From Thermoanaerobaculia bacterium (GTDB taxonomy: Bacteria > Acidobacteriota > Thermoanaerobaculia > Multivoradales > J023): 64,000 bases of DNA. Position 1 is the first letter of the stretch. Each line of letters opens with the position of its first letter. The notes under the pieces are model-generated. The model was not told the origin of the DNA, searched no databases, and saw only the letters and a program-made list of their open reading frames with translations. The stretch is taken from NCBI GenBank assembly GCA_028066595.1, contig JALCBJ010000006.1:1-64000 (forward strand), read 5' to 3'. This document shows, piece after piece, positions 1-64,000 of this stretch. Made by a program: the position numbers and the translations under genes.

Positions 1-82
1 ACTCTGGCACCATGATGCCGAACAAAGTCGCGGGGGAGTCCATCCCACCAGTTTGTCGTCCTGCGCCAGGCGTTGTCCGGCG

Positions 83-1330
83 TCAGACGCAGACGGCCGA
101 GTGCGCAACGAGCCGACGATCGCGCGTCAGATCGAGGGCCTGGGCGAGATCGAGCCACAGATCGTTGACTTCTTCAAGCCCTACCGACAACCGCAACATC
201 GCCGGCGTGATGCCGCCCTCCGCCTGACCCTCTTCGTCCACGACGCGGTGAGTGAGCCCCGCCGGGTGCTGGATCAGGGTGTCGGTGGAGCCGAGGCTGA
301 CCGCCGGAGTGATCCAGCGCAGATGGCGCAGGAACCGGGCTGCCCGCGGAGCGCCGCCGGTGACCTCGAAAGCGAGGATCGAACCCGGGCCCGACATCTG
401 GAGGCCTTCACCCACCAGAGCGAGGGGATCGCAGGCCGGTAGACCCGGATACCAAACGCGCGAGACGTTGTCGTTCTCGGCGAGCCGACGCGCCAGCTCC
501 GCGGCTGTCTGCTGTGCGGCGCGCACCCGAACGGGTAGCGTCGACAGGCCGCGATGCAGCAGGTAGGCCGCTAGAGGGTGGAGAACGGCGCCGGTGATCA
601 AGCGCACTTGCCGCAAGGCTCGAATCCAGACCTCATCGCGAGCTGCCACCACCCCAGCGAGGACGTCGCCGTGCCCGCCGAGGAATTTGGTGGCGCTGTG
701 CAACGAGAGGGCAGCACCCAGCGTTAGGGGTCGCTGTAGAACCGGCGTGGCGAAGGTGGAATCGACGAGAACGGGTACCTCGCCCGCTTGCCGGACCACG
801 TCGACGACGTCGACGAGCTGGAGCGTCGGATTGGCCGGCGTCTCCACCAGCACGAGGATCGTGTCGTCGCGCACAGCGCGACCCACGTCGCCGGGACGGG
901 CCCAGGTGACGTCGAGATCCAGAAGGCCGCTGGTGAGTAGATGGTCCGACCCGCCGTAGAGGGGCCTCACGGCCACGACGTGGCGTCCTCGCCGGCCCGT
1001 GCGCGTCTCGAACACTCCGCGAGCCGCCAGCAGACAGGCCGTCAACGCCGCCATGCCCGATGCGAAGGCAAGCGAGTCCTCCCCCGACTCGAGCTTCGCC
1101 AGGGCCTCCTCGAAGCGAGCTACCGTCGGGTTGTGCAGGCGCGAGTACACGGCCTGTCCGCCAAGTGGCGTACCACCCGCCACGAGCTCGTCGATGCTGG
1201 CGATGGCCTCGTCCAGGTCCTCCAGCGGATAGGTGGTCGACAGGTCGAGGGGCGGTGCGTGGACACCCAGCCGGCGGAAGTCGCTACGGCCTGAGTGGAC
1301 GGCTTCGGTTTCAAACTGGGCGCGATACAT
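83..1330 (-). CDS. Trans-sulfuration family PLP enzyme (cystathionine gamma-synthase / methionine gamma-lyase type)
   Basis: This 415-residue protein has the normal length of the Cys/Met-metabolism PLP family (fold type I). The internal-aldimine lysine is K215 in [12 protein letters not shown], the PLP aspartate is D190 in [13 protein letters not shown], and YSRLHNPT near residue 62 is the tyrosine/arginine phosphate-binding segment. The family covers cystathionine gamma-synthase, cystathionine gamma-lyase and methionine gamma-lyase, and the sequence alone does not separate them. The divergent Lrp-type regulator resembles the MdeR/mdeA arrangement known for methionine gamma-lyase, so a catabolic role is possible (inference). 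The ATG at 1328-1330 starts the conserved N-terminus. Confidence 0.9.
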
Positions 1331-1442
1331 GATGCTCTCCGTCGTCGTGATCTCGACTCGACATGCGACGAAACCGCTGTTAATCTAAAGAAAGTTCAGT
1401 TGAATGTAGAATCATCCGAAGATATTTCGGAAAGGATGTTCG
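1331..1442. promoter_or_regulatory. Divergent promoter region with Lrp-type operator candidate
   Basis: This AT-richer stretch separates the PLP enzyme from the Lrp-type regulator. At 1415-1431 lies the inverted repeat TCCGAA-GATAT-TTCGGA, six-base arms around an AT-rich centre, immediately before the regulator start. Lrp/AsnC proteins typically bind short inverted repeats with an AT-rich middle and autoregulate. The assignment to this regulator is inferred from position. Confidence 0.5.
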
Positions 1443-1919
1443 ATGCGACCCATCGACCGAATCGATGCCCAAATCCTCGAGCTGCTACAGAAGAATGCTC
1501 GGTCGTCCAACAAAGAGCTTGCAGCACATGTCGGCATCGCCCAGAGCACGTGCCTCGAGCGAGTCCGTCGAATGGTCTCGGAAGGCATCCTGCGGGGATT
1601 TCATGCCGAGGTCGCGCCCGAGGCCTTGGGTATCGGCATCGAAGCCCTGATCGCGGTGCAGCTTTCCAAGCACCAACGTGAGGCCGTGGAATCGTTCCAG
1701 GAGCACACCTTGAGCCTTGCCGAGGTGCTCGCGCTCTTCCACATGGCCGGCGAGAACGACTTCCTCGTGCATGTGGCCGTCCACGATGCTGCAGCGCTCC
1801 GTGAGCTGGCGATGACGGCGTTCGCTTCCCGCCCCGAAGTGGTGCACCTGCAGACAATGCTCATCTTCCAGCACCAGTCGAGCCACAGCCTTCCCGTCTA
1901 CTGCCGATTCGAAGACTGA
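1443..1919 (+). CDS. Lrp/AsnC family transcriptional regulator
   Basis: The 158-residue protein has the classic Lrp/AsnC layout. An N-terminal winged helix-turn-helix (IDAQILELLQKNARSSNKEL, then the recognition region around residues 22-45) is followed by an RAM/AsnC effector domain (about residues 68-150) that normally binds amino acids and forms octamers. It is divergent from the PLP trans-sulfuration gene and probably controls it and itself. The effector cannot be read from sequence; methionine or a branched-chain amino acid would fit the context. Confidence 0.93.
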   Translation: MRPIDRIDAQILELLQKNARSSNKELAAHVGIAQSTCLERVRRMVSEGILRGFHAEVAPEALGIGIEALIAVQLSKHQREAVESFQEHTLSLAEVLALFHMAGENDFLVHVAVHDAAALRELAMTAFASRPEVVHLQTMLIFQHQSSHSLPVYCRFED

Positions 1920-1966
1920 TTCGATCCCAACTGGAACAGCTCTGTCGCGGTCGACAGCTCTTGTTC

Positions 1967-2030
1967 GAACTCCCCCTCCAGCTCCCCCTCTCCTAAGAGG
2001 GGGAGAGCCAAGGCAGCTCCACGGCGGTCG
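1967..2030. repeat. Dispersed hairpin repeat, copy 1
   Basis: First of three nearly identical copies of a 64-base unit that starts GAACTCCCCCTCCAGC and ends CCACGGCGGTCG. Its core is a perfect ten-base stem, CTCCCCCTCT and AGAGGGGGAG, around a four-base loop. It looks like a REP-type palindromic repeat. Similarity with copy 3 continues about 20 bases downstream (CGCCCGTCTGCGCGAGGG). Confidence 0.85.
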
Positions 2031-2059
2031 TCACGCCCGTCTGCGCGAGGGACTTGTTG

Positions 2060-2100
2060 CCTCTTCAGCTCAGACAGTCTCGGCCGTGCTCGACCCGGCG
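2060..2100 (+). repeat. Left copy of an inverted ~41-base repeat
   Basis: This segment, which contains TCAGCTCAGACAGTCTCGGC, recurs in inverted orientation at 5399-5440. The central 21 bases are identical and there are a few mismatches at the ends. The two copies flank the 940-codon metalloprotease gene. It could be a dispersed repeat or a transposon-like boundary. Confidence 0.75.
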
Positions 2101-2128
2101 TGTATCGAGAACCAGACAGCTCTTGGTT

Positions 2129-2192
2129 GAACTCCCCCTCCAGCTCCCCCTCTCCTGAGAGGGGGAGAGCCAAGGCAGCTCCACGGCGGTCG
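2129..2192. repeat. Dispersed hairpin repeat, copy 2
   Basis: Second copy of the 64-base hairpin unit, in the same orientation, 98 bases after copy 1. Its right flank (CGATCCCAACTGGAACT) repeats the sequence found just after the Lrp gene stop at 1921-1937, so the cluster appears to have grown by segmental duplication. Confidence 0.85.
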
Positions 2193-2274
2193 ATCCCAAC
2201 TGGAACTGCAAGACAGACCAATGATGTGGCAGAAGGGATTCAAGAACTGCGTCGAGAACGAGACCGCTCTTGTT

Positions 2275-2338
2275 GAACTCCCCCTCCAGCTCCCCCTCTC
2301 CTGAGAGGGGGAGAGCCAAGGCAGTTCCACGGCGGTCG
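2275..2338. repeat. Dispersed hairpin repeat, copy 3
   Basis: Third copy of the unit, 82 bases after copy 2, with a single T for C change in the GCAGTTCCACGG part. The upstream flanks of copies 2 and 3 also match (TCGAGAAC, then GCTCTTG), so the duplicated segment is longer than the hairpin itself. The rest of 1920-2515 holds no convincing gene. Confidence 0.85.
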
Positions 2339-2515
2339 GCGCGCCCGTCTGCGCGAGGGCTCGGGGGAAATCAAGCGTTTTTCTGCGGGGGCTGCTACGA
2401 TCTCATAGAAGTCTGAACAGATTGTCCGTCTCAACCATGCAGTACATCGAGGCAGGACACCAGCGGATGGCGCGAAGCCGACCTGATCTCGGGTCCTGCT
2501 GAAAGGAGCGACGAT

Positions 2516-5338
2516 ATGACCTTTCACGTGACGGATCAGGTGGAGATTCAGCGCGAAGACGACGGAACCGTCCGCAAGCTGCGGCATCCAACTCAACCAT
2601 ACGCCGTTGGAGACTCGACCGCTCTGGCGGCCACCGATACGGAGGAGACCAGCCTCCGCGCGCTCGCCGACGACTACTTGCGCGAAGTCATGCCGATCTA
2701 CGGGCTGGAAAGTCGCGTAGCCGAAAACCTCGACGCTTCCTTTGCCTCCGCCCCCGAGCCCGATGCCGCGGGACGCCTGCAGTACTTGGAAGAACACGAA
2801 GTGCCAAACCAGGCGACGGTAGCCTATGCGCAAACGCACATGGGGCTACCGGTGTGGCAATCGGGTTTCCTGGTGAAGATCGCGGGCTCGCCGCCCCGGG
2901 TGGTCGGGTCTCAGAACTCCATGGATGTGGCCGTCGACATCGAGCCACCGCCCGAAGATGCTCCTTACGACCGAGGCCGTCTCGACCCGACCAGGCTCGC
3001 CCAGGTGCTGGGATTGGAGTCGGCCGACGGGCTGAGAATCCACGGTACCCGGAGACTGATCTACCGGCTGGACATCGGAGACCGGGGCAACGCAGTCGCG
3101 ACCACGTCCGGCGAAGACAAGCTCGCCGTGGACGAGTCGATGATGCATGTCGCCGGTCCGGCGCTGCCGGTGCCCGAGCTTCCCGACGACCTGGAGGACG
3201 GTCGTCACTACGTCGTCGTCGAGGTGTTGTTCCAGCTCGATCACGCCACCTGGGGAGACGCCAACTGGGGAGCCTTCGTCGAGCCTCGCACCGGTGCCGT
3301 GCTGCGGGTCGACAGCTTCGTCGGCTGCCTGCATCACGGGCAGCTCTATGTGCAAGATCCGCCGACGCGAGGATCGAACGTCCAGCCCTCGGCACCCGCG
3401 ACGCAGCTCGACGGCTTTCGGGAGCGCGTTCTGCTCGAGGGACTGAACACACCGGTCGGTGGCGCCGAGCAGGAGCTGGAGGGCGAGTTCATTCGCCTGC
3501 AGGACATTCAGCTACCGAACGTAGCGCCGCCGACCAGCCCCACCGGACAAGACTTCGACTTCTCCGTGCCCACCGACGACTTCGCCGGCGTCAACGCCTA
3601 CTTTCACTGCGACCGCCTCTTCCGTCTGATGGAGGGCATGGGCTTCGACGTTCGACAGTACTTCGACGGAACCACGTTTCCCGTGCGGGTGGACCACCGC
3701 TTCAGCTACCGAGATCGCTTCGGCATCCTGCGAGGCGACGTCATCAACGCGTCGGCTCCGGGCAACGCATTCCGCAACGGCTCGGACGGATTTCGGTTCG
3801 CGCTCCTCGATATCCCCAGTCAGGTAGGAATCGCACTGCATTGGCGCGTGGTGCTACACGAGTTCGGCCACTCGATCCTCTGGGACCACGTGAGCTCACC
3901 GAACTTTCGTTTCGCCCACAGCCCGGGAGACAGCCTAGCGGCGATCCTCAACGATCCAGGCTCACGAGCGGGCGACCGCTTCCTCACGTTCCCTTTCACT
4001 CCTATCTCCAGGCGCCACGATCGCAGGCCACAAGATGGTTGGGCTTGGGGAGGAACGTTCGACGACCCCTTCCCTGTGGGGGACCGCAGATCGGGGGATG
4101 TCGCGGGCTACGATCGCGAACAGATCCTCTCGTCGACACTCTTCCGCTACTACCGCGCCATCGGTGGCGATCACACCGATCCGGCAGAACAGCGGGCGGC
4201 AGCTCGATACGCCGCGTTTCTGATCTTCTCGGCGGTCGGCGTCCTGAGCAACGTTTCCCAACCGCGCGACGCCGAAGACTTCGCCGAAGGTCTGATGGAC
4301 GCTGATCTGGCGACGACGTCGTTCGAGGATCGCGCCGGAGGTGCGAGTCACAAGGTGATGCGTTGGGCCTTCGAGCAACAGGGCGCCTATCAGCCTGCCG
4401 GCGCACCCTCGAACGTCCGTACTCCGGGCGCGCCTCCTGCCGTGGACGTCTACCTCGACGACGGCCGGTCCGGTGGCTACGAGCCGGCCGGTAGCTATCT
4501 CTTCTCCACCGACGACGTGTGGAATCGCAGGGCTAGCGACGATGGTACCGACCACCAGGATCCGGAGACGGGTCAGCAGAACTTCCTTTACGCACGCGTC
4601 AGGAATCGGGGTACGACGACGGCGACGGGCGTCCAAGTCGAGGCCTTCACGACCCGCGAAGGTGGCGACCGCTCCTTTCCCGGCACCTGGACGGCCACCG
4701 ACACACCTTCGGTCTCGTTCGACGACGACATCGAGCCTGGAACCGATGCGGTGGTCGGACCTCTGGCCTGGACACCGGGCAACGAAGGCGTCGTCACCGT
4801 ATTGATCAGCGTGTCCGCGGCGGGTGATCCGAGCAACGTGGGGACGATCAACGGACCCATCTCCGCGGCTCTCCTCGCCCATCTCGACAACAATGTGGCG
4901 GGTCGCGCGATGCGCGTCGTCGACGGCGATGGGAATGGAGATGGCGGGGACGGAACCACCGTCCAGGCGGTGGCCCAGCCCAGGCTTCCCATCCCCGATG
5001 CAGATCCGGCCGGCGCCGTCAGCCAGCTCCATGTATCGACCGAGGGCGAGATCCAGCGATTCGGCATCGGAGTGACCATCCTCCACACCTTCATCGGCGA
5101 CCTGCGAGTGACCCTGACGTCACCACAGGGAACCGAGGCTGTTCTCTTCGAGGGTCAGGGCCTGGATCAATCCGAGGACGACCTGAGCCTTGCTCTCTCT
5201 TCCGACGATGATCCGGCCGTGCAGCCCTTCGTAAGCGAACCGAGCCAAGGAACCTGGAGCCTGCGGGTCGTCGACCGCATCGGCATCGATACTGGGACGA
5301 TCGACAGATGGTCCCTGGTGCTGGTCCTCGACAACTGA
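2516..5338 (+). CDS. Large M36-like metalloprotease with C-terminal P-domain
   Basis: The 940-residue protein carries an HExxH zinc site, H448-EFG-H452 in VVLHEFGHSILWDH, followed by FAHSPGDSLAAIL. The N-terminal 250 residues resemble the propeptide region of fungalysin/thermolysin-type proteases. Residues about 670-810 look like a CARDB-type beta domain, and about 845-940 form a proprotein-convertase P-domain (FIGDLRVTLTSPQGT, GTWSLRVVDRIGIDTGTIDRWSLVL). This predicts a secreted or surface protease, yet no signal peptide is visible at the chosen ATG, which has a good RBS (AAAGGAG). The exact peptidase family is uncertain. It stands alone between repeat-rich regions. Confidence 0.75.
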   Translation: MTFHVTDQVEIQREDDGTVRKLRHPTQPYAVGDSTALAATDTEETSLRALADDYLREVMPIYGLESRVAENLDASFASAPEPDAAGRLQYLEEHEVPNQATVAYAQTHMGLPVWQSGFLVKIAGSPPRVVGSQNSMDVAVDIEPPPEDAPYDRGRLDPTRLAQVLGLESADGLRIHGTRRLIYRLDIGDRGNAVATTSGEDKLAVDESMMHVAGPALPVPELPDDLEDGRHYVVVEVLFQLDHATWGDANWGAFVEPRTGAVLRVDSFVGCLHHGQLYVQDPPTRGSNVQPSAPATQLDGFRERVLLEGLNTPVGGAEQELEGEFIRLQDIQLPNVAPPTSPTGQDFDFSVPTDDFAGVNAYFHCDRLFRLMEGMGFDVRQYFDGTTFPVRVDHRFSYRDRFGILRGDVINASAPGNAFRNGSDGFRFALLDIPSQVGIALHWRVVLHEFGHSILWDHVSSPNFRFAHSPGDSLAAILNDPGSRAGDRFLTFPFTPISRRHDRRPQDGWAWGGTFDDPFPVGDRRSGDVAGYDREQILSSTLFRYYRAIGGDHTDPAEQRAAARYAAFLIFSAVGVLSNVSQPRDAEDFAEGLMDADLATTSFEDRAGGASHKVMRWAFEQQGAYQPAGAPSNVRTPGAPPAVDVYLDDGRSGGYEPAGSYLFSTDDVWNRRASDDGTDHQDPETGQQNFLYARVRNRGTTTATGVQVEAFTTREGGDRSFPGTWTATDTPSVSFDDDIEPGTDAVVGPLAWTPGNEGVVTVLISVSAAGDPSNVGTINGPISAALLAHLDNNVAGRAMRVVDGDGNGDGGDGTTVQAVAQPRLPIPDADPAGAVSQLHVSTEGEIQRFGIGVTILHTFIGDLRVTLTSPQGTEAVLFEGQGLDQSEDDLSLALSSDDDPAVQPFVSEPSQGTWSLRVVDRIGIDTGTIDRWSLVLVLDN

Positions 5339-5398
5339 AGGGGATCAGGCCTGCTTCACTAGTCGAGATCGCATCTGAGAACACCGTTTCGAGAGTCC

Positions 5399-5440
5399 CG
5401 CCGAGTCGAGTACGGCCGAGACTGTCTGAGCTGAGGAACC
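5399..5440 (-). repeat. Right (inverted) copy of the ~41-base repeat
   Basis: The reverse complement of this segment matches 2060-2100, including GGCCGAGACTGTCTGAGCTGA. It lies 60 bases after the metalloprotease stop, so the protease gene is bracketed by inverted copies. Confidence 0.75.
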
Positions 5441-5559
5441 GATCCAGCCTTCGTAAGCCACACTTGATGAATGAGTTACGTGGCCGGACCATGCGCAAGC
5501 GAGTTTCGAAGGCCGCGCGCAGACCGGCATGACGGCTGCCGGCTGTTTCTGGAGGTGAT

Positions 5560-5742
5560 CTAGCCTGGATTTCTCACCCACTTCGTCGCGAGGCGTCGTA
5601 GGTGCTCAGAGATCCGAGGAAAACGACCGATTTCCTGACGCAGGCATAGTGCACTATTTCGAGGAAGGAGATCATCGTTTGACGATGGAGATCCGGGCAC
5701 ATATAGCGCCGCAGTAGAAGGCTAGTGAGCAATCCAGGCTAG
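5560..5742. mobile_element. MITE-like element with 18-base terminal inverted repeats
   Basis: The left end (CTAGCCTGGATTTCTCAC, 5560-5577) and the right end (GTGAGCAATCCAGGCTAG, 5725-5742) are inverted repeats matching at 17 of 18 positions. The 183-base unit contains no plausible gene. Size and ends fit a miniature inverted-repeat transposable element. No clear target-site duplication is visible, so mobility is inferred. Confidence 0.55.
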
Positions 5743-5748
5743 CTATCC

Positions 5749-5772
5749 ACCGCGGGCTCGCGAGCCCGTGGT
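5749..5772. repeat. Perfectly paired palindrome (hairpin)
   Basis: The palindrome centred on CGGGCTCGCGAGCCCG extends to 5749-5772 with a single G-T mismatch. It lies between the MITE-like element and the toxin-antitoxin genes and could act as a terminator stem or as an operator for the toxin-antitoxin pair. There is no clear T-run. Confidence 0.6.
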
Positions 5773-5853
5773 CCGTACAAGCGGAGGGAACGACGGATTT
5801 ACGCACGGTATGATCGACCCGGGTCTGCAACGCCGTCCGCGAAAGGATCGATC

Positions 5854-6072
5854 ATGAGTTCAGTCCTAGATATCGAGTCGATGAGTGTCGAGGACAAGTT
5901 GCGCCTCATCGAATCGGTTTGGAACGATCTGAGTCGGAATGCCGAGGCAGTGCCGGTACCGGACTGGCACCTCACCGAGCTGCAGGAAAGGGAGCGGCGG
6001 CTGCAAGACGGCAGGAGCACCCTGAGTGATTGGTCGGACGTCAGACGGAGACTCCGCGACGCAGTCGGATGA
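5854..6072 (+). CDS. Addiction-module antitoxin (TIGR02574-type)
   Basis: This 72-residue protein fits the 'addiction module component' family: SVEDKLRLIESVWNDLS at the N-terminus, then PDWHLTELQERE and a charged C-terminus. Such proteins bind and neutralise ParE/RelE-type toxins and usually repress their own promoter. It is followed by a toxin gene whose ATG overlaps its stop (ATGA at 6069-6072). Confidence 0.88.
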   Translation: MSSVLDIESMSVEDKLRLIESVWNDLSRNAEAVPVPDWHLTELQERERRLQDGRSTLSDWSDVRRRLRDAVG

Positions 6073-6377
6073 AACTGCAGATCTCGTCGGAAGCCGAGCA
6101 GGATCTCGTTGCGGGAGCCAGGTTCTACGAAGCGCAGGCGCCCGGCCTTGGCAACTACTTCCTGGACACGCTGTCGTCCGACATCGAGTCGCTCAGACTC
6201 TACGCGGGCATCCACTCCAAACACCGTGGCCACTTTCGCCTCTTGTCGAAACGGTTCCCGTACGCGATCTACTATCGAATGAATCCGGGAGCCATCGAGG
6301 TCCGTGCGATCCTCGACTGTCGTCGAGACCCCGCTGTCACCGGAAGCAGGCTCGCCGGGGACCCAATCGACGACTGA
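6069..6377 (+). CDS. ParE/RelE-type toxin
   Basis: The 102-residue product begins MKLQISSEAEQDLVAGARFY, the usual start of ParE/RelE toxins, and continues with the conserved HRGHFRLLSKRFPYAIYY core and VRAILDCRRDP, where catalytic or gyrase-contact residues normally lie. The start at 6069 is chosen because it overlaps the antitoxin stop by four bases. Family members poison gyrase (ParE) or cleave mRNA (RelE); the ParE branch usually pairs with this antitoxin type. Confidence 0.88.
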   Translation: MKLQISSEAEQDLVAGARFYEAQAPGLGNYFLDTLSSDIESLRLYAGIHSKHRGHFRLLSKRFPYAIYYRMNPGAIEVRAILDCRRDPAVTGSRLAGDPIDD

Positions 6378-6393
6378 GACGGCCTTGGACTCC

Positions 6394-7950
6394 TCAGCCG
6401 TGGTCGATCAGAGCGCGCAGGATGGCGTCCTGCGCGTTCTTTGCCCGCCAGTTCGCCGACGTACGGTTCATCAGGATCGAAAAAGCGTAGAGCGTCCCGG
6501 ACCTGCCTTTGGCGTAGCCCGACAAAGTCGAGACGCCCGATAGCGCACCGGTCTTGGCGAGGACGTTGCCGCGATAGGGCGGCTTCTGCAGCCGACGCTC
6601 CCAACGCAAGTCGGGCTCACCCGAATAGGGCAAGGTGCTCATGAACTCGGAGCGCCAGCGATGGTCTCCCATCCGGCGCAACAGATCTGTCACCAGTCGC
6701 GGCGTCGCCAGATTGTTGCGACTCATGCCAGAACCATCGGCGAGGTCGAAGGCATCGGGATCCAGGCCGAGAGCCGCCAACGACTCGCGTACGGCACGCA
6801 CTCCGCCGGCCCAGCTGCCGTCGCGGCAATGGTGGGCGCCGAGCAACTTCAGCACCTGTTCGGAGTAGAAGTTCTGGGAGCGTTTGTTGACGATCTCGAG
6901 GGTCGTCAAAAGATCGGAGCGATGGGTCGCCACAAGGTCCCATGCCCGTCCCGTCAAAGCCTTCACCTCTTTTACGGATCCCTCGGTGACGATTCCTTCC
7001 TCCCAGAGCGCCTGCCGAAGCGCGGTGCCGAAATAGGCCGCCGGATCGGCAACGGTGACCCATTTGTCGACGAACTCGGTAGCGCGGTGGATTCGTCCCC
7101 GGGCCTCGAACGTATGGAGCGTCTGCCAGTCGCCCTCGAGGGTGGGTCGGCCGATGCGCACCGATTCCTGGCGGCGATTCGACGTCACCGCGACCCGATC
7201 TTGCACCGCGAAGATCGGCAGCTCGGGCACCAGGCTCACCCGTGCCTCAGCCCCGAGAGACTCCACTTTCACCAACACACAGTTGTCGTTGAAGGACAGA
7301 GCGGCCACCGGAGCCTCGTACCAACGGTCGAGCTGATCTTCCGGCCAGTCTGGATGGACGAGCTGCAGGTCGAAGAGTCCGGTCGCGAGAATCACGTTCC
7401 CCGTGATGCGGTGAACCCCCCGCTGCCGCAACGCCCGTGCCCATTGGCGGAAGACGGCGAAGGAATCGCCATGCCAATGTCGACCGGAGATGTTCGGGTC
7501 ACCGCCCCCGACCACGGCAAGATCGCCGTGCAGCACACCGTCCTTGGTATCGCCTCGCAAGTAGAGCGGCGTCTCGAAAAAGAATCCCGGCCCGAGGACG
7601 TCGAGGGCGGCAGCCGATGTGAAGAGCTTGGTGTTCGACGCCAGGATCCGCTTCGTCGCCGGGTTGTAGCCGTAGACCTCACGTCCCGACTTCGCTTCGA
7701 CGATGTGTACGCCCATCGCCGGAGCCACCTGACGTGCTGCCGCCACCTGTGCGTTGACCGCCGACTTGAGCGCTGCCAGATCGGAGCGGTTCGCCGGCTC
7801 GGACTGCGCGGGGTTCGATAGTGCCGGGAACGCGAGCCCCACGATCACGAGAGACGCCGCCACCCAACCGAAGGAATGCCGAGTCGCGAACCTGGCTCCG
7901 TGTGCCGAGTCGCGTGCCAAATGGTGATGAACAAAGGTCGTTCGGCGCAC
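6394..7950 (-). CDS. dacB: D-alanyl-D-alanine carboxypeptidase/endopeptidase (PBP4, peptidase S13)
   Basis: All three penicillin-binding motifs are present: S105-N-T-K108 (SxxK), the SxN motif in GSGMSRNNLATP, and KTG in AKTGALSGVSTLSGY. The 518-residue length matches PBP4, which trims and cleaves periplasmic peptidoglycan cross-links. A hydrophobic segment around residues 27-45 is the export signal or anchor. The GTG at 7948-7950 is used; a shorter start inside the first 25 residues is possible. It converges with the toxin gene. Confidence 0.93.
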   Translation of the reverse strand: MRRTTFVHHHLARDSAHGARFATRHSFGWVAASLVIVGLAFPALSNPAQSEPANRSDLAALKSAVNAQVAAARQVAPAMGVHIVEAKSGREVYGYNPATKRILASNTKLFTSAAALDVLGPGFFFETPLYLRGDTKDGVLHGDLAVVGGGDPNISGRHWHGDSFAVFRQWARALRQRGVHRITGNVILATGLFDLQLVHPDWPEDQLDRWYEAPVAALSFNDNCVLVKVESLGAEARVSLVPELPIFAVQDRVAVTSNRRQESVRIGRPTLEGDWQTLHTFEARGRIHRATEFVDKWVTVADPAAYFGTALRQALWEEGIVTEGSVKEVKALTGRAWDLVATHRSDLLTTLEIVNKRSQNFYSEQVLKLLGAHHCRDGSWAGGVRAVRESLAALGLDPDAFDLADGSGMSRNNLATPRLVTDLLRRMGDHRWRSEFMSTLPYSGEPDLRWERRLQKPPYRGNVLAKTGALSGVSTLSGYAKGRSGTLYAFSILMNRTSANWRAKNAQDAILRALIDHG

Positions 7951-7962
7951 GAGAAGAGGCTA

Positions 7963-8004
7963 CTACATCGCCTGAGCAAACCCCTACATCACCTGAGCAA
8001 GCCC
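7963..8004. repeat. Two tandem 21-base direct repeats
   Basis: CTACATCGCCTGAGCAAACCC at 7963-7983 is directly followed by a second unit at 7984-8004 with two changes. The pair sits in the divergent promoter region between PBP4 and the metallophosphoesterase gene and could be a regulator binding site or replication slippage. Confidence 0.6.
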
Positions 8005-8085
8005 GCGATGCGTCTGACAGAATCTTCGTCAACATCTCTGCTTCCACTCAGCCACGCCGGTCCACGACTACGAGGATAGACCCCC

Positions 8086-9585
8086 ATGCCCAGATTTCGA
8101 CGACGAACCCCTGGGATCGTCACTCTCTTCTTTGTGGCTCTGTTCCCTGTCGCCTTCGCAGGTTGTGGTGGATCGACTCCGACAGATGAGACGCCCGCGG
8201 CGGCCTCGACGGAGACGACCTCCGGAGCGGCGATCTACGCCGCCTACGTGTTGCTCACCGAGGCTCCCGACGGAACGCCGCAGCCGATCGCGCGGGTCAT
8301 CGTCGACGCACCGTCCGCGTGCCCCGCACTCGACGACGGAGCGGGTGGCACGGTGGCTACCACGCCCCGCGACAATCCCCATGGCTTCGAAGTTCTGGTG
8401 TGCGAGGCTCTCGTCCCCTTCGGCCAGTCGTACTCGGTGACCGGATGGGCCAATCCGCTGCCGGCAGCGTCGAAGAGCCCGACGCACCCGGTGATCGTCG
8501 GCGATACCGGCTGCAAGTCCAAAGACTGTGCCGCTGGAACGCCGGCCTCGCCCTTTCAGCTCATCGCCTCTCAGGCAGCGCTGAAGGATCCCGACCTCGT
8601 TCTGCACGCGGGCGACTTCAACTACCGCGGCACCGGAGGCTTCGACTACCAGGGCAATTCGGACTATCCGGAGTACGACGCTGGCGATGTGGACCCAGAC
8701 GATCCACAGTGTCAGCTCGACGACCTCTACGTCAGCCAGAACGCCGGCTACAGCGACCAGCCGGACACCTGGAACAACTGGAACCTCGACTTCTTCGAGC
8801 CCGCGGCCGACCTTCTCGCCCAGGCGCCCTTCGTCGTCACCCGGGGCAACCACGAACTGTGCAGCCGCGCAGGCCCCGGCTGGTTCTACTTCCTCGATCC
8901 CAGCTCGAACCTGAACGGCACCCAGCTGAGCTGTCCCGACCAGGGCGGCGACGCTCCACCACAGGGCGCCGAAGGTCACATCGTCCTCCGTCCGCCGCAG
9001 ACCATCGAGCTCGACACGCTGCGCATCGTGTCCATCGATGCCGCCAACGCGTGCGACGCCTTCGCGCCTGACTTCACCACGGGCCCGTACACCCAGCAGT
9101 TCGTCGACATCTTGTCCGCCATTCCCGACGCGGGGGCCGGCCCCACTACCTGGATTCTCGGCCACCGTCCGACGTGGGCTGCTGACACCAGCACCTCCGC
9201 CATCGCCCAGACGCTGTCCACCGCGTTCAGCCAGGCGCTCGGCCAGCTCGGCCTCGGCGAGCCGCCCGCCGGACTGACATTGATGATCGCCGGGCACATG
9301 CACCAGTTCCAGACCGACACCTTCGACGGAAGCCGTCCACCCCAGTTGGTGGTGGGCAACAGTGGCGTGAAGTCGTCCGGACCCTATCCGTCGAGCAGCT
9401 TCCAACAGACGGTAGACGGCCTCCAAGCCAAGGGCATCGCCTCCATCGAGCACGGCTTCCTCGACATCACGAGTTTCGATCCGCAGACCGGAACCTGGCA
9501 GGCCACGCTCTTCGCGACCGACGGATCGACCGTCATCGCCACCTGCGACTCGTCGGCGCCCGATGGGTCGATCTGCGCCTTCTGA
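8086..9585 (+). CDS. Metallophosphoesterase, predicted lipoprotein
   Basis: The N-terminus is a lipoprotein signal peptide ending in AFAGC with the modified cysteine at C27, so the protein is membrane-anchored outside the cytoplasm. Calcineurin-like metal-binding motifs follow: VIVGDTG and LHAGDFNY, RGNHELC, ILGHRPTW and AGHMHQFQ. These coordinate a di-metal centre for phosphate ester hydrolysis. At 499 residues it is larger than a minimal domain. The substrate is unknown. An A/G-rich RBS (GAGGATAG) precedes the ATG. It is followed by a TPR protein gene on the same strand. Confidence 0.88.
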   Translation: MPRFRRRTPGIVTLFFVALFPVAFAGCGGSTPTDETPAAASTETTSGAAIYAAYVLLTEAPDGTPQPIARVIVDAPSACPALDDGAGGTVATTPRDNPHGFEVLVCEALVPFGQSYSVTGWANPLPAASKSPTHPVIVGDTGCKSKDCAAGTPASPFQLIASQAALKDPDLVLHAGDFNYRGTGGFDYQGNSDYPEYDAGDVDPDDPQCQLDDLYVSQNAGYSDQPDTWNNWNLDFFEPAADLLAQAPFVVTRGNHELCSRAGPGWFYFLDPSSNLNGTQLSCPDQGGDAPPQGAEGHIVLRPPQTIELDTLRIVSIDAANACDAFAPDFTTGPYTQQFVDILSAIPDAGAGPTTWILGHRPTWAADTSTSAIAQTLSTAFSQALGQLGLGEPPAGLTLMIAGHMHQFQTDTFDGSRPPQLVVGNSGVKSSGPYPSSSFQQTVDGLQAKGIASIEHGFLDITSFDPQTGTWQATLFATDGSTVIATCDSSAPDGSICAF

Positions 9586-9630
9586 AACGCTCGACACGCA
9601 ATTCTCAATCACTCATCGGGAGAACACATC

Positions 9631-10197
9631 GTGGCCCAGCCAACACAGTCCAAGCAGCCTAGGACGATTCAGATCAGCCTCCGAACCGCTGCCCTCTCGG
9701 CTCTCGCACTCATCCTCCTCGGCGCCACCGCCGGAGTGCTTGCCGACAAGGTCAAGGTCAGCCCGGGTGACTATCGGGACAAAGAACCCAAAGCCTCCGC
9801 CACCTCCCTGCTCACCTCCGCCCGAGCCACTCTCGAGAAGGACGAGTCCTGGGAACGGATCGCCATCGGCCAGATCCTCTACCTCTCGGGTCAAGAGGCG
9901 GAAGCCGAAGCACTCTGGGACTCGATCCGCAAACCGGAGCCCGGAGATTGGATCCGCATCGGCCGAGTCCTCTACCGGGCCGGCGAGTGGGACCGGGCCA
10001 AGGAATACTTCGACCGCGTGGTCAAAGCCAAGCCCAAGGACGAAGACTGGCTCGCGGAGATCGGCATGTACTACAACCTTCAGGGCGACCGTGACACAGC
10101 CGAGTCACTCTTCGATCGCTCGTTCCGCGAGGACCCCGACAACCTCTACAACATCTTGAAGGCGGCGGGGTCGTATCTGGGAGTCGAAGAGCGGTAG
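9631..10197 (+). CDS. Membrane-anchored or secreted TPR protein
   Basis: The 188-residue protein has a hydrophobic segment at about residues 15-33 (signal or anchor). Helical tetratricopeptide-like pairs follow, with repeats such as SWERIAIGQILYLSGQEAEAEALWDSI and GDWIRIGRVLYRAGEWDRAKEYFDRVV. TPR domains mediate protein-protein contacts. It lies 45 bases after the metallophosphoesterase gene and may be co-transcribed. No specific function can be given. Confidence 0.8.
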   Translation: MAQPTQSKQPRTIQISLRTAALSALALILLGATAGVLADKVKVSPGDYRDKEPKASATSLLTSARATLEKDESWERIAIGQILYLSGQEAEAEALWDSIRKPEPGDWIRIGRVLYRAGEWDRAKEYFDRVVKAKPKDEDWLAEIGMYYNLQGDRDTAESLFDRSFREDPDNLYNILKAAGSYLGVEER

Positions 10198-10217
10198 TCA
10201 GGCCGGCGGGACGCCGA

Positions 10218-10658
10218 TCAGGTCCCAGAGGCCCAGACGAACACGAGCCACAGGAAGATCAACAACGTACTCCCGATCAACATCCTCCTGGCATGCTGCT
10301 GCAAGAACTCGACGTGAAGATCTCTATACAGAGCGAGGATCCCTCCACGCCGAGGCGGATGTAGCGCAAGCGCTGCAATCGAAGTTGTCAGGACGATGAA
10401 AGTGCCCGCAACAATCATCAGCACGCCAGCAGGGAGTCGAGTCATCAGAGCGCCGGCAACCATGCTGTCGAGCACATGCACTCCTCCGGCGATCACGACC
10501 AGGAATCCGAGCGGGAGCCCCAGGAGAACCACCAACAAGGCCAGCAAGAAAGAGACCTTCTTGGGCAATGGGATCTGAAGCTCGAACCAACGGCGTTCAT
10601 GTTCTACATCACGAGCAAGCATCTCGCCCACCAGTCTAGGCCGACACTGGGTTGGCAT
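10218..10658 (-). CDS. Small membrane protein of unknown function
   Basis: The reading frame from the ATG at 10656-10658 gives about 146 residues. A charged N-terminus (RDVEHERRWFELQIPLPKK) is followed by three hydrophobic segments (SFLLALLVVLLGLPLGFLVV, AGVLMIVAGTFIVLTTSIAA, LIGSTLLIFLWLVFVWA). The frame is open further upstream into the nucleoside transporter gene, but that part is shadow sequence. I do not recognise the family. Confidence 0.6.
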   Translation of the reverse strand: MPTQCRPRLVGEMLARDVEHERRWFELQIPLPKKVSFLLALLVVLLGLPLGFLVVIAGGVHVLDSMVAGALMTRLPAGVLMIVAGTFIVLTTSIAALALHPPRRGGILALYRDLHVEFLQQHARRMLIGSTLLIFLWLVFVWASGT

Positions 10659-10705
10659 CAAGAGACTATTGATTGACCGACCCAACACAGGCCGGTCAGG
10701 AAACC

Positions 10706-12334
10706 CTAGAGCAACATCCCCGCGACTGTCGCTGTGGTGAACGACGCCAGGGCGCCCCCGAAGAGGGCCCGGATCGCGGTCTTCGACAGCGTCGGGCGCA
10801 GTGACGGTTCGAGGGCAGAAATGCCGCCGATCTGGATTCCGATGGACGAGAAGTTGGAGAAGCCGCACAGAGCGTAGGTGGCGATGATCTGGGAGCGCTC
10901 GGAGAGATCGCCCGCCTGGACGTGCTCGCCGAGGAAGCCATAGGCCACGAATTCGTTGATAGTGACCTTGGTTCCCAACAGGTTGCCCACGGCCATCGCG
11001 TCGGACCATGGAACGCCCATGACGAACGCCAGCGGCGCGAGGATCGTGCCGAAGAGTGTCTTCATGCTGCCGGGGAACCAGCCGCGATACTCACCGTCGG
11101 TCATTTCGGCGACGCCGAAGGCGTAGTGATCGACCCAGCGATCGCCGAACGCGAGAACCCAGTCGAGAAAGGCGACGAGTGCGATGAAGGCGATGAGCAT
11201 GGCGCCTACGTTGAGTGCCAACTTGAGGCCATCGCTCGTGCCCTCCGCCGCGGCTTCGACCACGTTGCCCGCGGTCTTTACCTCGGGGATATCGACGTCT
11301 CCAGCGGTCAGAGACTCCTCCGTCTCCGGGTAGAGCAGCTTGGCGATCACCAGGGCTGCCGGTGCCGACATGACACTCGCAGCGATGAGATGGGTCGGGT
11401 CGATGCCCATCCCGATATAGGCAGCCAAAACGCCTCCCGCGATGGTGGCGAAGCCGCCGGTCATCACCGCGTTGAGCTCGCTGGGCGTCATGTCTTTCAG
11501 AAACGGCTTGATCAGGAACGGTGCTTCGGTTTGTCCGACGAAGACGTTGGCGGAGCACGACAGAGTCTCCGAGCCCGACGTTCGCAGACTCCAGCGCATG
11601 AACCGAGCCATGGCTTGCACCGCCACCTGCACCACACCGAGGTAGTACATCACCGACATGAACGCAGAAAAGAAAATGATGGTCGGCAGCACGATGAAGG
11701 CGAACTGATAGCCGAAGCCGGGCCAGGCGGCACCTTCTCCCGGGAAGAAGTGTTGCGGTATCGAAAGGTTGCCGAAGAGAAACTCCGCACCCTCGTCGGA
11801 GAGGGAAAGGAACTCCGCCACTTGCCCGGAGACGGCGGCAAAGGCGGTGGCACCATCGATCTCCAGATCGATCAGCTGTCCCAGGCCGAGGATCAAGACG
11901 GCGACAAAGCTCCACCGCGTCAGGTGGGCCAGCCGGGGTACACGTTCCACCAGCCGTCCTCGAACGAAGAACGAAGCCAGCCAGACGAGACCGACAACAG
12001 CCAGAACTACAGCCGTAATGCCGAAGGGCGCGAGGTAGTAGGAGATCGCCACACCTGCCCCACACGCAAGGAAGGCGCCGATACCGATCCCCGCGGGATG
12101 GCGGAGAGCGGCCGCCAGCTCGTCTTCGAAGACGAAGAGCACGATCAGAAAAACCAGCACGAACATGCCGGTGAACGATGCGTCGCCTTCCTTCAGGATG
12201 ATCACAGCGAAGAGCATTTGCAAGCTCATGCCCCAGACCAGCGTCCGCGGATTGACCGCACGATGGTTGTTCGAGAAGGCGAACGCCAGGCCCAGAAGGG
12301 CCAGCAGACCCACCGCGCTGATCACTTGTTCCAT
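10706..12334 (-). CDS. nupC: Concentrative nucleoside transporter (NupC/CNT family)
   Basis: About 542 residues with 10 or more hydrophobic segments and CNT-family signatures: SCSANVFVGQTEAPFLIKPFL, MTGGFATIAGGVLAAYIGMG, and NEFVAYGFLGE with GFSNFSSIGIQIGG. These proteins import nucleosides with sodium or protons through the inner membrane. The start at 12334 (MEQVISAVGLLALLG) is preferred over an in-frame codon 32 residues upstream because the extra residues are not membrane-like. A loop of unusual length lies between the early membrane segments. Divergent from uvrA. Confidence 0.9.
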   Translation of the reverse strand: MEQVISAVGLLALLGLAFAFSNNHRAVNPRTLVWGMSLQMLFAVIILKEGDASFTGMFVLVFLIVLFVFEDELAAALRHPAGIGIGAFLACGAGVAISYYLAPFGITAVVLAVVGLVWLASFFVRGRLVERVPRLAHLTRWSFVAVLILGLGQLIDLEIDGATAFAAVSGQVAEFLSLSDEGAEFLFGNLSIPQHFFPGEGAAWPGFGYQFAFIVLPTIIFFSAFMSVMYYLGVVQVAVQAMARFMRWSLRTSGSETLSCSANVFVGQTEAPFLIKPFLKDMTPSELNAVMTGGFATIAGGVLAAYIGMGIDPTHLIAASVMSAPAALVIAKLLYPETEESLTAGDVDIPEVKTAGNVVEAAAEGTSDGLKLALNVGAMLIAFIALVAFLDWVLAFGDRWVDHYAFGVAEMTDGEYRGWFPGSMKTLFGTILAPLAFVMGVPWSDAMAVGNLLGTKVTINEFVAYGFLGEHVQAGDLSERSQIIATYALCGFSNFSSIGIQIGGISALEPSLRPTLSKTAIRALFGGALASFTTATVAGMLL

Positions 12335-12592
12335 TCGAGTTCCCCGGAGTCGATTGTCGGAAGCCGATCGCGGCTGGACGATCCCCAAGGCCGCGATCGC
12401 TCGAGCACAGCGCCACGTGCTGTGCGCCACAGCGCCGCGGCTCCGAGCTCTTCGGAGATACCGCGATCGGCTGGCTGAACCCGAGGACAGGCCATCGGGA
12501 ATCTACCCGAGGCGCCCCAGGTTGACAACTGAGCCCGCCACCGGACCCCGAGCCTTTACCGCCCCACTACCGCCTGTTAAAGTCCCCTCGCC

Positions 12593-15442
12593 ATGGAAAA
12601 GATCATCCTCCGCGGTGCCCGCGAGCACAATCTTCAGAATCTCACGGTCGAAATTCCCCGAGACCGGTTGGTCGTGGTCACCGGCGTGTCCGGATCGGGC
12701 AAGTCGAGTCTGGCCTTTGACACTCTCTTCGCCGAAGGGCAACGACGCTACGTCGAGTCGCTATCGACCTACGCGCGCCAATTCCTCCAGCAGATGGAGA
12801 AGCCCGACGTCGACTCCATCGACGGCCTGTCGCCCGCTATCTCCATCGAGCAGAAGTCAGTATCGCGCAATCCCCGCTCCACGGTCGGTACCGTGACCGA
12901 GATCCACGACTATCTGCGCCTGCTCTTCTCCTCGGTCGGTGTTCCCCATTGCCCCAACGGCCATGGTCCGATCCGGGCTCAGACCGTGCAGCAGATGGTC
13001 GACCGTGTGATGGAGCTGCCACAGAAGACCAGGCTCATCCTCCTCTCACCCTATGTACGGGGCAAGAAGGGAGAGTACAAAAAGCAGCTCGACCAGATGA
13101 GCCGCGATGGCTTCGCGAGGGTTCGGATCGACGGTGAGACGTACGAGCTGTCCGGCGACCTGCCCGAACTGGACAAGCAGAAGAAGCACGACATCGACGT
13201 CATCGTCGACCGCCTGGTGATCAAGCCCGGCATCGAGAGCCGAGTGGCCGAGTCCCTGGAGACGGCACTCAAGGTGTCCGGCGGCCTCGTGGTGCTCCAG
13301 ATCCTGGGTGGCGAGGATGGTGACACGGAGGAGCTGTTGTCCCAGAGCTACGCGTGCGCCACCTGTGGTTTCAGCTTGCCCGAGATCTCGCCGCGCCTCT
13401 TCTCCTTCAACAGTCCCCATGGTGCCTGCCCCGAATGCTCAGGCCTAGGAACCCTAAAACGCGTGGACGAGGACAAGCTCATCCTAGACGGGGACTTGAG
13501 TATCTCGGAAGGAGCCGTGGCGCCGTGGTCGGGGAAAGGCTCCTACCAGATGCGTATGGTGGAGACTCTCGCGGAGACCTTCGGCTTTTCCCTGGACACG
13601 CCGTGGAAGAAGCTGTCCAAGAAGGTCCGGAAGCTTCTGCTGCACGGCTCCGATCGCGAGATCGAGTTCAGCATGGAGGGCAAGCGCTCCTCCTACAAGT
13701 GGCAGGGCACGTTCGATGGTTTGGTCAACCGGCTCGAGCGCCGCTACCAAGAGACCGATTCGGCGGGCGTGCGCACCAAGATCGAAGAGTACATGTCGAT
13801 CCGCGAGTGCCCGTCCTGCAATGGCCGCCGGCTTCGTCGTGAAGCGTTGGCCGTAAAGGTGTCGGGCTGGTCACTCGCCGACCTGGTGGTCATGCCGGTG
13901 GACCAGCTTCTGAAGGTCGTCGTCGGATTCGTGCTCAGCGACCGCGAGAGAGCCATCGTGGCCAAGGTGCTACAGGAGATCTGCGACCGCCTCGGCTTCC
14001 TGGAGAACGTCGGCGTGGGATATCTGACGTTGGAACGATCCGCTGCCACGCTGTCGGGTGGAGAGAGCCAGCGCATCCGGCTGGCGACGCAGATCGGCTC
14101 CAAGCTCATGGGCGTGCTCTACGTCCTCGACGAGCCGTCCATCGGTCTCCACCAGCGGGACAACGATCGCCTCATCCGGACGCTCCAGGGCATGCGAGAC
14201 CTGGGTAACTCGGTGCTCGTGGTGGAGCACGACGAAGACACCATCCGCGAGGCCGACCACGTGCTCGACTTGGGACCGGGCGCAGGCGTCCACGGCGGTC
14301 AACTGGTGGCGCAGGGGACGCCACAGGAAATCGAGAAAAATCCCGACTCGCTCACCGGCAAGTACCTGTCGGGCGAGCTTGCAATCGAGATCCCGGAACG
14401 GCGGACCCCCGATCCGAAGAAACAGCTGGTCGTCCGTGGTGCACGACACAACAACCTGCGGGGTATCGACGCGGTTTTTCCACTCGGCGTTCTGACGGTA
14501 GTCACCGGTGTGTCGGGATCAGGCAAGTCGAGCCTGGTGAACGACATTCTCCACAAGGCGCTGGCGACCCATTTCCATCGCGCTCAGGACCGTGCGGGAG
14601 CCCATGACCGGGTCGAGGGTCTAGACCTCCTCGACAAGGTCATCGCCATCGACCAAAGCCCCATCGGCCGCACCCCCAGATCGAACCCCGCGACCTACAC
14701 CGGGGTCTTCGGGCCGATCCGGGAGCTGATGGCCAAGACGCCCGAGGCACGCATGCGCGGCTACAAGCCCGGACGCTTCTCGTTCAACGTCGCCGGAGGG
14801 CGTTGCGAGAACTGCAAGGGCGACGGGCAGATCAAGATCGAGATGCACTTTCTGCCCGACATCTACGTCACCTGCGAGGTTTGCGGCGGCAAGCGCTACG
14901 ACCGCGAGACCTTGAACGTCCGCTACCGCGACCTCAACATCGCCGAAATCCTCGACCTCACCGTCGAGCAGGCACTGGAGGTCTTCGGCAAGGTACCGCG
15001 CATCCGTCGGGTCCTCCAGACGATCGACGACGTCGGCCTGGGTTATATCCGTCTCGGGCAGCCCGCCACGACGCTCTCGGGCGGCGAGGCGCAACGGGTC
15101 AAGCTGGCCACCGAGCTCGCCAAACGATCCACAGGCAACACACTCTTCCTGCTCGACGAACCCACCACCGGCCTGCACTTCGAAGACGTTCGAAAGCTTC
15201 TGGAAGTCCTCCACCGCCTCACCAACAAGGGCAACACGGTGATTGTCGTCGAGCACAACCTGGAGGTCGTGAAGACCGCCGACTGGCTTCTCGACCTCGG
15301 CCCCGAAGGCGGCCAGGGAGGCGGCGACATCGTCGCGCAGGGGACACCGGAAGACGTCGCCTCGGTGGACGCCAGCTTCACCGGCCAGTTCCTGCGCCGG
15401 CTTCTGGACAAACAAGCTCTACCGACCGGCCACGTTCGTTGA
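12593..15442 (+). CDS. uvrA: Excinuclease ABC subunit A
   Basis: Full-length UvrA (949 residues), the damage-recognition ATPase of nucleotide excision repair. Two ABC modules are visible: Walker [10 protein letters not shown] at 31-39 and again in the second half, with [16 protein letters not shown] and [18 protein letters not shown] as signature motifs. Zinc-binding cysteine pairs appear in CATCGF...[13 protein letters not shown] and CENCKGDG...CEVCGG. The ATG is directly before [16 protein letters not shown], the usual start. It is monocistronic here. Confidence 0.98.
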
Positions 15443-15623
15443 AGCTGTTCAGCGCGGTGATCTTTCGTGGCGCGACGGCGATGGCGGGGTCTTCTGCCTC
15501 CGGCTGCCGAAACGTAGCTAGACGAACCACGGTGTCTGTCCTCAGAACCGTCGGTGCCCGGGCGACGAAGACCACACGCAATCCGTGTGTCGTCGGAAGC
15601 ACCGGAGCATCTAATATAGGCCC

Positions 15624-17045
15624 ATGAACTTCGTCTCGTTCTCTTTCGTTGCACTGTTCGCAGTGGCGCTGTTGCTGCGGCTGACGGCCAAACGAAGGAG
15701 CGGATTCTTCCTTCTGGCGCTGTTGGCGCTGAGTTGGACGTTCTATGCCTGGCACGTCCCTTCCTACTTGGTGCTCATTTCCGTCAGCACCCTGGTCGAC
15801 TACTGCGCCGCGCGAGGAATCGAGGCGGTACCTCCCGATCGGAACCGCGCCCGGCGCCTCCTACTTCTGGCGTCGATCGGGGTCAATGTCGGCCTCCTGG
15901 GATTCTTCAAGTACGCCGGCTTTCTGGCCGAGACCACCCGACATCTCGTCGGCGGGAGCGACGACGCGTTCTCGATCCCTGACATCGTCTTGCCGATCGG
16001 CATCTCCTTCTACACCTTCCAGTCGATGAGCTACACGATCGATGTGTACCGCGGCAAGCTGAAGGCCGAAAAGAGTTTCCTGCGCGTCGCGACCTACGTC
16101 GCCTTCTTCCCGCAGCTCGTGGCCGGACCGATCGTCCGCGCGACGGATTTTCTCTACCAGTTCGATCGGCGCCGAAGTATCCGAGCTCGGGTCTGGTCCC
16201 AAGGTGCCTACTTGGTGATCCGCGGCCTGTTTCTCAAGGTCATCTTGGCGGACCACCTGGGATGGGTCGTCGACAAGCACTGGGATCGAGCGGCGGGAGA
16301 GGAGGCAGTGCCCGGACTTTCCTTGGCTCTGCTGGTGTTCTTCGCCGGCCAACTGTTTTGCGACTTCGCGGGCTACTCCAGTATCGCCCGAGGCCTCGCC
16401 TATTTTCTGGGCTTCCGTCTGCCGGTCAATTTCGACGCTCCGTACCTCGCTCGATCGTTCACCGAATTCTGGCGACGTTGGCACATCACGTTGTCTTCGT
16501 GGATGAAGGACTATCTCTACATCCCACTGGGTGGAAACCGACGTGGCAGGCTGAGGGCCTACGGCAATCTGTTCCTCGTCATGTTGATCAGCGGGCTCTG
16601 GCACGGCGCGGCGTGGACCTTCGTCGCCTGGGGTGCGCTGCATGGCCTCGCCGTGGCGCTCGAGCGTATGATCGGAATGAATCGGGCCGAGCGGCCTCTG
16701 TGGCTGGCAGCGCCATGGGCCATCGTCGTGCAGCTGACCTGGATCTTCAGCATGGGCTGGTTCCGGGCCGAAGGCTTCGAGGCCGGCAATCGGATGATCG
16801 TCCGAGCCCTGGCCGACCTCGCCGATCTCGGACGAACGGGGCTCTATCAGGCCTTTCAGCTCACCGATATGTCACTCGGCTGGTTCCTGATCGCGTTCGT
16901 AGCAGTCTTCCATCTCCGAGCCTGGCTCGCGCCTCATGTCGGCAAGTTGACGGCCTGGGAGAAGGTCATGGCAGCTGGCGCCATGCTGGCCGCGGTGCTC
17001 AGCTTCAACATCACTGGTCAGCAATTCATCTACTTCCAGTTTTGA
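15624..17045 (+). CDS. MBOAT family O-acyltransferase (AlgI-type)
   Basis: The 473-residue polytopic protein matches the AlgI/DltB MBOAT family. It has multiple hydrophobic segments, PIGISFYTFQSMSYTIDVYRG, FFPQLVAGPIVRA, FCDFAGYSSIARGLAYFLGF, FWRRWHITLSSWMKDYLYIPLGG, and the catalytic-histidine segment SGLWHGAAWTFVAWGALHG. These proteins pass acetyl groups across the inner membrane for O-acetylation of extracellular polysaccharide or cell-wall polymers. The next gene starts inside its stop codon and encodes an SGNH-like partner, the usual AlgI/AlgJ-like pairing. Confidence 0.92.
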   Translation: MNFVSFSFVALFAVALLLRLTAKRRSGFFLLALLALSWTFYAWHVPSYLVLISVSTLVDYCAARGIEAVPPDRNRARRLLLLASIGVNVGLLGFFKYAGFLAETTRHLVGGSDDAFSIPDIVLPIGISFYTFQSMSYTIDVYRGKLKAEKSFLRVATYVAFFPQLVAGPIVRATDFLYQFDRRRSIRARVWSQGAYLVIRGLFLKVILADHLGWVVDKHWDRAAGEEAVPGLSLALLVFFAGQLFCDFAGYSSIARGLAYFLGFRLPVNFDAPYLARSFTEFWRRWHITLSSWMKDYLYIPLGGNRRGRLRAYGNLFLVMLISGLWHGAAWTFVAWGALHGLAVALERMIGMNRAERPLWLAAPWAIVVQLTWIFSMGWFRAEGFEAGNRMIVRALADLADLGRTGLYQAFQLTDMSLGWFLIAFVAVFHLRAWLAPHVGKLTAWEKVMAAGAMLAAVLSFNITGQQFIYFQF

Positions 17046-18061
17046 GACGTCGCAGCCCCACTTCCTCCGCCCTCCGCATCGCGCTCTTGGCGACTTGCGG
17101 CGTGGCCTCGTTTCTCGTCACCGTGGCCATCATGCCCAAGCTGCCGCTCCAGCAAGGTCAGGTTCCCAAGAAGGGCCTGGTGCCGAAATTGGAACGACCC
17201 GGTGGAGAGTTCTTCTACCTGATCTGGAAAGACGGCGAGCTCAGCCATCGGGTTCTGTACCACGATATCGGGCCGTCGATCGACAATGCCCGCAACGCGG
17301 ACGTCCTGATCTTCGGCAACTCGCGGATGCAGCTCGGGCTGCGCGGCAACGTGCTCGTACCGAAAGCGGAGGCCGAGGGAATCGACCTGTTCGGTCTGGG
17401 TTGCGGCAACTCGGAAAAGATTCAATTTGCCCTCGAGCTGATCCGGCGTCACGATTTACGTCCGAAGATCTTCATCGCCAGCGGCGGTCCCGAGTTCTAC
17501 TCGGAAGGCAAGTCGAAGATCGCCGACTGGACCATGGGGATCTCCCGCTGGGAAGCCTGGCGTGGCTACTTCGAAACGCAAGGCGCCTGGGCACTGCGTT
17601 CCCGACTACATAGGTATCTGCCAAAGCTCGACATGGTCGGCGAAGTACCCATACCGAGGTGGATCATCTACCGGTCGGAGCGCACGGGTTTCTGGCTACC
17701 CCTGAGGGAGATGACGTTTCTGACACCCGTCTCCCCAGGCGAGGAGCTCGCCGACTACCAGCAGGTCTTGCCCTTGGCGGCCGAGCTCCACCGCGAAGTC
17801 TCGCAACGCGGAGGGCTGTTGGTGCTGACCATGGTTCCGTTCCACCGATATCAGTCCGGGCACTTGCCGTACCTGGCTGAAGAGCTCGACGTGCCGTACG
17901 TTTTACCGTCGATCCCCGGGCTGATCACCTCGGATCGTCAGCACCTCACGAAAGAGAGCGCCCAGCTCTACAGCGAAGCCTTCTGGGAGGAATTCATGGC
18001 GGAGCCACGAGTTCGCCAGAGGCTCCAGCTCGCTCCGCCCGGACCATCCGCCGCGCGCTAG
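17042..18061 (+). CDS. SGNH-like protein, partner of the AlgI-type acyltransferase
   Basis: About 339 residues. An N-terminal hydrophobic anchor (ALRIALLATCGVASFLVTVAI) is followed by a domain with GNSR in VLIFGNSRMQLGLRG and a C-terminal block SDRQHLTKESAQLYSEAF, matching SGNH/GDSL blocks I and V. Together with the upstream MBOAT protein it would complete O-acetylation of an exported glycan. A TTG at 17042-17044 overlaps the upstream TGA (TTGA) and is the best coupled start; no in-frame ATG lies near. The catalytic serine is the S of GNS if active. Confidence 0.7.
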   Translation: MRRRSPTSSALRIALLATCGVASFLVTVAIMPKLPLQQGQVPKKGLVPKLERPGGEFFYLIWKDGELSHRVLYHDIGPSIDNARNADVLIFGNSRMQLGLRGNVLVPKAEAEGIDLFGLGCGNSEKIQFALELIRRHDLRPKIFIASGGPEFYSEGKSKIADWTMGISRWEAWRGYFETQGAWALRSRLHRYLPKLDMVGEVPIPRWIIYRSERTGFWLPLREMTFLTPVSPGEELADYQQVLPLAAELHREVSQRGGLLVLTMVPFHRYQSGHLPYLAEELDVPYVLPSIPGLITSDRQHLTKESAQLYSEAFWEEFMAEPRVRQRLQLAPPGPSAAR

Positions 18062-20220
18062 CGCGCGGCGGCGACGTGGGTCCCAGGAACGAGCGGTTCC
18101 TGGCCGTAGTAGTCGAGAATGCCGTCGACGATGGCCTCCGCGACACTCTGGCGGAACTCTCTCGTCTTCAGCAGCTCGCGATCCCGAGCGTTGTTCATGT
18201 TGCAGATCTCGAGCAACAGCTTGGTGGGAATGGCGTTGTAGCGCACCACCGCAGGAACGAAAGGCCGACTGCGCCGACTCCGGATGATGCGGTCACGGAC
18301 CGGTTTCTCGGAATGGACCCTGAGCCCATGACTGCGAAAGGAGTTCAGGATCTTGTCCGCGAGCTGGCGGGAAAGGCCTTCACTCCGGGTCCGTTCCGTC
18401 CACGAGTAGCTGACCCTCGGCTTCTCCTTGACTTCCTTGCGAGCGAGGTACACCGATCCGCTCTTGCCGTATTCACCCTTGGTCAGAAAGGTCGAGGGCA
18501 CGTAGACCATCGCACCCCGCAGGGACGGGTGAAGCGAGTCCGCATGGATCGAGATGAAGAGGGTCTCGCTGGGCTCGTGCTGCGAGCGTAGGGCCTCACG
18601 ATAGAGACTGTTCGCGAGGTACCACCGGAGATGGGTGGACACCACGTGGTCGCGGATGGGATAGGGCGGCGACGTGAGCACCGAATGTCCTTTCGAGCGA
18701 GACAAGACATCGCGCTCCGGCGACACGAAACCGTGGCGGTCGCGGGTGGTGGGATGTACTTCGGCAGCCGTCCGTTCCTCCAGGAGATTCTTCACCCGTA
18801 CCATCACGTCGTAGACGTAGACACTCTCCCAGGTGCCACGATGATTGACCCCGGGATCCTCACCGCCGTGACCCGCGTCCAGAACGATGCGAATCCCCTC
18901 GAGCCGCGTGGCACGGACAGTGTTGGAGTACTGTGCCGTGGCCACGCGGTTGGCCTCCCATTCCTTTCGCCGCGGATCGTCCCGAGGCAGGTACTCCGGC
19001 ATCAGCACGTCGACAGGAATGCGTACCTTCTGCCCGACCGGCATATCGGTGACGTCACGGATCCGGTTCAGCGCAGCCAGCTCGGCGGCCAGCTCGTTCA
19101 CTGCTTCAGCGGTGACACGATCGGTGAAGCGCACCACGACGGCGGTGTAGAGGGCCTCGCCCTGCTTCAGGTGATAGACCGCGTAGTCGTTACCCTCTCC
19201 GTCTCGCTCGTAGCGCAGATCGCCTTCGGCAGCAAAAGCGATGGTAGGTGGTTCCCGATCCTGAGGTGTCCCCGGGATCGGCGCTTCGAGAACGGGGGGC
19301 TCTGTCGGCGGCGCATCCGACCCCTGCTCCGTTCGCTCCCCGCGGTTCCCCGTCGACGGTGGCGGTGGCTCCGTCGACGCCACCTCTACCTCTTCCTGGT
19401 CCAGCTCCGCCACCTCAGCCGCGAAGGGCGACAGCAGAAGGCGGGTCGGTATGACCACCGTTTGACCCGGGTGAATGTCGTAGTCGGGTAGCCCGTTGTA
19501 ACGGGCCACCTCGTTGAAGCTCTCGCCTCGGCCCGTGAACCATTCGCAGATTCGCCACAGGGTCGCCCCACGTGTTGTGTCGGGCACACGATGACGCCAG
19601 CCACGGTGCGTCGCCTCGTCCGTCGGGAACAGTGTCCGGATCACACGTAGCTTGTACTCGTCGGAGAGCATCTCGTACGGAACCCGGTACCTCGTGGTGC
19701 GCAGCAACCGACGTGGATTTCCGTTGGCAGCAGCGACGCGTTCGGCATATCGGGTACTCCCGGTAAACCGACGGGTGAAGGCGTTGAGTCCCTCGCCTCC
19801 TCGGGGACTGGCCTCCACGAACAAGCGATGCTGATCGGTCCAGGCGGCCATCAGACCGTCCCCCATGGATCGCCGGACCGTATCGGCAGCTGCCAGTGAG
19901 GCCGCCAGCAGCGGCAGCACTACAAACCACAGGCCTACGATCGGGATTACCGGGAAAGGCTGCGGCCTCCCTGATGCGTACCGCCCTCGAGTCTGAAAAC
20001 GCGCCGGTTGAGAGAGCTCGGAGAGGGAGTGCTCCCCAGCCCCTTCAGAGTCGCATACCGCGGGTTTGCAGGCTCGGCACAGCCCTTCGGTCTCCACCAC
20101 GTCCCGGACCGGGCGACACCAGCTCGAGCCGCCCCGGGCCTCGGGCCGGTGAACTGCCGACCGGTGTACCGCGGATCGCAGAAGCGAGGGCGGCGGGGAT
20201 TTCGTCGCAGTGCGCGGCAC
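18058..20220 (-). CDS. N-acetylmuramoyl-L-alanine amidase (Amidase_3) with LysM-like repeats
   Basis: The C-terminal half is an Amidase_3 zinc amidase with IVLDAGHGGEDPG, the glutamate in RGTWESVYVYDV, ISIHADSLH, and the catalytic glutamate in LLLEICNMNN. It cleaves the muramoyl-L-alanine bond. Two LysM-like segments precede it, one with GATLWRICEWFTGRGESFNEVARYNG and one with YHLKQGEALYTAVVVRF, which bind peptidoglycan. A hydrophobic segment (GLWFVVLPLLAASLAAAD) about 95 residues in is probably the signal peptide, so the true start may lie later than 20220. Its 3' end overlaps the convergent SGNH gene by four bases. Confidence 0.87.
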   Translation of the reverse strand: MPRTATKSPPPSLLRSAVHRSAVHRPEARGGSSWCRPVRDVVETEGLCRACKPAVCDSEGAGEHSLSELSQPARFQTRGRYASGRPQPFPVIPIVGLWFVVLPLLAASLAAADTVRRSMGDGLMAAWTDQHRLFVEASPRGGEGLNAFTRRFTGSTRYAERVAAANGNPRRLLRTTRYRVPYEMLSDEYKLRVIRTLFPTDEATHRGWRHRVPDTTRGATLWRICEWFTGRGESFNEVARYNGLPDYDIHPGQTVVIPTRLLLSPFAAEVAELDQEEVEVASTEPPPPSTGNRGERTEQGSDAPPTEPPVLEAPIPGTPQDREPPTIAFAAEGDLRYERDGEGNDYAVYHLKQGEALYTAVVVRFTDRVTAEAVNELAAELAALNRIRDVTDMPVGQKVRIPVDVLMPEYLPRDDPRRKEWEANRVATAQYSNTVRATRLEGIRIVLDAGHGGEDPGVNHRGTWESVYVYDVMVRVKNLLEERTAAEVHPTTRDRHGFVSPERDVLSRSKGHSVLTSPPYPIRDHVVSTHLRWYLANSLYREALRSQHEPSETLFISIHADSLHPSLRGAMVYVPSTFLTKGEYGKSGSVYLARKEVKEKPRVSYSWTERTRSEGLSRQLADKILNSFRSHGLRVHSEKPVRDRIIRSRRSRPFVPAVVRYNAIPTKLLLEICNMNNARDRELLKTREFRQSVAEAIVDGILDYYGQEPLVPGTHVAAAR

Positions 20221-20312
20221 GCGGCGACTCTATCAACGCGGTGGATTGATCGCGTTGTCGAGGTCGACCGGTCGCACGGCCGCAACGTCCCTGGAACTGG
20301 TAAGTTGCGGCG

Positions 20313-21569
20313 ATGTCACGAAGCTCCCACAGCACCGCACACGGCCCTCGGATGTCGGCGTCGCCAGACGTACCGCCGGCTGCTGGGACGTCTGCCGACC
20401 TGCTACTGAAGAGGCCGGTGACCTTCTTCCTCGTCTTGCTCCTGCTGGTCCTCGGCGCGGTAGCGCTCGAGCGCAACCTGCGTCCATGGCGGGCCTACTA
20501 CAGCGAGCCCGGCGTGGGCGCACAGTGGATCTGGGCACCGGACACTGCAGATTCAGGGGTACCGACGACCTTTTGGCTGGTGCGCGACATGGACTGGCCA
20601 AGCTCGACCGCCCTCGCAGGCCGGCTCGCCATCGCCGCAGCCGAAGGCTACGAACTCTGGCTCAACGGACAACGGGTAGGGTCACGGCAGACGGCGATCG
20701 GTGGAGCGAGAATCGAATCGGACCTCTATGACGTCACGGGCTTTCTGGAAGCGGGGGTCAACCGCATCGTGGTCGAGGTCCGCAGCAGCCGTGGCGCTGG
20801 CGGGCTGCTGGCCAGCCTACGCGACGCCGAGGGCCAGCCGCTGTTGGTGACCGACGGGTCCTGGCGCGTGGTGCGTCGCTTCGACCGAGCTCTGCTTCAG
20901 GGAAGGACACCCTCGCTGCAGATCGATGATTCCGAACCTCCGGCTGAAGCACCCGTGGTGTGGGGCCATCCGCCGACCGGACGTTGGCGCGTCGGCACCA
21001 CCCAGAACCCCCGCAAGCTGCCGGACCTTCGACCGACTGCGCCCACCCGTTTTCTACCGATGCGACTCCGCTATCCGTCGCCCGGCTCCCAGTGGCACCC
21101 GGTGAAGCCTCAGAACCGCTATCCGTCGGTCAAGAGCCAGAGGCTCGTCGACTTCGGCGAGGAAATCACTGCCTTTCTCGCCCTCGATTTCCACCGCACC
21201 CCGGACGCCAAACGCGATGGGGCACCGATGCTCCTATTCCTGAGCCGCGATCGTCTACCTCGCCCCGGCCTACAGGATCTCCGGCCCGACGTGGTGGCGG
21301 TCCCCATGCCGGGTGCTCCGGGCTGGCGCGATCTACATCCGCGTAGGTTCCGCTATGTCGCGGTGATCGGTGCGCCGCCCGGGTCCTCACTCGTCGGCGA
21401 ATCGGCCTCGGGCGGAGAGGCGTCGGCGTGGATGCCGCCGGTCATGGACCACCAGGGAGTCTTTGGCCTACGTCCCGCCACCGGTTACACACCGGTGGAG
21501 GAAATGGTCTGGAATCGCCTGGGCGGTGTAAGTCGTGTCCAGGCTACGGATGTGGAAGATGGGTCCTGA
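20313..21569 (+). CDS. Membrane-anchored protein with a GH78-N/GH2-like sugar-binding module
   Basis: The 418-residue protein has one transmembrane anchor at about 35-50 (VTFFLVLLLLVLGAVAL). A beta domain with the pattern of the non-catalytic N-terminal module of alpha-L-rhamnosidases follows: FWLVRDMDW, AAEGYELWLNGQRVG, YDVTGFLEAGVNRIVVEV. No catalytic glycosidase domain follows; the C-terminal 200 residues are not recognised. A role in glycan binding at the cell surface is inference. The first ATG is used; a start at residue 14 (MSASPDV) is possible. Confidence 0.6.
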   Translation: MSRSSHSTAHGPRMSASPDVPPAAGTSADLLLKRPVTFFLVLLLLVLGAVALERNLRPWRAYYSEPGVGAQWIWAPDTADSGVPTTFWLVRDMDWPSSTALAGRLAIAAAEGYELWLNGQRVGSRQTAIGGARIESDLYDVTGFLEAGVNRIVVEVRSSRGAGGLLASLRDAEGQPLLVTDGSWRVVRRFDRALLQGRTPSLQIDDSEPPAEAPVVWGHPPTGRWRVGTTQNPRKLPDLRPTAPTRFLPMRLRYPSPGSQWHPVKPQNRYPSVKSQRLVDFGEEITAFLALDFHRTPDAKRDGAPMLLFLSRDRLPRPGLQDLRPDVVAVPMPGAPGWRDLHPRRFRYVAVIGAPPGSSLVGESASGGEASAWMPPVMDHQGVFGLRPATGYTPVEEMVWNRLGGVSRVQATDVEDGS

Positions 21570-21639
21570 GTCGCTCGAGACTCGAGCGATGCCTTGGCTA
21601 CGGTCGGCGATGTTGTGACGACCAGCCGACTTCGATGCC

Positions 21640-22299
21640 TCAGCCGCCAGCCGGCACCGGATCGGGTACAGGATCGAAATGGACGACCTGATCGAAGCGA
21701 CCTTGCCGAAACCGATAGGCCTCGCCTTCGTCGAAATACCACCAAGTGGTCTCCCCTCGAAAGTGATCCGAGGTCTCGACTCGATCGGGCCGTCCCTGGT
21801 CGCGATAGATCTTTTCCTCGTCTGCGGTGGCCTTGCCTTCCAGATAGCCGCGAAGCCAGCGTAGATAGCCGGCTTCAGGAACCTCCAGACGTACGTTCAC
21901 AGGTCCACCAGAGCGGACGATGTCGGAGATCTCGAGCTGCTCCACCAATTCGAAGTCCGGACGGCCGCCGCGTTGCACTTCCAGTCCCACTCCGAGGCTG
22001 AAGGTGTTGTGGTGTCCGTCCCAGCGCCATTCGAAGGAGAAACGTCCCTCGTCGTCCGTCCTCACCGGCATACGCAAGAACTCGCCCTCCGTACGCTCGA
22101 GCCTGCGTAGGGAGAACTTCGTTCGCGACGCCTCCAACACCACCTCGACGTGGCTGACCCAGCGGTTCTGGCCATCGACGACCTGCCCGTCGATCTGGAT
22201 GACATCACCTACCTTGGGCTCGGCCGAAGCACCCGTCGGGACGAGGAGCAGGATCAGGACGAAAGGTAAGACCACGGTCCAGCGCATCGGCACCATCAT
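21640..22299 (-). CDS. Secreted protein of unknown function, coupled to lolA
   Basis: The 219-residue product begins with a clear signal peptide (MRWTVVLPFVLILLLVPTGASA). The mature part is rich in beta strands, including an early segment (VVDGQNRWVSHVEVVLEAS...GRFSFEW) that resembles a carboxypeptidase-regulatory-like Ig fold, and it ends in an acidic, proline-rich tail. The ATG at 22297-22299 overlaps the lolA stop (ATGA), so the two are co-translated. A role in envelope biogenesis beside LolA is inferred from this coupling. Confidence 0.75.
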   Translation of the reverse strand: MMVPMRWTVVLPFVLILLLVPTGASAEPKVGDVIQIDGQVVDGQNRWVSHVEVVLEASRTKFSLRRLERTEGEFLRMPVRTDDEGRFSFEWRWDGHHNTFSLGVGLEVQRGGRPDFELVEQLEISDIVRSGGPVNVRLEVPEAGYLRWLRGYLEGKATADEEKIYRDQGRPDRVETSDHFRGETTWWYFDEGEAYRFRQGRFDQVVHFDPVPDPVPAGG

Positions 22300-22958
22300 T
22301 CCTCGGTCCACCGGAGATCGGCGGGAGCGTTGAACAGTGCCGTGTGGCTGAGGCCTTGGTACTCCCGGATCTCGAACCGCGTCAGGTTACCCTCGCCGTC
22401 GGTGTACTCCAGGCCTGTAACCCGTTCTGCGACTGGATCGATGCGGATCACAGCCTGAAAATGCTCCGCTGCGTCGGGTGGCGTCGACATCGTGACGTCG
22501 TAGGTACCGTCGCTCCGCCGCTGGCTCTCTGCCACATAGCGCTCGCGCAGGCGATCGACCGCCACCAGCAGGAGATCGAGACCTGGTTCCTGTTCCGGAT
22601 CGATCAAGTAGTGTCGCCCGCCCTCTTCCTGAGGATTCCACGCCCACACCTCGTTGTCGCACAAGAGGAAATTCTTCATCTCCGGCTCGAGGTAGTTCCA
22701 GCGAAGGCACCGAGGTAGCCAGAGCGACAGAAATCCCTTCTCCTGATCGCCGGTAGAGAAACCGGCGGGCACGTATGTCTGAACGAAGCGCGCCGTGATC
22801 GGACCTACCTCTTCGAGACCCTCTCGCAGCTCTTCGAGCAGAACCCAGGGGCTGGCCGGCTCCTCGGCACTCTGGCCCCGTGCGCCGGCGGTCGGCAGAA
22901 TGATCAAACAAGACGTGAGGAGAGCGGGAAGGAGGTGCCGTGTACGTAGCTTCGTCAT
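22296..22958 (-). CDS. lolA: Outer-membrane lipoprotein carrier protein LolA-like
   Basis: 220 residues with a signal peptide (LLPALLTSCLIILPTAGARGQ). The LolA fold is suggested by the elements ITARFVQTYVPAGF, KGFLSLWLPRCLRWNYLEPEMKNFLLCDNEVWAWNPQE and VIRIDPVAERVTGLEYTDGEGNLTRFEIREY. LolA carries lipoproteins through the periplasm from LolCDE to the outer membrane. Here it lies just downstream of purH (16-base gap), which is not typical. Confidence 0.85.
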   Translation of the reverse strand: MTKLRTRHLLPALLTSCLIILPTAGARGQSAEEPASPWVLLEELREGLEEVGPITARFVQTYVPAGFSTGDQEKGFLSLWLPRCLRWNYLEPEMKNFLLCDNEVWAWNPQEEGGRHYLIDPEQEPGLDLLLVAVDRLRERYVAESQRRSDGTYDVTMSTPPDAAEHFQAVIRIDPVAERVTGLEYTDGEGNLTRFEIREYQGLSHTALFNAPADLRWTEE

Positions 22959-22974
22959 GGGACTCCGGTAGGGA

Positions 22975-24531
22975 TCAGTGGCGGAAGTGACGGTGGCCGG
23001 TGATTACCATGGCGAGGCCCTGTTCATCGGCGGCCGCCACCACCTCGTCGTCACGCTTCGATCCCCCGGGCTGCACCACCGCGGTGATTCCCGCCTGTGC
23101 GAGCACGTCGAGACCGTCGCGGAAAGGGAAGAATGCGTCGGAAGCGGCAGCCGTTCCGTCCAGGGGGAGGCGAGCTTCTCGGGCCTTGCGCACCGAGAGA
23201 TGACACGAGTCGACACGGCTCATCTGACCGGCACCGATACCCACGGTCTGGTGGGCGTTAGCCAATACGATGGCGTTCGACTTGACGCCGCGGCAGACAC
23301 GCCAGGCCAGCTCGAGGGCCGATTGCTCTTCGGCGTTGGGCGCGCGCTTGGTCACCACTTGCCATTCGGCCGGATCGTCGGCGGCAGCATCCGGTGTCTG
23401 GGCCAGGAAGCCCCCGTCGATACCACGCCACTCCACGTCTCCCGAAGCCGGCCGATACGGAGGGCACACGAGTACACGTAGGTTCTTCTTTGCAGAAAGG
23501 CGCGAACGACCTTCGTCCGTGACACCCGGCGTGACGATCACCTCGATGAAGAGCTTCTTCATGGCCTCGGCCAGCTTAGTGCCGACGGAACGGTTGATCG
23601 CGATGATCGAGCCAAACGCCGAGAGCGGATCACAGGAAAGCGCTCTCTCGTAGGCTTCCACCAGATCGCGACCCGTACCGACACCACACGGATTGTTGTG
23701 TTTGACGATCACCACTGCCGGTTCGTCGAAGTGGGCGACCAAGGCACGTGCGGCGTCGGCGTCGAGGAAGTTGTTGTAGGAAAGGGCTTTTCCCTGGAGC
23801 TGCTCGAAGTCGCCCAGCACACCCGGCCCCCCGAGCATGCTGTACACCGCTGCGGACTGATGCGGATTCTCGCCGTAGCGCGGAGTATCTTCTAGCTTCA
23901 ACTCCAGCTGACGGCGACGGGGGAAACGAAGCTCTGGATCCTCGATCTGGCGCGCCATCCAGCCCGCGATGGCCGAGTCGTACCTCTGCGTATGACGAAA
24001 AGCCTTGACCGCCAAGGCCCGCAGCAACGCCTCGGGAACCGTCAGCTCACCGTCCTCCAGAGCGGCCTGAACTTGCGGATAGTCGCCTGGATCGACCACC
24101 GCCAGCACACTCCTGTGATTCTTCGCCGCGGCACGGATCATCGTCGGGCCGCCGATGTCGATCATCTCGATGATCTCCGCGTCGTCGGCTCCGGACGCCA
24201 CCGTCGCCTCGAACGGATAGAGATTGCACACCACGAGATCGATGGGCTGAATACTGTGTTCCTGGAGCTCGGTGAGATGCCCGGCCCGCGTACGGTCTGC
24301 CAGAATCCCGCCGTGGATTCGCGGATGCAACGTCTTGACCCTGCCGCCGAGAATCTCCGGATGCTCCGTGATCTCGGAGACGGAGCGCACGGGAATGCCG
24401 GCAGCCTCGAGGTAGCGCTGGGTACCTCCGGTGGACAGAAGCTCTACACCCAGAGCGGCCAGGGCGCGGGCGAAATCGTCGAGCCCCGTCTTGTCGTAGA
24501 CCGAGATCAGGGCGCGCTGAACTGGAAGCAT
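22975..24531 (-). CDS. purH: Bifunctional AICAR formyltransferase / IMP cyclohydrolase
   Basis: 518 residues, the normal PurH length. The N-terminal IMP cyclohydrolase (MGS-like) domain shows [30 protein letters not shown], and the C-terminal AICAR transformylase shows [12 protein letters not shown] with the catalytic lysine-histidine pair and [15 protein letters not shown]. It catalyses the last two steps of IMP synthesis. The ATG at 24529-24531 gives the conserved N-terminus; the frame is open 86 codons further but that part is shadow sequence. Confidence 0.97.
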
Positions 24532-24674
24532 GTGGTGGATCCGGCGATGTGATCGAACGCTGGACCGGGCCGGCTCCATCGACCGACTCGTGAGAGGAAG
24601 ACGGCCGCCCCAGGGCGCGGAACGATTCGGTGATGAGTGGGCGTGGAGAAAATGGCGACCGGTTGGCTGACGGA

Positions 24675-25529
24675 TCAGCGACTGGCCTGTCGCTCGCCGA
24701 CGAGTCGGGGCAACGGGTCGAGCGGTACGAAAGCGTGACCGCGAATCGGCAGGGGCGCCCGCTGATCGCCGCCTCCGGCGCGGAGCCAAATATAACGTAG
24801 CACCTCGGCTATGTCACTGACCGCGTGGCACTGGCCGAGTGCCGAGACTCCGTAGGCCGTGGAGCGGTCGTCGAAGCTCGCTCGGCCACTCTGGAACCCC
24901 ACGCGTCGATACTCCCGGCCCACCATCGGGTACATGCTCCTGCCACGCGCGAACGCTTCCCGCATCACGCGCTCGACCTGGTCGTCATAGACCTTCGACC
25001 GAAACCCGTAGAACACCAACTGCAATCGTGGCAGGGTGCTCTCTGCGTAGCTCGCGAAGTCACGGCCGTACCTGGGCTCTTGGGGATCTGATGATGCCGT
25101 GGCCAGCGGATCGTTGAGCAGTGCGACGTAGTGAGCCACGACGCCCAGCCGATAGGAGATCTCGTTGAACGGCCGAGGTGCCTGGATGGAGGCGATGGCT
25201 TGGTCTACGGCGGTGCGCAGCGCTTGGTCCAGGTTGCCCGAACCGTCGGGATCGGCGAATCGATCCTGCGTGACGCTAGAACGGAACGGCTCTTCCAATC
25301 CGATCCGGTACGAAGCCTGGTTCTTGACCAGCTGGCGGTAGAGGTCGGGGGGAGTCAGCCGAGCCGCCTGCTCTCCGAGATAGACGAGGGTTCTCGGAGT
25401 CCAGGCAAACGCGGCGGGCGCCATCCCCACGAATGCCAGAACGATCAACGCGCGGCCGATCCGACAAAGTCGCAGGCTTTCGGAGCGAGGTTCCCGTAGG
25501 CGTGGAGAAGACGACCAAAGCATCGACAC
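24675..25529 (-). CDS. Secreted protein of unknown function
   Basis: 284 residues with an N-terminal hydrophobic signal (ALIVLAFVGMAPAAFAWT). The mature protein is helical and contains SYRLGVVAHYVALLNDPLA, which recalls the metal-binding helices of zinc-dependent phospholipase C/S1-P1 nuclease-like proteins, and a tryptophan directly after the signal cleavage site, as in those families. The match is weak. It lies 143 bases upstream of purH on the same strand. Confidence 0.6.
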   Translation of the reverse strand: MSMLWSSSPRLREPRSESLRLCRIGRALIVLAFVGMAPAAFAWTPRTLVYLGEQAARLTPPDLYRQLVKNQASYRIGLEEPFRSSVTQDRFADPDGSGNLDQALRTAVDQAIASIQAPRPFNEISYRLGVVAHYVALLNDPLATASSDPQEPRYGRDFASYAESTLPRLQLVFYGFRSKVYDDQVERVMREAFARGRSMYPMVGREYRRVGFQSGRASFDDRSTAYGVSALGQCHAVSDIAEVLRYIWLRAGGGDQRAPLPIRGHAFVPLDPLPRLVGERQASR

Positions 25530-25827
25530 TCATTGTAGCGTCAACGACGCCTTCTTCGCGCGGCGCAGCCATATCGGCTGCTCGGCTAACTATCGATGAA
25601 CACGCACTTTACGGCTCAGGGCGCGTTCGAGTCCCAAGCCGTCAAGTCTCCGCTCTCGAAGCCGTCTGCGAACACGGCAGGATCCGCGCCGCAGAACCCG
25701 GGCAGGGCCGACGGTAGCCAAGGGACGACCTTTCGGGATCAGAGAATCAGATGACCAATCCAAGGGATACCCAGAGCTTCTCACACCGAACGCTGGATCC
25801 CGCGCCCCGATCGGGTACCATTCCGCC

Positions 25828-27177
25828 ATGGGACTCCTGAACCGACTGTTCGGCGACGACCCGCGCAAGGACCTCGACCGCGCAGCCAAGCTACTGGAGC
25901 GCGAACCGGTTCGTGCACTCGAGCTGGCGCGAAAAGCTCGGGAGGCCGGCTCCGGACCCGACGTGCTGCGCCGGGCCGACGACCTGATCACCAGAGCGCG
26001 ACGGGCGGTGGTGGAACGCGCCATCGCGCAGGCTGACCGAGCCGAAGCGTCGAACTATTTGGACGATGCCGCCGAGTGGCTGACGAGCGCACTCGAGGAG
26101 GCCGTGGGTGACCAGCGGCGAGAGCTCGAAGAGCGCCGAGACGGGTTGCTCCAAACGCACCAACAGAAGTTGGAAGAGGCGCGTCGCGCCGAGTTGCGAA
26201 AGCCCTTCGACGATCTCGAAGCAGAGGTGGCGGACGCACGGGCTTACGGCGGCGACGACGAGGACTACGATCCGGAGCTCGACGGCGCGTTCGATGTCCT
26301 GGCCGGCATGCTGACCGACGAGCTGGCAGATCGCTACTACGAGCAGCCGGAGAGCTTCCGGCAAGCCGTGGTCACGCTTCACGAAGGCGGCAGTGAGGAA
26401 GCCCTCGCGGTCCTCGACGAACTGATCCGAACCGAGCCCGAGGAGCCCGCCCTACGGCTCGAGCGTGGCAAGGGCAGGTTGGTTCAGGGAGACGGAGACG
26501 GTGCGCGCGCCGACTTCGAGGTTGCCTGGAAGCACTGGGGCGACGGTCATCTCGACCTCGCGGGAAGCCAGAGTCTTCCCGGCCTGTGGGCCGAGGCGTG
26601 CCTCGAGGCCGGTGTTCCGGAAGAGGTGATCGGGCGCCTGGCCGACGCGTCCGACCCGAGGCAGACGGGGGTAGATGTGGTCCTACCCTTCGCCCGCGCC
26701 CTCATGGATGCCGAGAAATTCGACGCTGCAGGTACTTATTTGGAGCTAGCGGCACAGGTCTACCCCAAACAGCCGGACTTTGCTTTTCTGCTGTCCATCG
26801 TCCTCGATGGACAGGGACGGCGAAGTGAGGCCATCGAGGTGCTAGAGACCTCGGTACGACCGAGCTGCGCCACCGGCAGCTGCGGAGCCCCGCCCAAGCA
26901 TCTGCCGTCGCTGCGAGCTCTCGTCCGCTTGCTGCTCGAAGAGAACGAGCTGGAGCGAGCCCGTGGCTACCTCCTCCATGTGGCACAGGCACGCGGCGGG
27001 CGTCTGGGCGTCGAGGAGCATCGACTGAGCGCCGACTACTTCCGCCGCGTTGGCGACGAAGAGAAGGCCGCCGAGGCGGAAAACACAGCCAACGAGCTGG
27101 CAGCACAAGGTCCTGAGGCGGTGGCAGAGCCCCTTCACTCGCCCCTGCAGTCGGCACAGAAAGAGCGCGTGCTCTAA
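25828..27177 (+). CDS. TPR-rich cytoplasmic protein
   Basis: The 449-residue protein has no signal peptide and consists largely of helical repeats. An early coiled-coil-like stretch runs through residues about 60-130 (ALEEAVGDQRRELEERRDGLLQTHQQKLEEARR). TPR-like pairs follow, such as VVTLHEGGSEEALAVLDELIRTEPEEPALRLERGKGRL and FAFLLSIVLDGQGRRSEAIEVLE. A CATGSCGAPP motif near residue 350 has two cysteines. It is probably a scaffold protein; no partner is evident. Divergent from the secreted protein gene. Confidence 0.8.
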   Translation: MGLLNRLFGDDPRKDLDRAAKLLEREPVRALELARKAREAGSGPDVLRRADDLITRARRAVVERAIAQADRAEASNYLDDAAEWLTSALEEAVGDQRRELEERRDGLLQTHQQKLEEARRAELRKPFDDLEAEVADARAYGGDDEDYDPELDGAFDVLAGMLTDELADRYYEQPESFRQAVVTLHEGGSEEALAVLDELIRTEPEEPALRLERGKGRLVQGDGDGARADFEVAWKHWGDGHLDLAGSQSLPGLWAEACLEAGVPEEVIGRLADASDPRQTGVDVVLPFARALMDAEKFDAAGTYLELAAQVYPKQPDFAFLLSIVLDGQGRRSEAIEVLETSVRPSCATGSCGAPPKHLPSLRALVRLLLEENELERARGYLLHVAQARGGRLGVEEHRLSADYFRRVGDEEKAAEAENTANELAAQGPEAVAEPLHSPLQSAQKERVL

Positions 27178-27234
27178 AACGCCCTGAGCTCGAGGTGTGT
27201 TTCAGACCACCGCGAACTCGGAGCCCGCAGACCC

Positions 27235-28272
27235 CTATTCCGGCGTCACCAGATCCAGCGCCTCGTCGACCGACAGTCGCGAGAGCCGTTTCGTGGAAAC
27301 GAGATGTTCCGGCTCGCCCTCGTCCTGCGGCGGTATCAGGCGACAGGCGTCGCCGTCGAAGAGGGCACAAATCCGGGTTCCGACGGCAGTCGCCAGCTGC
27401 ACCGGCCAGGTGTCGCCCCTGCCGATCATCAAGTCGACGTGGCTGAGGACGGCGGCGATGCCCAGGAGATCGAGATCCGGACCGATGACGGGATGGAGGC
27501 GACCTGTCTTCTCGTGCAACTTGACGCAACGCCAGAGCTCCTTGGCGCCGGACACGAGGAGGAAACGCCAACCCGGACGTCGCTTGCGCAGCTGCTTCAG
27601 GAGCTCCAGCCAGCGGATGTCGGGCCAGATGGCGCCCTCGGCCTTGTGCCGTTTCCAGTCGGCATCTCCTTTGCCGACATAGATGCCTACGATGGGCTCT
27701 TGCCCGACCTCGATCTTGGCTCGCTCGAGGCGCTCGGCGCCGACCTGAGCCCAGGTCTCCGAGAAGATTAACGTATGGCGCCGCTGCCACGGTACTTCCA
27801 TGGCTTCGAGTAGAAACCGGGAGTCGTCACCTACCCAGTGCGGCGACTTCGCGGGTCGAGAAACCGCGGGCCGGAGCAGCAGGGAGCGCAGCCACCCTCC
27901 GGGAGGCCAGAGACCCGAGGCATATCCCCAACGCTTGGCAATGCCAGCTGCCGTCACCCAGCGCACGTCGGCGACCCGATCGGAGAGCACGAGCGCTTCG
28001 TCGAAGCCCGCCTCGCGGAGGCGCTGAAAGTCGAGTCCGGCGTCCCGGTGGAGACACAGCGGTTCTGAGACGTCTTCCGGTGGTCGGTCCCGCATGCGCA
28101 GGTGAAGCAACGTGGCGTAGATCAACGATGCCGGCTCGGTATCGGTCAAAGCCACGACCAACCGTCCGGTGGCCGACAGCGAATCGAACACCGACAGGCT
28201 CGTCAACAAGCCGACGACGCCCCGTGGTGGAATCACCAGCGTTCGCCGCACGGGAAGTCGCGTAGGGCTCAC
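27235..28272 (-). CDS. Glycosyltransferase family 9-like protein (heptosyltransferase type)
   Basis: The 345-residue protein resembles ADP-heptose:LPS heptosyltransferases of family GT9, with an N-terminal Rossmann-like domain and a C-terminal nucleotide-sugar domain (PIVGIYVGKGDADWKRHKAEGAIWPDIRWLELLKQL, SHVDLMIGRGDTWPVQLATAVGTR). It lacks the most typical signature wording, so the donor sugar is uncertain. The GTG at 28270-28272 overlaps the lpxK stop (GTGA). Third gene of the waaA-lpxK operon, consistent with LPS core synthesis. Confidence 0.75.
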   Translation of the reverse strand: MSPTRLPVRRTLVIPPRGVVGLLTSLSVFDSLSATGRLVVALTDTEPASLIYATLLHLRMRDRPPEDVSEPLCLHRDAGLDFQRLREAGFDEALVLSDRVADVRWVTAAGIAKRWGYASGLWPPGGWLRSLLLRPAVSRPAKSPHWVGDDSRFLLEAMEVPWQRRHTLIFSETWAQVGAERLERAKIEVGQEPIVGIYVGKGDADWKRHKAEGAIWPDIRWLELLKQLRKRRPGWRFLLVSGAKELWRCVKLHEKTGRLHPVIGPDLDLLGIAAVLSHVDLMIGRGDTWPVQLATAVGTRICALFDGDACRLIPPQDEGEPEHLVSTKRLSRLSVDEALDLVTPE

Positions 28273-29327
28273 GACAGCCGTTCCGGGATGAGCTCGCCGA
28301 GCCGTTGTTCGAGCCAATCGAAGAACGCCGGTTCAGGTTCTGCGCGCACCGGGATCTCCACCAGCGGACGGTCGAGACGCGACTGAAGCTTGACTCGATC
28401 CTTCGACGTCACCACCACGGCTTGAGCACCGGAGGAGTCGAACGCGCGGCGCACCGTTTCGAGCGCTTTCGCGTCATAGGGATCGTGATCACGGAATACG
28501 ACTTCTGCTGCGATCTCCAGACCTGACCGCTCTACGCTGCGCCGGAAAGCGTCCGGGCGGGCGATCGCGCATACCAGCACCACCGGCCCCTGGAGCGGAG
28601 GAGCGCCCTCTGACGGCACGCCGGACTGGCCGACGGACCGAGGCTCCAGCACGACCGTGGGAGCCAGGAAGCCGGGACCTGCGAAGCCGTATCGTCGCAA
28701 CCCGCGGGCGAGCCGCTCGCCCTGGGCGTCATCCAGATCCAGACCCGTGACCAGCAAGGCGTCGGCTCGTGCCGACGAGGCCAAGGGTTCCCGTAGCCTA
28801 CCGCCGGGCCACAACCGACCGCCAGCCAGGGGATCGGCGGCGGGAAACGCCAGCAGATCGAGATCGCGGTGGAGACGAAGGTGGGAGAAGCCATCGTCGA
28901 GAAGGAAGAGGTCGGGAACCGGATCGAGACGCTGCAGAGCATGACGACCCGCCAGAGCGCGATCGGCGGCAACGACGACGGCGACACCCGGCACTTCGGC
29001 GGCCAATAACACGGGCTCGTCGCCCGCTTGGCGCGGACCGAGGAGGGGCCCTTCGCCATGGGACACCACGGTGACGCCGCCGCCTTTGCGCCCATAGCCG
29101 CGGGAGAGGATGGCAACCCGCAACCCGCGGTCACGAAGCTGACGCGCTATGGCCGCTGTCAACGGCGTCTTACCACCCCCGCCCCAGTGTAGATTGCCGA
29201 CGCTCACCACGGGGCGTGGCAAGCGTTGGGCACGGTCTCGCCACCAGCTTCGTCGAGCCCGATGGCCTAGACCATAGAGGCGCTGCCAGGGCGACCACGA
29301 CGGTCCCGGTACATCGAAGCCGCTCAC
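28269..29327 (-). CDS. lpxK: Tetraacyldisaccharide 4'-kinase
   Basis: 352 residues, typical for LpxK, which phosphorylates the lipid A disaccharide at the inner membrane. The P-loop is in VGNLHWGGGGKTPLTAAIA, with ILSRGYGRK, GDEPVLLA and LDDGFSHLRLHRDLDLL as family motifs. The start is a GTG (29325-29327) that overlaps the waaA stop. Its presence shows that the organism makes lipid A. Confidence 0.95.
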   Translation of the reverse strand: MSGFDVPGPSWSPWQRLYGLGHRARRSWWRDRAQRLPRPVVSVGNLHWGGGGKTPLTAAIARQLRDRGLRVAILSRGYGRKGGGVTVVSHGEGPLLGPRQAGDEPVLLAAEVPGVAVVVAADRALAGRHALQRLDPVPDLFLLDDGFSHLRLHRDLDLLAFPAADPLAGGRLWPGGRLREPLASSARADALLVTGLDLDDAQGERLARGLRRYGFAGPGFLAPTVVLEPRSVGQSGVPSEGAPPLQGPVVLVCAIARPDAFRRSVERSGLEIAAEVVFRDHDPYDAKALETVRRAFDSSGAQAVVVTSKDRVKLQSRLDRPLVEIPVRAEPEPAFFDWLEQRLGELIPERLS

Positions 29328-30724
29328 GAACCGCCAGCCTGCAGGTCTGATAGCAGGGGTTCAAGCATCGTCAGGCTGCGCTCCACCGCTCCCGTTCCTT
29401 CCTCCAAGAGCGACTTCGCGCGCCGCCCTACCGCCTGTGCCGAGGGCGGATCCGCCAACCAATCGCCCCATTGGCGAGCCAGACCGCCGAGATCGTCCAC
29501 TCGACTCCAGGCCTGCCGGCGATCGAAGATCGCGGCCATCTCTCGGAAGTTGTGCATCGACGGTCCGACGACCGTGGGCACTGCGAACTGGGCTGGCTCG
29601 AGAGGATTGTGCCCACCGGTCGGAACCAGTGTGCCACCGATGAATGCGGCCTGTGCCAGGCAGTAGACCCGAGAGAGCTCACCGAGAGTATCGAGGAGGA
29701 CGACGGCCGGTTTCGCGCCGTCTGCCTTCTGCTCGGGATCGGATCGCCGAACGAAAGCCAATCCGCGACGCTCCAAAACCTCGGCTACGTGGCCGAAACG
29801 CTCGGGATGGCGGGGCGCCAAGATCAGCAAGCCGTCGTGCTCGCTCCGAAGCGATTCGAACGCGTCCAGCACCATCTCGTCCTCGCTCGGACCGTTGGAC
29901 GAGCTCATCGTCGAACCGGCTACGAGGATCGGACGCCCCCCCGCCAAGCCCAGCAGGGCTTGTTCCAAGCCGGGATTCTCCCCGGGCGGCGGTGCGTCGA
30001 ACTTGAGATTGCCCGTGACCTGGATCTTTTCGGGCTCGACACCGAGGGTCTCGAAACGCCGCGCGTCGTCGTCGGTCTGCACGCCAAAAGCGTCGACATG
30101 ACGGTAGAAGAGATCATTTACCCGCCCGAGCGCCTTTTGGCGCCGGAAAGCTCGATCGCTGGAGCGTCCGTTGACCACCGCCACCGGCACGGACCGGCGC
30201 GCCGCGTCGGCCAGTGCCAGCGGCCAGTAGTCACCTTCCACCAGGACCATCGCGGTCGGACGGAAGCGACGATGGAAACGTGCGAGAAGCGGACGCAGGT
30301 CGAATGGCAGATAGGCCACGGCAACCCGGCCTTCTTCCACCCGCCTCCGAAGACCGTTGGCCGCCTGACGTTGGCCCGTCGGTGTGATGGTGGTCAGCAC
30401 CACCGCCACTTCCTCCGGCAGCCGGTCGAGCATCGCCTTCACCAGCGTCGTGCCGACCATCGCCTCGCCTACCGACACGCAATGCACCCAGATCGCTCGC
30501 GTACCAAGGGGTGCGGCCGGTAGACGAAGGGTCGTGCGACCCGGCAACGTCTCCAGGTAGTGGCGTAGTCCATCCCGCTTTGGACCGCCCTTCCGCATCC
30601 ACAAGAACGGAGCGGCCACGATGGACAGGAAGGTGTACACGACTTCATACACCAGCCACGACAGCCAACGGAGCGAACCGAGGACCGTCGGGCCCTCGTT
30701 TTCAGCGCTGTTGGTCATTGTCAT
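29324..30724 (-). CDS. waaA: 3-deoxy-D-manno-octulosonic acid transferase
   Basis: About 466 residues. An N-terminal membrane segment (VYEVVYTFLSIVAAPFLW) precedes the GT30 KDO transferase domains, with the catalytic glutamate segment VHCVSVGEAMVGTTLVKAM, VEGDYWPLAL, VNGRSSDRAFRR, VTGNLKFDA, VAGSTM and GGHNPLEPAQF. It adds KDO to lipid IVA. The ATG at 30722-30724 precedes MTMTNSAENEG; the longer open frame upstream is unsupported. First gene of waaA-lpxK-GT9. Confidence 0.95.
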   Translation of the reverse strand: MTMTNSAENEGPTVLGSLRWLSWLVYEVVYTFLSIVAAPFLWMRKGGPKRDGLRHYLETLPGRTTLRLPAAPLGTRAIWVHCVSVGEAMVGTTLVKAMLDRLPEEVAVVLTTITPTGQRQAANGLRRRVEEGRVAVAYLPFDLRPLLARFHRRFRPTAMVLVEGDYWPLALADAARRSVPVAVVNGRSSDRAFRRQKALGRVNDLFYRHVDAFGVQTDDDARRFETLGVEPEKIQVTGNLKFDAPPPGENPGLEQALLGLAGGRPILVAGSTMSSSNGPSEDEMVLDAFESLRSEHDGLLILAPRHPERFGHVAEVLERRGLAFVRRSDPEQKADGAKPAVVLLDTLGELSRVYCLAQAAFIGGTLVPTGGHNPLEPAQFAVPTVVGPSMHNFREMAAIFDRRQAWSRVDDLGGLARQWGDWLADPPSAQAVGRRAKSLLEEGTGAVERSLTMLEPLLSDLQAGGS

Positions 30725-30780
30725 GGGGCCGGGAGTATACCGACGAAGCCAGACTGCGAGGTGGCCCGTACTCTCCGTCG

Positions 30781-31671
30781 ATGGGTTACGAACCGCGAAC
30801 GACCGATGCCTCTCCCAGTTCTGCCAACACCATACGACGCTTGGCTTGGATCGCCTGCGGTGCCCTCGCGATCTGGGTCGGCTTCGCCATCGGACGTTCG
30901 GAGAAGAACGTCTCGAATGCAGCCCCGGCGGTGGGCGACGGGCCGCAACCCACCGTCGTCGCATCCTCCGTGCCGGTCATCGTCGAGCTCTTCACATCCC
31001 AGGGATGTTCTAGCTGTCCTCCTGCCGACCGGCTTCTCGCCGAGCTGGCGAGGGACCAACCGGTTCCCGGCGCCCTCATCGTGCCCATGTCGGAGCACGT
31101 CGACTATTGGAATCGCCTCGGCTGGCCGGATCCGTTCTCCAAAGCGCAGTTCAGCGATCGTCAGCGGATCTACGCTCGTGCTGCGGGCAGCCGACGCATC
31201 TACACGCCCCAGATGGTAGTGGACGGTCGCTACGGTTTCGTGGGGAGCCAGCGCAAAGAGGCGCTGGCGAATATCGCCAAGGCATCGATGGCCACCCATG
31301 CGGTGGTGGATCTCGACCCGTGTGACGACATGACTGATGCCTCCGTGTTGTGCAGCGCCGTCGAGATTCGGGATGTGCCCGAAATCACGGAAGGCGACAC
31401 GACTCTGGCGGTCTACGCCGTCACTGAGCTCGACTTGGAGGTGGACGTGCCACGGGGCGAGAATGCCGGACGTGAGCTTTCCCATGTCGCCGTAGTCCGC
31501 GAGATGGCCGAGCTCGGGGTTGTCGAGAACGGCACCTTCAGAGACCGCGTGAGCACACGGATCGAGGAGGGTTGGAAGCGTGAGAACCTGCGCCTCGTCG
31601 TCTTCGTGCAGGAACGTGCATCCCGGCGGATCCTGGGCGCTGGAATTGCCGCGCCGGGGTCCTCCTTCTGA
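30781..31671 (+). CDS. DUF1223-family thioredoxin-like protein
   Basis: 296 residues starting MGYEPRTTDA, with a membrane anchor at about 24-40 (LAWIACGALAIWVGFAIG). The DUF1223 domain contains the CxxC motif in VELFTSQGCSSCPPADRLL, VDYWNRLGWPDPFSK and the downstream PQMVVDGRYGFVGSQ. The fold is thioredoxin-like and the family is of unknown function, probably periplasmic redox. Divergent from waaA with a 56-base gap. Confidence 0.85.
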   Translation: MGYEPRTTDASPSSANTIRRLAWIACGALAIWVGFAIGRSEKNVSNAAPAVGDGPQPTVVASSVPVIVELFTSQGCSSCPPADRLLAELARDQPVPGALIVPMSEHVDYWNRLGWPDPFSKAQFSDRQRIYARAAGSRRIYTPQMVVDGRYGFVGSQRKEALANIAKASMATHAVVDLDPCDDMTDASVLCSAVEIRDVPEITEGDTTLAVYAVTELDLEVDVPRGENAGRELSHVAVVREMAELGVVENGTFRDRVSTRIEEGWKRENLRLVVFVQERASRRILGAGIAAPGSSF

Positions 31672-31806
31672 GCCAGGCCTACCGACTTCGATCCCACCGA
31701 CGGGTCGAGCGGCCCAGATCGCGAGCGGGCACGTGAGGGCAAGCTGACCCCACGGCTGTTCCGACCAGCTGTCCGCAGTCCGAAACCTCGTCTTACTTCC
31801 TCCGTA

Positions 31807-31841
31807 CTATATCGGCGACCGATAGTCGGTCACCGATATAG
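31807..31841. promoter_or_regulatory. PadR operator (near-perfect inverted repeat)
   Basis: Two 17-base arms around a single central A form an inverted repeat; CTATATCGG(C/T)GACCGA(T/C) is the half-site, with one mismatched pair inside each arm. It ends 18 bases before the PadR start codon, between it and the RBS (GGAGG at 31850). Position and symmetry fit an autoregulatory site for the winged-helix PadR dimer. Confidence 0.75.
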
Positions 31842-31858
31842 AGCGACCAGGAGGTGCG

Positions 31859-32203
31859 ATGTCCAGATCCCCTAGATCCCTGATGACGCCGGCGGAGCTT
31901 CATATCCTGCTGTCCTTTGCCGACGGTCCCCGCCACGGCTATGCCGTGCAGCAGGACGTGGAGGCGCGTACGGAAGGTGGTCTGGTGCTCGGGCCAGGTA
32001 CGCTCTATGAAGCTATCCATAGGATGCTCGCCCGAGGCTGGTTGCTCGAGGCACCCGACTCGAAGCAGGGACGCCGCAAGGCCTATCGGTTGTCGGATGA
32101 CGGTGCCCTCGAGCTGCGCCGAGAACTCGGGAGGCTGGATCGGGTCGTCGCCTGGGCGCGCTCGAGGAATCTGCTCGACACATCTGCCGGAGGTGCCTCG
32201 TGA
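31859..32203 (+). CDS. PadR family transcriptional regulator
   Basis: 114 residues, a minimal PadR protein: LMTPAELHILLSFADGPRHGYAVQQDVEARTEGGLVLGPGTLYEAIHRML is the winged helix-turn-helix and a short C-terminal helix follows. In Acidobacteria such regulators precede long ADOP-type permease genes and repress them. Its stop overlaps the permease GTG by four bases (GTGA at 32200-32203). The inverted repeat at 31807-31841 is the likely operator. Confidence 0.95.
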   Translation: MSRSPRSLMTPAELHILLSFADGPRHGYAVQQDVEARTEGGLVLGPGTLYEAIHRMLARGWLLEAPDSKQGRRKAYRLSDDGALELRRELGRLDRVVAWARSRNLLDTSAGGAS

Positions 32204-34875
32204 CTCCGGGCAGAACCGTTCCGCGATCGATCCAGTGGGCCCTCACGTGCTGTCCCGTGGCCTTTCGCGACGCCCACCGAGACGAGATCTTGGCAGACGC
32301 CGCCGATCGCCTGGACCCAACCCGAGGTGTGCGACGTTTCCGCCTCCAGGTCTCGATGACCCTGGACGTCCTTCGTGCAGCGTACCGGCTTCGCCGGCAC
32401 CCCGAATCGGTGAACCGACGAATCTTCTCCGAGCGGCATCAGGCCGGGTTCGCCGACAGTCTGTGGATCGATCTGCGATCCGCGGGGCGAGCGCTGCTCC
32501 GAACTCCCGGCCACTCGCTGACCATCGTGTTCACCCTGGCCCTCGCCCTCGGGCTCGCCATCAACGTTTTCGGCGTCTTCTACGGCGTGCTCGTTCAACC
32601 CTTGAGTTGGGACCAACCCGATGAGTTAGTCTACGTCACGTCCTCGTGGAAGTCTCGGGGGGTCGATCGCGCGGGCCTGTCGGGAGGCGATTTCTACGAC
32701 GTACGCCGTGACGTCACGAGCTTCGACGACGTGGCAGCGCTGACCGTACGCCGCCAAAACCTCACGGGTATCGACTCACCGGCGAGCCAGGTTTACGTCG
32801 GTTGGGCCTCCGGCAATCTCTTCGACCTTCTCGGCGTCGAGGCCCGCCATGGACGGGTGTTCCGCGACGGTGAGGACCCGGAGATCGTGCTCCTGTCCGA
32901 CCAGCTGTGGCGCCAGCGCTTCGGAGCCGATCCGGCAGTGCTCGGGCGCAAGATAGAGCTCGACGGCTGGCCCTACTCCATCGCAGGAGTGCTGCCGGAA
33001 GATTTCCGATTGGAGTTACCGGGCCAGAGCAGCCGAGCCGATCTCTGGCGCCTGCCCGACGACCGATGGTCGAACGGCGACGTCTGGGGACAGGACACAC
33101 GCAATGTGGGGATCCTCGTCATGCTGGGCCGACTGCGGGCCGGGGCCTCGCTAGCGGATGCCGAGCGTCAGCTCGCAACCCTCTCCACCGGGCTTCGAGA
33201 ACAGGTTCCGCCGTACGGCGAGCGTGGTTGGGCACTGCGTGCCGAACCCCTTCACGCCACGCTGGTGGAACCGGCCCGCCCCCTACTCACCCTACTTCTC
33301 GGCGCGGCTGCGTTCGTCTTGGCCATCGCCTGTGCCAACGTCATGCATCTCGTCCTGATACGCGCCCAGAGCCGTGCCTCGGAGCTCGGGATGCGCTTGG
33401 CACTCGGCGCACCGCGACTCCGCCTTCTGCGGCTACTTCTCCTGGAATGTTCGCTCCTGGCCGGCGCCGCAGGTGCCTTGGGCTTCGGCTTCGCGATGGC
33501 CGGCCAACGAATTCTGACGGCTCTGCGCCCCGACGGCTTGCCCCGGTTCCACGAGATCGATCTCGGCAGCTCGACCCTGCTCTTCGCAGTCTGCGCCGTC
33601 ACCGTATCGACACTCCTCTTCGGTTTGTGGCCTGCATGGCACGCTGCCCGTACCGACCTGTCGAAATGGCTACGTGGATGGCGCACCGAAGGACGGTCGG
33701 GCGGCGTCGGACCATGGCTCGTATCGACCGAGGTGGCGCTCTCCCTCATCCTCCTAGCGGGTGCGGCTCTTCTCTTTCAGAGCCTGCTGCGCCTGCAAGA
33801 CGTGGATCCCGGATACGGTGTCGACGACATCTACACTTTCAGTGTCTCGTTGCCCTCGACACGCTACGACTTCCGAGCCGGCGACACCGGTGAGTTCCTG
33901 ACCCGCCTGGAGTCCGAGGTGACTGCGTTGCCCGGGGTACGCGGCTCGGCGGCGGTGTGGCCCGGTCCGTTGATGCCAAGTCGTTGGGGTGGCGATCTCG
34001 AGGTCCCCGACGGCACGACGAGCCGCGCGCAGTATCGCATCGCCTCTTCCCCATTCTTCGACTTGATGGGCATCCCCCATCTCGAGGGCCGCCTGTTCAC
34101 GGCCGCCGACGACAGCTCCGTGGTCGTGGTCAGCCGATCGTTGGCGGAGTCGATGTGGCCGGGTCGCGACGCCATCGGCCGCACGCTGACGGCTTCTCCC
34201 TGGGGTCCGTCGGAGGAATTCGAAGTCATCGGAGTGGTGGACGATGTCCAGCTGCGAGATCTGAGAGAAGCCCCGGAGCCCCATGCCTATTTCGACCCCC
34301 GCCACTGGTCCTGGGCCGACTGGGAGATCCACTGGATCGTGAAGACCGAGCAGCCCGACGCCGCTGCGGCGGAAGCCGGGCTGGTTCCTGCGCTCCAGGA
34401 CCGAGTGGCAGCACAAGATCCTCTGGTTCCTCTGGCCGATCCGCGCCCACTGCGGCATCTCGCGGAGGACCAGATGTCGCTGCAGCGCTTTGCCCTGGTA
34501 CTGGTCGGCGTGTTCGCCAGCGTCGCTGCGGTCCTCGCCGCGGTCGGGCTCTACGGCGTGGTCGCCTATTCGGTGAACCGACGTCGACGCGAAATGGGTA
34601 TTCGTATGGCCCTGGGCTCCGCGCGCTCCGGAATCGTGGCACTCATCGTCCGACGCGGCGGGCGTTGGATCGGCACCGGCATCGCGATCGGGCTCGGTGG
34701 CGCATTGCTCCTGGGCCGGTCTCTGGAGTCCTTGCTGTTCGAGGTGGGCGCTCGCGATCCCGGAACGCTCGGCGTGACGGCCCTGGCGGTGGCGTCCATC
34801 GGCCTCGCCGCCTGCCTGGTGCCGGCCCTGCGCGCCGCGCGAGTCGATCCAGCCACGGTTCTGAGAGCGGACTAG
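32200..34875 (+). CDS. ADOP-type ABC transporter permease (MacB/FtsX-like, duplicated)
   Basis: The 891-residue protein has an N-terminal cytoplasmic segment (about 1-95), a first transmembrane helix (SLTIVFTLALALGLAINVFGVFYG), and a MacB-PCD periplasmic domain. An FtsX core of three helices follows (LLGAAAFVLAIACANVMHLVLIRAQSR), and a second PCD plus FtsX unit ends RREMGIRMALGSARSGIVALIVRRGG and LVPALRAARVDPATVLRAD. This duplicated, ATPase-less architecture is the ADOP family, abundant in Acidobacteriota. It may export macrolides, peptides or lipids or act mechanically; no ATPase gene is adjacent. Confidence 0.92.
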   Translation: MTPGRTVPRSIQWALTCCPVAFRDAHRDEILADAADRLDPTRGVRRFRLQVSMTLDVLRAAYRLRRHPESVNRRIFSERHQAGFADSLWIDLRSAGRALLRTPGHSLTIVFTLALALGLAINVFGVFYGVLVQPLSWDQPDELVYVTSSWKSRGVDRAGLSGGDFYDVRRDVTSFDDVAALTVRRQNLTGIDSPASQVYVGWASGNLFDLLGVEARHGRVFRDGEDPEIVLLSDQLWRQRFGADPAVLGRKIELDGWPYSIAGVLPEDFRLELPGQSSRADLWRLPDDRWSNGDVWGQDTRNVGILVMLGRLRAGASLADAERQLATLSTGLREQVPPYGERGWALRAEPLHATLVEPARPLLTLLLGAAAFVLAIACANVMHLVLIRAQSRASELGMRLALGAPRLRLLRLLLLECSLLAGAAGALGFGFAMAGQRILTALRPDGLPRFHEIDLGSSTLLFAVCAVTVSTLLFGLWPAWHAARTDLSKWLRGWRTEGRSGGVGPWLVSTEVALSLILLAGAALLFQSLLRLQDVDPGYGVDDIYTFSVSLPSTRYDFRAGDTGEFLTRLESEVTALPGVRGSAAVWPGPLMPSRWGGDLEVPDGTTSRAQYRIASSPFFDLMGIPHLEGRLFTAADDSSVVVVSRSLAESMWPGRDAIGRTLTASPWGPSEEFEVIGVVDDVQLRDLREAPEPHAYFDPRHWSWADWEIHWIVKTEQPDAAAAEAGLVPALQDRVAAQDPLVPLADPRPLRHLAEDQMSLQRFALVLVGVFASVAAVLAAVGLYGVVAYSVNRRRREMGIRMALGSARSGIVALIVRRGGRWIGTGIAIGLGGALLLGRSLESLLFEVGARDPGTLGVTALAVASIGLAACLVPALRAARVDPATVLRAD

Positions 34876-34955
34876 TCGACCGGCCAACCGGCGCGCTCGC
34901 CTTGGGCGACGGCGATTTCAGCGTCCCGAGAGTCGAAGGTGCATGAACAGAACAA

Positions 34956-34989
34956 GGGCCCCGGGTCGTCTCGCGACGGCCCGGGGCCC
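34956..34989. terminator. Strong GC-rich hairpin, probable bidirectional terminator
   Basis: A 15-base-pair stem (GGGCCCCGGG with CCCGGGGCCC, extended inward by TCGTC and GACGG with one wobble) and a four-base loop. On the minus strand it is followed by TTGTTCTGTTC, giving a U-rich tail. On the plus strand GTTTG follows. It ends the permease operon and, on the minus strand, would end the small-peptide transcript. Confidence 0.75.
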
Positions 34990-35067
34990 CTGGGTTTGTC
35001 TCGGTGGCGAGGGGTCCCTCGATTCGAAGGTGCCCCGGTCGACGCCGTGACGTCGATGGGAACCTCG

Positions 35068-35109
35068 CTAGGAGGTCGCCACCTCCATCAAACCATAGCT
35101 GTCGTTCAC
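35068..35109 (-). CDS. Putative 13-residue peptide gene with near-perfect Shine-Dalgarno sequence
   Basis: On the minus strand AGAAAGGAGGTGGTCC (35126-35111) is complementary to the 16S rRNA 3' end at all but one position. Seven bases after its GGAGG a GTG opens the frame VNDSYGLMEVATS with a TAG stop. The last five codons overlap a hairpin, GGAGGT-GGCG-ACCTCC (35086-35071), whose ACCTCC could pair with the RBS instead. A strong terminator lies downstream. Whether the peptide is made, or acts as a leader, is unknown. Confidence 0.5.
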   Translation of the reverse strand: MNDSYGLMEVATS

Positions 35110-35266
35110 AGGACCACCTCCTTTCTAGGCGTCACCAACGTGGCGGGCCCCACCCCGCCCGGCCCTCGGGACCGCCCAAAATCCCTCCGGCCGCCGCGGT
35201 CTCCGCACTCGGAAGATGAGATCGAAATCTCGTTCCAGGTGGTAGCCGCGGATGGTCGCTACCTGT

Positions 35267-35296
35267 ATCTTGCGTCGGCGCGACGGCCGGTGTCAA
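35267..35296 (-). promoter_or_regulatory. Possible promoter for the small-peptide transcript
   Basis: On the minus strand a perfect TTGACA (35296-35291) is followed, after 18 bases, by CAAGAT (35272-35267), a partial -10 match. It lies just past the dusB stop codon and points toward the 13-codon frame and the hairpin terminator, suggesting an independent transcript of about 300 nt. Confidence 0.4.
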
Positions 35297-35351
35297 ACCC
35301 CTAGAAGATTCTCGGCGAAAGCGGAGGGCCTGTCTTGGTGGGGGTTTGGGG

Positions 35352-36380
35352 CTATGCTGCTCGACATTCTTCGACCCGTTCGGCGACGATCAACTCGTCG
35401 AGGTATCCGGCCACCAGCTCGTAGAGCGCCAGGGGGTCCTCCCCCGCCGGACCGATCCGACGCCGCAGGTCGGCGCCACCGGGCCAGCCCCGGCTGTACC
35501 AGTTGGTGAAGGTGCGCAGCTTGTGGAGCGCATGCCTGGCATCCTCACGCTCGAGCAGCGTGTCGAAGTGGGCAAGCACCAGGTCACGGCGATCCTGCAG
35601 GGTCGGCTCCATCACATCCGACCCCGACAGCGCCGCCTCGATACGGCGAAAGATCCACGGATCGCGGGTGGCGCCACGTCCCACCATGACGCCGTCGCAG
35701 CCGGTTTCTCTCAGAATGCGAACCGCGTCTTCTGCCCGACGCACGTCACCATTGCCTAGCACTGGAATCGATACCGCTTGCTTCAGCTCACCGATGGCGC
35801 TCCAGTCGGCCTTGCCGGTGAAGCGCTGGGCAGCGGTGCGCGGGTGGAGCGCCACGGCGTCGGCGCCTTCTTCCTGGCAGATCCGCCCCAACTCCAGGTA
35901 GTTGGCTCGCCGGTCATCGAGACCGAGACGAAACTTCACCGTCAACGGGATCTCGAGCACGGCACGTACCTGCTTGACGATGTCGCGGGCCAAGTCGAGA
36001 TCACCCATCAGGGCCGCGCCGGCACAGCCCTTCAAGACCTTGTTGGCAGGACAGCCCATGTTGATGTCACAGACGTTCGCACCCCGATCCTGTACCTCGC
36101 GCGCAGCGTCTGCCATGGTCGCTGCTTCCGAGCCGTAGATCTGGATCGACAGCGGCCGCTCTTCCTCGTCGTAGTCTAGGAGCTTGACGATGCGCTGGTC
36201 GCCCTGCATCAGCATCTTCGACGAGATGAACTCCATCGTCACCAAACCGACGCCGCCGATGCGCTTCACGATCTTGCGAAAGTCGCGATCGGTGACGCCG
36301 GCCATGGGCGCCAGCACCGTTGGCGGTGAGACCGTGACCGGGCCCAGTCGGAATCCAGAGTATTGCGTCGAAGCGTCCAT
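35352..36380 (-). CDS. dusB: tRNA-dihydrouridine synthase
   Basis: 342 residues with the DusB fold: LAPMAGVTDRDFRKIVKRIGGVGLVTMEFISS, DINMGCPANKVLKGCAGAALMGD with the catalytic cysteine in GCP, PLTVKFRLG, ALHPRTAAQRFTGKADW and VLGNGDVRRAEDA with GCDGVMVGRGATRDPWIF for FMN binding. It reduces uridines in tRNA D-loops. Here it is divergent from the response regulator gene rather than linked to fis. Confidence 0.95.
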   Translation of the reverse strand: MDASTQYSGFRLGPVTVSPPTVLAPMAGVTDRDFRKIVKRIGGVGLVTMEFISSKMLMQGDQRIVKLLDYDEEERPLSIQIYGSEAATMADAAREVQDRGANVCDINMGCPANKVLKGCAGAALMGDLDLARDIVKQVRAVLEIPLTVKFRLGLDDRRANYLELGRICQEEGADAVALHPRTAAQRFTGKADWSAIGELKQAVSIPVLGNGDVRRAEDAVRILRETGCDGVMVGRGATRDPWIFRRIEAALSGSDVMEPTLQDRRDLVLAHFDTLLEREDARHALHKLRTFTNWYSRGWPGGADLRRRIGPAGEDPLALYELVAGYLDELIVAERVEECRAA

Positions 36381-36482
36381 GAACGGCCGATTCTAGCTGC
36401 TCCAGCCAAGACAGCGTGGATGGTGGGACCTGCATTCGGAGTCGTTCGGGTCGCCAGTTCCACCATCGCGTAGACTGCACTC

Positions 36483-37844
36483 ATGACCGAGCGCATCCTC
36501 ATCGTCGACGATTCGGCGGGAACACGAGATGCGCTGACCGGCATCTTGGAGGACGAAGGCTACGAGGTCGCTGCCGTCGGTACCGCCGCAGAAGCGCGAG
36601 ATCAATGGCGGATCAGATCCTACGATCTGGTGTTCTTGGATCTGATGCTACCCGACGCCGACGGAATGGAGCTGCTCGACGAAGCGCTGTCGGATTTCGT
36701 CGATCTGCCGATCATCGTGGTTTCCGGCCATGGCAACGTCGACCTGGCGGTGAAGGCGACACGCCTCGGTGCGTACGATTTCCTGGAGAAGCCGCTGGCG
36801 CTCGAACGCGTCATGTTGACGGTGCACAACGCACTCGACCGACGGCGCATGCGCCGCGAAATCGAGCAGCTCTCTCACCATCTCTACCCCACCGAGCTGA
36901 TCGGCGACAGCCCTGCCATGCGACGCCTGAAGTCGGAGTTGGAGCGCGCCGGCCCGTCGGACAGTCGCATCTTGCTCATGGGAGAGAACGGTACCGGCAA
37001 GGAGCTGGCGGCTCGCAGAGCCCACCAGCTGTCGGCGCGGACCCATGCACCGTTCGTCGACGTCAACTGCGCCGCCATTCCGGAAGAGCTGATCGAGAGC
37101 GAGCTCTTCGGTCATCGCAAGGGCGCCTTCACCGGAGCGACGTCCGACCGCACGGGTCGGTTCCAGCAGGCGGACCGCGGCACTCTCTTCCTCGACGAGG
37201 TGGGCGATATGTCCCTCAAGACCCAAGCCAAGGTCTTGCGGGCACTCCAAGAGCAGCGTTTCGAGCGTGTCGGGGGTTCCGACCCCATCCAGGTCGACGT
37301 CCGGGTCATCGCAGCCACGAACAAGGACTTGGAAGAGGAGATCCAGGAGGGTCGTTTCCGGGAGGACCTCTACTTTCGCCTCGCAGTCATCCCCATCGAG
37401 ATCCCGCCCCTGCGGGAACGTCGAGAGGACGTTCCGCGGCTGGTAGAACATTTCGCGGCCGCGTATGCGCGTGAGCAGGGCCGTCGCCCCAAGACCTTCG
37501 CCGAAGAGGCCATGGCGCGGCTACAGAGCTATGCGTGGCCCGGTAACGTGAGAGAGCTGCGCAACTTCGTCGAACGCATGATGATCATGGCTCCGGGCCA
37601 CGAGATCACGGTACGGGATCTACCCGCACCGATTCGCAACGCCGACGGTCCGCCGCTCGACGAGTTGCTGGACATCGAATACGCCGACCTGCGGGCGGCC
37701 CGCGCTGCCTTCGAGAAACGCTTCATCGAACGCCGACTGGCGGAGCAGGGAGGCAACGTCAGCCGGACCGCGGAAGTCCTGGGCCTGGAACGGAGCCATC
37801 TCTATCGCAAGATCAAGGCGTACGACATCGACATCCCGAGGTGA
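36483..37844 (+). CDS. Sigma-54-dependent response regulator (NtrC/NtrX type)
   Basis: 453 residues with the three classic domains. The receiver has phospho-acceptor D53 (LVFLDLMLPDADG) and D9/D10. The AAA+ sigma-54 activator domain has Walker A GENGTGKE at 167-174, GAFTGA at 214-219 and LFLDEVGDM. A Fis-type helix-turn-helix (NVSRTAEVLGLERSHLYRKIK) is C-terminal. The REC domain and overall length resemble NtrX. No cognate kinase is adjacent, though the GGDEF gene converges on it. Confidence 0.95.
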   Translation: MTERILIVDDSAGTRDALTGILEDEGYEVAAVGTAAEARDQWRIRSYDLVFLDLMLPDADGMELLDEALSDFVDLPIIVVSGHGNVDLAVKATRLGAYDFLEKPLALERVMLTVHNALDRRRMRREIEQLSHHLYPTELIGDSPAMRRLKSELERAGPSDSRILLMGENGTGKELAARRAHQLSARTHAPFVDVNCAAIPEELIESELFGHRKGAFTGATSDRTGRFQQADRGTLFLDEVGDMSLKTQAKVLRALQEQRFERVGGSDPIQVDVRVIAATNKDLEEEIQEGRFREDLYFRLAVIPIEIPPLRERREDVPRLVEHFAAAYAREQGRRPKTFAEEAMARLQSYAWPGNVRELRNFVERMMIMAPGHEITVRDLPAPIRNADGPPLDELLDIEYADLRAARAAFEKRFIERRLAEQGGNVSRTAEVLGLERSHLYRKIKAYDIDIPR

Positions 37845-37856
37845 CTCACCCGCCCA

Positions 37857-39527
37857 CTAGACGATATCGGCATCGGCCAATCGGACCCCCGACTTGCCGG
37901 CCTCTTTCACCTCGTACAGAGCCCGGTCGGCGGCGGCGGCCAGACTCTCGGAGTCGGCGTATTCCGGAAAGCTCGCCACTCCACAACTCAGAGACACGTG
38001 AAACTGGTTGTCGCCGATCGAGTGACTGAGCTGGCCGAAGGCCAAGCAGAGCTCTTCCATGAGGCCCGCGGCTGGCCGACCCTCGGTGGAAGGCATCAGT
38101 ACTGCGAATTCGTCGCCGCCGTAGCGCGCCACGATATCGGTGCTCCGTAGGCGTTTCTTCAGCATCCCGGCCAGACTGCGGAGAACCCGATCTCCCACCG
38201 CATGGCCCCAGGTGTCGTTGACGCTCTTGAAGTCGTCCAGGTCGATCATGGCGAAGGCCAAGCTCGACGACTCACGGCCGGCGCGCCGCACTTCTTGATG
38301 AAGCCGCTGCTGGTGCTGGGAGTGGTTGATCAGACCCGTCAAGCCATCGAGCTCGATCAGACTGCCCAGCTGGCGGCCGCGTCGTGCCCGCGGCAAGACC
38401 GTCGCCACCAGCGTCTCGGGATCTACAGGCTTGGTGAGGAACTCGTCACCACCCCGCGACAGCGCCTGGATCTGTTCGTCCGGGTTCGTCTCGCTGGAAA
38501 GGAAGACGATGGGGATCGGCAGCCACATCTCGTGCTGACGCAGCACCTCCGCCAGCTCCGGTCCGCTGCAGTCGGGCATGTAGAGATCTAGGAGAAGCAA
38601 GTCGGGTCGGATCTCGGAGACAGAGTCGAGCAGCCGCAGGGGATCCGTTAGGACGGTCGTGTGTACGTCCGCTTCCTGAAGGATGCGAGCTGTATACCTG
38701 GCCTGCTTCTCGTCGTCGTCGACGATCAATACCTCGTAAGGTCTCTCTGTCTTCCGTCCCGTGATCCGGTCCAGTCGCTCCGCGAGATTGGCCAGATCGA
38801 CCGGCTTGGTGAGGTAGCCCTTGCCTCCCGCACGGATGGCGTGAAGCCTCGCTTCGAGATCGGAGCGTGACGAAAGAAAAAGAATCGGTGGCGGGTCTTC
38901 CACAGAGTCGTGGAGCCGACGCACCAGCTCGGTGCCCGCGAGATGGTCACCTTCGAACACGACGTCCATCAGCACCGCGGCTGGCGGCCTCTCTCGAATC
39001 GACTGCTCTGCGGAGTCTGGATCGACGAACACCTCGACCGTGTAGCCGTAATGGCGGAGTTGCAGGCCGATGGCGCTCGCCAGATCCCGATCGTCGTCCA
39101 CCAAGACGACCCTCCCAGCCGCCTCCTGGGGAGGTTTGGGAATGCCGTCGAACCGACCGGGGAGCGGGGGCAAGCGATCCGCCGAGTAGCGAAGGCTGGC
39201 ACGGCGCAACGCGGAGATCTGTCGCTCGACGGAATCGGCGATTTGCTCCTCGGGGACGTCGCCCTCGTCGCGCAGCGGCTTGAGCACGGATTCCAGGGCA
39301 TGAGCCGCCCCGGCGACGGCATCGAAGCCGAACGTGGCTCCCTCGCCGTGAAGGCTATGGGCCAGTCGATGCAGATCCTCGAGCGCTGGCAGTCGCCACC
39401 CCGACTTCAGGGATAGCCAGATCTGTTCCAGGTCGTCGATGCGTTGCTGCATCTCGCCCAGAAACTCCATCTGGATTTCGCGGAGGTACTCACCTGGAGT
39501 CAGGTCGCGCGATTCGGCTTCGGTCAT
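37857..39527 (-). CDS. Hpt-REC-REC-GGDEF diguanylate cyclase
   Basis: 556 residues. An N-terminal Hpt domain has phosphorylatable H57 in LHRLAHSLHGEGATFGF. The first receiver has VVLVDDDRDLASAIG and AVLMDVVF, and the second has VLIVDDDEKQARYTA and LLLDLYMPDCSG. The C-terminal GGDEF domain has an intact active site, RYGGDEFAV, with a product-inhibition I-site RSTD five residues before it. It should make cyclic-di-GMP under phosphorelay control. Convergent with the sigma-54 regulator gene. An Hpt domain on a diguanylate cyclase is uncommon. Confidence 0.93.
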   Translation of the reverse strand: MTEAESRDLTPGEYLREIQMEFLGEMQQRIDDLEQIWLSLKSGWRLPALEDLHRLAHSLHGEGATFGFDAVAGAAHALESVLKPLRDEGDVPEEQIADSVERQISALRRASLRYSADRLPPLPGRFDGIPKPPQEAAGRVVLVDDDRDLASAIGLQLRHYGYTVEVFVDPDSAEQSIRERPPAAVLMDVVFEGDHLAGTELVRRLHDSVEDPPPILFLSSRSDLEARLHAIRAGGKGYLTKPVDLANLAERLDRITGRKTERPYEVLIVDDDEKQARYTARILQEADVHTTVLTDPLRLLDSVSEIRPDLLLLDLYMPDCSGPELAEVLRQHEMWLPIPIVFLSSETNPDEQIQALSRGGDEFLTKPVDPETLVATVLPRARRGRQLGSLIELDGLTGLINHSQHQQRLHQEVRRAGRESSSLAFAMIDLDDFKSVNDTWGHAVGDRVLRSLAGMLKKRLRSTDIVARYGGDEFAVLMPSTEGRPAAGLMEELCLAFGQLSHSIGDNQFHVSLSCGVASFPEYADSESLAAAADRALYEVKEAGKSGVRLADADIV

Positions 39528-39891
39528 GGTATGAGGCGGAAAGCGAAGCCCGGCGACATCACCGCGATTAGCGCTCCCGGAAACGCTCCGAGAGGCGACG
39601 GGACCGGGCGGTGAATACGACGGGAATTGAATCGATTAAGAAGGCCTGAGACTTCGACCCTCTCACAGAGGCCCCGAACGATGAGGCTATCTGCCTTGAT
39701 ATTACGACGGGAATTACGCCACTGCAGCCCCCTTGTCGTAGATGATATTTCCTGATGAACAATCCCTTTCAGAGCCTCTTCCCAGGCTGTGGGCAGCTTG
39801 CATGAGTCGATGTCGTCAGCTAGTCGTACGACAGCCTGTTCATGGTCTTCTATTGATCGAACAACTCTCGCGACTTAACGAATCCTCTGAA
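39528..39891. other. Non-coding gap with a repeated 13-mer
   Basis: No convincing gene is seen. The 13-mer TACGACGGGAATT occurs twice in direct orientation, at about 39617 and 39703. The stretch has lower GC than its surroundings and includes the promoter of the GGDEF gene on its left side. The second half adjoins the end of the following minus-strand gene. Confidence 0.5.
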
Positions 39892-40605
39892 TCAAAGGTC
39901 AACCGACAGGCTCCAGTCGTCGAGAAGCTGTCCCAGTGCCGGGGTCGCGTCGGCGAGCGTCGAATCGAATATTCGACCGAGTCGCTCGAGATCCTCGACC
40001 GTCATCGCCGGCAACCCGACTCGCCTCCGAACGCCGTCCAGGCGTCCGGCAACGCCGGGACCGTTCGCGTAGCCTGGTACCCAATCGCTCGACGACACCT
40101 GCTCGAGGATCCCGTCCAGTCGTTGATGAAAACCCGCGGGCAACGGAGATGCGTGCTCCTCAGCTGCAACTCGCAGCTCCGCCCCGCTGGCGTCGATCGC
40201 CTGCCGGATCTTCCGGAGCGTCCGATCTACACCGACCTGCCGCAGCAACGCTCCGTCGAGGCACAACTCCCAGCCGATGTGCGCAAACAGACCCATCTTC
40301 TCCGCTCGGATCGCGGCGTCACGAAAACGGCGTACCAGCATCCGCTCTCCGTTCACGAAGACAGGATGGCGATGGAATACGTCGTCGGCACGCAGGTGAT
40401 GGCGAACTCCCTCGAGCAAGGCCGAGACCACCAGAGACGCACCTGCCCCCGGACCGACCTCCGGCCGCGGCCGAACTCGCCGATGAGTCATCCGCCAAAG
40501 GTCGGGCAGCATCGCTCCCAAGCCCGCAACATGGCCGGGGAGGCGGGCGCCCAGATCCCGGTCCGCCAGATGACGGTGCAGCAGGAAGTTCAGGGCAGGC
40601 TCAAT
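39892..40605 (-). CDS. AcpH-like (acyl carrier protein phosphodiesterase-like) protein
   Basis: About 237 residues. The beginning (ALNFLLHRHLADRDLGARLPGHVAGLGAMLPDL) resembles the MNFLAHLHLA...GNLLGDFV start of AcpH-type proteins, and HHLRADDVFHRHPVF with MGLFAHIGWELCLDG matches their later histidine/aspartate-rich helices. AcpH removes phosphopantetheine from acyl carrier protein; activity here is unproven. No ATG fits: candidates are ATT at 40605 overlapping the peptidase stop, CTG at 40593, or GTG at 40710 inside the peptidase gene. Confidence 0.55.
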   Translation of the reverse strand: MEPALNFLLHRHLADRDLGARLPGHVAGLGAMLPDLWRMTHRRVRPRPEVGPGAGASLVVSALLEGVRHHLRADDVFHRHPVFVNGERMLVRRFRDAAIRAEKMGLFAHIGWELCLDGALLRQVGVDRTLRKIRQAIDASGAELRVAAEEHASPLPAGFHQRLDGILEQVSSSDWVPGYANGPGVAGRLDGVRRRVGLPAMTVEDLERLGRIFDSTLADATPALGQLLDDWSLSVDL

Positions 40606-43252
40606 GACCGTGCATCTCTTCCCGCGGCTCTTGGGCTGGGCGCCTGTCGAGCATGCCGCTGAGAAAGATGGAGTTGAGGAAAAGCCGATTGGTTCCGTAC
40701 CAGATGGCACGGAAGTTCGGGTCGATGGCGAAGCGGACGACCGCCCCGCGACCGAACCGTTGGGCGATCACTGCCGGGGTGCCGGCCAGCTTCTCCGCGT
40801 TCTCTTCGGATACGTAGCCCGAGAGCAGCGGCTCGTCGGTGAACGCAGCGACCGTGATGTACGGACTATCCTCGGCTTCCAACATGAGCCGGGAGTTCTT
40901 GAATACCGACAGCAGCTCTTCGCGATAGCCGAATGCGAGAGGGTGGGTCAGGTCGAGGCGACTCTGGAAGATGGTGCCGCTGATCAGGCCTTTGGCGAAA
41001 TCCTGATCGAAGTCGGCGTAGGGCTTACGTTCGGACTTGTCGTTCTCGTCCTTGCTGCCGCCAGCCTTCTCCTCCTCCTCACCTGACTTCAGGACGCGCT
41101 CGGTTGCCCAGCGCGCTCCACCCTTGATCGCCACCAAGACGCCACCCCCTCGCGCCCAACTTCGAATCTTCTCGGTGAGATCGTCCGACGATCCGAGGCC
41201 CCGACCGTTCACCAACACGAGGTGACTGTAACGATCGAGGTCCACCCATTCGACGTCGTCCCGATCCAGCAAGGTCGTCTCGACACCGAACCGATGATCC
41301 AGAAGATGCCAGGCCGCGCCCACTTCGTAACTGGAGAAACCACTACCGCTGACGATCGCTACCTTGGGCGCAGAGAGTGGACGGACGTTGGGGCTCCCCA
41401 AGTCCGGACCCACGACCGTCAGTCCACCGAGTATGGCGATCGGTTCGATGCCGTCCTCGGTCGCGACACGGCCGAGAGCCGTGTTCACCGCATCGTCGTC
41501 GAGATCCTGGAAGCCGAGGTGCACGAGCAGTGTGCCCGGTTCGAAGTGGCGGCCACCTTGCGGCGTTTCCGCCTCCAAACCGATGCCAGCGGCGCGAACC
41601 CGGACTCCGGCACGCTGTAGACGATTGAGAGCCGACGGCGCTGCATAGTGATGCCACTCGACGGCGTAGGCCACGGCATCGCCGTTTGGCTCGAAGCCCG
41701 TCGCCGGCACGCTCGACGACCAAGACTCGCCGACGGCGCCAGCGGACGTCAGCTCTGCGAAGGGCAGACCGAAGGCGTGAGGGAGTGTCCATGACGACAC
41801 GTCGTAAAACGTGTCGTCCTCGAATTCCGTGCGAGTTTCGAAAAGTGCTCTCGCGAGGCGCGATTGCCGCTGTCGTAGCGGCACGACCAGCGAATCCCCT
41901 GGCTCGAAGTCTCGCCCTCCGACCCGGGTCGCGGACTTCAACGCCCGTGTTTCGATGCCATGCGACGTCAGAACGTCTGCCATATGTCGCAGACGGCCCG
42001 CGTCGCCGGCGTCCGATACGACCCAGCCCACCAGATCCTCTGCCGTAGCCTCCGCAGCGGCGTCGCGATAGAAGTCCCGTTGATAGGAAAGGAGATTCTC
42101 ACGCTCGGCCACCGTCCCACGCAGGGTCGACAGGGAAGTGACGACTTGATTGCGGATGCCGAAGGGGAAGGTCAGAACACCGTCGGCCGGTGCGTTGTCC
42201 GATTCCTGCACATGGCCACGCGCGCTGGCCTGTTCGAACAGGATCCCCACCGCACCTTGGATGTCTGGATACGTCGAGCCTTTGCCGTAGTAGAAGTCGT
42301 CGAACGATTCGCGGGTGTAGTACAGCGAACCGATCTGGTCGAGCGCTGCGGCGTGATGTTCCGCGAGAGCCTGGGTCAGCTCGACATTGCGTTCCGGTGT
42401 CAGAGGGTTCTTGCGGCTGTCGACGCCAGGCTGAAAGAAGAACGTGGCGTGGGTGCCCATCTCGTGATGGTCGGTGTGCACGTTGGGCCGCCATGCATGG
42501 AACGTGGTGAGTCGAGCCCGCGTTTCAGGATGTTGCGCCAGGAGCCAATCTCGGTTGAGATCGAAGAAATAGTGGTTCGTGCGCCCACCCGGCCACGGCT
42601 CGTTGTGCTCCCGGTGATGGGGATCGGCGGTGAGCACGACTCCCCGGTTAGTGTTGACCCAGTGAGCGAAACGCGACTGGCCGTCTGGATTGAGCGACGG
42701 GTCGAGGAGCACTACGACATCGTCCAGGATGCTATCGAGCTCCGTGCTCCGCCCTGCAGCAAGGTAGTAGGCGACCAGAGGCGCCGCATTGGATGCGCTC
42801 GCTTCGTTGCCGTGAACGCCATAGCCCAGGTAAGCCACGGCGGGTAGCCCCGAAAGGTCGAGATCAGCATCGGAAGCCGGATCGGACCACGCCAGGTGTT
42901 CCTGCTGAATCTCGTCGAGCCGGGAATGGTTCTCCGGCGAGGTAATGGTGAGTACCACGAGTCGACGCCCTTCATGGGTCCGTCCCGTATTCCGCAGGGT
43001 CACCCGCTCCGAGGCGGCCGCCAGCTCTTCCATGTACTCCACCAGCTGATCGTGGCGCACATGCCATTCTCCAGGCTGGAATCCGAAGACGTCGGCAGGC
43101 TTGGGCACCGCCGGATCGTAGTGTGTCGGAACTTGCGACTCCGCAGTCGGCAGGTAGTACGAGAGATCGGGCGTGTCGGCCGACACAGTGGGGGCCAACC
43201 AAAGGTAGAGATAGCTGAGGGCCAGAACGAGGGAGGCGGAACGTCCGATCAT
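40601..43252 (-). CDS. Secreted M14 family zinc carboxypeptidase
   Basis: The 883-residue protein starts MIGRSASLVL with a signal peptide ending near VSADTP. The M14 zinc ligands are H147 and E150 in YGVHGNEASASN and a further histidine in NVHTDHHEMG. The catalytic glutamate region is likely FEQASARG. A long C-terminal part includes a glutamine-amidotransferase-like domain of the kind seen in large bacterial M14 proteins (KVAIVSGSGFSSYEVGAAWHLLDHRFG). It likely digests peptides outside the inner membrane. It lies 31 bases after the M50 protease gene. Confidence 0.9.
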   Translation of the reverse strand: MIGRSASLVLALSYLYLWLAPTVSADTPDLSYYLPTAESQVPTHYDPAVPKPADVFGFQPGEWHVRHDQLVEYMEELAAASERVTLRNTGRTHEGRRLVVLTITSPENHSRLDEIQQEHLAWSDPASDADLDLSGLPAVAYLGYGVHGNEASASNAAPLVAYYLAAGRSTELDSILDDVVVLLDPSLNPDGQSRFAHWVNTNRGVVLTADPHHREHNEPWPGGRTNHYFFDLNRDWLLAQHPETRARLTTFHAWRPNVHTDHHEMGTHATFFFQPGVDSRKNPLTPERNVELTQALAEHHAAALDQIGSLYYTRESFDDFYYGKGSTYPDIQGAVGILFEQASARGHVQESDNAPADGVLTFPFGIRNQVVTSLSTLRGTVAERENLLSYQRDFYRDAAAEATAEDLVGWVVSDAGDAGRLRHMADVLTSHGIETRALKSATRVGGRDFEPGDSLVVPLRQRQSRLARALFETRTEFEDDTFYDVSSWTLPHAFGLPFAELTSAGAVGESWSSSVPATGFEPNGDAVAYAVEWHHYAAPSALNRLQRAGVRVRAAGIGLEAETPQGGRHFEPGTLLVHLGFQDLDDDAVNTALGRVATEDGIEPIAILGGLTVVGPDLGSPNVRPLSAPKVAIVSGSGFSSYEVGAAWHLLDHRFGVETTLLDRDDVEWVDLDRYSHLVLVNGRGLGSSDDLTEKIRSWARGGGVLVAIKGGARWATERVLKSGEEEEKAGGSKDENDKSERKPYADFDQDFAKGLISGTIFQSRLDLTHPLAFGYREELLSVFKNSRLMLEAEDSPYITVAAFTDEPLLSGYVSEENAEKLAGTPAVIAQRFGRGAVVRFAIDPNFRAIWYGTNRLFLNSIFLSGMLDRRPAQEPREEMHGH

Positions 43253-43283
43253 GTGAACTCCGAGGTCGACGGTGGAAGTGCGT

Positions 43284-44228
43284 TCAAGGCGCAGGAAGGT
43301 CGGGAAGCGACAGGGGAATGGGGGTGAAGCCGACGAAGAGGAAGGCCAGCGTGGCCCAGCCCAAGAGCCTTCGGAATGGGCCCAGCCGCTCACCATATAC
43401 GCCCAGCGGCGGATGGCGAACACCGAAAATCAAAATTAGAAAGTACAGCAAGCTCCAGTGCCACAGCCCAAGGACCAGAATCGCCGCACCCGCGGCGAGG
43501 AAGATCACGGTCGATATACGGTGGGCATGGCGCGGAGTCAGTGCGTAGAGAATGTGTCCGCCATCGAGCTGGCTTACCGGAAGCAGATTGAGTGCTGTCA
43601 CCAGGAAACCGACCCAGCCGGCGAATGCCAGAGGATGGAGAAGCAAAGTATGGTCCGCGGGCACGTCGACGATCCAGCTCGCCAAGAAGCGGAAGAGTAA
43701 CGGCTCGCCGATTTCCAGATACGAGTCCGTGTGCTGTACCGGTACGTTTTCCGACAGCGGCAGACCCACCAGAACACAGGCTAGGGCCGGCACCAGACCG
43801 GCCAGAGGACCGGTGATCGCGATGTCGAACAACCCGCGAGCCCCCACCGAGTTGGGCCGCATGGCGATCACAGCGCCCATCGTGCCGAGCGGCGGCAGGG
43901 GCATCGGAATGAAAAACGGCAGGCTGGTCGCGACCCCGTATCGACGCGCCTGCACGAAATGCCCCATCTCGTGACAAAGAAGGACGAAGAGCACTGCCGC
44001 CGAATATACGAATCCACCGACCCAAGACGTCGTGATCACCGTCAGGAGGAAGAGCGTCAGCGGTAGTCGCCAGCGGTAGGAAGCGACCGGAGGCGGTGCG
44101 GGTCGACGCTCGACGAGCAGAACGCTCGGATCGCTCTCCGACGGACGGATCCGGTAGGGTCCACGATCACCGTATTCGTCGACGAATCGATCGGTGGAAG
44201 AGGGTTCGGAAGTGGAGCGTTCGCGCAT
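43284..44228 (-). CDS. Site-2 protease family (M50) membrane metalloprotease
   Basis: 314 residues from MRERSTSEPS, with at least six hydrophobic segments. The zinc motif is HEMGH (residues 86-90) in LLCHEMGHFVQARRYG, and the third ligand motif is QLDGGHILYAL instead of the usual NPDGG. ITGPLAGLVPALACVLVGLPLS is a family feature. Such proteases cleave membrane substrates. It is transcribed just before the M14 peptidase gene, and divergent from marR. Confidence 0.88.
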   Translation of the reverse strand: MRERSTSEPSSTDRFVDEYGDRGPYRIRPSESDPSVLLVERRPAPPPVASYRWRLPLTLFLLTVITTSWVGGFVYSAAVLFVLLCHEMGHFVQARRYGVATSLPFFIPMPLPPLGTMGAVIAMRPNSVGARGLFDIAITGPLAGLVPALACVLVGLPLSENVPVQHTDSYLEIGEPLLFRFLASWIVDVPADHTLLLHPLAFAGWVGFLVTALNLLPVSQLDGGHILYALTPRHAHRISTVIFLAAGAAILVLGLWHWSLLYFLILIFGVRHPPLGVYGERLGPFRRLLGWATLAFLFVGFTPIPLSLPDLPAP

Positions 44229-44324
44229 GGGAAAGCACCCGTCCGGGCGCCGACGCATCTTACCGTCGACAACGGACGATCCCATTCATTGACGAGTCAA
44301 CTACCGATCCGTACAGTTCTCGGC

Positions 44325-44822
44325 ATGTCGAGGCGTTCGAGTCCACTCCAGCGAGAGATCGGCCAGTCCAAGCCGTTCGCAACGTCCCGGCAGGAGGCCA
44401 CCCTGGCCTTGCTGCGTACCGCGGACGTGGTCCGCCGCAGACTGTCGGACTTCTTCGAAGGCCACGGGTTGACCACCCAGCAATACAACGTCTTGCGCAT
44501 CCTGCGCGGGGCAGGCGAGTCCGGCCTGCCCACACTGTCCATCGGAGAACGGATGCTGGAACGCACTCCGGGTGTCACCCGCCTGGTCGACCGTCTCGTG
44601 GAGAAGGGCTGGGTGTACCGCGAACGATCGCCGAACGATCGCCGCCAGGTGTTCTGCTTTCTCAGCGAGAGTGGCCTCGAGCTTCTGTCGCGGCTGGACG
44701 AGCCCGTCCTCCGCCTCGACGAGACGTCGCTCGGTGGGCTGAGCTGCGGCGACGAAGAGCAACTCCTTCGCCTTCTCGACAGGATCCGCGATCCGTCGAC
44801 AGGCAAGGAACCAGGTTCCTAG
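44325..44822 (+). CDS. MarR family transcriptional regulator
   Basis: 165 residues from MSRRSSPLQRE. The winged helix has GLTTQQYNVLRILRGAGESGLPTLSIGERMLERTPGVTRLVDRLVEKGWVYRERSPNDRRQVFCFLSESG, the textbook MarR pattern with the DxRxx wing. It is divergent from the M50/M14 operon and seven bases before the NTF2-like gene. Either could be a target; the effector is unknown. Confidence 0.93.
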   Translation: MSRRSSPLQREIGQSKPFATSRQEATLALLRTADVVRRRLSDFFEGHGLTTQQYNVLRILRGAGESGLPTLSIGERMLERTPGVTRLVDRLVEKGWVYRERSPNDRRQVFCFLSESGLELLSRLDEPVLRLDETSLGGLSCGDEEQLLRLLDRIRDPSTGKEPGS

Positions 44823-44829
44823 CCAGATC

Positions 44830-45186
44830 ATGGACGTATACGACCATGCCGCTCTCGATCGAGAGCTCAACCAAGCCATCTGCCGGGGCAAGACTTCGGA
44901 GGCGTTCGAGCGCTTCTATTCCGACGATGTCGTGATGGAAGAACCTGGGGGTGAGGTCACCGAGGGCAAGGCAGCCAATCGGACCCGCGAACAGGAGCTC
45001 GCCAGGAAGGTGCGCGAAGTCCATGCGGAGCTCGGGCCCCATGCAGTGAACGGAGACGTCTCGCTCTCGCAATGGACGATGGCGGTGACCTATCTCGACG
45101 GCCGGCACCGACGAATCGAGCAGGTTGCGGTAAGGCTTTGGAAAGACGGGATGGTGGCCCGAGAGCGCTTTTTCTACGAGGGTTGA
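44830..45186 (+). CDS. SnoaL/NTF2-like domain protein
   Basis: 118 residues with the SnoaL-like pattern: RELNQAICRGKTSEAFERFYSDDVVMEEPGGEVTEGKAANR and the curved sheet DVSLSQWTMAVTYLDGRHRRIEQVAVRLWKDGMVARERFFYEG. This fold serves small-molecule enzymes and binding proteins, so no reaction can be given. Its start lies seven bases after marR, so the two are probably an operon. Confidence 0.88.
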   Translation: MDVYDHAALDRELNQAICRGKTSEAFERFYSDDVVMEEPGGEVTEGKAANRTREQELARKVREVHAELGPHAVNGDVSLSQWTMAVTYLDGRHRRIEQVAVRLWKDGMVARERFFYEG

Positions 45187-45325
45187 GGGAGTCGGATAGC
45201 CACGGCTGCGTGCTATGCTGCAGGACTCCGCGTGAGATCGACCGGTCCTATCCGCCGGCCTCGCGCCCGTCGCGTCCGGCCGCTGACATCAAGGATCTTC
45301 CCCCGAGATCAGGACCTCGATCGCC

Positions 45326-45670
45326 ATGTCCGACCAGCGCCTCTACAAGGTCGTCTTCTTCAGCCAGGGGCAGATCTACGAGATGTACGCTCGGCAGGTT
45401 TCCCAAGGCGGGCTCTACGGCTTCGTCGAAGTCGAGGACCTGGTATTCGGGGAGCGTAGCAAGGTGGTGGTCGACCCGTCGGAGGAACGCCTGAAACGAG
45501 AATTCGAAGGCGTCCGGCGTTTCTTCCTGCCCATGCACACGATCCTTCGCATCGACGAGGTGGAGAAAGAGGGCACGAGTCGGATCACCGAGGACAAGAA
45601 TCAGAGCGACGGCAACGTCGCCACTTTCCCAGTGCCGCTCTACACGCCCAGCGGCTCCGATCGGTCCTGA
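45326..45670 (+). CDS. DUF1820 family protein
   Basis: 114 residues: LYKVVFFSQGQIYEMYARQVSQGGLYGFVEVEDLVFG is the conserved DUF1820 start, followed by ERLKREFEGVRRFFLPMHTILRIDEVEKEG. The family is small, acidic and of unknown function. The ATG at 45326 gives the conserved start. It precedes the hybrid kinase by 11 bases. Confidence 0.9.
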   Translation: MSDQRLYKVVFFSQGQIYEMYARQVSQGGLYGFVEVEDLVFGERSKVVVDPSEERLKREFEGVRRFFLPMHTILRIDEVEKEGTSRITEDKNQSDGNVATFPVPLYTPSGSDRS

Positions 45671-45681
45671 ACCGGGGAGCG

Positions 45682-48429
45682 ATGGCTTCCGAACGCGGCG
45701 CCCGTCTCGAACGCTGGCTCACGCCGCGACGAGCCGGAGTCCTGGCTCCGCTGGCTGTGTTCCTTCTTTTCAGCGGCCTCGTTCTGGCGTTCTCGGTCTC
45801 TCAGAAGAAGGCCCACATCCGCCAGGTCGACGTCCGCACCGAGACGGTCGCCGATCAGCTCGTGGATCGTTTGCCGGAAGTGGTGGAGCAACGGCTCGAT
45901 CTGGCGCGGGCTCTGCGCGAGCAGTGGCAGCAGCCCGACCACAGTCTGGAGAATCTGCAGGACGTCGCTCTTCTGCTGCAACAGCAGAGCCCCGGCCTCC
46001 TCGCGATCAACTGGATCGATCGAGACGGGCTGATCCAATGGGTGGCCCCATACGCTGACAACGAGGACGCCCTGGGCAAGAACGTCGGCGACAATCCCCA
46101 AGCCGGTCCATTCTTCCGTCAGGCGCGCGAGGAACGCACCGATCGCATCTCGGCACCGCTCAAGCTCTACCAAGGTGGTTGGGGATTCGTCGCCTATCTG
46201 CCGACCATCCGCGAGGGGGAGCTGGCGGGCTTTATCAATGCCGTCTTTCGCTTCGGCAACCTCTTCGACTACGCCGTTCCCGAAGAGGTACGCACCCAAT
46301 ACGGCCTACAGGTTTTCTACGACGGTGAGTTGATCTACGACAGCTGGCGCGAGGGTGCCCAACGTACCGCAGAACGGGCCGTGGAACGCGACCTTGCCTC
46401 GCAGGGCAACGAATTCGTCCTGCGCCTCCTGCCCCATGAGGATACGGTCCGCATGGAGCCGACCAAGATCTGGTCTCCTCTGATCTTCGGCCTCCTGTTG
46501 GCTCTGATCTTGGCGCTCCTCATCCGCGCCCTGGTGGTCAGCGGAACCAGGTTGCGACAGCAACAGCAACTGATGGACCGCATCTTTTCGGAGCTGCCGG
46601 TGTCGGCGCTGCGCATTGCAGAGGACGGCACGATCGAACAGTCCATCGGTGCGGGCGCCGAACGCCTGGGATTCATCGACGAACACCACGAGAGCGGCAC
46701 TCTCGACTCCGTGCCCGTGATCGCTCGCTACCTAAGCCGGGCCCTGGAAGGTGAATCCGTGGAGTTCGAGCTCGACGGACGCTGGCGTGGCGAGCCATGG
46801 ACCTATCAGTTCTTCTTCTTCCCCGACGAGATCCGGGGCCAGGGCATCGTGGCCTTCGCCATGGACATTTCGGACCGCAAGCGCGCGGAAGAAGCCCTCC
46901 GGCGGAGCGAGGAACAGTACCGCCGTTTCTTCCAGGAGGCTCCATTCGCATACTTCGTGGTCGACCCCGAAGGGAAGATCGAGCTGGCCAATCCGCGGGC
47001 CATGGAGCTTTCCGGCTATACGCTGGGGGAGCTGGCGGGCCGCTCCGTGCTGGACCTCTATGCGCCCGGTAGTCAGGGCCGAACTCGCGCCGCCGAGCTG
47101 TTCGACCGTATGCTCCTGGGAGAGGAGATTCGCAATCTCGAGGTCAAGCTACAGCGGGCGGACCGCTCAGTGCTCTGGGGTAGCCTTTCGATCCAGGCCA
47201 TCCGAAACGCCCACGCCCAGCTCACCGGCTGCCGCTACCTGCTGGTGGACATCACGCAGCGCAAGGAGCTCGAAGAGCGCTTTCGCCAGTCGCAGAAGAT
47301 GGAAGCGGTCGGTCGCTTGGCCGGCGGCATCGCGCACGACTTCAACAACTTGCTCACTGCGATCATGGGCTATGCCCGTCTGGCCGTGAGCCGCGCGGAC
47401 CTCGACCAGGCCATCCGCAGCGACCTCTCGGAGATCCAGAAGGCGGGGCAGAGAGCTGCCTCTTTGGTGTCCCAACTGCTCACTTTCTCGCGCCGTCAGA
47501 TCACCGAGAGCAAGGTCTTCGACTTGAACCACCTGGTCCGGGAAATGGACCCCATGCTTCGCCGCCTTGTGCGGGAGGAAGTCGAGATCTTCAGCAAGCT
47601 GAGCGTCGGCCTGCCCAACGTGCGAATGGATCCAGGACAGATGGAGCAAGTAGTGATGAACTTGGTGGTCAACGGCCAGGAAGCCATCGAGCGTACCGGT
47701 ATCGTGACCTTGGAGACCGACGTCTTCGAGCCTTCGGCCTCTGACCGAGAGCGGGCTCAGGGCGACGTGCTGCGAGCGGATCGATACGTACGGCTGCAGG
47801 TGTCGGACAATGGCTCGGGCATGAGCGAGGAGGTCATGGACCACGTCTTCGAGCCTTTCTTCACCACCAAACGCGACGGTGCCGGTACCGGTCTCGGCCT
47901 GGCCACGGTGTATGGCATCGTCGAACAGGCCGGCGGTGCCATTCTGGTGGACAGTGAGCCCGGCGAAGGCACCACCCTGTCGATCCTTCTGCCTTGTGTC
48001 GAGGAAGAGTTGACCCGCGAGTCGGTGCCTGCACCCGGAGAACTGCCTCGAGGAGCCGAAACCGTTCTGCTGGTGGAAGACGAAGACACGGTTCGCAACT
48101 TGGCCCAGGAGATGCTCCAAAGTCTCGGCTACGCGGTGATTACCGCCGAAGATGGTGTCGCAGCTTTGGAAACCATCCAAGGGCGAGAGGAGCAGATCGA
48201 CCTGCTGCTCACAGACGTAGTGATGCCTCGGATGGGTGGTGAACGCCTCTACGACGAGATGGCCCGCCTTCGCCCCGGCCTACCGGTCCTCTACAGCTCC
48301 GGCTACACGGAGAGTACTGTGATCCACCACGGCGTGCGTGATGGCGGCGTTCCGTTCATGCACAAGCCCTATACCCTCGACGAAATGGCACACGCAGTGC
48401 GCAAGGTTCTGGACAGCCGGGGATCATGA
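45682..48429 (+). CDS. Hybrid sensor histidine kinase with PAS domains and receiver
   Basis: The 915-residue protein has TM1 at about 18-38 and a periplasmic sensor region to about 255 (CHASE/Cache-like, ending before [23 protein letters not shown]). A PAS-like domain (about 295-400) and a second PAS ([26 protein letters not shown]) follow. HisKA has phospho-acceptor H552 in [21 protein letters not shown], HATPase has the N-box [10 protein letters not shown] and [10 protein letters not shown], and the C-terminal receiver has D845 in [13 protein letters not shown]. It is likely a phosphorelay kinase. DUF1820 lies directly upstream. Confidence 0.94.
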
Positions 48430-48517
48430 CCCGAGGAAGGTGCCTTTGACCTGCCGCGTCCATGAACGGAAGTGGGTCTAGTAGTGCTTGGGCCCCTCCG
48501 GCCTCTCAGTTTCGCAC

Positions 48518-48548
48518 CCAAAGACAAGACTCCCGGTCTTAGGTTTGG
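48518..48548. terminator. Interrupted hairpin, possible terminator
   Basis: The stem CCAAA/TTTGG and the inner stem AAGAC/GTCTT are separated by a small internal loop. It lies between the kinase stop and the island cassette and could terminate transcripts from both strands. There is no long T-run. Confidence 0.45.
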
Positions 48549-48612
48549 ACTCCCTTGGACCTAGTCGGCAACATGGTGGATGGCGGCTGGCCAGCCGAGG
48601 CTACGGGTGTTA

Positions 48613-49050
48613 CTACTCTGCTGGTTGACAAAACGTATGACCACGCCAGCGCGGCGGAGCTTCAAGAATGGTTGCTGCTTGAGCCATTCCAGCCAGTGCT
48701 GGCTTAGGCTTCTTCCCGACAATCTCCCCATGCGCTACTTCATCTTCTTCAGGAACCATAGCAACCGCTTGCTTGTACTTCCGAGGAACCGAGGCCCGCA
48801 ACGAGGCGACTCCGTGTTCGGGCCAGCCGCTCAAGTAGGAGGCTGGAGTGTACCCTTCAGCTTCGGGATGAGTCGTGACGCAAACTGAGCAGGAAACATG
48901 GGGCCGATTGTTTCCGAATGCCTGACTGGTCAGCCGATGGCAACTCCTGTTCTTATCGTAGATGACCCATGTCGGATGGATTCGGCGCCAGAGCGGTGCG
49001 GTGTCTGGAATGGAAGCGTCGTCGGGGAGTTCGTCTCCGGGGAGGACCAT
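48613..49050 (-). CDS. Island protein of unnamed family (third gene of the cassette)
   Basis: 145 residues, no signal. It begins LPGDELPDDASIPDTAPLWRRIHPTWVIYDKNRSCHRLTSQAF and has a C-terminal EEDEVAHGEIVGKK segment. Both features are a recurrent pattern in many small bacterial proteins, which I recall but cannot name. It starts three bases after the middle gene of the cassette. No catalytic residues can be assigned; the cysteine pair SCSVC in the middle might bind metal. Confidence 0.72.
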   Translation of the reverse strand: MVLPGDELPDDASIPDTAPLWRRIHPTWVIYDKNRSCHRLTSQAFGNNRPHVSCSVCVTTHPEAEGYTPASYLSGWPEHGVASLRASVPRKYKQAVAMVPEEDEVAHGEIVGKKPKPALAGMAQAATILEAPPRWRGHTFCQPAE

Positions 49051-49053
49051 TCT

Positions 49054-49491
49054 CTAGTGAAGGCGCTGAATCCAGTTGTGAAGAACCTGCCAGTCCGACT
49101 TCAGCGTTTGGTCATTCATCGTCCCTGTGTTCGCATCGCAGAGATACGCACCAATCCGGATCGGAGAGTTGATCTCGATCTCAAGATCAACCTGGTTGCA
49201 GTGCCATTCAACCTGGAACCCGCCCACACACGTAGGGACGACTTCAGGCTCGGGAGTCTCGGGTGTCGCGATTCGGTAGATCAAGTCTAGTACCGAAAGG
49301 GCGAGTTCAGGAGCCGGAACTGGGGCGCCGTAGGAGTCCCATCCCTCTGGAAGCGCTAGAAGTTGAGCGAGCTTCACTTCAAATCGCCGCAGCCATTCGG
49401 GATCCTGCGAGCTGGTCAGCAGTGCTGTCCCCTCGGCGCCCAAGGCGGCGCCAACCGGGGCATCAGAATCTGAGAGGTATTGATCAGGCAT
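49054..49491 (-). CDS. Island protein of unnamed family (second gene of the cassette)
   Basis: 145 residues. The core reads LLALPEGWDSYGAPVPAPELALSVLDLIYRI, then VVPTCVGGFQVEWHCNQVDLEIEI, a small alpha/beta domain that recurs in accessory regions of many bacteria. Its start overlaps the end of the TIGR04255 gene by eight bases. The function is not known. The short N-terminus (YLSDSDAPVGA) is variable. Confidence 0.75.
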   Translation of the reverse strand: MPDQYLSDSDAPVGAALGAEGTALLTSSQDPEWLRRFEVKLAQLLALPEGWDSYGAPVPAPELALSVLDLIYRIATPETPEPEVVPTCVGGFQVEWHCNQVDLEIEINSPIRIGAYLCDANTGTMNDQTLKSDWQVLHNWIQRLH

Positions 49492-50332
49492 CGGTTCTCC
49501 CCCAAACTCGGTGCATTTCAGGACTTGTCAGGTCAACGAATCCCCGCACGATCCACTCCCTAGCCAGTTCGAAGAATTCCTGGGCGGACTCCGGCGTGCT
49601 TTCCACAGGAGTCCCACGGGCGATCATTTTCAAGCCTAGCAATGGAGACTGCGTTCCTATCACGTGCAGTGGTTCTAGCTCAGCGTGAAGGCGACCGATC
49701 GGGACTCCATTACCGTCGGTCATCACAAAGCGAGCACGTGCCTCGACGTTCTCCGGATCTCTAAGCCATTGGAGATTTGGCACTTCAGCAAACGGAACCG
49801 CGTTGCCGGCTTGAGAGAACGTATCCCAGACACCTTCAGCCGGGTGGATGTGGTTCACATAGACGACTTCGCACTGGTTGATTGGTGTGAGGGCTACCTC
49901 GTTGCGTTCCAGATGGCTCCGCAGCGTCTCTAGATGTTCAAGGAACCGCTCTACTACCCATTCGAATCGCGGATAGGCGCCGCCGCTATCTGTCCTCTTC
50001 CAGTTGAAGTGAAATCGATCACGCTGAAGTTGCAGAAGCTGATCCTCAGTTTCTGACAAGAGCCAAGCCCGCATTGGCACCTGCTCATTGACCAACAACC
50101 GGAGCTGAGGTTGTCCTGGTGCGACACCGAACCTCTCGAAGGAAGGTTGGAGCGCGGGTTTCGGCTGTAACACCGGGAACCGCTCCCGGAATGCACAGCC
50201 CCAAATGTCGCCAAGGTGCAGCGAGTTTAGCGGAAGCGGATCGAACTGGAAGCCGACAGCTACCTCGACGAGAGGTGGCCGTTCGAAGTCCGGCAGTGGA
50301 ACCATCTGCGCGTTTGTCGGCCGGCGACTCAT
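49484..50332 (-). CDS. TIGR04255 family protein (first gene of the cassette)
   Basis: The 282-residue protein fits TIGR04255, whose members share an N-terminal FERPPLVEVAVGFQFDPL start, a central QLQRDRFHFNW segment and a C-terminal domain with residues for an unknown activity (ALTPINQCEVVYVNHI). The family is sporadic, often beside small proteins of the kind found here. It lacks signal or membrane segments. Its start ATG follows a moderate upstream region with no clear promoter. Confidence 0.82.
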   Translation of the reverse strand: MSRRPTNAQMVPLPDFERPPLVEVAVGFQFDPLPLNSLHLGDIWGCAFRERFPVLQPKPALQPSFERFGVAPGQPQLRLLVNEQVPMRAWLLSETEDQLLQLQRDRFHFNWKRTDSGGAYPRFEWVVERFLEHLETLRSHLERNEVALTPINQCEVVYVNHIHPAEGVWDTFSQAGNAVPFAEVPNLQWLRDPENVEARARFVMTDGNGVPIGRLHAELEPLHVIGTQSPLLGLKMIARGTPVESTPESAQEFFELAREWIVRGFVDLTSPEMHRVWGRTDA

Positions 50333-50875
50333 ACTCGCCTTATGGACAGCCAGTTCCCGGTTGCCACGTCATAAATGTTCGCCATGCTAGTTACGTAGGT
50401 GGTTCAGGTGGCGCAATCGAGGAAGTGCGGCTAGATTCCGGCTCGCGCTCAAATCACACTAGCACAGCGACTGTTCACACCACAGTCTCACATAATTCCT
50501 TGACACCTAGTGCTTTCAGACCCAGATCCGCAAGTTACAGGATCGAGTTCATCACCCCGGCATCCATCGGTGGCGCACGACTACAAGATCGCGCCACGGT
50601 ACATTCCATGATCCGCTCCATCGCCGGATGCTGATGCCCGCGGCCATGGCTCCAGGCAGAAAAGCATGCTCCTTCGGGATGCACATCGCGCCGAAGAAGA
50701 TGAGACCGATTACCAGAAACCCTGCCGCACTTTCCGAATCTGTGGCGTTGGTCTCCGTCACTGCCTTTCCGGCGAACCACGGCACACGTATAGCTGCAGT
50801 GGCAGACGACTGTTCTGAGGAGTAGATAGTGCTCAAGCACCACACAGTTCTACGACACCCCCGCGGAGGGACTTC
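50333..50875. other. Non-coding island remainder
   Basis: I see no convincing gene. A minus-strand frame (about 50552-50845) has one hydrophobic stretch (AGFLVIGLIFFGAMCIP) but no family match or good start. TTGACA at about 50502 has no good -10. Lower GC than flanks. It probably contains the promoter of the cassette, near 50340-50420 on the minus strand. Confidence 0.4.
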
Positions 50876-50904
50876 TTGACAGCGTAGAGACCACCTGCTT
50901 TAAT
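50876..50904 (+). promoter_or_regulatory. Consensus sigma-70 promoter of the aro-his-trp operon
   Basis: The -35 box TTGACA (50876-50881) and -10 box TTTAAT (50899-50904) are separated by 17 bases. This is the best promoter match seen in the window. The predicted start near 50911 gives a leader RNA of about 330 nt before aroDE, containing the leader peptide ORF at 50984. Confidence 0.82.
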
Positions 50905-50983
50905 GCCGTCGCTATTCGACCGGCGCAACCTCGCCCATCGACACCAAGCCTCGAACAAGGCCTCTAGACCCGCACTAGCCATC

Positions 50984-51043
50984 ATGCCGACTCGCACCCA
51001 GACTTCCCATTCCTGGTGGCACGGCGTGCATCACGGCGTCTAA
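50984..51043 (+). CDS. Leader peptide with Trp-Trp and four His codons (putative dual attenuator)
   Basis: The frame ATG...TAA encodes MPTRTQTSHSWWHGVHHGV, 19 residues, with adjacent Trp codons 11-12 and His codons at 9, 13, 16 and 17. It lies about 75 nt after the predicted transcription start of an operon that makes histidine and the first tryptophan intermediates, exactly where trp and his leader peptides sit in other bacteria. No clear Shine-Dalgarno sequence is visible before the ATG, which weakens the case. The combined composition is not chance-like. Confidence 0.72.
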   Translation: MPTRTQTSHSWWHGVHHGV

Positions 51044-51150
51044 AAGCTGGGTGCGTCCCGGCTGCTGTGAGACCGGGACGAGGACCAAGGCGAGCCAGCC
51101 TCTTTCCGGATCTCCCTCAGCGGAGACGACGAAAGGGGCTTTCGGCGTTT
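51044..51150 (+). promoter_or_regulatory. Candidate attenuator stems in the his-trp leader RNA
   Basis: Several stems are possible. CGCACCCAG in leader codons 4-6 (50993-51001) is fully complementary to CTGGGTGCG (51047-51055). CGTCCCGG (51054-51061) pairs with CCGGGACG (51073-51080). A terminator-like hairpin at 51124-51150 (CGAAAG-GGG-CTTTCG plus extension) competes with a stem from 51097-51106 to 51131-51140. The first two share only two bases, and the hairpin has a short T-run, so the switching path is not proven. Confidence 0.5.
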
Positions 51151-51237
51151 GGGCCTGCTGCATCCGGCTAGACGAACCGAAGCGTACCTTCCCCGACACC
51201 GTCACCTCTCACCAACAAACTCAGAACGAGACTCGAT

Positions 51238-52749
51238 GTGAAGCGGACATCCCTGGTCGCCACTTTGACCACGCCCCCATCGGACGACGGAGCCGAGCTT
51301 CGCTCCCTGCCCGAGGGGACCGATTGGCTCGAGGTCCGCGCCGACCTGGTCGGGGACTTGGATCCGGCGTGGCTACGCGATCGCTGGAGTGGAGGCCTGA
51401 TCTACACACTGCGGTCGAAGGCCGAGGGAGGGAAGGCAAAGGGCGGACGGGCAGCGCGCCAGCGGCGGTTGTCCGCAGCCGCCGCCGACTACGACCTCGT
51501 CGACCTGGAAGCTGAAAGGGACCGTACCGACGAGATGCTCGGCGCCATCCCCGCCGAACAGCGTCTGATCTCGTGGCACGGCCCATCGACCCACCTCACC
51601 GGGCTCAAGGAACGTTTCGCCGGCCTGGCCAAGACACCGGCGAGGTTCTACAAGATGATCCCCTTTGCCGCGCAGAGCGGTGACGGCATCCGAGCTCTGG
51701 CACTTCTCGACTCCGTACGGCGCGACGATTTCATCTGCTTCGCAGCCGGCGACATCGGGTCCTGGACCCGCATCCTCGCACCGCGCCTCGGTTGCCCGTT
51801 GGTGTACGGCGCATTCGGTGACGAGCCCGGCGCCCCCGGCCAGTGGACAGTCGAGAAGCTGAGCCGCGACTACGGCCTTCCCCATCTGCCAGCCATCGAC
51901 CGGGTCTGCGGCATCGTCGGCAATCCGGTCGTCCATTCCCTGTCGCCTCGGCTGCACAACGGGGCCTATCGGGAGTTGGGAGTCTCGGCGGTCTACGTGG
52001 CGCTCCACGTGGAAGCCTTCGGCGACTTCTGGCTCGAGGTCGTCGAGTCGGGTTCCATGGAGGTCTTGGGTCTACCCCTTCGTGGCCTTTCGGTCACGTC
52101 ACCACACAAAGAAGTGGCACTGGCCGTTTCGGGGGCGTCGAGCCCGAGAGCCCAGCACATCGAGGCCGCCAACACGCTGGTCCGGCATGACGAGGTTTGG
52201 GAGGCCGAGTCCACGGACCCCGACGGCGTGGTGCTGGCCTTGACCAGCGCGGGCGTCGAGCTCGGCGGTCGAAAGGCCGCCGTCGTGGGCTGTGGTGGTG
52301 CCGGCAAAGCGGCTGCTTACGGTCTGCAGTTGGCGGGCGCGAAAGTGACTCTCGTCAATCGCTCGAAAGAACGGGGGAAAAAGGCGTCGATGGAACTGGC
52401 CCTACCCTACCGGCCTCTCGACGAGTTCGATCCCGCGCGCTACGACGTGATCGTCCAGGCGACGGCGCTGGGCCACCTTTCCGACGATCCCCTGGCGTTC
52501 GACCCCGAGAGACTGGCACCCCATGCGGCCGTCCTCGACATGGTCTACGGCTCCGGTCCGACCCGCCTGCTGCAGCGGGTGGAAGAGCTGGGTCGCATCG
52601 CCGTGGAGGGCCGGGAGATGCTGCTCTATCAGGCCCTCGAGCAGTTTCGCTTGATGAACGGGTGCGAGCTCGACGAGAAGTTGGCGCGAGACCTGCTCAG
52701 CATACCGGCTCCGAGCCGCACCAAGGAAACGACGGACGGCACACCATGA
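51238..52749 (+). CDS. aroDE: Bifunctional 3-dehydroquinate dehydratase / shikimate dehydrogenase
   Basis: The 503-residue fusion starts with a type I dehydroquinase (about 1-215): WLEVRADLV, YTLRSKAEGG and the Schiff-base lysine in ARFYKMIPFA. Shikimate dehydrogenase follows (about 221-490), with IVGNPVVHSLSPRLHNGAY, GLSVTSPHKE with the catalytic lysine, and the NADP loop GCGGAGKAA. It converts dehydroquinate to shikimate, feeding chorismate for trpE. The GTG at 51238-51240 is used. First gene of the supraoperon. Confidence 0.96.
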   Translation: MKRTSLVATLTTPPSDDGAELRSLPEGTDWLEVRADLVGDLDPAWLRDRWSGGLIYTLRSKAEGGKAKGGRAARQRRLSAAAADYDLVDLEAERDRTDEMLGAIPAEQRLISWHGPSTHLTGLKERFAGLAKTPARFYKMIPFAAQSGDGIRALALLDSVRRDDFICFAAGDIGSWTRILAPRLGCPLVYGAFGDEPGAPGQWTVEKLSRDYGLPHLPAIDRVCGIVGNPVVHSLSPRLHNGAYRELGVSAVYVALHVEAFGDFWLEVVESGSMEVLGLPLRGLSVTSPHKEVALAVSGASSPRAQHIEAANTLVRHDEVWEAESTDPDGVVLALTSAGVELGGRKAAVVGCGGAGKAAAYGLQLAGAKVTLVNRSKERGKKASMELALPYRPLDEFDPARYDVIVQATALGHLSDDPLAFDPERLAPHAAVLDMVYGSGPTRLLQRVEELGRIAVEGREMLLYQALEQFRLMNGCELDEKLARDLLSIPAPSRTKETTDGTP

Positions 52750-53726
52750 AAGTCACCGCATCACTCCCCACCGGTGTTGCCGCGCTCCTCTTCGACAGTG
52801 CACGCCACCGTCGCCGACTCGAAGGCGAGATGGTGGAAAGCCTGGAGCGAGCCGACTTCACCGAGGTCGTACTGCCCGTGGTGGACTACCTTGAGCCATA
52901 CGACGCGATGCTGTCAGAGACGAGCCGCGCAGAGCTCTACCGTTTCGTCGATCGCGACGGCGCCATGCTCGCCCTGCGCGCCGACTTCACCCCTATGCTG
53001 GCTCGTCTGTTGGCACCACACCTCGACGCCTCGCGTACGGACGACCTGCCGCTAAGGGTGTTCTACCGAGGTGACGTGTTGCGCTACCAAGAGGAGCGCG
53101 CCGGCCGGCAGCGAGAACTCTATCAGCTGGGAGCCGAGATACTCGGCGCCGAGGGTGAGAAAGCCGAAGCCGAAGCCCTACTGCGCTTCCTTGAGCTGCT
53201 GGCGGTGGGTGAGCGGTCGCGATTGACGGTGGTGGTCGGCTTCGCGGGAGCGCTGGACCGACTGCTCATGGACCGTTTCGACGACCGGGCGGAAGCCATT
53301 CGGCTGGTGGATGCCATCGTCCGCCGCGAGCGGCATCCGGCACGGACGGCTGGCGAGGGATTGCTGCAGGTGGTACAGCACGGGGTACCCGACGATCCCG
53401 AGGTTCTCGGCACCGAATCGGCGGCGCATCTCCGGCGTTTGGGCGCATTGCTGGAGGATCTGCAAGCGCGCTTCCCTGCCATCACCCTACGTCTCGACCT
53501 GGCAGAGTTCGCCGATCAGGTGACGACACCCGAGCTCGTAGAGGTGATCGGAGCCCGCGCCTACTACGACGGAGTGGTCTTCCGTGCGTTCACGGATCGG
53601 TCGGCGGAGCCGGTGGGTAACGGCGGCCGCTACGACCGCTTGTTCGAGCGCCTCGGCGCCCGAATCACAGCCTGTGGTTTCAGCTTCAGCCTCGACCGTC
53701 TGGTCGGCAGAGGAAGACCGTCATGA
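52746..53726 (+). CDS. hisZ: ATP phosphoribosyltransferase regulatory subunit
   Basis: 326 residues resembling a class II histidyl-tRNA synthetase core without the anticodon domain: FRVFYRGDVLRYQEERAGRQRELYQLGAEILG matches motif 2 and GNGGRYDRLFERLGARITACGFSFSLDRL matches motif 3. Such proteins form the hetero-octamer with short HisG and bind histidine for feedback inhibition. The ATG overlaps the aroDE stop (ATGA) and the stop overlaps the hisG start. Confidence 0.95.
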   Translation: MKVTASLPTGVAALLFDSARHRRRLEGEMVESLERADFTEVVLPVVDYLEPYDAMLSETSRAELYRFVDRDGAMLALRADFTPMLARLLAPHLDASRTDDLPLRVFYRGDVLRYQEERAGRQRELYQLGAEILGAEGEKAEAEALLRFLELLAVGERSRLTVVVGFAGALDRLLMDRFDDRAEAIRLVDAIVRRERHPARTAGEGLLQVVQHGVPDDPEVLGTESAAHLRRLGALLEDLQARFPAITLRLDLAEFADQVTTPELVEVIGARAYYDGVVFRAFTDRSAEPVGNGGRYDRLFERLGARITACGFSFSLDRLVGRGRPS

Positions 53727-54361
53727 TTCTCGCGTTGCCCAAGGGGCGCAATCTGAAGATCGCTCTGCAGGCTTTTCGGGCTGCCGGGTTGCCCCTCGAC
53801 AGGGTACCGGGCGGCCTCGAGGAGGGCGACCGCAGACTCCGCGTCGACCTGCCGGACGCAGGTTTTCAAATCCTCCTGCTCAAAGACTGGGATGTTCCGC
53901 TTTACGTGGAGTACGGCATCGCCGACGTCGGCATCGTAGGCTCCGACGTGCTGGCGGAGGTAGGTGGCGACGTGCTGGTACCGGCGCGCTTCACCGATGG
54001 CCGTTGCCGGCTGTCGCTGGTCGGACGAAACGAGCTACCCGCGCCCGGCGCACAGGTGCGCCTGGCTTCGAAGTTCACCAACATCGCCCATCAGGTCGTC
54101 GCCGATGAGCCCTGGAACGCCGAGATCTTGAAGCTCTTCGGATCGGTCGAGCTGGGTCCTTTGCTGGAGCTGTCGGAAGTCGCCCTCGACATCGTCCAGA
54201 CCGGCCGCACTCTGAAAGAGAACCACCTACGGGAGCTCAAGGTGGTGCGCGAAGTGGCACCGTTACTACTGGTCCACCGCGCCGCCTTCCAGCGCCATCG
54301 GGAACGTATCAACGACCTGGTGGACGCCTTCGAAGCGGCCGGTGTCGTCGACCTCGACTGA
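53723..54361 (+). CDS. hisG: ATP phosphoribosyltransferase, short form
   Basis: 212 residues, the short HisG lacking the C-terminal regulatory domain, which explains the adjacent hisZ. LALPKGRNL, DVPLYVEYGIADVGIVGSDVL and the PRPP loop ALDIVQTGRTLKENHL are present. It catalyses the first step of histidine synthesis from ATP and PRPP. Coupled by ATGA to hisZ. Confidence 0.97.
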   Translation: MILALPKGRNLKIALQAFRAAGLPLDRVPGGLEEGDRRLRVDLPDAGFQILLLKDWDVPLYVEYGIADVGIVGSDVLAEVGGDVLVPARFTDGRCRLSLVGRNELPAPGAQVRLASKFTNIAHQVVADEPWNAEILKLFGSVELGPLLELSEVALDIVQTGRTLKENHLRELKVVREVAPLLLVHRAAFQRHRERINDLVDAFEAAGVVDLD

Positions 54362-54403
54362 GATCCCCCAACCGCGATTCGATCAACTCCTCGGAGACTC
54401 ACC

Positions 54404-55720
54404 ATGGCACTCTTCTCCATCGTCGATGCCCGCCGCCGGAGCGGCCAGAAGCTCCTCAACCGGCTGGAGAGCCGCAGCGACGGCATCCTCGATCCCAAGG
54501 TCGTGGCCCAGACCGCCAAGATCGTCGATTCGATCCGCCGCGGAGGCGACCGCTCGCTGCTCAAGGCCGTCCGGAAGTTCGACGGCGTGAAGCGTTCCCA
54601 GGTCGTCGATCTGCGGCTACGCCCGGAACGCGCCGATCGCCGCACGTTGCCGGCGGGATTCGAGCACGCGCTCGAACGCGCCATCGTCGCCGTAGAGCGC
54701 TATCACGAAGCGCAGCGTCACCCCTCCATTCGGCTCGAAGAAGCGGGCATCCGCCTGGAGGAGCAGCGGCGGCCCCTACGCCGTGTCGGTGTCTATGTTC
54801 CGGGTGGGCGCGCCACCTATCCATCCTCTGTGGTGATGACGGTGGGTCCGGCCAAGCTAGCCGGCGTCGAGGAGATCGTCGTCGCCACACCTCTGGCCGG
54901 CTGGGAACGTTCGGCATCGCTGCGGCACGCCTTGGAACGTCTCGGCGTTACCGAGGTATGGGCCATGGGTGGTGCCCACGGTGTGGCGGCGCTCGCCTAC
55001 GGCACCGAGACGATCCGCCGCGTCGACAAGATCGTCGGGCCGGGAAATGCCTGGGTCACGGCTGCCAAGCACGTGGTCTCGACCCGCGTCGGAATCGAAG
55101 GGCTGACCGGGCCGAGCGAGGTGGTGATCGTCGCCACGGGTTCGGCCGATCCGTCGTTGGTGGCGGCAGATCTCTTGGCCCAGGCCGAGCACGATCCCCA
55201 GGCTACGACCCTTCTCATCACGGACCAGGCGGCGCTGGCACGGCGCGTGCGCAGTCAGATCAAGACTCAGATCCGGTCCCTCGAAACGGCACCGGTCATC
55301 CGACAGTCGCTACACCTCCACGGTGGAGCCGTCGTCGTGCCCAACTTGGAGACGGCCCTGGAGTGGGTCGAGCGCATCGCTCCTGAGCACCTGCAGCTGG
55401 TAGGGGAAGAGGCCGAGACATTGGCCGACCGCGTGCGGAACGCTGGAGCGGTGTTCGTCGGCGAGGCGACGCCGGTCGCCTTCGGCGACTACCTCGCCGG
55501 CCCCAGCCACTGTCTGCCGACCGGGGGCTCGGCCCGCTATGCCTCGGCCCTGGGGGTGGAAGACTTCGTTCGCCGTAGCCATCTGGTGCAGTTCTCCGCC
55601 ACCGCGGCGGAGCGCTGCGCTCGTGCCACGGCCATCCTTGCCGACGTCGAGGGACTGCCTGCTCACGCCGAAGCAGCACGCCGTCGCAGCGACCTTGCGC
55701 GCGAGGACGGTACCCGATGA
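54404..55720 (+). CDS. hisD: Histidinol dehydrogenase
   Basis: 438 residues. RRVGVYVPGGRATYPSSVVMTVGPAKLAGVEEIV, GPSEVVIVATGSADPSLVAADLLAQAEHDPQA and APEHLQLV carry NAD, zinc and catalytic residues; GPSHCLPTGGSARYASALGVEDFVR is the C-terminal signature. It performs the last two oxidations to histidine. It lies 42 bases after hisG, one of the few gaps in the operon, with GAGGAG-like RBS sequence (CTCGGAGAC). Confidence 0.97.
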   Translation: MALFSIVDARRRSGQKLLNRLESRSDGILDPKVVAQTAKIVDSIRRGGDRSLLKAVRKFDGVKRSQVVDLRLRPERADRRTLPAGFEHALERAIVAVERYHEAQRHPSIRLEEAGIRLEEQRRPLRRVGVYVPGGRATYPSSVVMTVGPAKLAGVEEIVVATPLAGWERSASLRHALERLGVTEVWAMGGAHGVAALAYGTETIRRVDKIVGPGNAWVTAAKHVVSTRVGIEGLTGPSEVVIVATGSADPSLVAADLLAQAEHDPQATTLLITDQAALARRVRSQIKTQIRSLETAPVIRQSLHLHGGAVVVPNLETALEWVERIAPEHLQLVGEEAETLADRVRNAGAVFVGEATPVAFGDYLAGPSHCLPTGGSARYASALGVEDFVRRSHLVQFSATAAERCARATAILADVEGLPAHAEAARRRSDLAREDGTR

Positions 55721-56829
55721 CCCAGCTGTCCGGCACGGCCGGAGGCACCGTCGACCCGACACGCTTGGTCCGCCCCGAGATGCGCGAGCTGGGCATCTAC
55801 CACCTCGACCTATCGCCCTGCCGTCACAAACTGGACCAAAACGAGGTCCCGTACGACCTGCCACGGCGAATGAAGCGGAGGATCGCCGAGCGCTGGATCG
55901 GGCGTTCCTGGGCACAGTACCCCGACTTTCACTGCGACGCGGTACGTGATCTCCTGGCGCGCCACAACGGCTGGAACTTCGAAGGCACGCTGGTGGGCAA
56001 CGGCTCGAACGAGCTCTTGGGTATCGCCATGGAGGCGCTGGCCCGACCGGGCGGCGAGGTCCTGACGATCGCGCCCAGCTTTGGCCTCTACCCGATGTTC
56101 GTGCGACGGGCTGCGGCGATACCGAGGGTGCTGCTCTCGGATGAAGATCTCCGCCTGCCTCTGGCGGCCCTGGAGGCGGAGGTCGAGTCCGACCCGACCC
56201 GACCCGTGATCCTGTGCAGCCCCAACAACCCGACGGGAGATGCCGTCAGCGTGGCTCAGGTGGATCGTCTGTTGTCGAAGATGCAAGGCCCCTTGTTGCT
56301 CGACAATGCTTACGGCGAGTTCAGCGAGCACGACTACCGACTGCTCCTACGCGAGCATCGGCACCTCGTCCTCTTCCGCACCTTCTCAAAGGCCTGGTCC
56401 CTCGGTGGTCTTCGGCTCGGCTACCTTCTCGCCGACCCGGAGCTGGTACATCAGCTGATCAAGGTGAAGCTTCCCTACAACGTCGGTATCGCCCATGGAT
56501 TTGCCGCCGAGGAGGTCCTGCGAAACCCGCGAACGGCCGAGCGGCGCGTCGGCGCCATGCTGGCCCGCCGGCCTCAGTGGCAGGAGATGCTCGAGTCCGT
56601 GGGTCTGACGGTCTTCCCGTCGGAGGCGAACTTCTTCCTCGTTCGGCTGCCACTCGAACATGATGCAGACGTCGTTCGTCGGGGCCTGGAGGTGCGCGGC
56701 ATTCGGGTACGGGACGTATCGAGATACCCCCGCCTTCACGGCTGCTTGCGGGTCTCGGTGGGGAACGGCAGAGCGTTACGCGACGTCGAGGCGGCCCTCC
56801 GAGATGTCTTGAGGCCAGCGGAACGATGA
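55717..56829 (+). CDS. hisC: Histidinol-phosphate aminotransferase
   Basis: 370 residues of the class I/II aminotransferase fold: KLDQNEVPYDLP, NGSNELLGIAMEAL, PNNPTGDAVS, LLLDNAYGEF and the PLP lysine in FRTFSKAWSLGGLRLGYLL. Converts imidazole acetol phosphate to histidinol phosphate with glutamate. Its ATG overlaps the hisD stop. Confidence 0.96.
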   Translation: MTQLSGTAGGTVDPTRLVRPEMRELGIYHLDLSPCRHKLDQNEVPYDLPRRMKRRIAERWIGRSWAQYPDFHCDAVRDLLARHNGWNFEGTLVGNGSNELLGIAMEALARPGGEVLTIAPSFGLYPMFVRRAAAIPRVLLSDEDLRLPLAALEAEVESDPTRPVILCSPNNPTGDAVSVAQVDRLLSKMQGPLLLDNAYGEFSEHDYRLLLREHRHLVLFRTFSKAWSLGGLRLGYLLADPELVHQLIKVKLPYNVGIAHGFAAEEVLRNPRTAERRVGAMLARRPQWQEMLESVGLTVFPSEANFFLVRLPLEHDADVVRRGLEVRGIRVRDVSRYPRLHGCLRVSVGNGRALRDVEAALRDVLRPAER

Positions 56830-56947
56830 ACACGGAAGCGACGCATTCCTCCCGCGGTACCGATCGCGACCGCGTACCGCGGAGACGTCGAGTGAAGAAC
56901 AGGAACAGCAGAACCATGGGAATCCAACTCGAGACGGAGGATCGGTA
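56830..56947 (+). promoter_or_regulatory. Gap between hisC and hisB with a 9-bp hairpin
   Basis: The only sizeable interruption of the supraoperon. CCGCGGTAC (56852-56860) and GTACCGCGG (56874-56882) form a perfect stem with a 13-base loop. There is no T-run, so an mRNA-processing, pausing or stabilising element is more likely than termination. A good RBS (GGAGG, 56936-56940) precedes hisB. Confidence 0.5.
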
Positions 56948-57562
56948 ATGCCTACCCACCGAGGGAACCGGGTCGGACGCGTCGAGCGAGCCACAAAAGA
57001 AACGTCGATTCGCGTACAGCTGGATCTGGATGGCGGTGAGCGGACGATCGACGTACCCGACGGCTTCTTCGCCCACATGTTGGACGCCTTGACGACCCAC
57101 GGCGGTCTGGGGATCGATCTCGAGGCCCGGGGCGACACCCACGTCGACCTCCATCACACGGTCGAGGACGTAGGGATTGCGATGGGTGACGCTCTCGTTG
57201 AGGCTCTGGGTCAGCGACGGGGCATCGTCCGTTTCGCCAGCGCATATACGCCGCTCGACGAGGCCCTCTCCCGCGCGGTCGTCGACGTGTCCGGTCGTGG
57301 TTTCTTTTCGTGGCACATTCCCGAGGAGCTGCGACATGTCTGGGTGACCCGCGAATTCCCACTCGACCTGGTCGCAGACTTCTTCCAGGCATTCGCCGAT
57401 CGCGGCCGTTTCTGCCTACACCTCGACGTGCTCCGCGCCCGCAACGGTCACCACGCCGCCGAGGCCTCGTTCAAGGCGGTGGCAGTGGCCCTTCGTCAGG
57501 CTCTCACCGTCCGCCCCGAGCTGGACGACGTACCGTCGACCAAAGGGACGCTGACCGCATGA
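56948..57562 (+). CDS. hisB: Imidazoleglycerol-phosphate dehydratase
   Basis: 204 residues, monofunctional. The metal-binding motifs are FFAHMLDALTTHGG, VDLHHTVEDVGI and GHHAAEASFKAVAVALRQA, which coordinate the manganese pair. It lacks the HAD-type histidinol-phosphatase part found in fused HisB, and no other phosphatase gene is in the operon. Its stop overlaps hisH (ATGA). Confidence 0.97.
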   Translation: MPTHRGNRVGRVERATKETSIRVQLDLDGGERTIDVPDGFFAHMLDALTTHGGLGIDLEARGDTHVDLHHTVEDVGIAMGDALVEALGQRRGIVRFASAYTPLDEALSRAVVDVSGRGFFSWHIPEELRHVWVTREFPLDLVADFFQAFADRGRFCLHLDVLRARNGHHAAEASFKAVAVALRQALTVRPELDDVPSTKGTLTA

Positions 57563-58221
57563 AGACCGAGGCCACGAACCGACCGCCGGTCGCCGTCATC
57601 GACGCCGGAGTCGGAAACTTGGGCAACCTCTTTCGCGCTCTGCGCCACGTCGGAGCCGATCCAGAGCTGACCACCGATCCGGCGACCGTAGAACGTTCGA
57701 CCACGATCGTCCTTCCCGGGGTCGGAGCGTTCCGGCCACCGCGAGAACGTATGCGAGGAGGGCTCGAACGGGCGCTCCGATCAGCACTCGACAGCGGCGC
57801 CCATCTCTTGGGCATCTGTATCGGCTATCAGCTGCTCTTCGACTCAAGCACGGAGTTCGGCACCACCGACGGATTGGGGCTGCTTCCAGGCCGCATCGAT
57901 CGTTTGCCCGAGAGCGTCGCGCTCCCTCAGATCGGTTGGAATCGTCTCGTACGTAGGGCCGATCATCCGCTCTTATCCGGCATTCCGGACGGCGAGAACG
58001 AAGGACTGTTCTACTTCGTCCACAGCTATGCGCCCTACGACGTGCCGGAGACGGTCCGACTGGCGGAGGCGGTTCATGGTGGGGCCTTCGTGGCGGTGGC
58101 AGGCCGCGGCAGGGTCTACGGTACCCAGTTCCACCCCGAGAAGAGCGGACCCAACGGATTGCGCCTGCTGCGCAACTTCCTCGACCTCGCCGAGAACCGA
58201 GCTGCGGTATGCCCGAACTGA
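57559..58221 (+). CDS. hisH: Imidazole glycerol phosphate synthase, glutaminase subunit
   Basis: 220 residues, class I glutamine amidotransferase: VAVIDAGVGNLGNL, the nucleophile cysteine in LLGICIGYQLLF, and the catalytic His/Glu in YGTQFHPEKSG. It supplies ammonia to HisF. The ATG at 57559-57561 is used, coupled to hisB; its end overlaps hisA by 13 bases. Confidence 0.97.
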   Translation: MKTEATNRPPVAVIDAGVGNLGNLFRALRHVGADPELTTDPATVERSTTIVLPGVGAFRPPRERMRGGLERALRSALDSGAHLLGICIGYQLLFDSSTEFGTTDGLGLLPGRIDRLPESVALPQIGWNRLVRRADHPLLSGIPDGENEGLFYFVHSYAPYDVPETVRLAEAVHGGAFVAVAGRGRVYGTQFHPEKSGPNGLRLLRNFLDLAENRAAVCPN

Positions 58222-58937
58222 TACCTGCCATCGACCTGCGTCAGGGCCGCGTGGTGCGCCTGGAGAAAGGCGACGACGCGCGGCGAAAGGCCTACGACCG
58301 AGATCCGAAGGAGCTCCTGACGCGATTCGCTGAGGTCGGCGTCCGGCGTGTGCACATAGTCGATCTCGACGCCGCGTTCGGCGAAACGCCACAGCGCGCC
58401 CTGCTGGAGGAGCTCGCTCGGTTCACACCTGTCGCACTCGAGGTCGGGGGCGGATTCCGCACCGACACAGACGTGAGCTGGGGTCTCGACGCCGGACTCG
58501 ATCGGATCGTCATGGGCTCGGTGGTGGCCAAAGACACCGACGGATTCCTCGCCATGGTCCGATCTTTTCCGGGACGGCTGGTACCAGCCATCGAAACCGC
58601 AGGGGGTGAGGTCAAGATCGGCGGCTGGACAGAGAAGGCAGCGCTCGGTCTCGAAGATCTCTGCTCCCGCCTGCAGGGCGCCGATTGCCCGGCGGTCCTG
58701 GTCACCGACGTAGAGAAAGACGGCATGCTGCAGGGACCGAACCTGGGACTGGCGGAGCGCGTGGCCCGGGCGACCGGCATCCCGGCCATCCTCTCGGGTG
58801 GCGTCCGGGACCTGGAAGATCTCCGCCGAGCGGCAGAAAGTCCTCACCTCTCGGCCGTCATCGTCGGCAAGGCTTACTACGAAGGCCACCTGGATCTCTG
58901 GGAAGCGATCGAGATCCTACCCGGAGGTTTGAAATGA
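58209..58937 (+). CDS. hisA: ProFAR isomerase
   Basis: 242 residues, (beta/alpha)8 barrel: [19 protein letters not shown] with the catalytic aspartate, [36 protein letters not shown] and [13 protein letters not shown]. It isomerises ProFAR to PRFAR. Its start lies inside the end of hisH; its stop overlaps hisF (ATGA). Confidence 0.97.
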
Positions 58938-59770
58938 GCGCGCGATCCGGACCCGAACGCCGCGGCGAAAGTGGACTCGTGTTCCGCGTCATCCCATGCC
59001 TCGACGTGAAGGACGGACGCGTGGTCAAGGGCATCCAGTTTCAAGATCTGCGGGATCTGGGAGATCCAGCGGAAAGTGCCGCGCGGTATGCCTCCGAGGG
59101 TGCGGACGAGATCGTCTTTCTCGACATCACGGCGGCACCCGAGTCCCGCGAGACCGATCTGGATTGGGTGCGTCGCACGGCCGAGACGGTCTTTGTTCCC
59201 CTGACCGTGGGCGGAGGGGTCCGCAGACCGGAAGACGCCGAAAGACTGCTGCGATCTGGCGCCGACAAGGTGGCCACCAACACTGCGGCATTGGAAGATC
59301 CCAAACTACTCACCGAGCTGGCCGAGCGTTTCGGTAGCCAGTGCGTGGTGCTTTCGGTCGACGCCAAACGCCTTCCCGGAGACGGGCCTCCGAGGTGGGA
59401 CGTCGTCACCCACGGAGGCCGTAAAGCCCGGGGCATCGACGCCTTGGAGTGGATCGAGCGCGGCATCGCACACGGAGCCGGTGAGATCCTGCTCACCTCG
59501 ATCGACGCCGATGGCACGAAAGACGGCTACGATCTGGACCTCTTGCATGCGGTGGCGGAACGCGTCACCGTTCCCGTCATCGCGTCGGGCGGGGCCGGAA
59601 CCCTCGAGCACCTGGTCGACGGTCTCCGGTCCGGCGCCTCCGCGGTACTCGCAGCCTCGATCTTCCACGAGGGAACCCATCGCATCGACGACGTGAAGCG
59701 TGCCCTGGCCGAGCGCGGCTTCGCCATGCGACTGGAATCTGGCCGCGTGCCTTCGGGGAGCTCGGCATGA
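58934..59770 (+). CDS. hisF: Imidazole glycerol phosphate synthase, cyclase subunit
   Basis: 278 residues with [42 protein letters not shown] and [19 protein letters not shown] with the second catalytic aspartate. The coupled ATG at 58934 gives an 18-residue charged extension before the barrel; a GTG at 58979 would remove it. Acts with HisH. Confidence 0.96.
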
Positions 59771-60453
59771 TCGATCCGGCCGAGCTCAAATACGACGACA
59801 GAGGCCTGTTGCCGGTGGTCGTCCAGGATGTGGCAACCGGCGCAGTCCTCATGGTCGCCTGGGCCAACGCGGAGGCCGTCCGTCGCACGCTCGAGTCCGC
59901 CGACGGTTGGTTCTGGAGTCGGTCGCGGCAGGAGTTGTGGCGTAAAGGCGCGACGTCGGGCCACGTCCTGCGAGTGCAAGAAGTGGCCGCGGACTGTGAT
60001 GGCGACACCCTTCTGTACCGGGTCCATCCAGCCGGACCGGCCTGCCACCTGGGGACTCGCACCTGCTTCGACTCCGAATCTCCTGAGCCGGACTCCCGCA
60101 ACGGCTTCGAGAACCCGGCACGATTGGAGTTGGGCTGGCTGGCCGAGATCCTCGACGCACGCCGTGCTGCGGCCACGCCGGAATCCTCGTATACCGCGCG
60201 CTTGTTGGCGGCCGGCACACCGCGTATCGCCCAAAAGGTCGCCGAAGAGGCTGCGGAAGCTGCGATCGGCGCCGTCGTGCACAGTCAGGATGAGACGGCC
60301 GAAGCTCGTTCGGAGCTGGTGGGCGAGGCGGCCGATCTCCTCTATCACCTCAGCGTCCTCCTCCTCGATCGCGGCATCGACCTGCGGGACGTCGCCGAGC
60401 GCCTGGCCGAGCGACATCGATCCCGACTTCCCGAGAGTGAGCAGAGATCATGA
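59767..60453 (+). CDS. hisIE: Bifunctional PRA-CH / PRA-PH
   Basis: 228 residues. The N-terminal HisI part (about 1-120) has [24 protein letters not shown] and [25 protein letters not shown] with zinc-binding cysteines. The C-terminal HisE part (about 140-225) has [13 protein letters not shown] and [13 protein letters not shown]. It performs steps two and three of the pathway. Coupled to hisF and trpE by ATGA overlaps. Confidence 0.97.
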
Positions 60454-61925
60454 CGGAAACGAAAAAAGCAGCCGTCCACGTCAGGGAGCTCCTGGCCGAC
60501 AGCCTGACGCCACTGGCGGTCTACCGTCGCCTGGCCAAGCTGTCGAAAGTCCGGTTCCTGCTGGAGAGCGTCTCCGGAGGGGAGCAGGTTTCCAGGTTCA
60601 GCTTTCTCGGCACCAAACCGCGAGAGATCTACCGCCTGTGGCCGGATCGGCTCGAAGTCACTCGGAGCTCGGATCCCGGCAAGGGCTCCGCTCATACCAC
60701 GGAGGTCTTACCCGGCGAGCCCCTCGACGCCTTGCGCCGCGAGCTCCGCCGGGTGCGATCCGAGCCTGGGCCCATTCCGTTCACGGGTGGTCTCGTCGGC
60801 TTCTTCGGCTTCGATCTGGTACGCATGATCGAACATCTGCCAAACCGACCACCGGACCATTTCGGGCTGCCGATCGCAGCGTTCGGCCGCTTCGACACAG
60901 TGGTCGTCTTCGACCATGCACGTCAACGCGTCCTGGCCATCGCCAACGAGATCGAGGACGAGGTCTCGATGGCGGAAGCCGAGGATTCGCTGCGCCAACT
61001 GTCGGAGATCCTGACGTCCGACGGTGGCACCCGCGCCGTGGCCATGCCGGTAGACCAGCAATACGAAACGGCGCCCACGAGCCGAGTGTCCATGTCCGGG
61101 CCCGAGTATCGGGCCGCCGTCGAGAAAGCCAAGGAGTACATCCGCGCTGGCGACATCTTCCAAGTGGTGATCGGACGGCGCTGGACCGTACCGCAGGCCC
61201 CCGGACCGCTCGCGCTGTACAGAGCGTTGCGCATGGTGAATCCCAGTCCCTACATGGTTCTGCTGGAGCTACCTGATGCCGCTCTGGTGGGCGCCTCGCC
61301 GGAGATGTTGGTGCGCAAGGCTGGCTTGCGGGTGGAGAACCGACCGATCGCCGGCACCCGCCCTCGCGGCGTGGACGAGGAAGGTGACAGAAGACTGGCG
61401 GAGGACCTGTTGAGTGATGCCAAGGAGCGGGCCGAGCATGTGATGCTGGTCGACCTGGGCCGCAACGACGTCGGCAAAGTGGCGGCGCCGGGCACGGTGA
61501 AGGTGTCGAGCTTCATGGAAGTCGAGCACTACAGCCACGTGATGCATCTGGTATCGAGTGTGGTGGGAGATCTCGACCTCGGCAGAGACGGTCTCGACGC
61601 CCTCCTAGCCTGCTTCCCGGCGGGGACCCTGTCGGGAGCGCCCAAGATCCGCGCTTTGGAGATCATCGACGAGCTCGAACCGGAGGCCCGCGGTCCCTAC
61701 GGCGGAGCGGTGGGATACTTCAGCTACTCCGGCGACGTCGACACCTGCATCACGATCCGCACCCTGGTGGTCAAAGACGGCGAGACGTCGGTCTCCGCTG
61801 GCGCCGGTCTCGTCGCCGACTCCGATCCCGCCGCGGAGGAACGAGAAACCGAGAACAAAGCCGCCGGTCTCCTGGCCGCTGTGTCGCTGGCGCAGCAGCT
61901 GGAAGCCGCGGAAAGGGTCCCATGA
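60450..61925 (+). CDS. trpE: Anthranilate synthase component I
   Basis: 491 residues with the chorismate-binding fold: RAGDIFQVVIGRRW, GASPEMLVRK, PIAGTRPRG, HVMLVDLGRNDVGKV, HLVSSVVGDL and SGAPKIRALEIIDELEPEARGPYGGAVGYF. The feedback-inhibition segment LLESV is near residue 38, as in Trp-sensitive enzymes. It converts chorismate plus ammonia to anthranilate. Coupled to hisIE, placing Trp synthesis under the same promoter as His synthesis. Confidence 0.97.
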   Translation: MTETKKAAVHVRELLADSLTPLAVYRRLAKLSKVRFLLESVSGGEQVSRFSFLGTKPREIYRLWPDRLEVTRSSDPGKGSAHTTEVLPGEPLDALRRELRRVRSEPGPIPFTGGLVGFFGFDLVRMIEHLPNRPPDHFGLPIAAFGRFDTVVVFDHARQRVLAIANEIEDEVSMAEAEDSLRQLSEILTSDGGTRAVAMPVDQQYETAPTSRVSMSGPEYRAAVEKAKEYIRAGDIFQVVIGRRWTVPQAPGPLALYRALRMVNPSPYMVLLELPDAALVGASPEMLVRKAGLRVENRPIAGTRPRGVDEEGDRRLAEDLLSDAKERAEHVMLVDLGRNDVGKVAAPGTVKVSSFMEVEHYSHVMHLVSSVVGDLDLGRDGLDALLACFPAGTLSGAPKIRALEIIDELEPEARGPYGGAVGYFSYSGDVDTCITIRTLVVKDGETSVSAGAGLVADSDPAAEERETENKAAGLLAAVSLAQQLEAAERVP

Positions 61926-62629
61926 TTCTCCTCATCGACAACTACGACTCCTTCACCTATAACTTGGTCCAACTCCTGAGGGAGGCAGGCGCCGAGGTGG
62001 AGGTCGTGCGCAACGACGCGATCGAGCCTGCCGAGGTCGCAGCACGCGCCGCTCGGGCAGAGCTCCGGGGTGTCGTGCTATCGCCCGGCCCGGGGCGCCC
62101 CGAGAACGCCGGCATGTGTCCGGCCCTCTTCGCTGCCCGACCCGATCTGCCGATCCTGGGGGTCTGCTTGGGTCACCAATGCCTCGGCCATGCCTGGGGC
62201 GCCATGGTCGAACGTGCCCCCAAACTGATGCACGGAAAGACGTCGATGGTGCGCTACCAGGACGACCCACTCTTCGAGGGTCTGCAGAATCCTTTCCAGG
62301 CCACCCGGTACCATAGCTTGGCCGTGCGCGACGGCTCGCTCCCAGCGGAGCTGAAGCCCATCGCATGGTGTGCTGATCCGGCAACGGAAGGAGGGGACGA
62401 AGGGACCGTGATGGCACTCCGCCACCGTGAGCTGCCGTATTGGGGCGTTCAATTTCACCCGGAGTCGGTCCTCACCCATGCCGGCGTCCACATGCTGCGG
62501 AACTTCCTGCGCATCTGTGGCATCGCCGTTTCCGAAGAACCACCTCAACCGTTGGTCGATGAAGCGCACCTCGAGGCGGTCATGGCAGCTATCACCGAGG
62601 CCGACCTGAGCTCTGCAGAACATCCCTGA
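61922..62629 (+). CDS. trpG: Anthranilate synthase component II
   Basis: 235 residues, class I amidotransferase: LLIDNYDSFTYNLVQLL, VLSPGPGRPENAG, nucleophile cysteine in LGVCLGHQCLGHAWG, and GVQFHPESVLT. It channels ammonia to TrpE. Coupled by ATGA to trpE and 17 bases before trpD. Confidence 0.97.
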   Translation: MILLIDNYDSFTYNLVQLLREAGAEVEVVRNDAIEPAEVAARAARAELRGVVLSPGPGRPENAGMCPALFAARPDLPILGVCLGHQCLGHAWGAMVERAPKLMHGKTSMVRYQDDPLFEGLQNPFQATRYHSLAVRDGSLPAELKPIAWCADPATEGGDEGTVMALRHRELPYWGVQFHPESVLTHAGVHMLRNFLRICGIAVSEEPPQPLVDEAHLEAVMAAITEADLSSAEHP

Positions 62630-62646
62630 GAAGATCCGGAGATCCC

Positions 62647-63660
62647 ATGAGTCGAAACGAGAACGCTGAGCTCCAGGACATCCTCGCCGGACGCGACCTC
62701 TCCCGGGAGGTCACGCAGGCACTGTTCGGCCGCTTGATGGACGGCGAGCTCAGCGACGTAGTGAAGTCGGCCCTCCTGGTGGGCTTGGCGATGAAGGGTG
62801 AGGCCGCCTCCGAGATCGCCGGAGCGGCGTCGGCCATGCGAAAACGGGTGCTGACCATTCCCCATACGGTGGCCAAGGTCGTGGACACCTGCGGCACCGG
62901 CGGAGACGGCAAAGGAACGTTCAACATCTCGACAGCGGCGGCTTTGGTAGCCGCTGCGGCAGGGGTACCTGTAGCGAAACATGGCAACCGATCGGTCAGC
63001 TCCAAGTCGGGCTCGGCCGACGTCCTCGCCGAGTTGGGTGTACGCATCGACCTGACACCCGACGAAGCAGGCCGCTGTCTGCATGCCGTGGGGATCGCAT
63101 TTCTCTTCGCGCCCAAGCTGCATCCGGCGATGAAGGAGGTCATGCCGGTACGCAGAGAGCTCGGAGTACGCACCATCTTCAACGTGCTCGGCCCGCTGAC
63201 CAATCCGGCGGGAGCTCAGCGGCAGGTGGTGGGCGTCTTCGCACAGCACCTCGTCGACACTGTCGCCGATGTGCTCGCCGAGCTGGGTTCAGAGCACGCC
63301 TTCGTGGTCCATGGCTCCGACGGTCTCGACGAAATCACGCTCACCGGCCCCACACGTATCGCCGAAGTACGCCGGGGTGAGGTGCGCACCTACGAAATCG
63401 GTCCGGGCGACCTGGGTCTGGATGTCTGCCAACCCGCGGACTTGGCAGGAGGCACGCCGCAAGAAAACGCCGAGGCGATGCGCCGCGTACTGGGCGGTGA
63501 AGAGGGCCCCCTACTCGACATCACCGCCGCCAACGCCGGCGCAGCCATGGTGGCGGGAGGACTGGTCATGGACCTTGCGGAAGCTGTCGAAGCCGCCCGT
63601 GAGGTCATCCTCTCCGGTCTCGCGCAGGCGAAGCTGGAGGAACTCGCGGCCTGGTCCTGA
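62647..63660 (+). CDS. trpD: Anthranilate phosphoribosyltransferase
   Basis: 337 residues: VVDTCGTGGDGKGTFNISTAAALVAAAAGVPVAKHGNRSVSSKSGSADVLAELG carries the PRPP loop and the KHGNR motif, and FNVLGPLTNPA follows. It transfers phosphoribosyl from PRPP to anthranilate. Last gene of the supraoperon; trpCFBA are not in the window. Confidence 0.97.
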   Translation: MSRNENAELQDILAGRDLSREVTQALFGRLMDGELSDVVKSALLVGLAMKGEAASEIAGAASAMRKRVLTIPHTVAKVVDTCGTGGDGKGTFNISTAAALVAAAAGVPVAKHGNRSVSSKSGSADVLAELGVRIDLTPDEAGRCLHAVGIAFLFAPKLHPAMKEVMPVRRELGVRTIFNVLGPLTNPAGAQRQVVGVFAQHLVDTVADVLAELGSEHAFVVHGSDGLDEITLTGPTRIAEVRRGEVRTYEIGPGDLGLDVCQPADLAGGTPQENAEAMRRVLGGEEGPLLDITAANAGAAMVAGGLVMDLAEAVEAAREVILSGLAQAKLEELAAWS

Positions 63661-63739
63661 ACCGTCCGTGCCCTGTCTTCTACCCAGAAGGCATGCCGTC
63701 GCCTTGGCTTCCTAGACTCCGCCGAATAAGCTCCGCCGC

Positions 63740-64000
63740 ATGCACATCGCTTTCGATGCCGACGACACGCTCTGGCACAACGAGTCGATCTTCAACTGGA
63801 CCCAGGAACGGGTGGCCGAGTTGCTCGCCGACTGGACGCCGGCGGAAGCGTTGGGCCAGCGGCTGAACATCATAGAGCGTCGCAATCTCGATCTGTTCGG
63901 CTACGGCAGCAAGGGATTCACACTGTCGCTGATCGAGACCGCGTTGGAGCTCTCGGAAGAAAACGTACCAGCATCGGTGATCCGGCAGATCCTCGACTAC
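63740..64000 (+). CDS. HAD family hydrolase (partial, runs off the window)
   Basis: The first 87 codons are visible. MHIAFDADDTLWHNES contains HAD motif I (DxDxT) with nucleophile D7, followed by a helical cap start (QERVAELLADWTPAEALG). Its function as a phosphatase is likely. It lies 79 bases after trpD on the same strand. Confidence 0.82.
   Translation, partial: MHIAFDADDTLWHNESIFNWTQERVAELLADWTPAEALGQRLNIIERRNLDLFGYGSKGFTLSLIETALELSEENVPASVIRQILDY

Follow-up and report, generated by a model that had tools for sequence, protein, structure and literature searches.

Attenuators reading a single amino acid are textbook knowledge, and in thrL (Thr and Ile) and in ilvL/ilvB (Ile, Val and Leu) a single leader peptide combines codons of two or more amino acids. 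Runs of one amino acid, described in an earlier note on this DNA for the known trp and his leader peptides, are therefore too strong a rule for leader peptides in general, since the thr and ilv leaders mix. The amino acids of these mixed leaders share one branched pathway, while at the locus described here two separate pathways are joined by operon fusion. In the aro-trp-his supraoperon of Bacillus subtilis, aromatic, trp and his genes are likewise placed under attenuation, the TRAP-controlled trp leader containing about 11 (G/U)AG repeats and the system including the gene mtrB, but TRAP is a Trp-activated protein acting on these repeats and there is no leader peptide with His codons. TRAP control is described in PMC4027176 and ilvB leaders are treated in PMC1262725.

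The trp attenuators of Escherichia coli (trpL), Corynebacterium and Streptomyces (PMC1262725) share Trp-Trp in the leader peptide and a terminator ahead of the trp genes with the present locus, where however His codons are added, the operon starts with aroDE and his genes, and the segment layout differs. Likeness to the hisL attenuator of E. coli and Salmonella is found in the run of His near the leader stop, in several alternately pairing segments and in an extra hairpin before the terminator, which in the his attenuator is thought to lower basal read-through (PMC1183508). In its RNA the locus is closer to this multi-segment his attenuator than to the trp attenuator with its four segments, but the leader differs from hisL in having two amino acids, no Rfam match, a host in a different phylum and an ORF without a Shine-Dalgarno (SD) sequence.

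A survey from 2010 listed almost no predicted attenuator with an assigned function in Acidobacteria; earlier leader-peptide systems were known to it only from the Proteobacteria and Actinobacteria, and it added one in the Firmicutes itself (PMC2965389). Neither a Trp+His leader nor a described leader-peptide attenuator in Acidobacteriota was found in the literature, though Lopatovskaya and others (2010), cited in PMC4833913, may hold Acidobacteria cases. What is new here is the combination of Trp and His, followed through natural operon fusions and splits.

The leader ORF in the window and in related genomes

The window, i.e. the whole stretch of 64,000 nt that was analysed, comes from contig C55 of a 7.5-Mb draft genome of the Acidobacteriota, class Thermoanaerobaculia. 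It contains a promoter, TTGACA-N17-TTTAAT (50876–50904; all features are on the forward strand), with the -35 box at 50876–50881, a spacer of 17 nt and the -10 box at 50899–50904; a similar promoter was scored in 46 of 52 leaders. Downstream lies an ORF of 19 codons, MPTRTQTSHSWWHGVHHGV* (50984–51043), running from an ATG at 50984 to a TAA at 51041–51043. Trp occupies codons 11–12 (TGG TGG, 51014–51019) and His codons 9, 13, 16 and 17, the last three forming the putative regulatory His codons CAC..CATCAC (51020–51034) and the first being an extra His codon at 51008–51010. Behind the leader follow aroDE (51238–52749), identified by Pfam and NCBIfam as a type I dehydroquinase - shikimate dehydrogenase, and according to the gene annotation hisZ, hisG, hisD, hisC, hisB, hisH, hisA, hisF and hisIE (52758–60453) and trpE, trpG and trpD (60450–63660). 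The promoter, the ORF with Trp-Trp and four His codons and the aroDE-his-trp genes had all been proposed in the earlier note and were confirmed.

The same genome harbours trpC, trpF and a trpB-like ORF on another contig (C51, L234; 2953–5700), before which no leader of the Trp+His type was found; in the relative G006, as an example, trpC and trpF come after trpD, unlike in the window genome. A simple promoter/terminator scan of the window reported no element at the leader, because the -10 box lacks the A at position 2 and the T tract of the terminator is broken. Searches with Rfam gave no His or Trp leader family in the window at E up to 5, no family at the gathering threshold in nine relatives and no match to the T-box model in either; a single match to CRISPR-DR29 inside aroDE was below threshold.

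For the comparison with relatives, 66 of the 72 genomes in the order proved to have aroDE; regions no longer than 19 kb were extracted and their genes mapped by tblastn. Scanning contigs with a single protein gave no relatives while an alignment query did. The relatives share a layout of a TTGACA promoter, a small ORF ending with Trp and then His codons, five RNA segments and an intrinsic terminator. Their leaders end in WWHGVHHGV*, WWHGVHHHGR*, WAWRTHHHHAVS or WWAHGHGKG, and at the same place are found GWWWHGVHHFGS (G006), GWWHGVHHHGR (G002), GWWHGVHHHGDF (G039), WAWRTHHHHAVS (G069) and GWWLRVHHHTT (G064). Among about 20 species of one genus the end is nearly always WWAHGHGKG, and in genus g23 HGH replaces the adjacent His codons. 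Absence of the ORF or of its Trp and His codons from related genomes had been named beforehand as an outcome that would refute the idea of a leader, and both are present. Within one genus pN/pS is about 0.36 for the leader ORF and 0.16 for its last 14 codons.

The lack of an SD sequence before the ATG, correctly noted earlier as a weak point, turned out to be a trait of the family, seen in 44 of 49 leaders. In nine leaders (G007–G013, G065 and G067) the ATG is situated only 6–11 nt past the -10 hexamer, and the mRNA therefore probably starts at or just before the leader ATG in these nine. Together with the almost complete absence of SD sequences this position suggests a regulatory peptide that may be translated leaderless.

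The leader is not bound to aroDE. In G003, G004 and G005 aroDE is located several kb upstream of hisZ with no leader in front of it, and the leader (SSWWYGVHHHGI, CGWWHGLHHHGI) stands before hisZ. In G034 his-trp is on a different contig from aroDE and the leader is again found with his-trp. Because the leader accompanies his-trp wherever aroDE is separate, its assignment to the his-trp genes rather than to aroDE is supported by the arrangement of the genes.

Alternative pairing of the RNA segments

Directly after the stop codon is segment B (AGCTGGG, 51045–51051), which pairs with C according to covariation in 32 sequences. It is followed by segment C (CGTCCCGGCT, 51054–51063), pairing with B or D as judged by covariation and folding, and segment D (CCGGGACGAGG, 51073–51083), pairing with C or E according to covariation and containing a nearly invariant CCGGG.CG. 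Segment E (GCCTCTTTCCGG, 51098–51109; covariation and folding) is the 5' arm of the terminator, and segment F (GAAAGGGGC) is its 3' arm, followed by a weak T tract (TTTCGGCGTTT; both within 51131–51150; sequence, covariation and folding). Across the leaders the segments read GCCGGG (B), GTCCCGGC (C), CCGGGACGAGG (D), CCTCCTTCCGG (E) and CCGGAAGGAGG-TTTT (F), and the intrinsic terminator of the relatives has the form CCTCCTTCCGG...CCGGAAGGAGGTTTT.

Two mutually exclusive schemes can be drawn from these segments, C:D with E:F, giving the terminator, and B:C with D:E, disarming it. In the 32 sequences 90.6% of the cells are paired in the terminator state with 9 pairs changed on both sides, and 88.5% in the alternative with 8 such pairs; on covariation score both schemes lie above every one of 500 shuffles and every slid control. 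The mutually exclusive stems, listed as merely possible in the earlier note, are accordingly conserved in relatives with paired changes.

For a covariance model blind to the regulatory codons, only the RNA surrounding the stop codon and downstream of it was used. The model matches 53 of the 72 genomes of the order, normally with one strong match each, and also finds genomes outside the training, e.g. G014, G065 and G067; the match in the window (51039–51144; 47.7 bits, E 9e-7) is to a sequence of the training set. Outside the class, a phylum-wide search yielded weak matches only; the five inspected (G219, G444, G175, G260 and G419) lack a matching leader ORF and appear to be chance hits. Weak matches within the class in G084, G127, G109, G105, G117, G093 and G130 are also without a matching leader.

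Seen alone, the window could be taken for a chance ORF with chance hairpins upstream of a biosynthetic operon, as the fold of its whole leader is not unusual against shuffles (z -0.95), and the structure was for this reason tested by comparison. No ATG ORF having WW and HH, or at least two W and four H, in its last 16 codons arose in 20,000 dinucleotide shuffles of 50905–51237, and one such ORF arose when any start codon was allowed. With the same type of ORF and RNA occurring in 53 genomes, chance is already refuted by the relatives and practically no credence is left to it.

When the ribosome is set on the stop codon, thereby covering B, the C:D and E:F hairpins are predicted in nearly all leaders. 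With B free, B:C and D:E are dominant at equilibrium in at most about a dozen of 51 leaders (the form is seen in e.g. G010, G040, G038 and G034), and C:D remains favoured in genus g23 and in the window. Antitermination must consequently be kinetic or use other pairings, and B:C with D:E as the actual antiterminator is an inference supported by covariation, not a result.

A different step could also be imagined, with the leader acting on translation of the first gene or on Rho-dependent termination instead of intrinsic termination, and would agree with the lack of SD in most leaders and with T tracts that are weak in the window, G003, G004 and G005. The absence of a long T-run had been pointed out earlier and holds for the window genome, but many relatives have TTTT or longer, and in most relatives a strong hairpin with a T tract behind it is conserved, in many genomes well upstream of the start of the first gene and not on it. 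Regulation at another step is for these reasons given very little credence.

The reading held here, with strong though not complete confidence, is a transcription attenuator of the classical ribosome-mediated kind whose single leader peptide reads two amino acids; translation, stalling and read-through are inferred, and there are no expression data from these uncultured organisms. RNA polymerase would start at the TTGACA promoter and a ribosome would translate the leader ORF. A ribosome reaching the stop codon would cover B, so that C:D and E:F could pair and transcription would terminate before the operon. The distance fits, since a ribosome covers up to about 12 nt past the stop codon (PMC4833913) and B lies within this reach. 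If Trp or His is short the ribosome would stall at the Trp codons or, further on, at the His codons, leaving B free to pair with C; D:E would then form, the terminator would not, and aro-his-trp would be transcribed. The predicted outcome is an OR gate for the fused operon, usually with Trp first and His second.

Leader codons and the content of the operon

The ORF ending at each match of the covariance model was read and compared with the content of the downstream operon, which is unresolved for 12 leaders, as MAG contigs limit some of the operon calls. All 32 leaders in front of verified his-trp operons contain at least one Trp and at least two His codons, while none of the four in front of his operons without trp genes, distributed over three families, has a Trp codon. 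These His-only leaders are VVVHHHPVI (G071), LVHHHKMT (G035), GVHHHHGMS (G036) and RRGGMHHRHGP (G001), the first three with three to four His codons and no Trp. In G035 and G036 hisZGDCBHA stands alone behind the leader with hisF-hisIE-trpE at another place, and in G001 RRGG is found at the position of WWHG in its relatives. G001 as an exception, i.e. a his leader without Trp, was rejected; its hisIE-trpE cluster is preceded not by hisF but by an unrelated gene, peptidase-like by eye; a position of trp behind hisZGD is thus not demonstrated, and the genome conforms to the rule. In G071 (L041; contig C14 near 8420–8530) Val-Val-Val (GTC GTC GTG) occupies the Trp-Trp position beside HHH, possibly a trace of the decay of Trp codons after trp left the operon.

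The reverse is seen in five genomes lacking hisD, where Trp is kept and adjacent His codons are missing: VWWCVRSRS (G024), GWWWLSHIHWTGV (G067, directly upstream of trpE), CWRGRAQHRLS (G011), WRSHVHLLGA (G007) and CWWRRAHIHAG (G012). Of 15 genera that have his genes downstream of the leader, 14 show adjacent His codons, versus none of four genera among the hisD-less genomes. Fisher tests by genus gave p 0.0095 for Trp and 0.0013 for the His runs, and 1/560 (by hand) for Trp when the genus of G001 is counted as a third split; the genera are not fully independent, though the splits fall in different families. In family f3 of the order (G015–G032) most genomes are without hisD and have aroDE-trp operons, and most have no recognisable leader.

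It could be argued that the attenuator reads only His or only Trp, the other codons being historical passengers, and single-amino-acid attenuators do exist in the same class (His-only at L160 in G080, Trp-only in G075), so the ancestor may have sensed one. Passenger codons would however not follow gene content, whereas the Trp codons are absent in three families exactly where the operon is without trp, and genomes without hisD lack the adjacent His codons; we find this explanation very improbable. The earlier note had matched the Trp and His codons with the two end products of the operon, and across the relatives they do co-vary with the downstream trp and his genes. Judged from these sequence comparisons, a shortage of Trp or of His is very probably sensed by a single RNA switch. 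The idea that joint control stems from a HisA/TrpF enzyme common to both pathways (PriA type) was rejected, trpF being present in 66 of the 72 genomes.

Related leaders in the class Thermoanaerobaculia

Weak matches to the model before amino acid operons revealed similar attenuators in a second group of families within the class, with a His leader HAWHHQHHHVM in front of hisZ (G080), a Trp leader LWWWRSRC in front of an aroD-like gene (G075), WW leaders in front of aroDE-trpE operons (G086 and G077) and Tyr/Phe leaders (e.g. RYAYYYGYFT) in front of chorismate mutase and DAHP synthase, these genes being established only where checked. Covariation of the D:E pairing was not significant in this group (12 sequences). 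Tyr/Phe-rich leaders with the same RNA layout, e.g. MNHTAPRYAYYYGYFT, were seen at L150 (G080), L148 (G088), L152 (G089), L153 (G081), L146 (G072) and L151 (G083), and since G080 has both a Tyr/Phe and a His leader, paralogous attenuators coexist in one genome. In G077 (L143, 2977–4272) the histidyl-tRNA synthetase gene hisS lies inside the aroDE-trp operon and the leader ends in YYGWWHYRS; at the corresponding place G090 (L144) has a HisZ/HisS-like gene of unresolved type.

A class-wide module in Thermoanaerobaculia appears likely, with a conserved RNA switch and with codons at the end of the leader peptide that are rewritten as operons fuse or split. Depending on the downstream genes it would read His, Trp, Tyr/Phe or Trp+His, and in aro-his-trp it would be a two-input OR gate. 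An operon whose two end products are unrelated would then be controlled by a single regulatory RNA. The three families without trp in the operon, where the Trp codons are gone, and the several his-less genomes, where the His run is gone, constitute natural replicates and make the evolution of regulatory codons directly testable. The leader is a candidate two-input sensor and, if this is true, its sensitivity to the two amino acids may differ because the Trp codons usually precede the His codons.
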